This document shows, piece by piece, positions 1 through 39,808 of a stretch of DNA of 39,808 nucleotides. The stretch covers positions 1-39,808 of the forward strand of contig PWJZ01000111.1 of assembly GCA_003559855.1 (NCBI GenBank), read 5' to 3'. This DNA is from Bacteroidales bacterium. Its GTDB lineage: Bacteria; Bacteroidota; Bacteroidia; Bacteroidales; UBA7960. The translations under genes were made by a program, and so were the position numbers. Position 1 is the first letter of the stretch, and the number at the start of each line of letters is the position of its first letter. The notes under the pieces were generated by a model, which searched no databases, was not told the origin of the DNA, and was given only the letters and a program-made list of their open reading frames with translations.

Positions 1-1866
1 CTCAGCTGCATGCTGTGTATCGCCTGTCCATTCGATAAACAGCCATCCTTCGATGGGATCGGCTGAAATATCCACTGTTTCACCTTCCTCGTATTCACCA
101 TCGCCGTGTACGTTGCCTCCTTCCGGGGGTTCAGCCGAAAGGTTAAGCATGAACAGTTCGGGAGGTATTTCTTCGAAGTTTGCCGTCAGTGTGATATCTT
201 CAGCGGGCATGGTAACCGTTGTTTCAGCCTCTTGCGGGTCGGCTGCATGCTGTGTATCGCCTGTCCATTCGACAAACAGCCATCCTTCGTTGGGATCGGC
301 TGAAATATCCACCATTTCACCCATATTAAATTCGCCGCCGCCATGTACGCTACCGCCTTCATAAGGATTTGCTTCAAGGGTTAGCTGATAATACAACATT
401 TCAAAGTTGGCAGTAAGCTCTATATCTTTAGCCGGCATAGTAACAGTTGGCGTAGCTGATCCCGGGTCATCAACATGTTCTATGTCGCCTGACCATTCAA
501 TAAACCCCCAGCCTTCATGAGCAATTGCCGAAATATCTACTTCTTCTCCTTCCATGTATTCACCTTCTCCCTCTACGGTACCACCATCTTCGGGTTCAGC
601 ATTAAGGGTAAGCATGTAAGTGGGTGGTTCGAAAAAGTTTGCTGTCAAAGTAATATCTTTTGCAGGCATGGGATATTCGAAATTTGGCTCTTCACTGACT
701 ATATTACCGTCATCATCGGTCCAGTTTTCAAATTGGTAATAGATTTCCGGTGTAGCGGTGACAGCAGCCATGTAATTTTCAGGATAATATCCTGTACCGG
801 TTACTGTGCCGGTACCTTCAGGCTTTACTTCAAGGTTCAGCGCATAAAAATCTATGCCTGATGGCGTTATTAAGCTGATATGACGGGCTTGACCACTGAT
901 AACGGTACCCACCAGTTCATTATTACGGTTGATTATATGAACACCCGAACTATTGGTAACCATTAAATTGCCGTTGTAAAGCTCCTGTACTCCCCTCAAC
1001 CCGGTAACAACATCATAATAGCCCACCAGGCTGCCTTCACTGTCATATTCATAAACACCCGAATCTGCTGCCGGAGAAAAATTTGTTACCAGAACATTAC
1101 CGTTGTTAAGCAATTGCATTTGCTGGGGAAAGTTAATTCCTGTAACAAACATTTCGATAAATTCTCCGTTTGAATCATAGCGGTGTATACCGCTTGAGCC
1201 GCTGGCACTGACAAGATAATCGTCATATTCGGGGCGGTAAATAATTCCCCACGGACCATTAAGGCCTCCTGCCCCTGCTTCAATAAATCTTCCTAAATAA
1301 TCACCATCGGTATCAAACATTATAATTGAATGAGCATTATCATCCATGAATACTGTTACCAGCAAATTGCCGTTTTCTTTCATGCACATACCGCGGATGT
1401 TTCTCATAATGCTGTAATTCTGACCTCCGACAGGGGCAAATGTTTTTTCGAATAATCCATCGGTGTCGAATTGCTGAACCATACTCAAAGATTGGTCAGA
1501 AACAAGGAAACCGGTTTGATCAAAATTCCATAAAACGTGTATCGGGGTGGTAAGATCAGCAGGTTGGCCGGGAAAGAAAAACAGATCTATCAATTCCCCG
1601 CTATAGGGATCAAAAGCCATCACATGCTCATCGGCGCTGTTAGGTATCAGAAAAACACCAAGCTCAGGAATATCCCCGTCGTACCGTTCGATTCTTTTAA
1701 CGGCAAACTGGTTTTTTTGCGAAGAAAAAATATCTATGCCTTTTTCTTCATAGTATTCCAGGTCTGATTGCCCACCGGATTGAATAAGATCAGATTCAGG
1801 CTGTGCAAAAAGACCTGCAGAAACAGAAATAAAACAAAAAACAAATAGTAAACAGACTTTTTTCAT
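1..1866 (-). CDS. Partial secreted surface protein: beta-propeller plus InlB B-type repeats (C-terminus outside window)
   Basis: The frame is open from an ATG at 1864-1866 to the window edge, giving 622 residues without a stop, so the C-terminus is missing. It starts with a Sec signal peptide (MKKVCLLFVFCFISVSAG, then LFAQ). Residues about 60-330 resemble an NHL/six-bladed propeller: short motifs such as GNLLVTVF, GNVLVTNF and GNLMVTNS recur, each next to an F/YDxxG strand. From about residue 340 come at least four copies of the divergent InlB B-repeat, about 75-79 residues each, with signatures such as EGGTVEGEGEY, WGFIEWSGD and MPAKDIELTANF. The next gene carries the same repeats and a T9SS sorting domain, so a T9SS tail beyond the window is likely but not seen. 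A cell-surface or secreted binding role is inferred; no catalytic motif is visible. Confidence 0.8.
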   Translation of the reverse strand, partial: MKKVCLLFVFCFISVSAGLFAQPESDLIQSGGQSDLEYYEEKGIDIFSSQKNQFAVKRIERYDGDIPELGVFLIPNSADEHVMAFDPYSGELIDLFFFPGQPADLTTPIHVLWNFDQTGFLVSDQSLSMVQQFDTDGLFEKTFAPVGGQNYSIMRNIRGMCMKENGNLLVTVFMDDNAHSIIMFDTDGDYLGRFIEAGAGGLNGPWGIIYRPEYDDYLVSASGSSGIHRYDSNGEFIEMFVTGINFPQQMQLLNNGNVLVTNFSPAADSGVYEYDSEGSLVGYYDVVTGLRGVQELYNGNLMVTNSSGVHIINRNNELVGTVISGQARHISLITPSGIDFYALNLEVKPEGTGTVTGTGYYPENYMAAVTATPEIYYQFENWTDDDGNIVSEEPNFEYPMPAKDITLTANFFEPPTYMLTLNAEPEDGGTVEGEGEYMEGEEVDISAIAHEGWGFIEWSGDIEHVDDPGSATPTVTMPAKDIELTANFEMLYYQLTLEANPYEGGSVHGGGEFNMGEMVDISADPNEGWLFVEWTGDTQHAADPQEAETTVTMPAEDITLTANFEEIPPELFMLNLSAEPPEGGNVHGDGEYEEGETVDISADPIEGWLFIEWTGDTQHAAE

Positions 1867-2188
1867 GATTCATAGTTATTTAGCGGTTTATAAATTGAAG
1901 TTGAACATAAATTGCAAACCGGTCATGTTTATAGACGTTTTAGCCCGGTTGGGCAGGAATGGTTGTTTTGACATTTTGCCTCAAATGTTAAATTGGCAAG
2001 CTAAGTTAATAATTTATATTATAAAAATTTATTAATTTTTTAATAATAGTTTGCATTTTTTTTTGCTTTCACAAAAAGATAATGAACAAAAAAAAAGGGG
2101 AAAGCGACAAAGCTTTCCCCCTTTTTCTGTTAGTTTGTGAAATAAGGAAAAATCCGGATGTTTTTGAATTATCCGGTGTTTTTCCTGT
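1867..2188. other. Intergenic region between two surface-protein genes
   Basis: An A/T-rich spacer of 322 bp. It holds the hairpin terminator of the gene starting at 5101 (listed separately) and the upstream region of the gene starting at 1866. I see no RNA gene or clear promoter; the nearest candidate, CAAATGTT around 1983-1990 read on the minus strand, is one base off the -7 consensus. Confidence 0.5.
2087..2120 (-). terminator. Rho-independent terminator for the 2189-5101 gene
   Basis: A perfect 9-bp stem (2097-2105 pairing with 2112-2120, GGGGAAAGC/GCTTTCCCC) closes a 6-nt loop. On the minus strand it is followed by a run of about ten T (2087-2096 are A on the plus strand). It lies about 70 nt past the stop codon. 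T residues also follow on the plus side, so it could act in both directions. Confidence 0.85.
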
Positions 2189-5101
2189 TTAGTGTGATAT
2201 TTGAACGCGTTTGGTCACGACGTCTTCAGCGGTATGGATTTCCATAAAGTAAACTCCTGAGCGCAGGTTGCTTACGTTAAGCTTGTGGTTTAACGTACCG
2301 ACATCAACATTCATGATCACTTGACCGCTGATGCTTATCAGCCTGATCTGTTTGATCATTTCGCTTGATTCAACTTTAAACTCATCGCGTGCAGGGTTGG
2401 GATAAACGTTTATCTCAACCGCATGTATTTCTTTTACAGATATATGTAAGAAATTGGCAGTAAGGGTGATATCTGCATCAGGCATAGTTACGGTTGCAGT
2501 TGCCGATTCCGCGTCGTCAATATACTGTGTATCTCCTGTCCAGTCTACAAATACAAATTCTTCTTCCGGTGTAGCAATAATAGTTACCTCTGTGCCTTCT
2601 TCGTATTCACCGGCGCCGTCAACGTTACCACCATCTGCCGGGTCAGCATTAAGGGTAAGGGTATACAACGGAGGATCAAATTCGAAATTGGCAGTCAGAG
2701 TAACATCTTCGCCCGGCATAGTATAGTGAAATTCTGCCTCTTCGCTTACCACTTCACCGTCTTCATCAGTCCAGTCAATAAACAGCCAGTTATCTGCAGG
2801 GATCGCTTCAACGGTAACTTCTGCACCCATCTTGTACTCGCCTGCACCTTCAACGTCACCACCTTCTTCCGGACTGGCAACAAGTTCAAGAGTGTAAAGC
2901 TCGGCAGTCATTGTTACATCTACAGTGGTATCATCCTCTACTGTAATCTCACCCTCTACGGTAATATAACCTTCTCTTTCCACTATGTAATCATAAGTTC
3001 CGGCTTCTATGTTTTCAAACACATAATTACCCGGATCATTTGTCATACCGTTTAAAGTAACAACGGCATCGGTTATTGGCTCACCTTCCTGGTCAACAAC
3101 GTTAAAAGTAACGGTGAATGTTTCCGGATAGAGTGTAACATTTACCGTAACGTCTCCGTCAACTGTAGCCATGTCTTCAACCGGCATATATCCGGCTTTG
3201 GTTACCAGGTAGCTGTAAAAGCCTACTTCAACATCTTCTATTACCACCTGTCCGTCACCATCGGTTGTATAGTCCTGTTCATCGAAAGTAACTACTGCAT
3301 CTTCCACGGCAACACCATCGGCATCCTCAACGATAAAGGTAACTATACAAAGATCATCGGTTCCTTCAGTAAGCATTACCTCTTCCAGAATGTCTTCGTC
3401 AATAACTTCAACCACACCGAATTGGGTCATATAACCCTCTTTTGCAACAGAGTAGGGATATTCGCCCGGTGCAACGTTTTCGAAGACGTATTCGCCCGGT
3501 TCATAAGCCTCATAATCAAATGTAATTACCGCGTCAGTTATGGGATCACCGGTTGTTTCGTCAGCAACATCAAAAGTAACTGTAAAGCTTTCGGTCAACA
3601 GTGTAACGGTTATATTTACATTTTCACCTACTCCGATGATGTCTTCAACCGGTATGTATTCTTCTTTGGTTACGGAGTATTCATAAATTCCGGCTTCAAC
3701 GTTTGGTATATAAACATTACCGTTGGCATCGGTTGTAAAGGATTCTTCGTCGAACACGATTGTTGCTCCCGGAATGGCGTCTCCTTCAACATCTATGACT
3801 TTGAAGGTAACGGCGAAAACTTCCGGATCACCTTCGCCGACTACTACCGGCACGGTAATATCCTCATCAACATATATTTCTCCGACGTAAGTCTTATAGC
3901 CTTCTTTTTCTACGGAGTAATAATATTCGCCATAGGGAACATCTTCAATGACGTATTCGCCCGGGTCGTACACTACATTACCTAAAGTAATTACAGCATC
4001 AGTGATCGGATCACCTTCTTCATCTACAACTTCAAATGTTACGGTAAACAGCGCTGATTCCATAATAACTTCTATGGTAGTTTCCTGCTCAACAGTAATT
4101 TCGTCTTCAACAGTAAAGTAGCCTTCTCTTTCCACTTTGTACTCGTAGGTGCCGGGTTCTATTTCTTCAAAGACGTAATCGCCCGGCGGGTTTTCTATTC
4201 CGGCAAATGTAACTGTAGCATCGGGGATCTCGTTACCCTCTTCATCTTTAATATCAAATGTTATGGTAAATTCTGACGGCTGCGTAAGGTATACGATAGT
4301 GTTTGCGTAAAGCAGGGCACCATCACCGGTATACATAACAGCATTATTGGCGCTGGTCAGAAGCTGAATTCCTATGATAGCTTTATCAGGATCATCTTTT
4401 TCAGCGATGGCATGCCATCCGTCAGACCAGTCAGCCAGAAGAGTAGCATCAACAAGACCCGGATGATTCAAAAACATCGTACTTCCGGTACCAACTAATT
4501 CCACGCCTTCAAAAATGGGGTGCTCCTCCTCAATTATGACCAAAGTGAGCGTCTTTGTCCCATCACCTATAGCCTGCATCCAGGGGGAATAATTCTCATT
4601 GAAATATCTGCCTCCTAATTCCCATCCGAAAAAGTCCATTACATAGTTACCTTCAATAAATGCTCCGCCCGCATCAATGTAATCTGCCAGAACGTTACCG
4701 ACATGGTGGGGGTCTGTCCATTGATTGTTGTTGTAAGTAATTATAACATCGTAGGGCATAAGGTCTTCAACAGTCATAACAGGTATCTGTGCCTGCGGAA
4801 ACAGAGAAGCATTGATAAATTCGAACTGATTCAGTTCAGCAATGAAATTAGTTTGGGCAGCAACGTCGGGAGTAAGAATGGCTACTTCAATGACTCCGTC
4901 GTAAGTAAGTCCTTTGCTGCGATCAATTTCCACCTTTTCGGGCGGAATTGCATCAGGACTTCTGAGAGGCTCCTGCAATTTTTCAATTGCTTCGCCTGCC
5001 TTTTCCGGTTTTTCCATGTTTTGCAGTTCATTAAACTGGTTTTGCCCAAAGACCAGCATAACAGAGAAAACTGCAAACATCATTAATGTTAATCTCTTCA
5101 T
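2189..5101 (-). CDS. T9SS-secreted surface protein with six PEGA/carboxypeptidase-regulatory-like repeats and two InlB B-repeats
   Basis: 970 residues. The order is a signal peptide (1-19, ending VFGQ), a region at about 65-270 that looks like a class I glutamine amidotransferase/ThuA-like fold (VAILTPD, YDVIITYNN, GGAFIEGNYV), and then six repeats of about 75 residues (about 280-735). The repeats share TVTF.V.D.EG..I.DA...F, EAGTYDYxVxREGY and ITVEDDTTV. Two InlB B-type repeats follow (about 736-885, WLFIDWTDEDGE and FVFVDWTGD, each ending TLTANF), then a type A T9SS sorting domain (about 893-970, with VYPNPARDEF, ISISGQVI and LRSGVYFMEI). The sorting domain implies export across the outer membrane and surface anchoring or release. 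The protein is strongly acidic. The catalytic residues of the N-terminal fold are not recognisable, so its function is unknown. Confidence 0.88.
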   Translation of the reverse strand: MKRLTLMMFAVFSVMLVFGQNQFNELQNMEKPEKAGEAIEKLQEPLRSPDAIPPEKVEIDRSKGLTYDGVIEVAILTPDVAAQTNFIAELNQFEFINASLFPQAQIPVMTVEDLMPYDVIITYNNNQWTDPHHVGNVLADYIDAGGAFIEGNYVMDFFGWELGGRYFNENYSPWMQAIGDGTKTLTLVIIEEEHPIFEGVELVGTGSTMFLNHPGLVDATLLADWSDGWHAIAEKDDPDKAIIGIQLLTSANNAVMYTGDGALLYANTIVYLTQPSEFTITFDIKDEEGNEIPDATVTFAGIENPPGDYVFEEIEPGTYEYKVEREGYFTVEDEITVEQETTIEVIMESALFTVTFEVVDEEGDPITDAVITLGNVVYDPGEYVIEDVPYGEYYYSVEKEGYKTYVGEIYVDEDITVPVVVGEGDPEVFAVTFKVIDVEGDAIPGATIVFDEESFTTDANGNVYIPNVEAGIYEYSVTKEEYIPVEDIIGVGENVNITVTLLTESFTVTFDVADETTGDPITDAVITFDYEAYEPGEYVFENVAPGEYPYSVAKEGYMTQFGVVEVIDEDILEEVMLTEGTDDLCIVTFIVEDADGVAVEDAVVTFDEQDYTTDGDGQVVIEDVEVGFYSYLVTKAGYMPVEDMATVDGDVTVNVTLYPETFTVTFNVVDQEGEPITDAVVTLNGMTNDPGNYVFENIEAGTYDYIVEREGYITVEGEITVEDDTTVDVTMTAELYTLELVASPEEGGDVEGAGEYKMGAEVTVEAIPADNWLFIDWTDEDGEVVSEEAEFHYTMPGEDVTLTANFEFDPPLYTLTLNADPADGGNVDGAGEYEEGTEVTIIATPEEEFVFVDWTGDTQYIDDAESATATVTMPDADITLTANFLHISVKEIHAVEINVYPNPARDEFKVESSEMIKQIRLISISGQVIMNVDVGTLNHKLNVSNLRSGVYFMEIHTAEDVVTKRVQISH

Positions 5102-5211
5102 AACGCAAAAAATTTAGTTCATAATTCGATTAGTTTTTAGGGAATAATTTTGATTAAAATGATTACTTTTATATCAAATGTGGATAAAGTAAATCTCCTA
5201 ACAAAAATAAA

Positions 5212-5219
5212 GGTTTTTT
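5212..5219 (-). promoter_or_regulatory. Possible -7 element upstream of the T9SS surface protein
   Basis: On the minus strand this reads TATTTTTG, a full match to the Bacteroidota -7 consensus TAnnTTTG. No TTTG lies at the right distance upstream, and the element is about 110 nt before the start codon, so support is partial. Confidence 0.35.
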
Positions 5220-5255
5220 ATTTGAAATGCAAATTTTTTATCTTAAATAAATCTT

Positions 5256-6644
5256 TTACGGATGTGCTGTATTTTCAACTTCTTCTATTGATTTGGGAAT
5301 TGGTTTTCCGAGTACACGGTAGCCGTTGTTTAAGACCAGTATGATGTCTTCAATGCGTATTCCGCCAAAGCCAATAGATTTTTTTGCTTTGTCATAATCG
5401 ATGAAATCCCTGAATTTGTTTTCATTTTCCCATTTTTGTATAAGTTGCGGTATAAAATATATGCCTGGTTCAATGGTAATTACAAAACCTTGCCGTAGTT
5501 TTTTACCGAGGCGCAGGTTTCCTGTTCCGAAGGTGTTTGCTCTTTTTATTTCGTTATCGTAGCCTACAAAATTCTCACCAAGGTCTTCCATATCGTGAGC
5601 ATCCAGCCCGATCATATGCCCTAGGCCGTGAGGCATGAATAAAGCATGTGCGCCTTGTTCGACGGCTTGTTTTACATTACCTTTCATAAAACCCATATCG
5701 CTCAGCCCCGAAGCTATAACTTCACATGCTTTCATGTGTATTTCAAGAAAAGCAACACCTTGTTTTACGGATTGTATTGCCTTGATTTGAGCGTCAAGTA
5801 CGATTTGGTAAATATCTTTTTGCAACGGGGTAAATTTTCCGCCAACAGGTGTTGTACGGGTGTTGTCTGTGGCATAGTGAAGCGGTGATTCACAACCCGC
5901 ATCCACAAGCAACAGGTCACCTTTTTCAAGTTTGTTGCTGTGATCGTGATTGTGCAATGTCTCTCCGTGCTTTGTCAGAATGACCGGGAAAGATACTATA
6001 GTGCCCGAAGAGATTGCTATCCCTTCAATAATACCGGCTATTTCTCTTTCATATACGCCGGGCTTTGCCATTTTCATAGCAGTGGTATGCATAAGGTATG
6101 CAGTGTCCATGGCTTTTTCCAACTCTTCCAATTCACAATCTTCCTTGACAGAACGTAAGCTTACCACAGCTTTTATAAGGTCGGCGGAAGCTTTTTCTTT
6201 CTGTTTGCTGATCGGAATATCAAGTAACCGGTTAAGAAAAATCTGGTTTTCACCCCTGTAAGGGGGCAGGTAATGTATCGACCGTTTCCTGCCGGCAGCT
6301 TCACGCAGTCTTAACGATAGTTCTTTCAACGGTAATGTTTTGTTTATGCCGGTTTTCTCAGCGTTCTCCTTCAACGAGGGCTGACGGCCCATCCAGATAA
6401 TGTCATCAAGGGTCAGATCGTCACCGAACAAAAACTCTTCGTCGCTGTCAATATCTATTATAGCTGCCAAATTCGGCAAATCCAAACCGAAAAAATATAG
6501 AAACGAACTGTCCTGACGGAATTTATAAGTGTTTGAGGCATAATTCATTGGAGAAAAATCATTCCCTAATAAAAGAATTATGCCTTCTTTTAATTTTTGC
6601 TTCAACTTTTTACGTCTTTTAATGTAAGTGGTTTTTTCAAACAT
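5256..6644 (-). CDS. pepP: Xaa-Pro aminopeptidase (aminopeptidase P, M24 family)
   Basis: 462 residues with the two-domain layout of aminopeptidase P: an N-terminal creatinase-like domain (about 1-165) and a C-terminal pita-bread M24 metallopeptidase domain (about 175-450). All five dinuclear metal ligands are visible: D248 (VDAG), D260 (TDNTR), H343 (HGLGHMIG), E392 (TIEPGIY) and E432 (GIRIED). It removes N-terminal residues preceding proline and should be cytoplasmic, since no signal peptide is seen. Its length is normal for the family. It is monocistronic with its own upstream promoter match, and no terminator was found in the 154-bp gap after it. Prolidase is a close alternative, but the N-terminal domain favours aminopeptidase P. 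Confidence 0.92.
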   Translation of the reverse strand: MFEKTTYIKRRKKLKQKLKEGIILLLGNDFSPMNYASNTYKFRQDSSFLYFFGLDLPNLAAIIDIDSDEEFLFGDDLTLDDIIWMGRQPSLKENAEKTGINKTLPLKELSLRLREAAGRKRSIHYLPPYRGENQIFLNRLLDIPISKQKEKASADLIKAVVSLRSVKEDCELEELEKAMDTAYLMHTTAMKMAKPGVYEREIAGIIEGIAISSGTIVSFPVILTKHGETLHNHDHSNKLEKGDLLLVDAGCESPLHYATDNTRTTPVGGKFTPLQKDIYQIVLDAQIKAIQSVKQGVAFLEIHMKACEVIASGLSDMGFMKGNVKQAVEQGAHALFMPHGLGHMIGLDAHDMEDLGENFVGYDNEIKRANTFGTGNLRLGKKLRQGFVITIEPGIYFIPQLIQKWENENKFRDFIDYDKAKKSIGFGGIRIEDIILVLNNGYRVLGKPIPKSIEEVENTAHP

Positions 6645-6752
6645 ATGTTAAGGCTTTTAAGGTTTAAAATCTTTGTTTTTATTGAATGGACCCCGTTTTT
6701 CAAAAAAAAAGAATGAAATGGGCGCAAATTGCCTGTTTTTGTTATCTGTTGA

Positions 6753-6781
6753 CAAAAATAACTTTTTAGAATGAACTCAAA
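6753..6781 (-). promoter_or_regulatory. Promoter upstream of pepP
   Basis: Read on the minus strand: TTTG (6778-6781), a 17-nt spacer, then TATTTTTG (6753-6760). Both boxes fit the Bacteroidota housekeeping consensus; the spacer is at the short end. It implies a leader of about 100 nt before pepP. Confidence 0.5.
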
Positions 6782-6952
6782 ACGGAAATTTAAAATTTAT
6801 CCGTTTTTATAACTTCCCTCATTTATAACATTGAATATTTTAAACGGTATTAAATCATTACAAGCTTTAACTGTTTTGATAATTCATTTTCATCTAAAGC
6901 CCTGTTTCGATATTTATACGTGCAGCTTAAAGAATTGAATTTTACAAAAAAT

Positions 6953-6983
6953 TTTGATTGATTCCAAAAATTGCTTATTATTG
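6953..6983 (+). promoter_or_regulatory. Promoter upstream of sdhCAB
   Basis: TTTG (6953-6956), a 19-nt spacer and TATTATTG (6976-6983), which is one base off TAnnTTTG. The position is about 50 nt before the sdhC start codon. Confidence 0.55.
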
Positions 6984-7031
6984 CGGTTTAATAAATTTAT
7001 TCGATATTCAATTTATATATAATTAAGAGCT

Positions 7032-7703
7032 ATGGGTGATACACGGATACGAATGACAACAGTAAGCCAGAAGTATATAATGGCTTTGGCAGGCATATTT
7101 TTGATGCTTTTTCTGATAGTTCATTTGAGTATTAACATATTAATGATAGCCGGTGATGACGGGGATCTGTTTGGCAGGGCTGTCAATTTTATGGTTGCCA
7201 ATCCATTTATAAAGATAATGGAATATTTTTTATTTGGCGGCTTTATAGTACACATATTGCTTGGCGTTATTATGGAGATCATCAATTACCGTGCGCGACC
7301 GGTAAAATACAACAGGTCATTGAAAACAGAGAAATCTATGTTTTCCAAATACATGATCCATACCGGTGTGATAATTTTTATTTTCCTGTTTATTCATTTT
7401 TTTCATTTTTTTCATGTTAAGCTAGGTATTGTTGAGGTTCCTGAAGTGGCTGCCGGTGCGCATGATTTTTTTCCCATGGCAGTGGCAACTTTTCAAACCC
7501 CTCTGTATTCGATAATATATCTGGTTTCATTTGTGTTTCTGGCTTTTCATCTGAAGCATGCTTTTCAGTCGGCGTTTCAATCGTTGGGATTAAATCATAA
7601 CAAATATATGCCAGCAATAAAAGTTATAGGGACATTATATGCTATATTTATTTCAGTGGGTTTTGCTATTATTCCGATATATTTTTTATTTTTTTATAAT
7701 TAA
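7032..7703 (+). CDS. sdhC: Succinate dehydrogenase/fumarate reductase cytochrome b558 subunit
   Basis: 223 residues with five predicted transmembrane helices (about 16-36, 56-80, 104-127, 152-177, 195-221). This is the layout of the single-subunit diheme cytochrome b558 anchor typical of Bacteroidota and epsilonproteobacterial-type enzymes. Conserved intramembrane histidines (H31 in IVHLS, H74 in FIVHI, H121 region in FIHFFHFFH, H173/H176 in FHLKH) are candidate heme ligands. It anchors SdhA and SdhB to the inner membrane and passes electrons to or from menaquinone. The stop codon lies only a few bases before the longest sdhA reading frame, consistent with one operon. Sequence alone does not settle whether the complex runs as succinate dehydrogenase or fumarate reductase. 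Confidence 0.92.
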   Translation: MGDTRIRMTTVSQKYIMALAGIFLMLFLIVHLSINILMIAGDDGDLFGRAVNFMVANPFIKIMEYFLFGGFIVHILLGVIMEIINYRARPVKYNRSLKTEKSMFSKYMIHTGVIIFIFLFIHFFHFFHVKLGIVEVPEVAAGAHDFFPMAVATFQTPLYSIIYLVSFVFLAFHLKHAFQSAFQSLGLNHNKYMPAIKVIGTLYAIFISVGFAIIPIYFLFFYN

Positions 7704-7733
7704 TGAATGATCAACTCAGAAATTAATTTAACT

Positions 7734-9653
7734 ATGATAAAACTTGATTCAAAAATACCATCCGGTCCATTGGCTGACAAATGGGAATCTTATAAAACCG
7801 GTTTAAGGCTGGTAAGTCCTGCCAATCGTAAGAAGCTTGATATTATTGTTGTGGGCACCGGTTTGGCGGGTGCGTCTGCGGCGGGTTCATTGGGTGAATT
7901 GGGATACAATGTCAAGGTTTTTTGTTTTCAGGACACACCGCGCAGGGCTCATTCTGTGGCGGCACAGGGTGGCATAAATGCGGCAAAAAATTATAAGAAT
8001 GACGGCGACAGCGTATATCGTTTGTTTTTAGACACCATAAAAGGCGGTGATTATCGTTCGCGTGAGGCAAATGTTTACCGTGCTGCAGAAGTCAGCAACC
8101 ATGTAATAGACCATTATACTGCACTTGGGGTTCCTTTTGCTCATGATTATGGCGGCATGTTGGATACCCGGTCTTTTGGCGGCGTGCAGGTTTCAAGGAC
8201 GTTTTACGCCAAAGGACAGACAGGTCAGCAGTGTTTGCTCGGCTCATATTCGTCCTTAATAAGACAGGTAAGCAAAGGAACGGTAACCATGTATTCGCGC
8301 CGTGAAATGATAGACATTGTAATAATCGATGGTCAGGCACGCGGTATAATAGCACGTAATCTTGTTACCGGCGAGCTGGAGAGACATTCGGCACATGCCG
8401 TTGTGCTGGCTACCGGTGGCTATGGTACCGTATTCTATTTGTCGACGCTGGCTTTGGGTTCCAATCCGATGGCCGCATGGGCAGCACATAAAAAAGGAGC
8501 CCTGTTTGCAAACCCCAGCTTTATTCAGATACATCCTACCAGCGTGCCGGTGCTTAATGAATACCAGGCAAAGCTGACACTGATGTCGGAATCGCTGCGT
8601 AACGACGGCAGAGTATGGGTGCCAAAGGAAAAGAACGATAAACGCCATCCGAATGAAATCCCCGAAGATGAACGCGACTACTACCTCGAACGTCAATACC
8701 CTGCTTATGGCAATCTCGTGCCCCGTGATGTCGGCTCAAGAGCTGCCAAAGAAAGATGTGATGCCGGATACGGAGTAGGGGATACAGGCCTGGCTGTCTA
8801 TCTCGACTTTAAAGATGCTATTGCAAAACAAGGTAAAAAAGCTATTGAAAACAAGTATGGCAATTTGTTCGAAATGTATGAGAAAATAACAGGAATAATA
8901 CCATATGAAGAGCCTATGAGGATATACCCGGCAGGGCACTATACAATGGGTGGGCTTTGGGTTGATTATAACCTGATGACCACCATACCCGGATTATACG
9001 CCATAGGCGAGTCAAACTTCTCTGATCATGGCGCCAACAGGCTTGGTGCCAACTCTTTGATGCAGTGTGCCGGCGACGGATATTTTATACTGCCCAGTAC
9101 AATAGCAGATTATCTTGCCGGAGAAATCGCCACACCCAAAATTCCCACGGATAAACCGGAGTTTGAACAAGCCGAAAAAGCTGTTAATGAGCGGATGAAC
9201 AGGCTTATTAACATAAATGGTAATGAAACGGCTACATCATTCCACCGGAGGCTGGGAAAAATATTGTGGGATTATTGCGGCATGATAAGAAATGAAGAAG
9301 GAATTAATAAAGGGGCAAAGCTTTTGAAAGAACTGGAAGAAGAGTTTTACGCGAATCTGCGAATACCGGGTACGCCAAATGAGCTTAATCAGGAACTTGA
9401 AAAGGCTTTGAGGGTTGAAACATTCTTCGAGATCGGGCAATTAATGTGTCAGGATGCATTAAATCGAAAAGAATCATGCGGTGCACATTTCAGGGAAGAA
9501 TCGAAAACCGAAACAGGTGAAACACTGCGAAACGACAAGGAATATGCATATGTTGCGGCATGGGAGTATAAAGGCGAAGGGCTAAAGCATGAGTTTCATA
9601 AAGAAGACCTTAATTTCGAATTTATTAAGCCTGAACAGAGGAGTTATAAATAG
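7734..9653 (+). CDS. sdhA: Succinate dehydrogenase/fumarate reductase flavoprotein subunit
   Basis: 639 residues from the ATG at 7734. A longer in-frame start exists at 7707, but the Bacteroidota family begins with M-x-LDSKIPxGPLAxKW, which matches 7734. The FAD-binding Rossmann motif [19 protein letters not shown] is near residue 40. The [16 protein letters not shown] stretch carries the histidine expected to hold FAD covalently. Dicarboxylate-site segments HPTSVPV, SLRNDGR, HYTMGG and NRLGANSL are all present. This subunit interconverts succinate and fumarate. Length and order (C-A-B) are normal for Bacteroidota. The gap to sdhB is 335 bp, unusually long for this operon, and contains repeat sequence. 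Confidence 0.95.
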
Positions 9654-9988
9654 AAAGTAAGAGACTAAGAGTCTAATTAGTGTTTGTCCGTAAAGTCAAA
9701 CTTTTTTGATTAACGAATATCGATTAACGATTTATGATTTTAGAAGTTGAGAGAAAATCAGGTGATTATGCCAAACTTCGTAAATCGTTAACTTAGCGTG
9801 CCGAACAAAGGGAGACAATGACCGAAGGGAATAACATTGCGATCTCACGAACACCAAATAAAATATAATATTAAATGAGTAATCCTTGTTCTTAAATCAA
9901 AAGAAAAAAATACAGACAAATATTAAGGGGGGTTGAATGACCGGGAGGGGAATTTTAAAAATAATTGTTAAACTCATTTTATTAAATT
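9654..9988. repeat. Repeat-bearing insert inside the sdhCAB operon
   Basis: 335 bp between sdhA and sdhB with no ORF. It contains a 28-bp sequence (9675-9702, starting AATTAGTGTTTGTCCG) that closely matches both inverted ends of the MITE-like element at 37059-37307. Next come short direct repeats of CGATTAACGA and an imperfect inverted repeat (TTAACGATTTATG at about 9724-9736 with CGTAAATCGTTAA near 9780-9792). A fragment resembling the dispersed GCAATCTCACG-type repeat follows (GCGATCTCACGAAC, about 9839-9852). The other end of the element is not visible, so this looks like a decayed or one-ended copy. Confidence 0.6.
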
Positions 9989-10744
9989 ATGAAGATCAGA
10001 TTAAAAATATGGAGGCAAAAAAATTCGACGGCAAAGGGGCGTTTTGTAAAGTACAAGCTTGAGAATGTATCGCCGGAGATGTCTTTTTTGGAGATGCTGG
10101 ATTTTTTGAATGAACAGCTTATCAAAAGCGGTGATGATCCTGTTGCTTATGATCATGATTGTCGGGAGGGTATTTGCGGGGCATGTGGTTTGTATATAAA
10201 CGGGAGGCCACACGGGGCTCAGAAGAAGACGACGACTTGTGAGCTGCATATGCGTGTATTCGATGATGGCAGTACAATTATTGTGGAGCCGTGGCGGTCA
10301 AGGGCTTTTCCGGTTATCAAGGATCTTATGGTTGACCGGACGGCACTGGACGAGATCATCAGATCGGGCGGATACATTAGCGTTAATGCCGGCTCTGCAC
10401 CTGAAGCAAATTCAATTCCCGTCGGCAAACATGAATCGGATAAAGCGTTTGATGCCGCCGAGTGTATAGGTTGCGGAGCATGTGTTGCCGCATGTAAAAA
10501 TTCATCAGCCATGTTGTTCGTAGCTGCTAAAGTGTCTCAATTAGCCCTGTTGCCTCATGGTAAAACGGAAGCCGCTGACAGGGTCAAAAAAATGGTGAAA
10601 AAATCCAATGAACTCGGGTTTGGCGGTTGCTCAAATACCTATAGCTGCGAATATGATTGCCCGAAAGCTATACCCGTGGAATTTATAGCTAAAATGAACC
10701 GCGAATTTTTTAAAGCTAAAGTTTGTAAACAAAAAGTGGAATAA
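9989..10744 (+). CDS. sdhB: Succinate dehydrogenase/fumarate reductase iron-sulfur subunit
   Basis: 251 residues. The N-terminal 2Fe-2S ferredoxin domain has its four cysteines at C58, C63, C66 and C84 ([13 protein letters not shown]). The C-terminal domain has the 4Fe-4S motif C159-x2-C162-x2-C165-x3-C169, followed by C214, C220 and C224-Pro, which with the last Cys of the first motif supply the remaining clusters. It carries electrons between SdhA and the SdhC hemes. Length is normal. It follows sdhA after a 335-bp repeat-containing spacer. No convincing promoter was found there, so co-transcription with sdhCA is possible but not certain. Confidence 0.94.
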
Positions 10745-10833
10745 AATAACGAACTTTTGTTGTTTTTTGTCAGTTATTATAAAAAAAAATTACCCAAAAG
10801 ACAAAAAGTTATAATTAATATTTAAATATTTCA

Positions 10834-10841
10834 TACCTTTG
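10834..10841 (+). promoter_or_regulatory. -7 element upstream of the ArsR-type regulator
   Basis: TACCTTTG matches TAnnTTTG fully, about 49 nt before the start codon. No TTTG at the -33 distance is present, so the promoter may be weak or activator-dependent. Confidence 0.4.
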
Positions 10842-10889
10842 ATGTGAAAAAAAAATGATCTTTTTAAAAATTAAAAAATAGTTTAAACT

Positions 10890-11186
10890 ATGGCAAATCA
10901 AAAATTAGACGCAAGAAAACTTGAAGATGCGGCAAGTAAATTGCGTGCTATTGCGCATCCGATGCGAATAGCAATTATCGAGATGCTTGATAAGAACAAG
11001 CAAATGAATGTAACCTCAATTTATGAAAAGTTGAAAATTGAGCAGGCTTCAGCTTCTCATCATTTGAATATTCTGAAAAGTAAAGGTGTCCTCGAAAGCA
11101 GAAGAAGCGGAAAAAATACTTTTTATTCCTTGAGGAATAATGCTTTAAAAACTATTATCGAGTGTATTGAAAAATGTAATCAGTAA
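10890..11186 (+). CDS. ArsR-family winged-helix transcriptional regulator
   Basis: 98 residues forming one winged helix-turn-helix. RAIAHPMRIAIIEML is the typical ArsR first-helix segment, EQASASHHLNILKSKGVLESRR is the recognition helix region, and NTFYSL is the wing. The classical alpha-3 metal site (ELCVCD) is absent; the only cysteines are in the C-terminal IECIEKC, so sensing may involve another ligand or redox state. It lies 145 bp after sdhB on the same strand, with its own -7 match upstream and a strong terminator downstream, so it is probably monocistronic. Its target genes cannot be told from the sequence. Confidence 0.88.
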   Translation: MANQKLDARKLEDAASKLRAIAHPMRIAIIEMLDKNKQMNVTSIYEKLKIEQASASHHLNILKSKGVLESRRSGKNTFYSLRNNALKTIIECIEKCNQ

Positions 11187-11217
11187 ACCCGGAAGGCTTC
11201 AACTTTTTATTTTAAAG

Positions 11218-11262
11218 GAGGGATTGTTAATAACTTTTTTTGTTAATATTCCCTCTTTTTTT
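11218..11262 (+). terminator. Rho-independent terminator after the ArsR-type gene
   Basis: An inverted repeat with a GAGGGA/TCCCTC base and A/T-rich upper stem (11218-11255) is followed by seven T (11256-11262). It lies about 32 nt past the stop codon. Confidence 0.75.
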
Positions 11263-11296
11263 CTCAATAAGGCTGCCTTAATGACTGCCGGAATAC

Positions 11297-12439
11297 TTAA
11301 TATGCACCAAAAGGATAGAATTTCAGACCAATCAAAACGGCAGGTCTGAGCCGGTCTTTAAAAAAGACGGGTTCATATGTTTGCAGTATCTGATAGGTTA
11401 TATTATACCCGGGCAACCTGTCGTCATTATGACTGAAAAAAGATTCGGAATCAGTTATATATCCCAGTCCGGCATTTAATACCACGGCTAAAAACCTCTC
11501 GGGAAAATATGTTAACTGCGCTTTCAGATTAATAGATCTGCCCTTGATCCCAACATAACGGATGTCTTGGCTTCGGAAAATAAAAGGATATGATTGTGAT
11601 CTTTTTTCAAATACAGGATGGTTCTCATGTTTGAAAAAGGAGAAACCGCCGCCGGCATCCAGAAACAATGGATTACCGTAGTGCTTTATCCTGGTTCTGT
11701 ACAGATAGGAAAAATCATGACTGATATAATTATCTTTGGAAAATATGTTACTTGTCAGATAGTAATTAACTGATGACTGCCTCGATAAATTATAACCAAC
11801 AGAAAAACTCATGAGATATAGAGGTTTATCATCGTAAACGTATCGGGCTCTTTCTATTTCTGTGTTTGTGTTTTCAAATGCAACCAGTTCACCGGGGTAG
11901 AGGTGCTTGTTCCACCAAATGGTTCCAAATGTTGTTTGAAATGAAAAGCCTTCAATAAAACGTGACAGTTTTCCGTGAATGTCACGTCCTTCTTTAGGGG
12001 GTTGAGGCTCATACCGCTTTGTAAAATACTTAATGTGCTGATCATCTTCAATAATATTATAATCGTTCCAAAAAATCGCAGAAGTATCTACCGGGCTGTC
12101 CATAAAGATATCCGTGTATTTAACCGTTTTATTGTACGGAATGGGTGATGCATCATCCAGCTTTGCATTGGTTACCGCGTAAACAGCATTAAAAACAAAA
12201 TGTTCCCCCGTCAATATGTTGATGTAGTGTATGTTTATATCATAGTAGTTAAGATAATACTTGCCGTCAAGTTTCCTGTAATTAACATTTGCCGAAGAAA
12301 ACCCCCTGAAAAATGAACCCGTATAAGCACTGTCGATTGATTCCAAATATATATTAGTGTAAGCAAGGTCATTTTCGTTTATTAAAATTGTTCCGCCAGC
12401 ATCAGTTTCAATGTGTTCAAAGTTTATTTTGAAATGCAT
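11297..12439 (-). CDS. C-terminal part of a stop-split outer-membrane carboxypeptidase-regulatory-like protein
   Basis: 380 residues from the first internal ATG. The same frame continues upstream (ending KIPFKGE-M) to the TAA at 12473-12475 that ends the neighbouring N-terminal part, so this is the downstream half of one gene. It has no signal peptide of its own and would not be exported alone. The last 200 residues alternate short hydrophobic strands with polar turns, as in an outer-membrane beta-barrel (LYLMSFSVGYNLSR, LFLDAGGGFSFF, LAVVLNAGLGYI), ending in LIGLKFYPFGAY with a terminal aromatic. The full-length family pairs an N-terminal regulatory-like domain with such a barrel. Function is unknown. 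Confidence 0.75.
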   Translation of the reverse strand: MHFKINFEHIETDAGGTILINENDLAYTNIYLESIDSAYTGSFFRGFSSANVNYRKLDGKYYLNYYDINIHYINILTGEHFVFNAVYAVTNAKLDDASPIPYNKTVKYTDIFMDSPVDTSAIFWNDYNIIEDDQHIKYFTKRYEPQPPKEGRDIHGKLSRFIEGFSFQTTFGTIWWNKHLYPGELVAFENTNTEIERARYVYDDKPLYLMSFSVGYNLSRQSSVNYYLTSNIFSKDNYISHDFSYLYRTRIKHYGNPLFLDAGGGFSFFKHENHPVFEKRSQSYPFIFRSQDIRYVGIKGRSINLKAQLTYFPERFLAVVLNAGLGYITDSESFFSHNDDRLPGYNITYQILQTYEPVFFKDRLRPAVLIGLKFYPFGAY

Positions 12440-12472
12440 CTCACCTTTGAAAGGTATTTTTTTTTCGTAAGT

Positions 12473-13255
12473 TTATTCAAAATTGTCGAAAAACCTTGGA
12501 TTTACTAAATGAGCCCTTAATTTCACATAGTCTGCCAGGTAAGTGTTGAAAACTCCGCCGTAAAACTTGATACTGTCTTCGTAATTTGGTGAGCCGGTAA
12601 ACTTTCGGAACCTTAGTATTTCAATCTGAGAATCCATTACAGATCTTTTATATGAGCTTTTATAGGAATCAATAAAAGCTTCTCCCATATAAACAACAGT
12701 ATCATATTTATACAGGATTTGCCTGTAAAATCCTTTGTACCGTGAACCATTGTCAGGATAGTTTTCGGATATTTTATAAAAAGCATTTTCCAGCAGATTC
12801 GGAACAAAATCGGCTTCCACCACTATTTCGGGTAAAACAGCTTTTTCAGCTTCGAGGTAAAATATGCGTGGCCTGGAATCCTCAATTTTCATATGCATGC
12901 TTAAGTACCCTACGAAGGAAACGGATACCTGAACCGGGAAATCCATGTCTTCAGGCAGATTATACCTGAAATATCCCTCCCTGTTTGAAACGGTACCATA
13001 GCCCGTATTCTCTATCACTATATGGGCAAAGTGCAATGGTTCACGGGTGTTTTTGTCGAGCACATAGCCCTGAAAAAAATTTGTTTTACCATAAGAGAAT
13101 AGCGTAAAAGCAAAAAAAAGAAAAAAGAAAAAAAGAGGTTTTAAGCAACAATGTTGCTCTGTTTTTTTGGGAACAGGTGGTTTAAGGACCAGGCAGGAAC
13201 AGCGATCTTTAAATATCTTATTATCTTTTGAGAAAATTCTTTCAAACAACATCAT
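12473..13255 (-). CDS. N-terminal part of a stop-split carboxypeptidase-regulatory-like outer-membrane protein
   Basis: 260 residues ending in RFFDNFE and then TAA. The reading frame is the same as that of the downstream half, so the break is a nonsense codon, not a frameshift. The start is unusual: a hydrophobic signal-like core (LFFFFLFFAFTLFSYG) begins only around residue 40 after a basic stretch. A carboxypeptidase regulatory-like domain follows (about 58-145, GYVLDKNTREPLHFAHIV through VSFVGYLSMHMKI), then VLPEIVVEADFVPN and a conserved middle region (YKGFYRQILYK). A two-start M-M is available and no better internal ATG is seen. Together the halves give about 650 residues, a plausible full length. 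Confidence 0.78.
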   Translation of the reverse strand: MMLFERIFSKDNKIFKDRCSCLVLKPPVPKKTEQHCCLKPLFFFFLFFAFTLFSYGKTNFFQGYVLDKNTREPLHFAHIVIENTGYGTVSNREGYFRYNLPEDMDFPVQVSVSFVGYLSMHMKIEDSRPRIFYLEAEKAVLPEIVVEADFVPNLLENAFYKISENYPDNGSRYKGFYRQILYKYDTVVYMGEAFIDSYKSSYKRSVMDSQIEILRFRKFTGSPNYEDSIKFYGGVFNTYLADYVKLRAHLVNPRFFDNFE

Positions 13256-13323
13256 AGAGTCATGAATTGGTAAACTCCCAAAAAGCCGGATACTTTCAGC
13301 AAATCTTATATTTTATTGCCGGT

Positions 13324-13351
13324 CAAAGTTACTGTAAAAAATTTCGGCAAA
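13324..13351 (-). promoter_or_regulatory. Possible promoter of the stop-split gene
   Basis: Read on the minus strand: TTTG (13348-13351), a 16-nt spacer, then TAACTTTG (13324-13331). The -7 box is a full match, but the spacer is slightly short. It lies about 70 nt before the start codon. Confidence 0.4.
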
Positions 13352-13405
13352 AAGTATGCCGTAGTTTAGAATATTTATTTAAATCAAAACGGAAATAAAA
13401 TTTTG

Positions 13406-15121
13406 TCAGTTATATTCTTTTTGATTAATGAGGTTTCCGTTGTCGTCATAGACCATTTGGATTAATCTGTTTCCATTTTCATCCCATATTATCCATCTTC
13501 CTACGCGAATCCCATTCTTAAAGCTTCCTCTTTGTTTTTGATTGCCGTTTCGATAATAAGATATGAACCTGCCATCCGGCCGGTTATTTTTAAACTCCTG
13601 TTTTCTGACTAAAATGCCTCTGTTGCAAAAGAATGACCACTTGCCCTGTTTCTGACCTTCTTCATAAACACCTTTTTCCATTAGGTTGCCGTTGCTGTAC
13701 CATTGTTCCCATTGGCCTTCCTTCAGGCCGTCTTTGTAATAACCTGAATATCGTTGGTTTCCGTTATCGTACCAGTGCTGTGCGGGGCCATGCCTGAATT
13801 CGTTGTTGTAATTGATAATATATTTTTTCCGGCCGTTTTCAAACCAGCCTTCCCATAATTTATCCATTTTGCCCATATTGAAGGATCCCCGGTCTTTCAT
13901 TTGACCGTTTTCATACCAGCTGGTCCATACTCCGTTTTCCCGGTTATCTTTGAAATGACCCTCATGGCTTTTGGCACCCGATTCAAACCATGTAGTCCAA
14001 AGCCCTGCACGATCTCCCATATCAATTTTCCCTTGCCTCAATTTGTTGCCGCAAGTGTAAAAATAAGTCCACTCACCATGCTGGATGCCCATTTCAAAAT
14101 CGCCTTTACTGGCCATATTAGCGTTTTCATGATAAAAGATCCATGTACTGTCTTGAAGGTCTTCAACAAGGTTTCCCTCCATCTCCGGATTACCCTTTTC
14201 ATAAAACCATCTTGCATAACCCTGCAGCTTATTGTCTTTATATGTTCCTTCAAATTTTAAATTGGCGTTTTCATAATAGCGCGTACTTTCACCAAATTTC
14301 CTGCCGCGGTTGTAGTTCACTATTTCCCTGATTTCACCGTTTTCATGGTAGAATTTCCATTCACCCTGCTTCAGCCCGTTTTTGATATATCCTTTTCTTT
14401 CAAGATTACCGTTTGGGTGCCAGCCTCTCGACAAACCCTCTTCATGCTGAATTTCAGACCACTTGGTACCATCTTCATACCAGTATTCCCACATACCGGT
14501 TTTTTTATCGTTTTCATAACTTCCTTTCGACCAAATGCCACCCGATTCATACCAGTAAGTCCATTCGCCGGTTTTAAGATCGTCATGCAGCGTGCCCTTT
14601 TCACTGGTGTTGCCGTTTGGATAAAAAGCTTCTTTTTTACCCGTATCGTAATCGTAATGCTTTTTTAAAGTACCGTCAGATGTCCGGAACTTCCAAAAAC
14701 CGGATCTGACATCGTTTTTGTAATTGCCTTCCGACATTTTCTCTCCGTTGTCGTGGTAGTATGTCCATTTTCCTTCCCTGGCTGATTCATGCCAAACCCC
14801 CGTTTTTTTCAAACTGCCGTCTTCATAGTATCCCCGGTATATCCCCAAACCATGATCATAATCAAAAGCCTTTAGTGTATCATTATGAAAATATTCCCAT
14901 ATACCGGATTTTTCCCCGTTATCATAATAACCCTTTTTTCTTAAAATGTCGTTTTTATCAAAGTAAATCCATTCCCCATGCTTTTTACCACTTTCAAGTG
15001 TATCACCCTGTCCGTGCAACCGATCGAAACGGTCGGAAAAAGGATATGCCTGTGATGCCTGGGAGTTAAAAGCCATTGCGGATAACAGGGCTGTAACAAA
15101 AAAAAGTTTTTTGTGTATCAT
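13406..15121 (-). CDS. Exported MORN-variant (YwqK-like) repeat protein
   Basis: 571 residues from the ATG at 15121. An upstream in-frame start at 15166 is rejected because it would overlap the promoter -7 box at 15164-15171, and because 15121 gives a clean signal peptide (MIHKKLFFVTALLSAMAFNS). The rest is about 22 tandem copies of a roughly 23-residue MORN-variant repeat, of the form G.WxxWYENGxxxxxGxYxxGxxxG. In shorter relatives these repeats are annotated as the YwqK family antitoxin-like, but here no toxin gene is adjacent. The array is aromatic- and Asn/Gly-rich and probably forms an extended beta structure in the periplasm or at the surface. Its partner or ligand is unknown, and it appears to be monocistronic. 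Confidence 0.85.
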   Translation of the reverse strand: MIHKKLFFVTALLSAMAFNSQASQAYPFSDRFDRLHGQGDTLESGKKHGEWIYFDKNDILRKKGYYDNGEKSGIWEYFHNDTLKAFDYDHGLGIYRGYYEDGSLKKTGVWHESAREGKWTYYHDNGEKMSEGNYKNDVRSGFWKFRTSDGTLKKHYDYDTGKKEAFYPNGNTSEKGTLHDDLKTGEWTYWYESGGIWSKGSYENDKKTGMWEYWYEDGTKWSEIQHEEGLSRGWHPNGNLERKGYIKNGLKQGEWKFYHENGEIREIVNYNRGRKFGESTRYYENANLKFEGTYKDNKLQGYARWFYEKGNPEMEGNLVEDLQDSTWIFYHENANMASKGDFEMGIQHGEWTYFYTCGNKLRQGKIDMGDRAGLWTTWFESGAKSHEGHFKDNRENGVWTSWYENGQMKDRGSFNMGKMDKLWEGWFENGRKKYIINYNNEFRHGPAQHWYDNGNQRYSGYYKDGLKEGQWEQWYSNGNLMEKGVYEEGQKQGKWSFFCNRGILVRKQEFKNNRPDGRFISYYRNGNQKQRGSFKNGIRVGRWIIWDENGNRLIQMVYDDNGNLINQKEYN

Positions 15122-15163
15122 CGTTTTGATTAATATTAAACAAATTATAACAATATTTGACTG

Positions 15164-15196
15164 CAAAGATATTCTCTTTTGATGTTGGTATTCAAA
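15164..15196 (-). promoter_or_regulatory. Promoter of the MORN-repeat gene
   Basis: Read on the minus strand: TTTG (15193-15196), a 21-nt spacer, then TATCTTTG (15164-15171). Both boxes match the consensus exactly. It lies about 43 nt before the chosen start and decides between the two candidate start codons. Confidence 0.7.
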
Positions 15197-15250
15197 ATAT
15201 GACCGGACTTTATGGCTGTTTTTTTCTGAAATAAACGATGGGAATTTTGA

Positions 15251-16222
15251 TTAATTATCTCTTTTAATGGTGAAATTGATCAATTTTTCCAAAGACTGTC
15301 TTGCATCAGAATCCGGGAAAGAGCTCAGGATCTTCAGTGCTTTGTTTTTGAAAAGATTCATTTTATTTTCCGTGTATTTTATTCCACCGCTTTTATTTAT
15401 CATATCTGTCAGTTCACTTACTTTTTCGGGGTTGTGGTTATGGTTTTTCACGATGTTGATTATTTTTCTTTTTTGTTTGTAATTGCTGTTATTCAGGAGA
15501 TATATAATTGGCAGTGTCATTTTCTGTTCTTTGATATCCATACCTTGAGGTTTACCTGTTTTTGATTTTTTGCAGAAATCGAGCAGGTCATCTTTTATCT
15601 GGAATGCAATTCCTATGTTTATTCCGATTTGATGCATTTTTTCGGTCGTTTCGTTTGGGGCTTTAGCTGAGGCTGCGCCGCCGGCAAAACAAGCAGCAAT
15701 CAACGATGCGGTTTTTTTTGTGATTATTTCGAAATAGGTCTCCTCCGCAATATCAAAAACCCGGGCTTTTTCAACCTGAAGCAGTTCGCCTTCGCTCATT
15801 TCCCTGACCGAATTCGAAACTATTTGTAAAAGCTCATAATCATTGTTGTCAAGGGCTAATAACAAGCCTTTCGATAAAAGGTAATCACCAATAAGTACCG
15901 ATATTTTATTTTTCCATAGAGCATTTAGCGAAAAAAACCCTCTTCGCTCATTTGAATCATCAACGACATCATCATGAATTAATGTTGCCGTATGCAATAG
16001 TTCAATTAATGAAGCTGCCCTGAATGTTTTTTCTGTGATACCCCCGCACATGTTTGCGGAAAAAAAGACAAACATTGGCCGCATCTGCTTGCCCTTTCTT
16101 TTTACAAGGTATCCTGTAATGGTGTTGAGCAATGGCACTTTACTTTTCATAGAGTTCCTGAACCGTTGTTCAAACTCTTTTATATGGCTTTTTATAGGGG
16201 CTTTTATTTCGTTTAGGGTCAT
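15251..16222 (-). CDS. ispB: Long-chain polyprenyl diphosphate synthase
   Basis: 323 residues of the trans-isoprenyl diphosphate synthase family. Both aspartate-rich motifs are present: D84-D85-V-V-D88 (LIHDDVVDDSNERRG) and D211-D212-L-L-D215 (FQIKDDLLDF). GKQMRPMFV near residue 44 is the substrate-binding basic segment. The enzyme extends farnesyl diphosphate with isopentenyl diphosphate units, probably to the side chain of menaquinone, the quinone that would serve the sdhCAB complex here. The exact chain length cannot be read from the sequence, so the symbol is by family. It is single, cytosolic, with a full -7 match upstream. Confidence 0.88.
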   Translation of the reverse strand: MTLNEIKAPIKSHIKEFEQRFRNSMKSKVPLLNTITGYLVKRKGKQMRPMFVFFSANMCGGITEKTFRAASLIELLHTATLIHDDVVDDSNERRGFFSLNALWKNKISVLIGDYLLSKGLLLALDNNDYELLQIVSNSVREMSEGELLQVEKARVFDIAEETYFEIITKKTASLIAACFAGGAASAKAPNETTEKMHQIGINIGIAFQIKDDLLDFCKKSKTGKPQGMDIKEQKMTLPIIYLLNNSNYKQKRKIINIVKNHNHNPEKVSELTDMINKSGGIKYTENKMNLFKNKALKILSSFPDSDARQSLEKLINFTIKRDN

Positions 16223-16247
16223 TGTGAAAAGTGATATTAATTTTTCT

Positions 16248-16255
16248 CAAAAATA
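16248..16255 (-). promoter_or_regulatory. -7 element upstream of the polyprenyl synthase
   Basis: On the minus strand this reads TATTTTTG, about 26 nt before the start codon. No -33 TTTG was found at normal spacing. Confidence 0.4.
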
Positions 16256-16398
16256 GTCATTTTAGTTATTTAAGCCTTTAATAATCAATTAACAAATGAA
16301 TTTTTTTATTAATCGGCCAAAAAATACGGTAAACGGATAGGAATGTTCAGGATCAGAGGCATGGAGAAGGGGCCGGCAAAAAGGACACCCGTTTCAGG

Positions 16399-17214
16399 TT
16401 ATTCTATTATGATGGTTTCCCTGCTTATTGCTGATGCAAAAAACAAGCCTATGGCATTATTTGATATATTACTATGTATATTTGCCGGGGGCGGGCTGAA
16501 CGGACCGCTGCTGAAACCCGATTCGGAAAATATGCCGCTAAAAAACAATAAAGCATCTTCGGTAATTGAATGTGTATCAACTCTCACGGTATCATGTTTC
16601 TGAATGTTGTGATCATAATTCCAGCGTGTTATTTCTAACCCGTCGATATATATGCCGTCAAAAAATTCATCGTCGATAAACAATACCTTGTTGATGGAAT
16701 CGGTAATGAGCTCTCCGTTCCGGTAAAGATGCCACATATATTTGTCGCCTTTTCCTTCGGGTTCTTTTGCATAAAACAAAATGACATATTGCTCTCGTGC
16801 CTCATCCCATTCATAAACCAGAGAATCGGTTTCCATAACACGCTTCATGGTCGATTCGGCATGATATGATTCACCATCATGATTTATGATCAGGTTGTAT
16901 GTTCGGCCTACTACACCGTAAACATTTTCATCGGTCATATATATGCCGGGTTCGGCCTCAGTTAGATCAAAAACATTACCCAGGTTATCGGATACCGATA
17001 CCTCCGCTCCGGAAACCCTTTCGGTTTTCTCTTTTGAAAAATAGGGAGCTGTCATGGAAAGCTCTACAGTGTGCGATGTGGTGTCGGTAGTTATCATCCC
17101 GTCAACAACCAGCCTTGCATGATGATCATCATCGAGAATAAGATCAATCTCTTCAACACATGAAAAAAGACCGGTGAAAGCAACAAAGATTAGCGGCAGA
17201 TATATTTTTCTCAT
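16399..17214 (-). CDS. DUF4249 family lipoprotein
   Basis: 271 residues. It has a lipoprotein signal peptide with lipobox-like LFSC (Cys at about 19), so it is anchored in a membrane, probably the outer membrane. After it, RLVVDGMITTDTTSHTVELS, VSGAEVSVSDN and GRTYNLII are the pattern of DUF4249, a Bacteroidota family coded beside TonB-dependent receptors. It follows the receptor gene by 122 bp on the same strand, supporting a receptor/lipoprotein pair analogous to SusC/SusD-like loci. No substrate can be named. The length is on the short side for the family. Confidence 0.82.
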   Translation of the reverse strand: MRKIYLPLIFVAFTGLFSCVEEIDLILDDDHHARLVVDGMITTDTTSHTVELSMTAPYFSKEKTERVSGAEVSVSDNLGNVFDLTEAEPGIYMTDENVYGVVGRTYNLIINHDGESYHAESTMKRVMETDSLVYEWDEAREQYVILFYAKEPEGKGDKYMWHLYRNGELITDSINKVLFIDDEFFDGIYIDGLEITRWNYDHNIQKHDTVRVDTHSITEDALLFFSGIFSESGFSSGPFSPPPANIHSNISNNAIGLFFASAISRETIIIE

Positions 17215-17336
17215 TTTTATTATTTTTTTCTGATAACGGTTAACTTGTAACGGGCGAAATACATTTGCCGGACACCCGTCACTTATTATTAATTTTGGTT
17301 ACATAATTTCAAGCCATACAACATCTGTTTTTTTTC

Positions 17337-19679
17337 TTAAAAAGAAAAATTATAGGTAACCGCGGGTATAATACCGAACATGTATATTTTATATGCCTGT
17401 GTTTCATAAGGGTTTTCGTCTTTTTGTCTGAAATAATATGAAAATACGTTTTTATGGTGATAAGCGTTATAAACCGAAATATTCCATTTTCCCTGCCAGG
17501 TTCTGTCGGGACTTGTTCTGGTATTGATCGTCAAAGACAGGTCAAGCCGGTGGTAATCAGGTAATCTTTCGGCGTTTCGTTCCGAATATACGGGTAATAT
17601 CATACCGCCGTATTCAAATCTGCCTGTCGGCATGGTTATTGGCCTGCCGGTATTATATACCCAGTTTGCCGCAATGTTGAAGCGATCGCTTAGTTTGTAG
17701 GACAACACTATTGCGAGGTCATGCGGGCGGTCATATGGCGCTGGATATGGATTTCCGTCGTTTATGGCGGGTATCTTCCTTCTTGTTTTTGACCAGGTAT
17801 AACTTAGCCATCCCGTAAAATCGCCTTTGGATTTATTGACCATAAACTCAACCCCGTATGACCATGCTTTGCCCGTTCTTAACTCTCCCTCTAATTGAGG
17901 GTTTAATATTAATACGGCATGTTCGCGGAAATCTATCTGGTTTGCCATATTCTTGTAATAAACCTCAACAGAGCTTTCAAGCATGTTATCCATGAAATTT
18001 CTGAAATAGCCGGCTGTCCATTGGTCGGCAATTTGAGGTTTAACATTGGGGCTGCTTGGAAACCATATGTCAAGAGGAGTAGCTGAAGTAGAATTGGTCG
18101 CCTGGTGAAGATACTGGCGGGTACGATTATAACTCGCCTTGATGCTTTGACGCGAGTCAATACGGTATACAACACCTATGCGCGGCTCAAAACCATGGTG
18201 ATTATGAAATATTTCCCCTGAAGAGTACTCGGTTGTGTCAATTACCTGGTAATCTTCATCGAAGGAATAAACAGTTCCTTTGCCTGTGTTTTGAAACAGA
18301 GAATAACGCAGCCCGTATTCAATTGTGAGGTTTGTTGATAAGAGTTGCTCATTTGATGCATATAATGCGTGATGTAAGACATTATTGTCAGGTATTTTAT
18401 AATCGGATAGAGCCGAGTCGTTAAATTTTCCTTTTACATGACCCGGATCTATAGAGTTGTATGATGAGTGCAGGCCAAAACTGACAGTGTTCTCAGGATT
18501 GGGATACCAGGTAAAATCACCTTTCAAGGTAATGTCGCTGATATTTGAAACCCAGTCTATAGAATAAATATCTTCATTATATATCATATTATAATCGTAA
18601 TTGCTGTATACAAAAGTAAAATTTGAGAACAGCCTGCTGTTAAATATATGATTCCAGCGCATTGTGGTTGTGGCATTTCCCCATTCAAAACCGAAGATGT
18701 CATCAAACCTGAACACGTCTCTGCCAAAATAGCCCGATACAAATATCCTGTTTTTATCACTGAATCTGTAATTGGCTTTGGCATTAATATCATAAAAATA
18801 GAGCCGGTTTTTTCGTATAGTGGTATCTGTTGAAAATGGGAGGAATAGATCAGCATAGGTACGTCTTCCCGACACTATGAAGCTGCTGATATTTTGTTGT
18901 ATCGGACCCTCCAATGTCAGCCTGCTTGAAATGCTGCCTATACCACCCGTGCCGCTATATTCCTTGTTGTTGCCTTCTTTCATGCGTATGTCAAGAACGG
19001 ATGATAATCTCCCTCCATACCGGGCAGGAATGCCGCCTTTATATAACTGAAGGTCTTTAATGGCATCAGAATTGAAAACCGAGAAAAAGCCCAGAAGATG
19101 TGAAGCATTGAAAACGGTAGCTTCGTCAAGTAATACCATATTTTGATCCTGACCACCTCCCCTGACAAAAAACCCTGTGCTTCCCTCTGTTGCCCATGAT
19201 ACACCGGGCAGCAAAAATAATGTTTTTAAAATATCAACCTCACCCATGAAGGCAGGAAGTGACCTGACAACGTCCATCTGTAATTGAGAGAGGCTCATGC
19301 GTACATCTGAAATCCGGCGATCAGCCTTATCATCGGTAATGACAACCTCATCAAGAAAAGTGTCTTCACGCTCCAGGTCAAAATTGATCGTCTTGTCCGA
19401 ATCCAGCTCTACATTACGATATTTGGTTTTATAACCGATGTGGGATATTTCCAGCCGGTAGGAGCCTTCCGGGAGGCTGATGCTGTAAAACCCGTAATGG
19501 TTGGTGATAGTACCTGTTGACATGTCACTTATATATACGGCAGCACCAAAAAGATCCTCCCCGCTGGCAAAATCACGAATATGACCGTTCAGTGTGTGCC
19601 TCGTATCTGATCCTGCAGAAACAACAGCAGCAGTGAAAGAAATAGCAATAAATGAAATAACCCTGTGTATGTTAAACAT
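17337..19679 (-). CDS. TonB-dependent outer-membrane receptor with carboxypeptidase-regulatory-like N-terminal domain
   Basis: 780 residues from the ATG at 19679. The frame extends to 19820, but 19679 gives a normal signal peptide (MFNIHRVISFIAISFTAAVV) and a -7 promoter match lies in the extension. The order is a carboxypeptidase-regulatory-like domain (about 28-110, LNGHIRDFASGEDLFGAAVY), a TonB plug (about 125-235, including GFFVRGGGQDQNMVLLDEA and LYKGGIPARYGGRLSSVLDI), and a 22-strand type barrel to the end (FGIIPAVTYNFSF, terminal Phe). It imports an unknown ligand across the outer membrane using TonB/ExbBD energy. The downstream DUF4249 lipoprotein is its likely partner. Confidence 0.92.
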   Translation of the reverse strand: MFNIHRVISFIAISFTAAVVSAGSDTRHTLNGHIRDFASGEDLFGAAVYISDMSTGTITNHYGFYSISLPEGSYRLEISHIGYKTKYRNVELDSDKTINFDLEREDTFLDEVVITDDKADRRISDVRMSLSQLQMDVVRSLPAFMGEVDILKTLFLLPGVSWATEGSTGFFVRGGGQDQNMVLLDEATVFNASHLLGFFSVFNSDAIKDLQLYKGGIPARYGGRLSSVLDIRMKEGNNKEYSGTGGIGSISSRLTLEGPIQQNISSFIVSGRRTYADLFLPFSTDTTIRKNRLYFYDINAKANYRFSDKNRIFVSGYFGRDVFRFDDIFGFEWGNATTTMRWNHIFNSRLFSNFTFVYSNYDYNMIYNEDIYSIDWVSNISDITLKGDFTWYPNPENTVSFGLHSSYNSIDPGHVKGKFNDSALSDYKIPDNNVLHHALYASNEQLLSTNLTIEYGLRYSLFQNTGKGTVYSFDEDYQVIDTTEYSSGEIFHNHHGFEPRIGVVYRIDSRQSIKASYNRTRQYLHQATNSTSATPLDIWFPSSPNVKPQIADQWTAGYFRNFMDNMLESSVEVYYKNMANQIDFREHAVLILNPQLEGELRTGKAWSYGVEFMVNKSKGDFTGWLSYTWSKTRRKIPAINDGNPYPAPYDRPHDLAIVLSYKLSDRFNIAANWVYNTGRPITMPTGRFEYGGMILPVYSERNAERLPDYHRLDLSLTINTRTSPDRTWQGKWNISVYNAYHHKNVFSYYFRQKDENPYETQAYKIYMFGIIPAVTYNFSF

Positions 19680-20143
19680 GCCGCTTTTGATTGATAAGAT
19701 AACAAAAACGCAGAATAAAAGGAAACTTTTCAAACGCTTCACAAAGTTAAAAGAAGTAAAAAAACCCATGCCCGTAAAGTGTGTTAATTTGTCTAAAAAT
19801 GCTGATCCATGAAGATTCACTTTCGGATATTTTCTTTTTGGAACCGGTGCGAATAAAATATTGCAATAAACCGGTAAAAAAACGATAATTAGTTAAAAAA
19901 GTTGTTAATCAATAATATTAAGAATTTTACCATAATAATGTTTAAAAATAATTTGTAACAAACATAAAACATAATCAGCTGTTTACCAGCTTATAACGCG
20001 TTGCAGGTTATTCGCTTATTTCCTGATTTTTTTAAAATGCTAAAATAATATGTAAATCACTGAATTATTACCATTCTTTTTTCTATACTTTAGCATATCA
20101 TGGCAATAAAAAGCTTTTACATTAAAATCAAAAACAAATATTT
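19680..20143. other. Divergent intergenic region between the TonB receptor and the SiaB-like gene
   Basis: 464 bp, A/T-rich. The minus-side -7 match is listed separately. On the plus side TACTTTAG (20086-20093) is one base off the -7 consensus, with no -33 partner. I see no RNA gene or repeat. Confidence 0.4.
19742..19749 (-). promoter_or_regulatory. -7 element upstream of the TonB receptor
   Basis: On the minus strand this reads TAACTTTG, a full TAnnTTTG match about 63 nt before the 19679 start codon. No good -33 box is seen. Confidence 0.35.
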
Positions 20144-20731
20144 ATGAAACTCACAGTCGGATTTATTAAGTCGGTGTTAAACATTTACGATGAAATGCAT
20201 GAGAATGGGATATCCATTGTTTATTTGGGTGGTTTTCATCACCAGATTACGAAGATGTTTGCTCGTATGGCGGAAGACGATATGGGCAGGATGGACGAAC
20301 AAAAATCAACTATACGTAAGGTATATTCGGTAATGGTAGAGACATTGCAGAATATAACCAAACACTCTGACGAGATAATTGATAAGTTTCACATCGGTAA
20401 GGGTCTTTTTATGATTGGAAAAAAAGACGACATTTATTATGTAATTACTGCCAATAAGGTTACAACTCAAAAGAAGAAATACCTTGAAGAAACCATTAAG
20501 CAGGTTAACAGTGCCAACCGTGATGAGCTTAAGATGATGTTCAGACAACAGATCACCGAGGGATGCGTAACTGAAAAGGGAGGCGCGGGCCTGGGCCTTA
20601 TTGAAGTTGCCAAAAGAACCAGAAATAAACTTGTTTACCAGTTTCTGCCGTTAGATGATAAAAATGAGTTTTTTATTCTTAAGGCTGAGATAAATTCTAA
20701 AAAAATAAACAACAAAAATATGTTGGTTTGA
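20144..20731 (+). CDS. SiaB-family (DUF6272) GHKL-type protein kinase
   Basis: 195 residues. The fold signs are those of the SiaB/DUF6272 family, a GHKL ATPase-like Ser/Thr kinase. VYSVMVETLQNITKHS is the N-box-like helix with Glu/Asn, and EKGGAGLGLIEVAKR is the glycine-rich ATP lid. In Pseudomonas SiaB phosphorylates the partner SiaC (DUF1987) and the SiaA phosphatase reverses it, controlling c-di-GMP output. Here neither partner is in the window; the next gene is recG, 56 nt downstream on the same strand. Target and role are inferred from the family only. Confidence 0.8.
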   Translation: MKLTVGFIKSVLNIYDEMHENGISIVYLGGFHHQITKMFARMAEDDMGRMDEQKSTIRKVYSVMVETLQNITKHSDEIIDKFHIGKGLFMIGKKDDIYYVITANKVTTQKKKYLEETIKQVNSANRDELKMMFRQQITEGCVTEKGGAGLGLIEVAKRTRNKLVYQFLPLDDKNEFFILKAEINSKKINNKNMLV

Positions 20732-20741
20732 TTTTTTATAA

Positions 20742-20787
20742 ATTTCATTTTCACCGGGAAAATTATTTTAAATAATTTTACGGGGAA
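20742..20787 (+). repeat. Inverted repeat directly before the recG start codon
   Basis: AAAATTATTT (20759-20768) and AAATAATTTT (20770-20779) form a perfect inner palindrome, extended outward by TTTCACC and GGGGAAA (imperfect). The folded arm ends right at the recG ATG (20788). No T-tract follows, so it is not a standard terminator. It could influence recG translation or coupling with the upstream gene. Confidence 0.5.
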
Positions 20788-22893
20788 ATGGCAAATAATT
20801 TTTTAAACACATCCGTAAATTATCTGAAAGGCGTTGGTCCGGAACGCGGGGATCTTTTAAAGAAGGAGTTGGCTGTTAACACGTTGGAAGATCTTCTTTC
20901 GTTATATCCATATCGTTATATTGACAGGAGTCGTTTTTATAAGGTGCGTGAGATTATTGCCGGCGAGGCATACGTTCAGTTAAAGGGTTATTTTTCAAAT
21001 ATATGTTTACACGGGAAGAAACGAGTAACGCGTATGACAGCCGTTTTCTCCGATGATACCGGCAGCATTGAGTTGGTTTGGTTCAGGGGCTTTAAGTGGT
21101 TGAAAGACGCTTTTAAGCCCGGTATCGAATATATTATTTTTGGAAAGCCTGCCTGGTATGGAAATAAGATAAACATAGCACATCCTGAAGTTGAAACGGC
21201 AGACAACGGTCATGCGGGTCAAAGACCTGCGATGCAGCCTGTGTACAGTTCAACGGAAAAGCTCAAAAACAAAGGCCTTGGGAGCAAAGGGATCAACAAG
21301 CTGATAAAAACTTTAATCGAAGACCCGAGGCTGAAAATTGAGGAAAACCTTCCTTCTGCCATCAGGGATGTTTTAAAGCTGATGGACAGGCACAGCGCAG
21401 TTGTCAATATACATTTTCCTGAAAATAACTATCTGCTGCAGCGTGCCAGGGCAAGAATGAAGTTTGAAGAGTTGTTTTTCATTCAGTTGAATTTGTTAAG
21501 ATTGAAAAAGCTGAGAACTGAAAAAGCACAGAGTGTTGTTTTCGAAAAGGTCGGGTCATTTTTCAACCGTTATTACAACGAGGTTCTTGATTTTGAGCAT
21601 ACAAATGCACAAAAAAGAGTTATCAGGCAGATACGCCATGATGTTAAGACTGGTAAGCAGATGAACCGTTTGCTGCAGGGTGATGTAGGAAGCGGCAAAA
21701 CAGTGGTTGCGCTTATGTCAATGCTGCTTGCAATTGACAATGGTTACCAGGCTTGTCTTATGGCGCCGACCGAGATTTTATCGCAGCAGCACTATGCAAC
21801 GATAACAAGATACCTGGAAAAAATTGGCGTTAAAGTGGGGTTGTTGAAAGGCTCAACAAAAACCAGTGAGAGGGACAATATTTTAAAGGATCTGAAAAGC
21901 GGAGAACTGCAGTTTTTAATCGGTACTCACGCACTTATCGAAGATAGGGTGCAGTTCAGGAACCTTGGTTTTGTTGTTATTGATGAGCAGCATCGTTTTG
22001 GGGTGGCACAGCGTGCCAAATTATGGTATAAAAACCGTGTTTCACCTCATGTATTGGTTATGACAGCCACACCTATTCCGCGTACCCTTGCAATGACAGT
22101 CTATGGTGATCTGGATGTGTCAGTGATTGATGAATTACCCCCGGGAAGAAAAACAGTCAAAACAGTTCACCAATACGATACCAACCGTTTGAAAGTGTTC
22201 GGCTTTATGCGCCAACAAATTCGTAAAGGCAGGCAGATATACGTCGTATATCCGCTGATAGAAGAATCGGAAAAGCTTGATCTTAAAGACCTGAAAGATG
22301 GATATGAAAGCATAGTAAGAGCATTTCCCCTGCCGGAATATCGAGTAAGCATTGTTCATGGTAAAATGAAACCGGCTGATAAAAATTATGAGATGGAGCG
22401 TTTTATCAGGCGTGAAACCCAGATAATGGTGTCAACAACGGTAATAGAAGTAGGCGTTGATATACCAAATGCTTCGGTTATGGTGGTAGAGAATGCCGAA
22501 CGCTTTGGTCTGTCACAATTGCACCAATTGAGAGGTCGTGTGGGACGAGGCGCCGAACAATCATACTGTATACTGATGACCGGCAATAAGCTGACAAATG
22601 AAGCAAAACAGCGCATCAGAACAATGGTTGAAACAAACGACGGATTCAAAATTGCCGAAACAGACCTTAAACTTAGAGGACCCGGCGATATAGAGGGAAC
22701 AAAACAAAGCGGAATACTCGAATTGAAAATTGCCGATATAATCAAAGATGAAAAAATACTTAAAGCAGCAAGAGATTTTGCCGTTAAAATAACAGAGGAA
22801 GATCCCGGGCTGGAAAAACCCGAAAACTACCCCTTGCGAAAAAGATATGAAGAACTTTATCTTACCAAAAGGTCATGGGGAAGAATTAGTTGA
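20788..22893 (+). CDS. recG: ATP-dependent DNA helicase RecG
   Basis: 701 residues, full length. The N-terminal wedge/OB domain (about 1-250) begins with LKGVGPERGDLLKKEL, a HhH-like segment typical of RecG. The helicase core has Walker A GDVGSGKTVVA (about 297-307), the DEQH box (about 399-402, VVIDEQHRFG), TATPIPRTLAM, ATTVIEVGVDIPNA-type motif V (STTVIEVGVDIPNA) and QLRGRVGRG (motif VI). It remodels stalled replication forks and Holliday junctions in the cytoplasm. It follows the SiaB-like gene by 56 nt, and uvrC, another repair gene, lies 1.3 kb downstream. Confidence 0.96.
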   Translation: MANNFLNTSVNYLKGVGPERGDLLKKELAVNTLEDLLSLYPYRYIDRSRFYKVREIIAGEAYVQLKGYFSNICLHGKKRVTRMTAVFSDDTGSIELVWFRGFKWLKDAFKPGIEYIIFGKPAWYGNKINIAHPEVETADNGHAGQRPAMQPVYSSTEKLKNKGLGSKGINKLIKTLIEDPRLKIEENLPSAIRDVLKLMDRHSAVVNIHFPENNYLLQRARARMKFEELFFIQLNLLRLKKLRTEKAQSVVFEKVGSFFNRYYNEVLDFEHTNAQKRVIRQIRHDVKTGKQMNRLLQGDVGSGKTVVALMSMLLAIDNGYQACLMAPTEILSQQHYATITRYLEKIGVKVGLLKGSTKTSERDNILKDLKSGELQFLIGTHALIEDRVQFRNLGFVVIDEQHRFGVAQRAKLWYKNRVSPHVLVMTATPIPRTLAMTVYGDLDVSVIDELPPGRKTVKTVHQYDTNRLKVFGFMRQQIRKGRQIYVVYPLIEESEKLDLKDLKDGYESIVRAFPLPEYRVSIVHGKMKPADKNYEMERFIRRETQIMVSTTVIEVGVDIPNASVMVVENAERFGLSQLHQLRGRVGRGAEQSYCILMTGNKLTNEAKQRIRTMVETNDGFKIAETDLKLRGPGDIEGTKQSGILELKIADIIKDEKILKAARDFAVKITEEDPGLEKPENYPLRKRYEELYLTKRSWGRIS

Positions 22894-23171
22894 ATTCAGT
22901 AAATGTGACCCTGATCTGCTAATCCTTTTAAAAAGATTATCAACTTAGTGAATATAACGGAGCAATCTCACGGGCAAGGAGAGTTAACAGTATTCCCTTT
23001 ATACGGGAAACGAACGGAATGATAAGGCATGAGGTCTGCATGGAATCAAAAATGATAATGCAAACATTAACGGATATATGTAATTAAAGATCAAGACTTT
23101 AAATAAATTTTATTCCTGCCAACTGGCCTGTTTTATAAACATGGGATATTCAGCGGGTGTTTAATATCGGT

Positions 23172-23205
23172 TTTGGCAGAAAACCCTTAAAATTATGTAT
23201 TTTTG
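23172..23205 (+). promoter_or_regulatory. Promoter upstream of the lipoprotein-uvrC unit
   Basis: TTTG (23172-23175), a 22-nt spacer and TATTTTTG (23198-23205). It implies a 5' leader of about 430 nt that contains both tiny ORF/hairpin units. Confidence 0.5.
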
Positions 23206-23374
23206 TTTTTTGCCGGAGGTTGTATTTCAAGATCTTTTGGCAGTGAAGGTGAAAAATCCGGTTTGATATGTTAAATCAAATAACAAAAATGGTTTTCGTC
23301 TTGAAAAAGTGATAATAATTAAGCTGCAGTAAAGCTTCGTTTTTTGTTTAATTTTTCAGGAATGATAAAAAAAG

Positions 23375-23433
23375 ATGAGACCCTTATTCACCAATATCTT
23401 CAAAAATATATAAACAGAGTCTGAGGGTTCTAT
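23375..23433 (+). promoter_or_regulatory. Leader hairpin with tiny ORF MRPLFTNIFKNI (copy A)
   Basis: A 12-codon ORF (23375-23413, stop TAA) lies in the leader. Its first 12 bases ATGAGACCCTTA pair with TGAGGGTTCTAT (23422-23433): 11 of 12 positions pair if G-U is allowed, with an A-C mismatch at position 4, the same place as in copy B. The start codon itself is inside the stem. Confidence 0.5.
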
Positions 23434-23509
23434 GGGTTAAGAACTTACAATGTTAATTTCAGTAAATATATAAATCAGAAATCGAAAGTTTAACTTACAT
23501 TTTATACAA

Positions 23510-23569
23510 ATGAAACCCTCATTCACTGAACGTTCATAAAAGCAGATGTATAAAGCATGAGGGTTCCAT
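23510..23569 (+). promoter_or_regulatory. Leader hairpin with tiny ORF MKPSFTERS (copy B)
   Basis: A 9-codon ORF (23510-23539, stop TAA). Its first 13 bases ATGAAACCCTCAT pair with ATGAGGGTTCCAT (23557-23569) at 12 of 13 positions, with the single A-C mismatch at position 4. It begins 135 bp after copy A and 138 bp before the real start codon at 23648. No T-tract follows, so it is not a standard terminator. Confidence 0.55.
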
Positions 23570-23647
23570 CGGGTCAAAAAATTAAAACCGCAAATATTAA
23601 TTAATATACTTTATTAAAAATCAATACGTTAAATACATTTTATACAG

Positions 23648-24136
23648 ATGAAAACAGGTTTTGGATTTTTTTTAGCTGTAATATTATTGGTAACATCAAT
23701 TACTGTTTCATGCGACAGGAAGATCAATTTGCGTGACCGTACAGCTGTTGCATATGTTACCGATCATTTCAGCCATTCGTATTATGCTGATTATCTTACT
23801 CTTGTGGATGTTGAAATTGTTGACGAACGTGTTATTTACGAGAGTGCATATGAAATGGAGGTGCATACCTTACAGCTGCTGACGGCCGTTGATATTAAAG
23901 AAAGCTATGTGGTCGGGAATTTCAGGTTCGGTAATTTTCTGGAGATTGACGAATCGTGGAGCATCGAAATGCAAAGGAGAATAAATAATGCTGAAAGCGA
24001 AGAGGAGATTGAACAGATAAAAGAAACCTATTCGCAATATACATTTGAAAAGGGGTTTCAAAAAATCCGGGCAAGTCTCGATTTAACATGGAATGAAACG
24101 GAAGGCAGATGGATGGTTTTAAATATGCGGTTGTAG
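23648..24136 (+). CDS. Small lipoprotein of unknown function
   Basis: 162 residues. The signal peptide ends in a lipobox-like TVSC (Cys22), so it is probably lipid-anchored. The mature part is mixed alpha/beta with a central charged helix (MQRRINNAESEEEIEQIKETYSQY, about 108-131) and a C-terminal LTWNETEGRWMVLNMRL, the kind of strand ending seen in small nuclear-transport-factor-2-like or DUF4878-type lipoproteins. That comparison is weak. It lies 54 nt before uvrC on the same strand. Its leader carries the duplicated hairpin/tiny-ORF units. Confidence 0.7.
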   Translation: MKTGFGFFLAVILLVTSITVSCDRKINLRDRTAVAYVTDHFSHSYYADYLTLVDVEIVDERVIYESAYEMEVHTLQLLTAVDIKESYVVGNFRFGNFLEIDESWSIEMQRRINNAESEEEIEQIKETYSQYTFEKGFQKIRASLDLTWNETEGRWMVLNMRL

Positions 24137-24190
24137 CAGGTAAACGGATATTCTTAAGGTCTGCATAATCAGTCAATAGTTTTCAATATC

Positions 24191-26005
24191 ATGTCAGATT
24201 CTGTCTATAAGCATAATATCATGACGCGGGTTCAAAGCTTGCCCGGCAAAACAGGTGTTTACCAGTTTTTTGATGATTTGGGAAAGATTATTTATGTCGG
24301 AAAGGCAAAGAACCTGCGTAAAAGGGTATTGTCTTACTTCGGCTCCGATACCGGCACTAAAAGTGGCAAGCAGTATGTTATGGTAAAAAAAATTGCCGGC
24401 ATTGAAACTATTGTTGTTGAGTCGGAGCTGGATGCCTTATTGCTTGAGAATAATCTTATAAAGAAGTATCAGCCGCGTTATAACGTAATGTTGAAAGACG
24501 ACAAGACCTTTCCCTGGATATGCATAAAAAATGAACCCTTTCCGCGCATCTTTCCAACACGCAATGTTGTCAGGGACGGATCAAAATATTACGGCCCTTA
24601 TGCATCGGTAAGAATGATGAATTCTTTGCTGGAGCTGGTCAGGCAACTTTTTCAATACAGAACGTGCAGGTTGAAGCTGACACACGAAAACATAAAAAGT
24701 GGCAAATTCAAAGTATGTCTTGAATACCACTTGGGCAACTGTAAAGGACCATGCGAAGGACACCAGCCGGAAGATGAATACAATGGTATGCTGAAGCAAG
24801 TCGAAGAAATCATAAAGGGCAATCTTTCAACAGTTATAAAGCAATTAAAAAGTCTGATGAAGGAGTATTCCAAAGCACTTGAGTTTGAAAAAGCCCAGGC
24901 TGTCAAAGAAAAAATAGAATTGCTGGAAAATTACCAGGGCAGATCAACGGTTGTAAATCCGAAAATAAACAATGTCGATGTTTTTACCGTCGTTTCAGAT
25001 GACGATAACGGATATGTGAATTTTCTTAAGGTTGTAAATGGTGCCATAGTGCAATCACATACCCTTGAACTTAATAAAAAGCTTGAAGAATCGGATAAGG
25101 AGCTTCTCGAACTTGGCATCGGTGAATTAAGGCCCCGGTTTCAAAGCAATTCAAAAGAAATATTGGTGCCCTTTCTCCCTGAATTTGATATTGAAGGCGT
25201 AAAATTTTCAGTTCCAAGGAGGGGAGATAAAAAAAAGTTGCTGGAGCTTTCCGGGCGCAACGTAAAATATTTTCGCCTTGAAAGGAAGAAGCATAAAGAA
25301 TTGGCAGATCCTCAACGTCATACCCGAAGGTTGCTTAACAAGATGAAGTCGGATCTTAATTTACCTGGGTTGCCCGAACATATTGAGTGTTTTGATAACA
25401 GCAATATTTTCGGGAAATACCCGGTTGCAGCCATGGTAGTATTCAGAAATGCTAAACCCAGCAGGAAAGAATACAGGCTTTATAATATCAGGACCGTGGA
25501 TACACCCGATGATTATGCGTCGATGGAAGAAGTGGTTTACAGAAGGTATAAAAGATTGGTTGATGAAAAACAACCTATGCCTCAATTGATAGTTGTTGAT
25601 GGCGGCAAGGGGCAGCTTTCTTCTGCCGTCAGGGCTCTGGAAAAATTAAACCTGCCGGAAAAAATCCCGGTTATCGGAATAGCAAAAAGACTGGAAGAGA
25701 TTTACAGGGCCGGTGATAATGTGCCTCTTTTTCTTGACAAGAAGTCGGAGACCTTGAAAGTTATTCAGTATCTGCGCGACGAGGCTCACCGTTTCGGTAT
25801 TGCACACCACCGCAAAAGAAGGGAAAAAGGAAGCCTTATGTCGGAACTTTATAATATAAAAGGCATAGGAGAAAAGACCTCTGAAACCTTATTGAACCAT
25901 TTCAAATCTGTTAAAAGACTCAAAGAAGCCAGCTTCGGTGAGCTTATAACAGTGCTTGGCCCGGCAAAAGCACGGATCATAAAAGATTTTTTTCAAAACA
26001 AATAA
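24191..26005 (+). CDS. uvrC: Excinuclease ABC subunit C
   Basis: 604 residues, full length. The N-terminal GIY-YIG nuclease domain (about 15-95) has GVYQFFDDLGKIIYVGKAKN with its Tyr and Arg/Glu partners and makes the 3' incision. The UvrB-binding UVR motif is near 218-245 (YSKALEFEKAQAVKEKIELL). The RNase H-like 5' nuclease domain holds catalytic Asp in FDNSN (about 402) and in VVDGG (about 468). A C-terminal tandem helix-hairpin-helix (IKGIGEKTSETLLNHF, about 555-604) binds DNA. It acts with UvrAB in nucleotide excision repair. It is probably co-transcribed with the lipoprotein gene just upstream. Confidence 0.96.
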   Translation: MSDSVYKHNIMTRVQSLPGKTGVYQFFDDLGKIIYVGKAKNLRKRVLSYFGSDTGTKSGKQYVMVKKIAGIETIVVESELDALLLENNLIKKYQPRYNVMLKDDKTFPWICIKNEPFPRIFPTRNVVRDGSKYYGPYASVRMMNSLLELVRQLFQYRTCRLKLTHENIKSGKFKVCLEYHLGNCKGPCEGHQPEDEYNGMLKQVEEIIKGNLSTVIKQLKSLMKEYSKALEFEKAQAVKEKIELLENYQGRSTVVNPKINNVDVFTVVSDDDNGYVNFLKVVNGAIVQSHTLELNKKLEESDKELLELGIGELRPRFQSNSKEILVPFLPEFDIEGVKFSVPRRGDKKKLLELSGRNVKYFRLERKKHKELADPQRHTRRLLNKMKSDLNLPGLPEHIECFDNSNIFGKYPVAAMVVFRNAKPSRKEYRLYNIRTVDTPDDYASMEEVVYRRYKRLVDEKQPMPQLIVVDGGKGQLSSAVRALEKLNLPEKIPVIGIAKRLEEIYRAGDNVPLFLDKKSETLKVIQYLRDEAHRFGIAHHRKRREKGSLMSELYNIKGIGEKTSETLLNHFKSVKRLKEASFGELITVLGPAKARIIKDFFQNK

Positions 26006-26018
26006 ATAGCTGAATCCG

Positions 26019-26050
26019 GCTGAAATAAACAAAACTATTTTATTTTCAGC
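26019..26050. terminator. Possible bidirectional terminator between uvrC and the SOR-like gene
   Basis: GCTGAAATAAA (26019-26029) and TTATTTTCAGC (26040-26050) form an imperfect stem between two convergent genes. Its right arm overlaps the last codons of the minus-strand gene. U-tracts are short. Confidence 0.35.
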
Positions 26051-26379
26051 TCACCTGATCTCGAACCTATCCTGCTGCAATCAGCCCTGACTTCAACAAT
26101 ATCGCCTTCTTTCAGCCCCGGAAGATCAACCTTTATATCATGCGAATCAGAAGAATTCTGACTTGTAAATTCCAGCACCCTGAACTCTTCATCATTAATG
26201 TTAATCGTTACCGACTCGACATAATGCCGCTCTACATTTCTAACACTGTGGTCAATGTGAATTTTAAGTATTTCCCTTTCGTTATCCTTCTCATACTTCA
26301 ATGTTACTTCGCGAGGTGAATGAGCAAAAAGAAAAACAGGAAAAATACAAAAAGCAATCAAAGCAATTAATTCTCTCAT
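26035..26379 (-). CDS. Secreted superoxide-reductase-like (SORL/SoxZ-like Ig fold) protein
   Basis: 114 residues with a signal peptide cleaved near FLFA-HSP (residue 19/20). The mature domain resembles a superoxide reductase/desulfoferrodoxin-type Ig fold. H44-SVRNVE-R-H52-YVESVTI recalls the HPMEEEHYIEWIEL segment, and GDIVEVRADC101SRI recalls the C-terminal AYCNLHG ligand loop. Cys101 is kept, but the following iron-ligand His is Ile104, and the spacing of the first two His is 8 instead of 6. A SOR reaction is therefore doubtful; a metal- or sulfur-binding role or a structural fold is possible. SoxZ is another candidate relative. It follows the small membrane protein gene by 34 nt in one operon. 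Confidence 0.6.
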   Translation of the reverse strand: MRELIALIAFCIFPVFLFAHSPREVTLKYEKDNEREILKIHIDHSVRNVERHYVESVTININDEEFRVLEFTSQNSSDSHDIKVDLPGLKEGDIVEVRADCSRIGSRSGELKIK

Positions 26380-26413
26380 TTTTTGTAAAATTGTAATTTG
26401 TTATTTTAATTGT

Positions 26414-26608
26414 TTAAATAAAATTAATGATAAGCATATACAATCCGTGAATTGAAGCCCCGATAAGAGATGTAAAACCCAATACCTTATGAACTTTGAA
26501 TTTAACCTTCAGTATTTGTTTTCCTGTCAAAAATGAAAATATAACCGAAATATAGGCCAATATACCTACAATAAGAACATAATCAAACAAATCATACAAG
26601 AAGTCCAT
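26414..26608 (-). CDS. Small two-helix membrane protein with H-X13-H motif
   Basis: 64 residues with two predicted transmembrane helices (about 7-27 and 38-62). The second contains H40 and H54 separated by 13 residues (VHKVLGF, SIHGLY), the spacing of the heme-ligand pairs in cytochrome b helices, so two hemes could be ligated in a dimer or with a partner. This is an inference from spacing only. It is the first gene of a two-gene unit with the secreted SOR-like protein, behind a good promoter. No named family was recognised, and it could equally be a simple membrane tether. Confidence 0.6.
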   Translation of the reverse strand: MDFLYDLFDYVLIVGILAYISVIFSFLTGKQILKVKFKVHKVLGFTSLIGASIHGLYMLIINFI

Positions 26609-26646
26609 TTTGTTAGAATTTTGGTTATTAAATTAGAAAACCTGAT

Positions 26647-26678
26647 CAAAAATATGAATAAGTAACTTAATAAACAAA
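26647..26678 (-). promoter_or_regulatory. Promoter of the H-X13-H/SOR-like operon
   Basis: Read on the minus strand: TTTG (26675-26678), a 20-nt spacer, then TATTTTTG (26647-26654). Both boxes match fully, about 39 nt before the start codon. Confidence 0.65.
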
Positions 26679-26857
26679 ACAAAAAGAGGTTTTGTTTATG
26701 CAAAACTTCAACAAATTTCAATTATCAAAACATTGCTAACCTTATAATAAAATCAGGTTTTAAAATTTTAATTATGTGTGCAATACAAAAAATTATTCCT
26801 TAAGATTAAATTGGCGGGATATTTTTTTATTTCCGGTTAGAATGATTTCAGGCTTAT

Positions 26858-26865
26858 TATCTTTG
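26858..26865 (+). promoter_or_regulatory. -7 element upstream of the TraB/GumN gene
   Basis: TATCTTTG is a full TAnnTTTG match. A transcript from here would start near 26872 and carry the tiny ORF and hairpin at 26901-26963 in its leader. No clear -33 TTTG is seen. Confidence 0.45.
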
Positions 26866-26900
26866 TATAGCAAATCATTGAATTTTATAAACTATTAGCT

Positions 26901-26963
26901 ATGAAACCCCGATTTTTTTAAAACACGAACACAATCTTAACAGATTCTGCCGCATGGGGTTTC
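26901..26963 (+). promoter_or_regulatory. Leader hairpin with tiny ORF MKPRFF (copy C)
   Basis: A 6-codon ORF (26901-26921, stop TAA). Bases 26903-26910 (GAAACCCC) pair perfectly with 26956-26963 (GGGGTTTC). The layout is the same as in copies A and B: tiny ORF beginning M-K/R-P, stem closing over its first codons, 3' arm 30-45 nt later, real start codon downstream (here 27 nt after the stem). Confidence 0.5.
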
Positions 26964-26990
26964 CAATATACCTTAAAAATAAATTTTGTT

Positions 26991-27878
26991 ATGGTAAAAA
27001 CAATTTCTAAATCAATTTTCGCAATTCTTTTTTTTCTGATTTTAATCAATACTGCTCATGCACAATCATATCAGAAGGTTGCCGATGCTGTTCTTTGGGA
27101 AATAACGGGCAAAGACCTTCAGAAAAAGTCATGGATTTTCGGTACGCTTCATATGATCTGTCCTGAAGATTTTTATGTTTTCCCGGGCGTGGAAGAAGCA
27201 TTGAAACAAGCCGGCAAAATTGTCGTAGAGCTTGATATTACTGATCCTGAAGTAACGGAGGAAATACGGCAAAGCATGATAATGGGGGAGGGGCAGCGTT
27301 TTGAAGACCTTTTTGATGAAGATGATTACAGACGAGTGAAAAATTTTTTCAAGGATAGTATTGGCGTTAACCTGGAGACTTTGTCGCAGGTTCAACCCAT
27401 ATTCCTCAGTTCTATGATCTACCCGCGTATGATCGGTTGCACTCCCAAAAGCTATGAAGATTACCTGGTCAGAAAGGCAACCGATTATGATATTCCTGTG
27501 AGGGGTTTGGAAGAAGTTGATGAGCAATTCAGTGTTTTCAGACATCTTTCATATGAACAACAGGCAACATTGCTTATGGAGTATATTGAAGAGTATGATC
27601 AAAAGAAGTCTGAATTTAACATTATGGTATCCGACTACCTGAACCAAAGTATCAATAAGCTTCTGGAAGACATTAAAAGTTCTTCATATGATGAGATTGA
27701 ACGGTTTACCCGTGAGATGATGGAAGAGAGAAACAAAATATGGATACCGCGTATCGAAGACCTGATAAACGAACAATCCGTTTTTATTGGTATTGGTGCA
27801 GGACACCTGCCGGGAGAAGAAGGGGTGATAAAATTGCTTCGCGACAGGGGTTATGATGTAAATCCGGTAATGCAATAG
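26991..27878 (+). CDS. TraB/GumN family exported protein
   Basis: 295 residues. Signal peptide 1-24 (ILINTAHAQS). The TraB/GumN (PF01963) pattern is clear: LWEITGKD, SWIFGTLHM with the conserved GTxH near residue 51, VVELDI, VRGLEEVDEQ and the C-terminal FIGIGAGHLPGEEGVIKLL with its second conserved GxxH. The family is related to Tiki-type metalloproteases. The conserved His and Glu residues may bind metal, but activity is unproven for bacterial GumN proteins. It probably acts in the periplasm. The gene is single, with the 5' leader carrying a hairpin/tiny ORF like those upstream of the 23648 gene. Confidence 0.88.
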   Translation: MVKTISKSIFAILFFLILINTAHAQSYQKVADAVLWEITGKDLQKKSWIFGTLHMICPEDFYVFPGVEEALKQAGKIVVELDITDPEVTEEIRQSMIMGEGQRFEDLFDEDDYRRVKNFFKDSIGVNLETLSQVQPIFLSSMIYPRMIGCTPKSYEDYLVRKATDYDIPVRGLEEVDEQFSVFRHLSYEQQATLLMEYIEEYDQKKSEFNIMVSDYLNQSINKLLEDIKSSSYDEIERFTREMMEERNKIWIPRIEDLINEQSVFIGIGAGHLPGEEGVIKLLRDRGYDVNPVMQ

Positions 27879-27994
27879 TGGTTTTGCTGACATTAACTTA
27901 AGCAGGAATAACTAAAGAGTTATTGACTGTTAATAATTGCAAATTTCATTTTGCCGGTTGCAGGTTGTAGGATTCATTACAAAACGAACACCGT

Positions 27995-29185
27995 TCAGAT
28001 CAAAAACAACGGTTTATCAACAAAACTTTCATATACCGGTCTTAGCCTGTCGGTGTTATAATGTTTTTCAACATTGACTAATTTATTGGTGCTTGCGACA
28101 ATATCTACAGGCATGTTATCGTATCGTCCGTTTTTCAGGATAACCAGTCTTCCATGGAATCCGCCAAGTACAAGGTCGAGTGCCAGGTTGCCGTAAGCCA
28201 TGGGTACTATGGAATCGATTGAATCAGGGTCTCCCGAACGTACCAAATACCTGAGATGTTGATTGATGGTATCTATTCTTTGATTGTTGTTGTACTTGGG
28301 TGAGATTTCCTTTATTTTGGCTGAAATGGCATCGCCTATTCCGCCTAGCTTTGCATGTCCGTAAGCATCTTTTTCCGTACTTCTGAACATCATTTCAACA
28401 CCTTCGAAAGTTGTACCTTCCGACACCAATACTACGGAGTAATTGCTGGGAGTATTCCTCCGGTCATATATCAGCAACTCGGTAAGATGCTCGATATTGA
28501 ATTTATATTCAGGTATCACACACCTGTTGGCAGCACCTGCCATTGTTGGAAGCAATGCAGTAAACCCGGCATAACGCCCGAAAACTTCTATAACAAGTAT
28601 ACGTTCATGAGAGCCTGCCGACGTCCTTAACAAGTTAGTTAAATGTATAGTCCTTGTAACACAGGTGCTGAAGCCGATACAATAGTCGGTGCCGGGAACA
28701 TCATTATCCATCGTTTTTGGTATGGCTACAATCCTAACGCCTTCCTTGTATAACCTTACTGCATAACTCAGAGTATCATCCCCTCCTATAGGTATGAGGT
28801 AATCTATACCCAAAAAGCCAATGTTTTTCAACACTTCTTTGGTTAAATCATTTTTTTCCTTATTGTATTTGTCTTTGAGGTGCTCCGGCACTGCTTTGGC
28901 TGTTACTTGAGAAGGATTGGTGCGGCTGGTATGCAAAAAAGTGCCGCCGGTACGCCCTGCTTTATTAACAGTATCTTCGCTCAGATTCGTATAGTTATCA
29001 CTGTTATCGGCATCTTTGTCGCGGATTATTTCCATAAGCCCTGCCCATCCCCTGCGAATACCTATTACACGATAACCTTCACGCAAAGCCCTTATAGTTA
29101 TTGCTCTGATTGCAGGATTTAATCCCGGCACATCACCGCCACCGGTTAAAATACCTATCGTACCTTTTGATTTGGTTTTTGCCAT
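27995..29185 (-). CDS. pfkA: 6-phosphofructokinase, probably pyrophosphate-dependent
   Basis: 396 residues of the phosphofructokinase A family. GILTGGGDVPGLNPAI (10-25) is the phosphoryl-donor loop, and IPKTMDNDVPGTD (155-167) holds the catalytic Asp pair. Two specificity positions are diagnostic: GGDDT (134-138) has Asp where ATP enzymes have Gly, and PKTMDND has Lys157 where ATP enzymes have Gly (PGTIDND). Both are the states associated with pyrophosphate-dependent enzymes, so this is likely a PPi-PFK that runs reversibly between fructose 6-phosphate and fructose 1,6-bisphosphate. The symbol pfkA is by family; pfp would suit a PPi enzyme. It is a single gene with a -7 match 38 nt upstream. 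Confidence 0.88.
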   Translation of the reverse strand: MAKTKSKGTIGILTGGGDVPGLNPAIRAITIRALREGYRVIGIRRGWAGLMEIIRDKDADNSDNYTNLSEDTVNKAGRTGGTFLHTSRTNPSQVTAKAVPEHLKDKYNKEKNDLTKEVLKNIGFLGIDYLIPIGGDDTLSYAVRLYKEGVRIVAIPKTMDNDVPGTDYCIGFSTCVTRTIHLTNLLRTSAGSHERILVIEVFGRYAGFTALLPTMAGAANRCVIPEYKFNIEHLTELLIYDRRNTPSNYSVVLVSEGTTFEGVEMMFRSTEKDAYGHAKLGGIGDAISAKIKEISPKYNNNQRIDTINQHLRYLVRSGDPDSIDSIVPMAYGNLALDLVLGGFHGRLVILKNGRYDNMPVDIVASTNKLVNVEKHYNTDRLRPVYESFVDKPLFLI

Positions 29186-29222
29186 AGTTAATTTTTTGAT
29201 CTGTATTCTAAAAATCGGAACG

Positions 29223-29230
29223 CAAAAATA
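29223..29230 (-). promoter_or_regulatory. -7 element upstream of phosphofructokinase
   Basis: On the minus strand this reads TATTTTTG, 38 nt before the start codon. No -33 box is recognisable. Confidence 0.4.
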
Positions 29231-29510
29231 ATAAAAAATGAGATTTAATTTTTTAAATTTTTTTTTGGCAGATTTATCCCGTCGGATATATGTATTTAAT
29301 GTATATGCTTTTAGTTAACAAAACATCATACAGGGCGGGAACTGGAAGCTTGTTTTGAACAAAGTGAAATAACTCTAAGAATAAAGTGCAGATTATCAGT
29401 TTTTATGCCTGGTGTCATGAAGTCTCCTATATAACACTTTGCAAAGTTGTCTGTTTTCAGTTTGGTAGCTTAACAATCCCGAAAACATGGTGACTATAAA
29501 TAATATAAAC

Positions 29511-29590
29511 TGCTTTCACCCTTTCAGGGCTTAAGAAACAGTATGCTTTACACATAGGGCGTTGCTCTGCGTTACTGTTATTGGGAGTTG
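29511..29590. repeat. REP-like palindromic repeat
   Basis: Two small palindromes sit close together: CCCT-TTC-AGGG (29519-29529) and AGGGC-GTT-GCTCT (29556-29568, the second arm with a G-T pair). This is the style of the dispersed palindromes common in Bacteroidota intergenic DNA. That comparison is from memory; only one copy is in the window. Confidence 0.4.
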
Positions 29591-29874
29591 TATTATAAAC
29601 TCATTATTTGCAATTTTTATTAGAAAAAAATTATTAATAATTTTGTGTCAGCCTCGAAAGTAAAAAAACCTTTACATAACTTTTTGCTGGGTTATTTGTT
29701 TTGAAGTCTAATGTTCCCGGACACTTAGTGGCTCGATAAAAACATATAATCCCTTAATTTTTTTATATTCGTAATGACTGATAGTAGGAAGAAGTATCAG
29801 ATTTTTAATATTTTAACCGGACGATGGTGAAATTTAGTATATATTAAACCGATAAAAACAATAAATCTGTAATT

Positions 29875-31023
29875 ATGGAGAATTTTGTAATGTACAATCC
29901 TGTGAAACTACATTTTGGAAAAGGTGTAGTTGAAAAAACAGGTAAATCTGCGTCTGAATATGGTAAAAAGGCGCTTTTGGTTTATGGCAGGGGTTCGGTA
30001 AAGCACAACGGTGCCTATGATGATACTGCGGGTAGTTTGAATGAAGCCGGAATAGAGATTGTTGAATATACGGGCATCAGGCCCAACCCTGTAGTTGAGG
30101 ATGCTGACCGTGCTGCTGATCTGGGCCGCAGGGAGAATGTTGATATGATAGTAGCTGTTGGTGGCGGGAGTGTGATAGATTGTGCCAAGGTAATAAGCGT
30201 AGCTGTGCCTTGCCAACGGCCGGCATGGGAGCTTGTTGAGGGTGCCGTAAAACCCCTGTCAGGCATACCATTGCTGGCAGTATTGACCCTCGCCGCTACA
30301 GGTACCGAAATGAACGCCAATGCCGTAATACAAAACAACAAGCTTATGAAAAAAGTTGGCTTTAAAAACAACCTGATGTTTCCGAAACATTCGTTTTTGG
30401 ATTCTTCATATACACTTACAGTACCTGCTAATTATACAGCATACGGCATAGTTGACCTTGTCGCCCACGCACTTGAAGCTTTTTTTGGAAATGGTGATTC
30501 AACACTCACCGACAAGTTTACTTTAAACATCATTGATGAGGCTTTTGAATATGGTCCAAAACTTATGAATGACCTCAAGAATCATGAGCTTCGCGAAAAG
30601 ATCATGTTTGCAGCAACATGTGCCCTGAATGGAATGACAGCCTGGGGCAGGAAAGGTCATGACTGGGGAGTTCATGCTATTGGTCATGTGCTGTCGGTCA
30701 TATACGACATTCCCCACGGGGCATCTTTATCAATAGCTTACCCGGCATGGTTTAAACTTTTCAAAGACCGTATTCCTAAAAGAATCGGCCAACTGGGCAA
30801 AGGATTATTTAACCATGCAAATCCCGATATCGTTATAGATAGGTTTGAAAAATATTTCAGCGGCATGGATGCGCCTGTGAAGCTTTCACAATTAGGTGTC
30901 GATATTTCCGCTAAAGATGTAAAAGAAAAAGTGACAGACGTAATGGTAAAGAACAAAGTATCGGGGTTTAATTATGAGATAGATCAGGACGATTATATGC
31001 TTTTGCTGGAAATGATGGAGTAG
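29875..31023 (+). CDS. Iron-containing alcohol dehydrogenase, YqhD/BdhA type
   Basis: 382 residues. The N-terminal Rossmann domain binds NAD(P)H (VAVGGGSVIDCAK, 94-105). The metal ligands are at D194, H198 (IVDLVAHALE), H267 and H281 (DWGVHAIGHV, IPHG), the same residue numbers as the zinc ligands of Escherichia coli YqhD. The family reduces short-chain aldehydes with NAD(P)H to alcohols, for detoxification or as a fermentation end step. It is cytoplasmic. It is convergent with the cupin lipoprotein gene downstream. The real substrate cannot be told from the sequence. Confidence 0.9.
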   Translation: MENFVMYNPVKLHFGKGVVEKTGKSASEYGKKALLVYGRGSVKHNGAYDDTAGSLNEAGIEIVEYTGIRPNPVVEDADRAADLGRRENVDMIVAVGGGSVIDCAKVISVAVPCQRPAWELVEGAVKPLSGIPLLAVLTLAATGTEMNANAVIQNNKLMKKVGFKNNLMFPKHSFLDSSYTLTVPANYTAYGIVDLVAHALEAFFGNGDSTLTDKFTLNIIDEAFEYGPKLMNDLKNHELREKIMFAATCALNGMTAWGRKGHDWGVHAIGHVLSVIYDIPHGASLSIAYPAWFKLFKDRIPKRIGQLGKGLFNHANPDIVIDRFEKYFSGMDAPVKLSQLGVDISAKDVKEKVTDVMVKNKVSGFNYEIDQDDYMLLLEMME

Positions 31024-31044
31024 GGGGTAGATAATATTTGGCTG

Positions 31045-31075
31045 AGGGCACAGAGCTTAAAGCCCTATGCCCTTA
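31045..31075. terminator. Possible terminator between the ADH and cupin genes
   Basis: AGGGCA and TGCCCT form a 6-bp stem between two convergent genes, with a further AGCTT/AAGCC-like inner arm. No long T-tract follows in either direction, so support is weak. Confidence 0.3.
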
Positions 31076-31097
31076 AACCGTTTACTATATTAAACAA

Positions 31098-31652
31098 TTA
31101 ATGCTCATGATGATGATGGTACTCTTCAGCTTCTTCATAGGTTTCATGAAGTATGCCCGCAGCATGCTCAGGTGGGGCATAAATAGTATATAGCTTAAGG
31201 CCAGTATCGCCGGTGTTTTCTAATTTATGCCAGTATCCTGCAGGTATAAGCACCGCCCAGTCATCTTTTGCGATTTTGTCAAATGGAAGATCATCCTCGG
31301 TTTTACCCATAAGGATACGGGCTTCGCCCTGTTCAACCCTGATAAATTGATCATGGTCATGATGTACTTCCAAATCAATAATTTCACCGGGCTTTAAAGA
31401 CATTAAAACCACCTGCATGTACTCTCCCGACCATACTGCAATACGATAATTATCGTTGTCGATGGTAGCTTCTTCTATATCAAATGCCCATGGTTCTTTA
31501 CCCTTGTCTTCCATAATTTCTTTTACCGGCTCTTTTTCATTCTCATTCGTTTCGGGTTGTCCCTGACAACCAATTAATAACGAAATCGTTAACAGACATA
31601 ATGCCGATAAAAGCATCATGGTTTTGTTTGTAGTGATAATTAGTTTTTTCAT
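31098..31652 (-). CDS. Cupin-domain lipoprotein
   Basis: 184 residues. A lipoprotein signal with Cys29 in LLIGC anchors it in a membrane. After a charged linker comes a cupin barrel. Motif 1 is H98-D-H100 with E107 (HHDHDQFIRVEQGE), and motif 2 is PAGYWH142 with N146. These three His and one Glu are the usual metal site. The C-terminus is His-rich (EEYHHHHEH), possibly a second metal site. The role could be metal binding or small-molecule sensing in the periplasm; no substrate is visible. It is convergent with the alcohol dehydrogenase gene and separated from it by 74 bp. Confidence 0.85.
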   Translation of the reverse strand: MKKLIITTNKTMMLLSALCLLTISLLIGCQGQPETNENEKEPVKEIMEDKGKEPWAFDIEEATIDNDNYRIAVWSGEYMQVVLMSLKPGEIIDLEVHHDHDQFIRVEQGEARILMGKTEDDLPFDKIAKDDWAVLIPAGYWHKLENTGDTGLKLYTIYAPPEHAAGILHETYEEAEEYHHHHEH

Positions 31653-32207
31653 AGCGGAATACTTTTTTAGTTATACAAAATATTTGATTTTTTCCTGAAA
31701 CCAAGTCAAAGATGCAAATTTTTATTTTAACAAATTTAAAAATAATTAATTTAAAAATCCATTAGTGTCCGGTTAAGAATTTATCTTTATAAAGCTACGC
31801 AGTGGCAACCTGAAGTGCCGATTTTTGCGGGAGTTGCCCGATTGTATTCGTAATAAATGCAATAAATAACGGTAATAGCCTTATAAGGGCTGTCGGGCTC
31901 TCGGTTTGTTCTTTTTACAGTTTTTTAACAGGCCGCCACGGCGTGGCTTTTGGGTTTGCAATAAGAATTTGGCAGGCAATCATTTACGTTCTGTGTTTAT
32001 TTTAATTGTTCGAAAACATGCACTTTTCTTATATAATTGAATTTGGCACCACTTTGTTAGAAATAGAAACAGTTGTATTTTTATTGAGTTTGATCAATAA
32101 AAGGAAGTTTTGGAATGGCTTTACTATTTAATATTTAGTGCTAATGTTTGGTGGTTTATTCAAAAATTTATAGCTTTGATATTGAGAACGGCTAAACTTA
32201 ATTGACT
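31653..32207. other. Intergenic region with palindromes between the cupin and MltF-like genes
   Basis: 555 bp, no ORF. Visible are CCATTAGTGTCCGG (31759-31772, a likely insertion-element end), GGCAAC/GTTGCC (31804-31809/31833-31838), AGCCTTATAAGGGCT (about 31877-31891) and GCCAC-GGC-GTGGC (31935-31947). The plus-side promoter at 32147-32178 is listed separately. This looks like a cluster of degenerate repeat fragments. Confidence 0.45.
32147..32178 (+). promoter_or_regulatory. Promoter of the MltF-like gene
   Basis: TTTG (32147-32150), a 20-nt spacer and TAGCTTTG (32171-32178). Both boxes match exactly. It implies a leader of about 20 nt and supports the ATG at 32208 as the start. Confidence 0.75.
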
Positions 32208-33614
32208 ATGCGTTACTTATATGTTAAATTTCTTTTTTATTCATTTATTATTTTAATTTTTTCAACCTGCAAGCCGGACCATGAACACATTGACTTGCCG
32301 GACATAAAAGAGAGGGGTCATTTAATAGCTATAACAAGTTACAGCCCCATTTCATATTTTATATATCGTGGTGAGCCGATGGGCTATGAGTATGAATTGC
32401 TTAAAATGCTTGGAGATAATTTGGATATACCTGTAAAGATTAAGCTTGCCAGGGATTTTGAAGAGATGATAGGGTTGCTTGAAAGCGGCGAGGGTGATAT
32501 GATAGCATATGGTTTGACGGTGACTTCCGAAAGACGTAAGCGATTGGCTTTTACCTGGCCCATGAATGTTACCCGCCAGGTTCTGGTACAACGTAAACCT
32601 GATAACTGGCGTCAGATGAAGCTGCATCAGATCGAAAACATGTTAATCCGCAGCCCCATTGAGTTGGGGGGTGAAACGATACATGTAAGGCGCGGGTCTG
32701 CTTATGTGAGTCGTTTAAACAACCTGTCTATGGAGATAGGGCAGGATATAAACATTGTTGAGGCACCCCCTGATGTTGCTACCGAAGAGCTCATACACCA
32801 GGTTGCCAAAGACTCCATAGCCTTTACCGTGGCAGATGAAAATATTGCACATATACAATCTGCATACTACCGTGATATTGACATACAAACACCTGTAAGT
32901 CTTCCCCAGCAGGTGGCCTGGGCGGTACGTCCATCTTCACCTTTATTGCTTGAGGCTATCAATGAGTGGCTTACCGCTGCGCAGGATCATGCAGATTATT
33001 ATGTCATTTACAACAAATATTACGAGGATCGCCGTGCCTTTCGCTCACGCTATGCCAGTGAATATTTCCCCATAACGGGAGATGCTATTTCACCTTATGA
33101 TGACTTGTTGCGTGAAGGCGCAGAGAAACTCGGATGGGACTGGCGTATGCTGGCAGCGCTTATATACCGGGAGTCACAGTTCAAACCTGATGCACGCTCA
33201 TGGGCAGGTGCCAGAGGATTGATGCAACTGATGCCCCGTACAGCCAGAGAATTCGGGGCTGAAAACCCGGATGACCCGCTACAGAACATACAGGCAGGAG
33301 TAAGGTTCTTGATATGGCTGGATGATTATTGGGAAAAACATATCGAAAATGAAGAAGAACGCAAAAAATTCGTAATAGCTTCATATAATGTAGGACAAGG
33401 ACATGTTCAAGACGCACGCCGGCTGGCAAAAGCCTTTGATGCCAACCCGGATATATGGGAAAACAATGTGGAACGCTTTATGATCAAAAAATCTAATCCG
33501 GATTATTATAATATGGAAATGGTGAATTTTGGCTATGCCACAGGATTGGAACCAGTCATTTTTGTGGAAACTATTTACGAACTTTATGAACATTATAAAA
33601 AGTTTGTGGAATAA
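32208..33614 (+). CDS. mltF: Membrane-bound lytic murein transglycosylase F-like protein
   Basis: 468 residues from the ATG at 32208. A TTG two codons earlier is less likely given the promoter. The lipoprotein signal ends in FSTC (Cys21 from this start). The N-terminal domain (about 35-265) is a family 3 solute-binding domain (LIAITSYSPISYFIYRGEPM, YGLTVTSERRKRLAFTWP). The C-terminal SLT lysozyme-like domain (about 295-430) has the catalytic Glu in LIYRESQF (about 322), then GARGLMQLMPRTA and FVIASYNVGQGHV. It cleaves peptidoglycan glycan strands with 1,6-anhydro ends at a membrane. It is single and followed by the rpmH promoter. Confidence 0.9.
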   Translation: MRYLYVKFLFYSFIILIFSTCKPDHEHIDLPDIKERGHLIAITSYSPISYFIYRGEPMGYEYELLKMLGDNLDIPVKIKLARDFEEMIGLLESGEGDMIAYGLTVTSERRKRLAFTWPMNVTRQVLVQRKPDNWRQMKLHQIENMLIRSPIELGGETIHVRRGSAYVSRLNNLSMEIGQDINIVEAPPDVATEELIHQVAKDSIAFTVADENIAHIQSAYYRDIDIQTPVSLPQQVAWAVRPSSPLLLEAINEWLTAAQDHADYYVIYNKYYEDRRAFRSRYASEYFPITGDAISPYDDLLREGAEKLGWDWRMLAALIYRESQFKPDARSWAGARGLMQLMPRTAREFGAENPDDPLQNIQAGVRFLIWLDDYWEKHIENEEERKKFVIASYNVGQGHVQDARRLAKAFDANPDIWENNVERFMIKKSNPDYYNMEMVNFGYATGLEPVIFVETIYELYEHYKKFVE

Positions 33615-33733
33615 TACCCCGTAAAAGAAACATGAAAAATGCAATTATACAGGTGGCAGAATAACTGTAAAACAATATTTTTGAATTTGACAGAAAAACA
33701 GAATACAAGAAAAAACAGCATCATTATTTCATC

Positions 33734-33764
33734 ATTGGTTTTTAAGAAAAAATGGTTATCTTTG
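33734..33764 (+). promoter_or_regulatory. Promoter of rpmH
   Basis: ATTG (33734-33737, one base off TTTG), a 19-nt spacer and a full -7 box TATCTTTG (33757-33764). It implies a leader of about 90 nt before rpmH. Confidence 0.6.
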
Positions 33765-33861
33765 CGCTTCTAAAAAATTATGGGAAACAAGTCCCTGATT
33801 TTATAACAGAGGTTATGGATTTATCCGATAGCAAATAGTAAATAAGAAAATATTAACAACA

Positions 33862-34017
33862 ATGAAACGAACATATCAACCATCAAGAAAAAGAAGAATA
33901 AGCAAACACGGATTCAGAAACAGGTCCAAATCGATCAATGGGCGAAAAACACTGGCTGCAAGAAGGGCTAAAGGAAGAAAAAATTTATCTGCATCGAGCG
34001 AAAAATCATATAAATAA
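33862..34017 (+). CDS. rpmH: 50S ribosomal protein L34
   Basis: 51 residues, very basic. It starts [18 protein letters not shown] and has [16 protein letters not shown], the L34 signature. It is a component of the large ribosomal subunit near the exit of the peptide tunnel. It has its own promoter and a strong terminator 26 nt downstream, so here it is a stand-alone unit, not next to rnpA and dnaA as in many bacteria. An 8-codon ORF (MGNKSLIL, 33780-33806) lies in its leader, beside GGGA/TCCC pairing; this may be chance. Confidence 0.95.
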
Positions 34018-34043
34018 GATTCACGTTAAATTTTTATATTACA

Positions 34044-34074
34044 AAGCCGTTATATGTAATGTAACGGCTTTTTT
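34044..34074 (+). terminator. Rho-independent terminator after rpmH
   Basis: A 9-bp perfect stem AAGCCGTTA/TAACGGCTT (34044-34052 and 34062-34070) is followed by a T run. Confidence 0.85.
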
Positions 34075-34250
34075 GTTTGATGGATGATGGGTTCGGTGGC
34101 TTGCGACAAACAGCCGCCCGCCGTCGTATGTAAAACGGAAATTGCCGGCCGTTGCTTTGTAATTTTGGATCCGGAGTGCTGGGTTTGGGATTTTAAATTA
34201 AGAGCTTACTATATTATTTTTATTTTTGTTTATTATTATTCTGTTTTTTT

Positions 34251-34550
34251 ATGACTTTACTGCGGATAATAGGAATATTCATACTTATTTATTTGGTTTT
34301 CAGATTGATCACAATGTATGTTATGCCCTGGCTTTTAAGAAAATTTATAGAAAGACAGAGAAAAAAGTTTTATGGCGAAGATCATTCCAAAAGGGGGCAT
34401 TCCAAACAAAGTTCGGATGAAAGGGAGGATGTGCACATTAATATTAAGGGTAAAAAAAAGGTATCTTCGGATGATATTGGAGAATATGTTGATTTTAAGG
34501 AAATAAAAGATAAGGATATTTCAGGATCAAAATCAAAAAAGAAAAAATAA
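34251..34550 (+). CDS. DUF4834 family small membrane protein
   Basis: 99 residues. One N-terminal transmembrane helix (about 3-26, LLRIIGIFILIYLVFRLITM) is followed by a basic, low-complexity cytoplasmic tail (RKFIERQRKKFYG, then a K/S/D-rich end). This is the pattern of DUF4834, a Bacteroidota family often just before yfhO. Its stop codon overlaps the yfhO start by one base (TAATG), so the two are translationally coupled. No function is known. Confidence 0.8.
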   Translation: MTLLRIIGIFILIYLVFRLITMYVMPWLLRKFIERQRKKFYGEDHSKRGHSKQSSDEREDVHINIKGKKKVSSDDIGEYVDFKEIKDKDISGSKSKKKK

Positions 34551-37021
34551 TGGAACAGTTAACCGGCAGGCATTATATTAGAAAGTGGCTTCCATATGCT
34601 GTAGCCATAGGCATATTTTTGGTACTTACGTTTGTTTATGTTTATCCGGTTTTTCTTGAGGGTAAGCGTTTGTTGCAGCCTGATATAGTGAATTGGGCCG
34701 GTATGGCACAGGAAATTCGCGAGTTTCGTGAAGAAACGGGCGAAGAGGCTCTCTGGACAAATTCCATGTTTGGGGGTATGCCGGCTTTCCAGATATCGGT
34801 TATCTATGGATCGAATATTTCTAATTTTTTTCACAACATAATGACCTTATGGCTTCCGCGCCCGGCTGACATGATTTTTCTCTATTTTGCCGGGTTTTTC
34901 ATTTTGCTTCTCCTTATGCGGGTTAACCCCTGGATAGCCGTAACCGGGGCAATAGCATTTGCCTTTGCTTCCTACAACTTCATTATCCTTGAAGCGGGCC
35001 ATAATTCTAAAGCCGTTGCAATGGGCTATATGGCACCTGTGCTGGCTTCAATAATTTACACTTTCAGGGGTAATTACTTGCAAGGAGGGCTGTTGTTTGC
35101 CATATTCATGTCGCTGCAACTCTTTGCAAACCACTATCAGATAACTTATTACCTGCTTATTATTGTTGTCATTTACGGATTATTTAAACTTTATGAGACG
35201 ATCAAAAACAAAGAGCTTGTCAAAGGGTTTTTAAAGCCGGTGGCAATATTGATAACAGGTTTGATACTTGCAATAGGTGTTAATATAGGAAATATCTGGT
35301 CAACATACTCCTATGCACCTCATACCATGCGTGGCGGTACTGAGCTGACAATAGCCGACAGGGAAGTGTCAGACGGCTTGTCAAAAGAATACATTACACA
35401 ATGGAGCTATGGCATTGGTGAAACATTTTCATTGATGATACCCAATATTAAGGGTGGTGCTACGGGAGCACTGGGTGAAAGCCAAAGGGCATTGGAACAG
35501 GTCGACCCAAGGATGCGCAGTACCGTTACACAATGGAACCATTACTGGGGTGACCAGCCTTTTACTTCAGGACCGGTTTATGTTGGCGCTATTGTAATTA
35601 TGTTTTTCGCTATGGGATTATATTTGTTTAAAGGCCGGCTGAAATGGGCTTTACTGATAGCTGCTATATTGTCGGTTCTTTTATCATGGGGCAGGAATTT
35701 TATGCCGCTAACCGAGTTTTTCATAGATTACGTTCCATGGTACAACAAGTTCAGGGCAGTGTCAATGACCCTTGTCATAGCGGGGCTTTGTTTACCATTA
35801 ATTGCTTTTAAGGGATTGCAGAGGATCTTTGAAACCCCGGAGGTCATTAATATTAGAGACCGTAAATTTTTACTGGCAGTGGGTTTGACCCTGGGGCTGA
35901 CATTTTTGTTCTATGTTGCGCCACGATTGTTTTTTGGCTTTATCAGTCAGAATGAGATGGAAATGATAGCTGCTCAAACGCAGGCCGACCCGCAGGCAGC
36001 TGCTCAAATAGGATTATTTGTCGATAATCTTGAACGTGCAAGAATAGCTGTTTTCAGAGCCGATACAATAAGGAGTATTGTCTTTATGGCACTGGCACTG
36101 ATCACACTTATTGTCTTTACCCGGAAAAAGATCGGAAAACCTTTGTTTATTGCGATCATTACATTGCTTATCCTGGTGGATATGTGGGCGATAAACCGCC
36201 GCTATCTGAATACTGATGATTTTAAACCCAAAAGGATAGTGGAAAATCCTATACGACCCACACAGGCTAACCTGGAAATACTTGAAGACCCCGATCCCAA
36301 TTTCAGGGTTTTCAATAAAGCTGTAAATACTTTCAATGAGAGCACCACTTCATATTTTCATTTTTCGCTGGGTGGTTATCACGGAGCCAAGCTCCAGCGT
36401 TACCAGGAAGTGATAGATTTTCATCTGACTCAAGATAACAGGGATGTTGACAATATGCTCAATACGCGTTACTATATTGTGGCGGGCGATGACCGGCAGC
36501 AAAAGGCGGTATATAACCCCGATGCCCTGGGTAATGCATGGTTTGTAAATGATTTTACGAAAGTGGAAAATGCTGATCAGGAAATTCTTGCACTTGATGA
36601 TTTTGATCCTCAAAACGAAGCTGTCATTGACAAGCGTTTTGCGCAATATGTTGAAGGAAAAGACTTTAACCGCGATAGCCCGGCTGATATTGAGCTTGTA
36701 CATTATCAGCCGAATAAGCTGCTATATGAATACAAGGCAAACAGTGAACAGTTAGCTGTGTTTTCTGAAATATATTACCCTGACGGATGGAAAAGCTTTG
36801 TTAATGGCCAGCCTGTACCTCATTTCAGGGTTAATTATGTGTTGCGTGCAATGGTGTTGCCTCCCGGTGAAAATGAAATAGAATTCCGTTTTGAACCCGT
36901 ATCATATTTCCAGGGCGAGCGTATAGCATTTGCCTTCAGTGCTTTAATGGTGTTGTTGATAGTCGGATTTATCGGAAAAGAAGTTTATAATGCATATTAC
37001 TTAAAAGAAAAGAATGAATAG
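34550..37021 (+). CDS. YfhO family polytopic membrane protein
   Basis: 823 residues with about 12-14 predicted transmembrane helices in the first 560 residues, followed by a large extracytoplasmic C-terminal domain and one last helix near 795-815. The N-terminal end LLQPDIVNWAGMAQEIREFR and FGGMPAFQIS is characteristic of the YfhO family, which shares the GT-C glycosyltransferase-like fold and acts on cell-surface polymers. It is translationally coupled to DUF4834 and followed, after a MITE-like insert, by a glycosyltransferase, which fits a role in surface glycan assembly. The donor and acceptor are unknown. Confidence 0.88.
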   Translation: MEQLTGRHYIRKWLPYAVAIGIFLVLTFVYVYPVFLEGKRLLQPDIVNWAGMAQEIREFREETGEEALWTNSMFGGMPAFQISVIYGSNISNFFHNIMTLWLPRPADMIFLYFAGFFILLLLMRVNPWIAVTGAIAFAFASYNFIILEAGHNSKAVAMGYMAPVLASIIYTFRGNYLQGGLLFAIFMSLQLFANHYQITYYLLIIVVIYGLFKLYETIKNKELVKGFLKPVAILITGLILAIGVNIGNIWSTYSYAPHTMRGGTELTIADREVSDGLSKEYITQWSYGIGETFSLMIPNIKGGATGALGESQRALEQVDPRMRSTVTQWNHYWGDQPFTSGPVYVGAIVIMFFAMGLYLFKGRLKWALLIAAILSVLLSWGRNFMPLTEFFIDYVPWYNKFRAVSMTLVIAGLCLPLIAFKGLQRIFETPEVINIRDRKFLLAVGLTLGLTFLFYVAPRLFFGFISQNEMEMIAAQTQADPQAAAQIGLFVDNLERARIAVFRADTIRSIVFMALALITLIVFTRKKIGKPLFIAIITLLILVDMWAINRRYLNTDDFKPKRIVENPIRPTQANLEILEDPDPNFRVFNKAVNTFNESTTSYFHFSLGGYHGAKLQRYQEVIDFHLTQDNRDVDNMLNTRYYIVAGDDRQQKAVYNPDALGNAWFVNDFTKVENADQEILALDDFDPQNEAVIDKRFAQYVEGKDFNRDSPADIELVHYQPNKLLYEYKANSEQLAVFSEIYYPDGWKSFVNGQPVPHFRVNYVLRAMVLPPGENEIEFRFEPVSYFQGERIAFAFSALMVLLIVGFIGKEVYNAYYLKEKNE

Positions 37022-37058
37022 AACGCGGATCAGGCGGATTTTAACTGATGTTGATATT

Positions 37059-37307
37059 AATTAGTGTCTGTCTTTAATGTCAAACTAAAATTTAAAGAAG
37101 CACCAAATAGCAAATTACAAAAATCAAATTCACCCCGTTAAATAAAAAAACATTTAACGGGGTAAATTCCAAACTCCAATTTCAAAATTTCAAACAATCT
37201 CGGCTTGTTTAGGTCATTGAAATTTTGAAAATTGAAATTTGTTTGAGATTTGTTATTTCATTATTCAATTATAGATAAAAGTTTGACTTTATAGACAGAC
37301 TCTAATT
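37059..37307. mobile_element. MITE-like element with 28-bp inverted ends
   Basis: The left end (37059-37086, starting AATTAGTGTCTGTC) and right end (37280-37307, inverted) match at about 25 of 28 bases. The 249 bp between them code for nothing. They contain a perfect 11-bp hairpin (CCCCGTTAAAT/ATTTAACGGGG, 37133-37143 and 37152-37162) and further A/T-rich inverted repeats around 37170-37260. The same 28-bp end occurs alone at 9675-9702. No clear target-site duplication is seen. It separates yfhO from the glycosyltransferase gene. Confidence 0.6.
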
Positions 37308-37370
37308 AGTACATTATTGCCGGTCATTAATACTATAATGCCAATATTGTCAAAAGCATAAAATAACTGA

Positions 37371-38669
37371 GTGAAAAAAGTATTGATCATAACATACTAT
37401 TGGCCGCCCTGTGGTGGAGCAGGAGTGCAGCGTTGGCTTAAGTTTGCCAAGTACCTTCCTGAAAATGGCTGGATGCCGATAATCTACACACCATCAAATC
37501 CGGAATATCCTGAACAAGACAATTCGCTTATGAAAAATATGCCAAAGGGCAGAATTGTTGTTATCAGAAATCCGATATGGGAGCCTTACAAATTTTATAA
37601 GCTTTTTACCGGTAAAAGGAGATCCGAGAAGATTCAGGCAGGCTTTTTAAACGAATCGCCGGTTAGAAGTCGTTTTGAGAAATTTTCGCGGTGGTTGCGC
37701 GGCAACCTGTTTATTCCCGATGCACGAATGTTTTGGATCAAGCCTTCAATAAGTTTTTTAATCAAATTACTCAAAAAAAACAAGGTCGATCTGATCGTGT
37801 CAACAGGCCCGCCTCATAGTATGCATCTTATCGCGCTGGGCTTGAAGAAACGCATAAATATCAAATGGATTGCCGATTTCAGGGATCCATGGACAGGCAT
37901 ATATTATTTTAAAGACCTCGGCTTATCAAAATACGCACGCAAACGGCACGAAAAACTTGAAAAAACCTGTCTCGACAAGGCCGATCGGATAATTACCGTG
38001 GGAAATACAATGAAATCGGATTTTAAAAAGATGACGCGCACCCCGGTAGAAGTGATAACAAATGGCTTTGACCAGGCTGATTATGATAATATTAGCCCAC
38101 AAAAAGCTGACAAGTTTTCTATTATGTACACAGGCAGCTTTTTACCTGACCAAAATCCCCCTGAGCTCTGGGAAGCCCTCAGGGACCTGCTAAGAGAAGA
38201 CCAATTGCTCAGGCAAAAATTGGAACTGACATTTGTCGGCAAAACCGACCTGTCGGTTATCGGCAGCATTGAGAAAGCAGGTTTGAAGCCCTATCTTCAG
38301 CTCAATAAGTATGTGCCGCATACCGAAATTCCCCGCATGCACCAAAAAGCCGCACTATTGTTGCTTTGTATAAATCGTATTGAAAATGCATCTTATATCA
38401 TAACAGGAAAAGTATTTGATTACCTGGCTTCAGGAAAACCTATTCTTGCTATATGCCCTGAAAATAGCGACGTTGCGGAAATTATCCGTAAAACAGCGTC
38501 AGGATGGATAATACCGTTTAATCAAAAAGAACTGTTGATGAAAGTTTTGAAAGATACTTTTAAAAAATACATTGAAAATCAACTTGCTGTTAAACCTCAA
38601 AAGATACATATATACTCACGTAAAGAACTTTCGCATAAACTATCTTTACTTTTTAACAACATCATTTGA
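37371..38669 (+). CDS. Family 4 glycosyltransferase
   Basis: 432 residues, starting at a GTG codon (MKKVLIITYYWPPCGGAGVQR). The N-terminal half is the acceptor-binding Rossmann fold with the G-G-A-G loop. The linker WIADFRDPWTG and the donor domain follow, with FSIMYTGSFLPDQNPPELWEAL and the nucleotide-sugar site KVFDYLASGKPILAICPENSDVAEII (the conserved Glu of many GT4 enzymes is Asp in this segment, with E at 343-385 region not obvious). It transfers a sugar to a surface glycan at the inner membrane; donor and acceptor are unknown. It follows yfhO, with a MITE-like element in between. Confidence 0.85.
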   Translation: MKKVLIITYYWPPCGGAGVQRWLKFAKYLPENGWMPIIYTPSNPEYPEQDNSLMKNMPKGRIVVIRNPIWEPYKFYKLFTGKRRSEKIQAGFLNESPVRSRFEKFSRWLRGNLFIPDARMFWIKPSISFLIKLLKKNKVDLIVSTGPPHSMHLIALGLKKRINIKWIADFRDPWTGIYYFKDLGLSKYARKRHEKLEKTCLDKADRIITVGNTMKSDFKKMTRTPVEVITNGFDQADYDNISPQKADKFSIMYTGSFLPDQNPPELWEALRDLLREDQLLRQKLELTFVGKTDLSVIGSIEKAGLKPYLQLNKYVPHTEIPRMHQKAALLLLCINRIENASYIITGKVFDYLASGKPILAICPENSDVAEIIRKTASGWIIPFNQKELLMKVLKDTFKKYIENQLAVKPQKIHIYSRKELSHKLSLLFNNII

Positions 38670-38753
38670 TCACTGGAAAAAATATCAATTAAATTTCCAG
38701 TATTATTAAGCCAATGGCTAATTGTTCTAAAGCATATATATGGAAATCATTTT

Positions 38754-39575
38754 TTAGAAATTACAGGGCAAACGAATGAAAGTAGCATCAGTATCAGTTT
38801 TGGAATAACTGTTTCGTTCACCCATAATCTGTTTTTGTTTATCATAAGCAGCTATTCTTTCAGACCATTCTTTTTTAGCTGTTCTCAGCTTATTTTTTGT
38901 CTTATTGTCTTTAGGTTTGTCCTTGAGCACAGTATCAATCTTGTTTACAACCTTTTTAACCTCTTCCGGACTTATTTTTTCAAAATTGTTGGGTGCAGTG
39001 TCCTTCAATTCATCGGCTGCAACTTTTTCCGTGTATTGCCAGAGCTCCTCTAATTGTTTAACAATGTTCTCACGATACCTGGTAATATTTTTACCCCAAA
39101 CAAAACTATAGCGGTTTGCATTTGCTTCAATCATAGTACCATCAGTATATGCCACCTTGCGTAAATCAACTAAACCTTGATCTGCCATAAATAAAACAAC
39201 TTGACTGAATACATGCTTAATGACACCCTTAAGTCTGTCAGTACGAAATCGATTAATTGTATTATGCTCAGGCTTGGCCATGCCGGCTAACCACATAAAG
39301 TGTATGTTTTCACGTATAGCTTTTTCTAATTTACTTGACGAGTAAATGTTATTTAAATATCCATATACCAATACTTTTAAAAGCATTCGTGGATTATAGC
39401 TACTACAACCACCTCCTTTGTATTTCTTTATCAAAGGATCAATGGCTATCTCGTTAATTACCTGGTCAACAGTCTTTACCGGATGATTCTCGGGAATTAA
39501 CCCGTCAATGGTGGGTGGCAGAGCCATTATTTGGTTCTGCTGATACGGCTTGAATTTATTTCTCTTGTTTTTCAT
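38754..39575 (-). mobile_element. Truncated IS1182-type transposase
   Basis: 273 residues matching the N-terminal half of IS1182-family transposases: a start region (KFKPYQQNQIMALPPTIDGLI), PENHPVKTVDQVINEI, GGGCSSYNPRMLLKVLVYGY, HNTINRFRTDRL and the first catalytic Asp in VAYTDGTMIEANANRYSFVWG. It ends at TDTDATFIR, where intact relatives go on for about 200 more residues with the remaining catalytic acids. Here it runs into LPCNF and a stop. It is therefore inactive. I could not identify either terminal inverted repeat with confidence. Confidence 0.8.
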
Positions 39576-39808
39576 GAGTATAAAGATAATAAATCCATGT
39601 ATTTAAATACCATTAACTTATCAACAAATAATTAACATGTATTGTTAATTATAACACTTTTCTAATTTTGAGCCTTCTCTACAAAAAGTATTTTTCCCGC
39701 AGATTCACCCCGTTGGATAAATTTATAAAAAACGGGAATTTATAAAAAGCAAATATCCAACAGGGTAAATCGCAGATTTTCGCTGATAAATATAATTGAT
39801 TATCAGGA
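39576..39808. repeat. Repeat-rich tail with a nested hairpin
   Basis: 233 bp without an ORF. A CGCAGATT-type dispersed repeat (CCCGCAGATT at 39696-39705 and CGCAGATTTTCGCTGATAA starting 39771) appears interrupted by an inverted-repeat segment. CCCCGTTGGATA (39708-39719) pairs with TATCCAACAGGG (39754-39765) at 11 of 12 bases. The hairpin tips resemble those in the 37059-37307 element (CACCCCGTT...AACGGGGTAAAT). Upstream of this, GAGCCTTCTCTACAAAAAGT may be the outer end of the IS1182 copy. Confidence 0.5.

Follow-up and report, generated by a model that had tools for sequence, protein, structure and literature searches.

At position 26901 of the 39,808-nt stretch of Bacteroidales DNA analysed here (the window), a short inverted repeat with a mini-ORF at its start lies in the leader of a TraB/GumN gene, and hairpins of similar appearance precede another gene at 23648. 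In a preliminary description these were taken as copies of one dispersed regulatory element. The locus raises the question whether the hairpin controls the gene that it precedes or belongs to a repeat that is present in front of this gene for other reasons.

The repeat in the TraB/GumN leader

The features that had been described at this locus were found again by direct reading, namely the MKPRFF mini-ORF, the 8-nt arms at 26903-26910 and 26956-26963 with 45 nt between them, the ATG at 26991 and the letters TATCTTTG at 26858-26865, which we take to be a match to the Bacteroidetes -7 promoter motif (Table 1). The Pfam search likewise placed the gene at 26991 in the TraB/GumN family, and the hairpins previously noted at 23375 and 23510 were confirmed. 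Taken alone, the pairing and the strength of the hairpin at 26901 are ordinary: the fold of the 128-nt TraB leader had a z-score of -0.17 and was equalled by 84 of 200 shuffled sequences, and a perfect inverted repeat of at least 8 bp was present in 236 of 1000 dinucleotide-shuffled leaders.

Table 1. Coordinates of the repeats and of the features adjoining them. Positions refer to the window unless a contig is given.
Feature	Position	Strand	Remarks
Type 2 palindromic repeat copy (4-copy variant)	26901..26972	+	ends with the shared motif ATACC
Left arm GAAACCCC	26903..26910	+	read directly; paired in the predicted fold
Right arm GGGGTTTC	26956..26963	+	read directly; paired in the predicted fold
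Mini-ORF ATGAAACCCCGATTTTTTTAA (MKPRFF, stop)	26901..26921	+	six codons; not conserved in the other three type 2 copies
Short AT-rich tail between repeat and TraB start codon	26973..26990	+	
TATCTTTG, single -7-like match	26858..26865	+	read directly; candidate promoter
TraB/PrgY/GumN family protein, 295 aa	26991..27878	+	Pfam PF01963, E 1.7e-56
Main-family copy	23510..23647	+	130.7 bits; 60-nt hairpin unit and 78-nt tail reaching the start codon (ATG) at 23648
Main-family copy, in tandem with the 23510 unit	23375..23509	+	101.3 and 119 bits in two scans; tail runs into ATGAAACCC of the second unit
Degraded main-family copy	22903..23113	+	61.6 bits; 50.2 bits for 23029-23123
162-aa ORF abutted by main-family copy	23648..24136	+	no Pfam family
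Main-family unit before rpmJ (L097)	G000 contig 91: 7603-7801		
Main-family unit before rpmD (L069)	G000 contig 91: 10944-11083		
Main-family unit before rpmC (L209)	G000 contig 91: 15248-15376		

As a dispersed sequence, the repeat at 26901 is clearly above chance. In a genome-wide DNA search with 26895-27000 as query a second copy was found on contig C100 (15905-15956; 85% identity over 51 nt, E 6.6e-9), and in a pairwise comparison 73 of 104 positions were identical between the 26901 region and a copy on contig C86 (92753). A sequence model built from these three (R2) then detected a fourth copy, independent of the model, on contig C125 (6736-6809; 44.4 bits, E 3.7e-11). The four copies, termed type 2, have in common the arms, the interior TTTTTTTAAAACACAAACACAA and the final ATACC, and the 26901 copy carries the whole shared sequence of 72 nt; the arms of the C100 and C86 copies are decayed. 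That the hairpin arose by chance and has no relatives is suggested by its ordinary strength, by the frequency of such inverted repeats in shuffled leaders and by a score of only 11 bits with the main-family model described below, but with three more copies of the 72-nt sequence in the genome this is highly improbable. The claim that the element is dispersed was thus borne out. Two further matches were discarded: the best R2 match in other genomes (E 2.9e-4, G003) lies within a 620-aa ORF and was counted as chance, and the motif at 20022-20049, which is 79% identical to 26908-26935 over 28 nt, was dropped as a relative on reading, since no arms were seen.

The surroundings of the type 2 copies differ. 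The C86 copy sits before an enoyl-CoA hydratase gene and abuts the gene start in sense, the C100 copy is in antisense orientation, flanked by two genes of the minus strand, and the C125 copy, which starts within a recR-like gene at its 3′ end, is not next to any gene start; the names of recR and of the genes at C100 are our own assignments from the translations. Since the C100 copy is antisense and the C125 copy is not at a gene start, the leader position is not constant for type 2.

A larger family of palindromic units

The hairpins at 23375 and 23510 belong to a larger group (type 1, hereafter the main family), whose unit has the arms ATGAAACCCTCAT and ATGAGGGTTCCAT and, 3′ of them, some 78 nt of AT-rich tail. 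The palindrome begins with ATGAAACCC and measures 60 nt end to end in its short form, longer forms having 95 to 155 nt, and the tail ends with TTAAATACATTTTATACAR immediately 5′ of ATGAAA. With at most one mismatch ATGAAACCCYNATTY occurs at 49 sites in the 2.97-Mb genome versus 6 for the reversed control, and a 24-mer of the tail with at most three mismatches at 45 sites versus none. A covariance model prepared from 11 main-family copies (R1) matched the own genome 86 times at E ≤ 1, and the size of the family is about 70 copies. Within the window three units stand in a row at 22903-23653, one degraded and two in tandem, before the 23648 gene. The main family is multicopy, short, non-coding, intergenic and palindromic, as are miniature inverted-repeat elements (MITEs), and the midpoint of only one copy in 70 falls within a long open frame; as regards terminal inverted repeats, the arms bound the palindrome and the tail extends past the right arm.

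The repeat at 26901 reached only 11.2 bits with R1 (E 5.8, 26901-27011), compared with 101 and 131 bits for the copies at 23375 and 23510, and it is not the third copy of their element that it had been taken for. Of the same design that had been ascribed to them, the arms and the placement in a leader stood and the remainder did not. The arms ATGAAACCCTCAT/ATGAGGGTTCCAT are common to type 2 and the main family, and the right arm of the C125 copy (CATGAGGGTTCCAT) is letter-identical to that of the main family.

Pairing, promoters and homologous leaders

A cis-regulatory RNA, in which the hairpin would hide or expose the start codon in the TraB mRNA leader, is suggested by the -7-like match upstream and by the arms at 26901, which pair perfectly though CCCC/GGGG replaces the CCCT/AGGG of the family, i.e. 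with one compensated position (C-G for T-A) that lies outside the 11-copy pairing alignment. Within that alignment substitutions in the otherwise complementary arms go uncompensated: two-sided changes were seen in none of 13 pairs, and paired cells amounted to 85.8% compared with 85.7% in shuffles, with 31.5-47.5% in slid controls. The unremarkable fold of the leader and the decayed arms of the C100 and C86 copies speak against this explanation as well, and at gathering score no Rfam match was obtained in the window or at 20 main-family loci.

Homologues of the TraB protein were found in G002, G006, G024, G031 and G035 among 39 genomes searched, and as a paralogue in the own genome. In none of the six homologous leaders were both arms present together with the interior within 300 nt. 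Such an absence had been named in the preliminary description as refuting its reading, but it weighs little here, the proteins being only 31-39% identical. The L179 leader has a GAAGCCCC/CGGGGTTTC pair at -191/-163 with the interior missing, which we take as chance. The promoter match TANNTTTG was present within 100 nt upstream of main-family copies in 4 of 36 cases in sense and 2 of 36 in antisense, and a promoter at a fixed distance was rejected as there was no enrichment. Altogether, a cis-regulatory RNA is unlikely. The observation at 26901 was partly confirmed and its interpretation partly supported; the regulatory part of it was unsupported, given that pairing is not kept among main-family copies, that the mini-ORF varies from copy to copy, that the promoter match is unenriched, and that one type 2 copy is antisense and intergenic and another abuts no gene start.

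The open reading frame in the left arm

An ORF begins in the left arm, and the repeat could be a leader-peptide or upstream-ORF cassette in which this ATGAAACCC ORF, which resembles MKPSFTNVYKRR in those main-family copies that are in frame, would be translated and of importance. In 22 hand-chosen copies (18 of 20 in-frame rows together with L065, L104, L116 and L127; of the two rows dropped, one was from an unrelated order-level genome and the other had a stop at codon 2) frame 0 is without stop, the synonymous fraction at codons 5-11 is 0.365 against an expected 0.201 with the other two frames at expectation, and the BLOSUM score was reached by 33 of 3000 column permutations and 27 of 3000 within-codon permutations. 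These copies were, however, chosen after the data had been seen; the synonymous fraction alone was reached in 257 of 3000 permutations, and the BLOSUM score in 170 of 3000 for codons 2-11 and in 232 of 3000 when extended to codon 12. Moreover, 24 of 72 regex-collected copies carry one extra base and a different frame, early stops, lost starts and frames running on occur in the held-out copies, and the mini-ORF reads MKPRFF at 26901 but MKPSCFNNTNTTLIK in the C86 copy. Coding in the left arm is therefore suggestive in the hand-chosen set, with starts, frames and stops lost elsewhere, and a cassette of this kind is quite unlikely. One group of main-family copies (group 27) has a 12-codon frame close to MKPSFTNVYKRR with excess synonymous changes, which was not upheld in the held-out copies.

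Main-family units usually end at start codons

The 3′ boundary of main-family units usually coincides exactly with a start codon. Among the 70 best copies, 38 end at an ATG that opens at least 60 codons, compared with 118 of 521 (22.6%) noncoding ATGAA sites in the same stretches (binomial p 9.5e-9). Of 40 held-out copies, picked from the matches in G002, G003 and G015 in the survey of other genomes, 28 did the same. Of the remaining 32 copies, three continue into a second unit in tandem, two are truncated at the end of a contig, and at least one adjoins a gene (rpmJ) that falls below the 60-codon cut-off. The abutted starts are preferentially ATGAA, which was found in 36 of 38 cases versus 27 of 97 other starts in these stretches (Fisher p 2.4e-13), a rough baseline in which the first ATG of any long frame was taken.

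Different kinds of protein are encoded behind these boundaries. Of the 38 abutted proteins 16 were scanned, and 15 of them match Pfam; the abutted proteins include ribosomal proteins L29 and L30, a class II tRNA synthetase, NAD synthase and succinyl-CoA ligase. A single cluster of ribosomal-protein genes contains three copies, which precede rpmC, rpmD and rpmJ.

Distribution and signs of movement

The host range of the main family is narrow. It was present in all three other genomes of the genus, in one of 19 genomes that represent other genera of the family (G015, with 41 matches), and in none of 16 genomes from other families of the order. A search of 84,980 species genomes with the short palindrome pattern gave seven stretches, six of them in Bacteroidales MAGs and one in a Sulfurovum MAG; four of eight species-genome matches have a gene start at the usual 136-138 nt, and L170, L171 and L172 have arms without a tail. 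The last of these (DYTG01000009.1, 6176-6228) is the palindrome with the same arms in the MAG labelled Sulfurovum, which may reflect chance, transfer or a binning error. Soda-lake sediment is suggested as the habitat by the record names CSSed and B1Sed. In G015 many of the copies (e.g. L154 and L324-L327) are nearly identical, and a second tail type ending with GATAACACTAATTTACACAGATGAAA is found there. The arm pattern had no matches in viral contigs, and a phage origin was rejected on this account.

Mostly different genes are abutted in each genome. In the other genomes 15 of 22 loci abut a gene, representing 13 distinct genes, of which only one is matched by a homologue adjoining a copy in the own genome. 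G002 and G000 have one abutted gene family in common, which could reflect retention under selection. Movement of the units is indicated because different genomes carry copies at different genes.

The junctions themselves were examined by comparing the flanks of the rpmC and rpmJ copies with the leaders of relatives. The junction could be located automatically at 5 loci out of 21 in one set and at 7 out of 14 in another, and no clean empty site was found at these copies. The left flanks resemble the leaders of relatives weakly in four of five comparisons (z 0.9 to 1.6), and G001 rpmC is opposite, with a z-score of -1.3 for the left flank and 2.6 for the tail. ATGAA is present at both unit ends; judged by eye, the variants seen at one end differ from those at the other and do not vary together with them, which gives no clear sign of a target-site duplication.

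Transposases and known palindromic elements

The own genome has two Y1_Tnp genes, and REP elements mobilised by a RAYT/IS200-type Y1 transposase of the same genome were considered as an explanation. The palindrome at one end, the intergenic location and an A.C mismatch that recurs in the stem (6 of 11 copies) are in line with it. The unit does not end with GTAG, however, no GTAG/CGTC tag at the foot of the hairpin was seen in the alignments of main-family and type 2 copies, and different hairpins (CACC...GGTGAAATAACGGTAG and GCCGC...GCGGCGAAAGTATGGTAG) flank the two Y1 genes on contig C66. Arms and tail were missing from all 17 Y1 loci in six genomes, so that the search of Y1 transposases linked no mobilising enzyme to the repeat, and this origin is very unlikely. 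The Y1 locus itself (L078; G000 contig 66: 4000-10500) contains two Y1_Tnp genes with their own repeated hairpins that end with GTAG.

Three known systems were compared with the repeat. BrickBuilt of Porphyromonas gingivalis (PMC4596501) is also short, AT-rich, non-coding, multicopy and intergenic, carries a terminal palindrome, occurs in Bacteroidales and has internal tandem repeats in some copies, here AACTTAGCGA units. BrickBuilt is described there as lying 49-591 nt from coding sequences and as having IS5-type terminal repeats, whereas the main family ends exactly at start codons and has a palindrome at one end only; in addition, neither a target-site duplication nor a parent transposon was found here, the search having covered Y1 transposases only. 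REP/RAYT systems (PMC3733652, PMC6006769) share the palindromic, intergenic and multicopy character and the recurrent stem mismatch, but the main family is without the GTAG/CGTC tag, is much longer (60-155 nt palindrome and 78-nt tail) and adjoins none of the 17 Y1 genes examined. The Rickettsia palindromic elements (PMC10969869) are likewise palindromic repeats that carry an open frame and insert into genes; those are in-frame inside genes, while the units described here are situated between leader and start codon and carry stops. In the open-access literature searched, no description was found of a Bacteroidetes repeat family whose copies end at start codons.

Two other sets of repeats were seen in the window. 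A second repeated palindrome (CACCCCGTT...AACGGG) is found at 37125-37161 and 39700-39736, the two copies being 73% identical, and long direct repeats at 2-2722 and 2931-4015, which measure 147-155 nt and have spacings of 228-237 and 465 nt, are probably repeated protein domains.

Interpretation

The copy at 26901-26972 is probably a short non-autonomous palindromic repeat inserted into the TraB/GumN leader, where its hairpin would have no gene-specific regulatory role. We read both variants as non-autonomous palindromic mobile elements with a preference for insertion at ATGAA. For type 2, points against this are that the copy at 26901 has a short tail and abuts ATGGTA instead of ATGAA, and that only C86 among the other copies abuts a gene start in sense. 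The lack of a linked enzyme among the Y1 loci and of a clean empty site at rpmC and rpmJ are weak points of the mobile reading in general. The main-family copies may move as DNA, possibly as single strands because a hairpin is found at one end and ATGAA at both. After insertion the tail would become the translation-initiation region of the abutted gene.

On this basis we tentatively propose, as a possibility short of an even chance, a mobile family of one Bacteroidales lineage that enters directly before the start codon, with ATGAA as target, and brings along an AT-rich initiation region, so that even ribosomal-protein genes within the S10-spc operon would remain expressed after replacement of their leader. 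Shine-Dalgarno sequences are reported to be missing in Bacteroidetes (PMC6847099, PMC3155529), and a transposable A/T-rich leader may suffice because initiation in this phylum mostly proceeds without them. The copy at 26901 is best explained as a minor relic of a probably mobile palindromic repeat, and what deserves further attention is the larger family, with its unit ends at start codons. If the proposed reading of the main family is true, the start codon would be a landing site, and the initiation region would have been replaced in unrelated and even essential genes. The family would then provide a simple natural test of what Bacteroidetes ribosomes need 5′ of the start codon and a route by which the expression of many genes may be reset.
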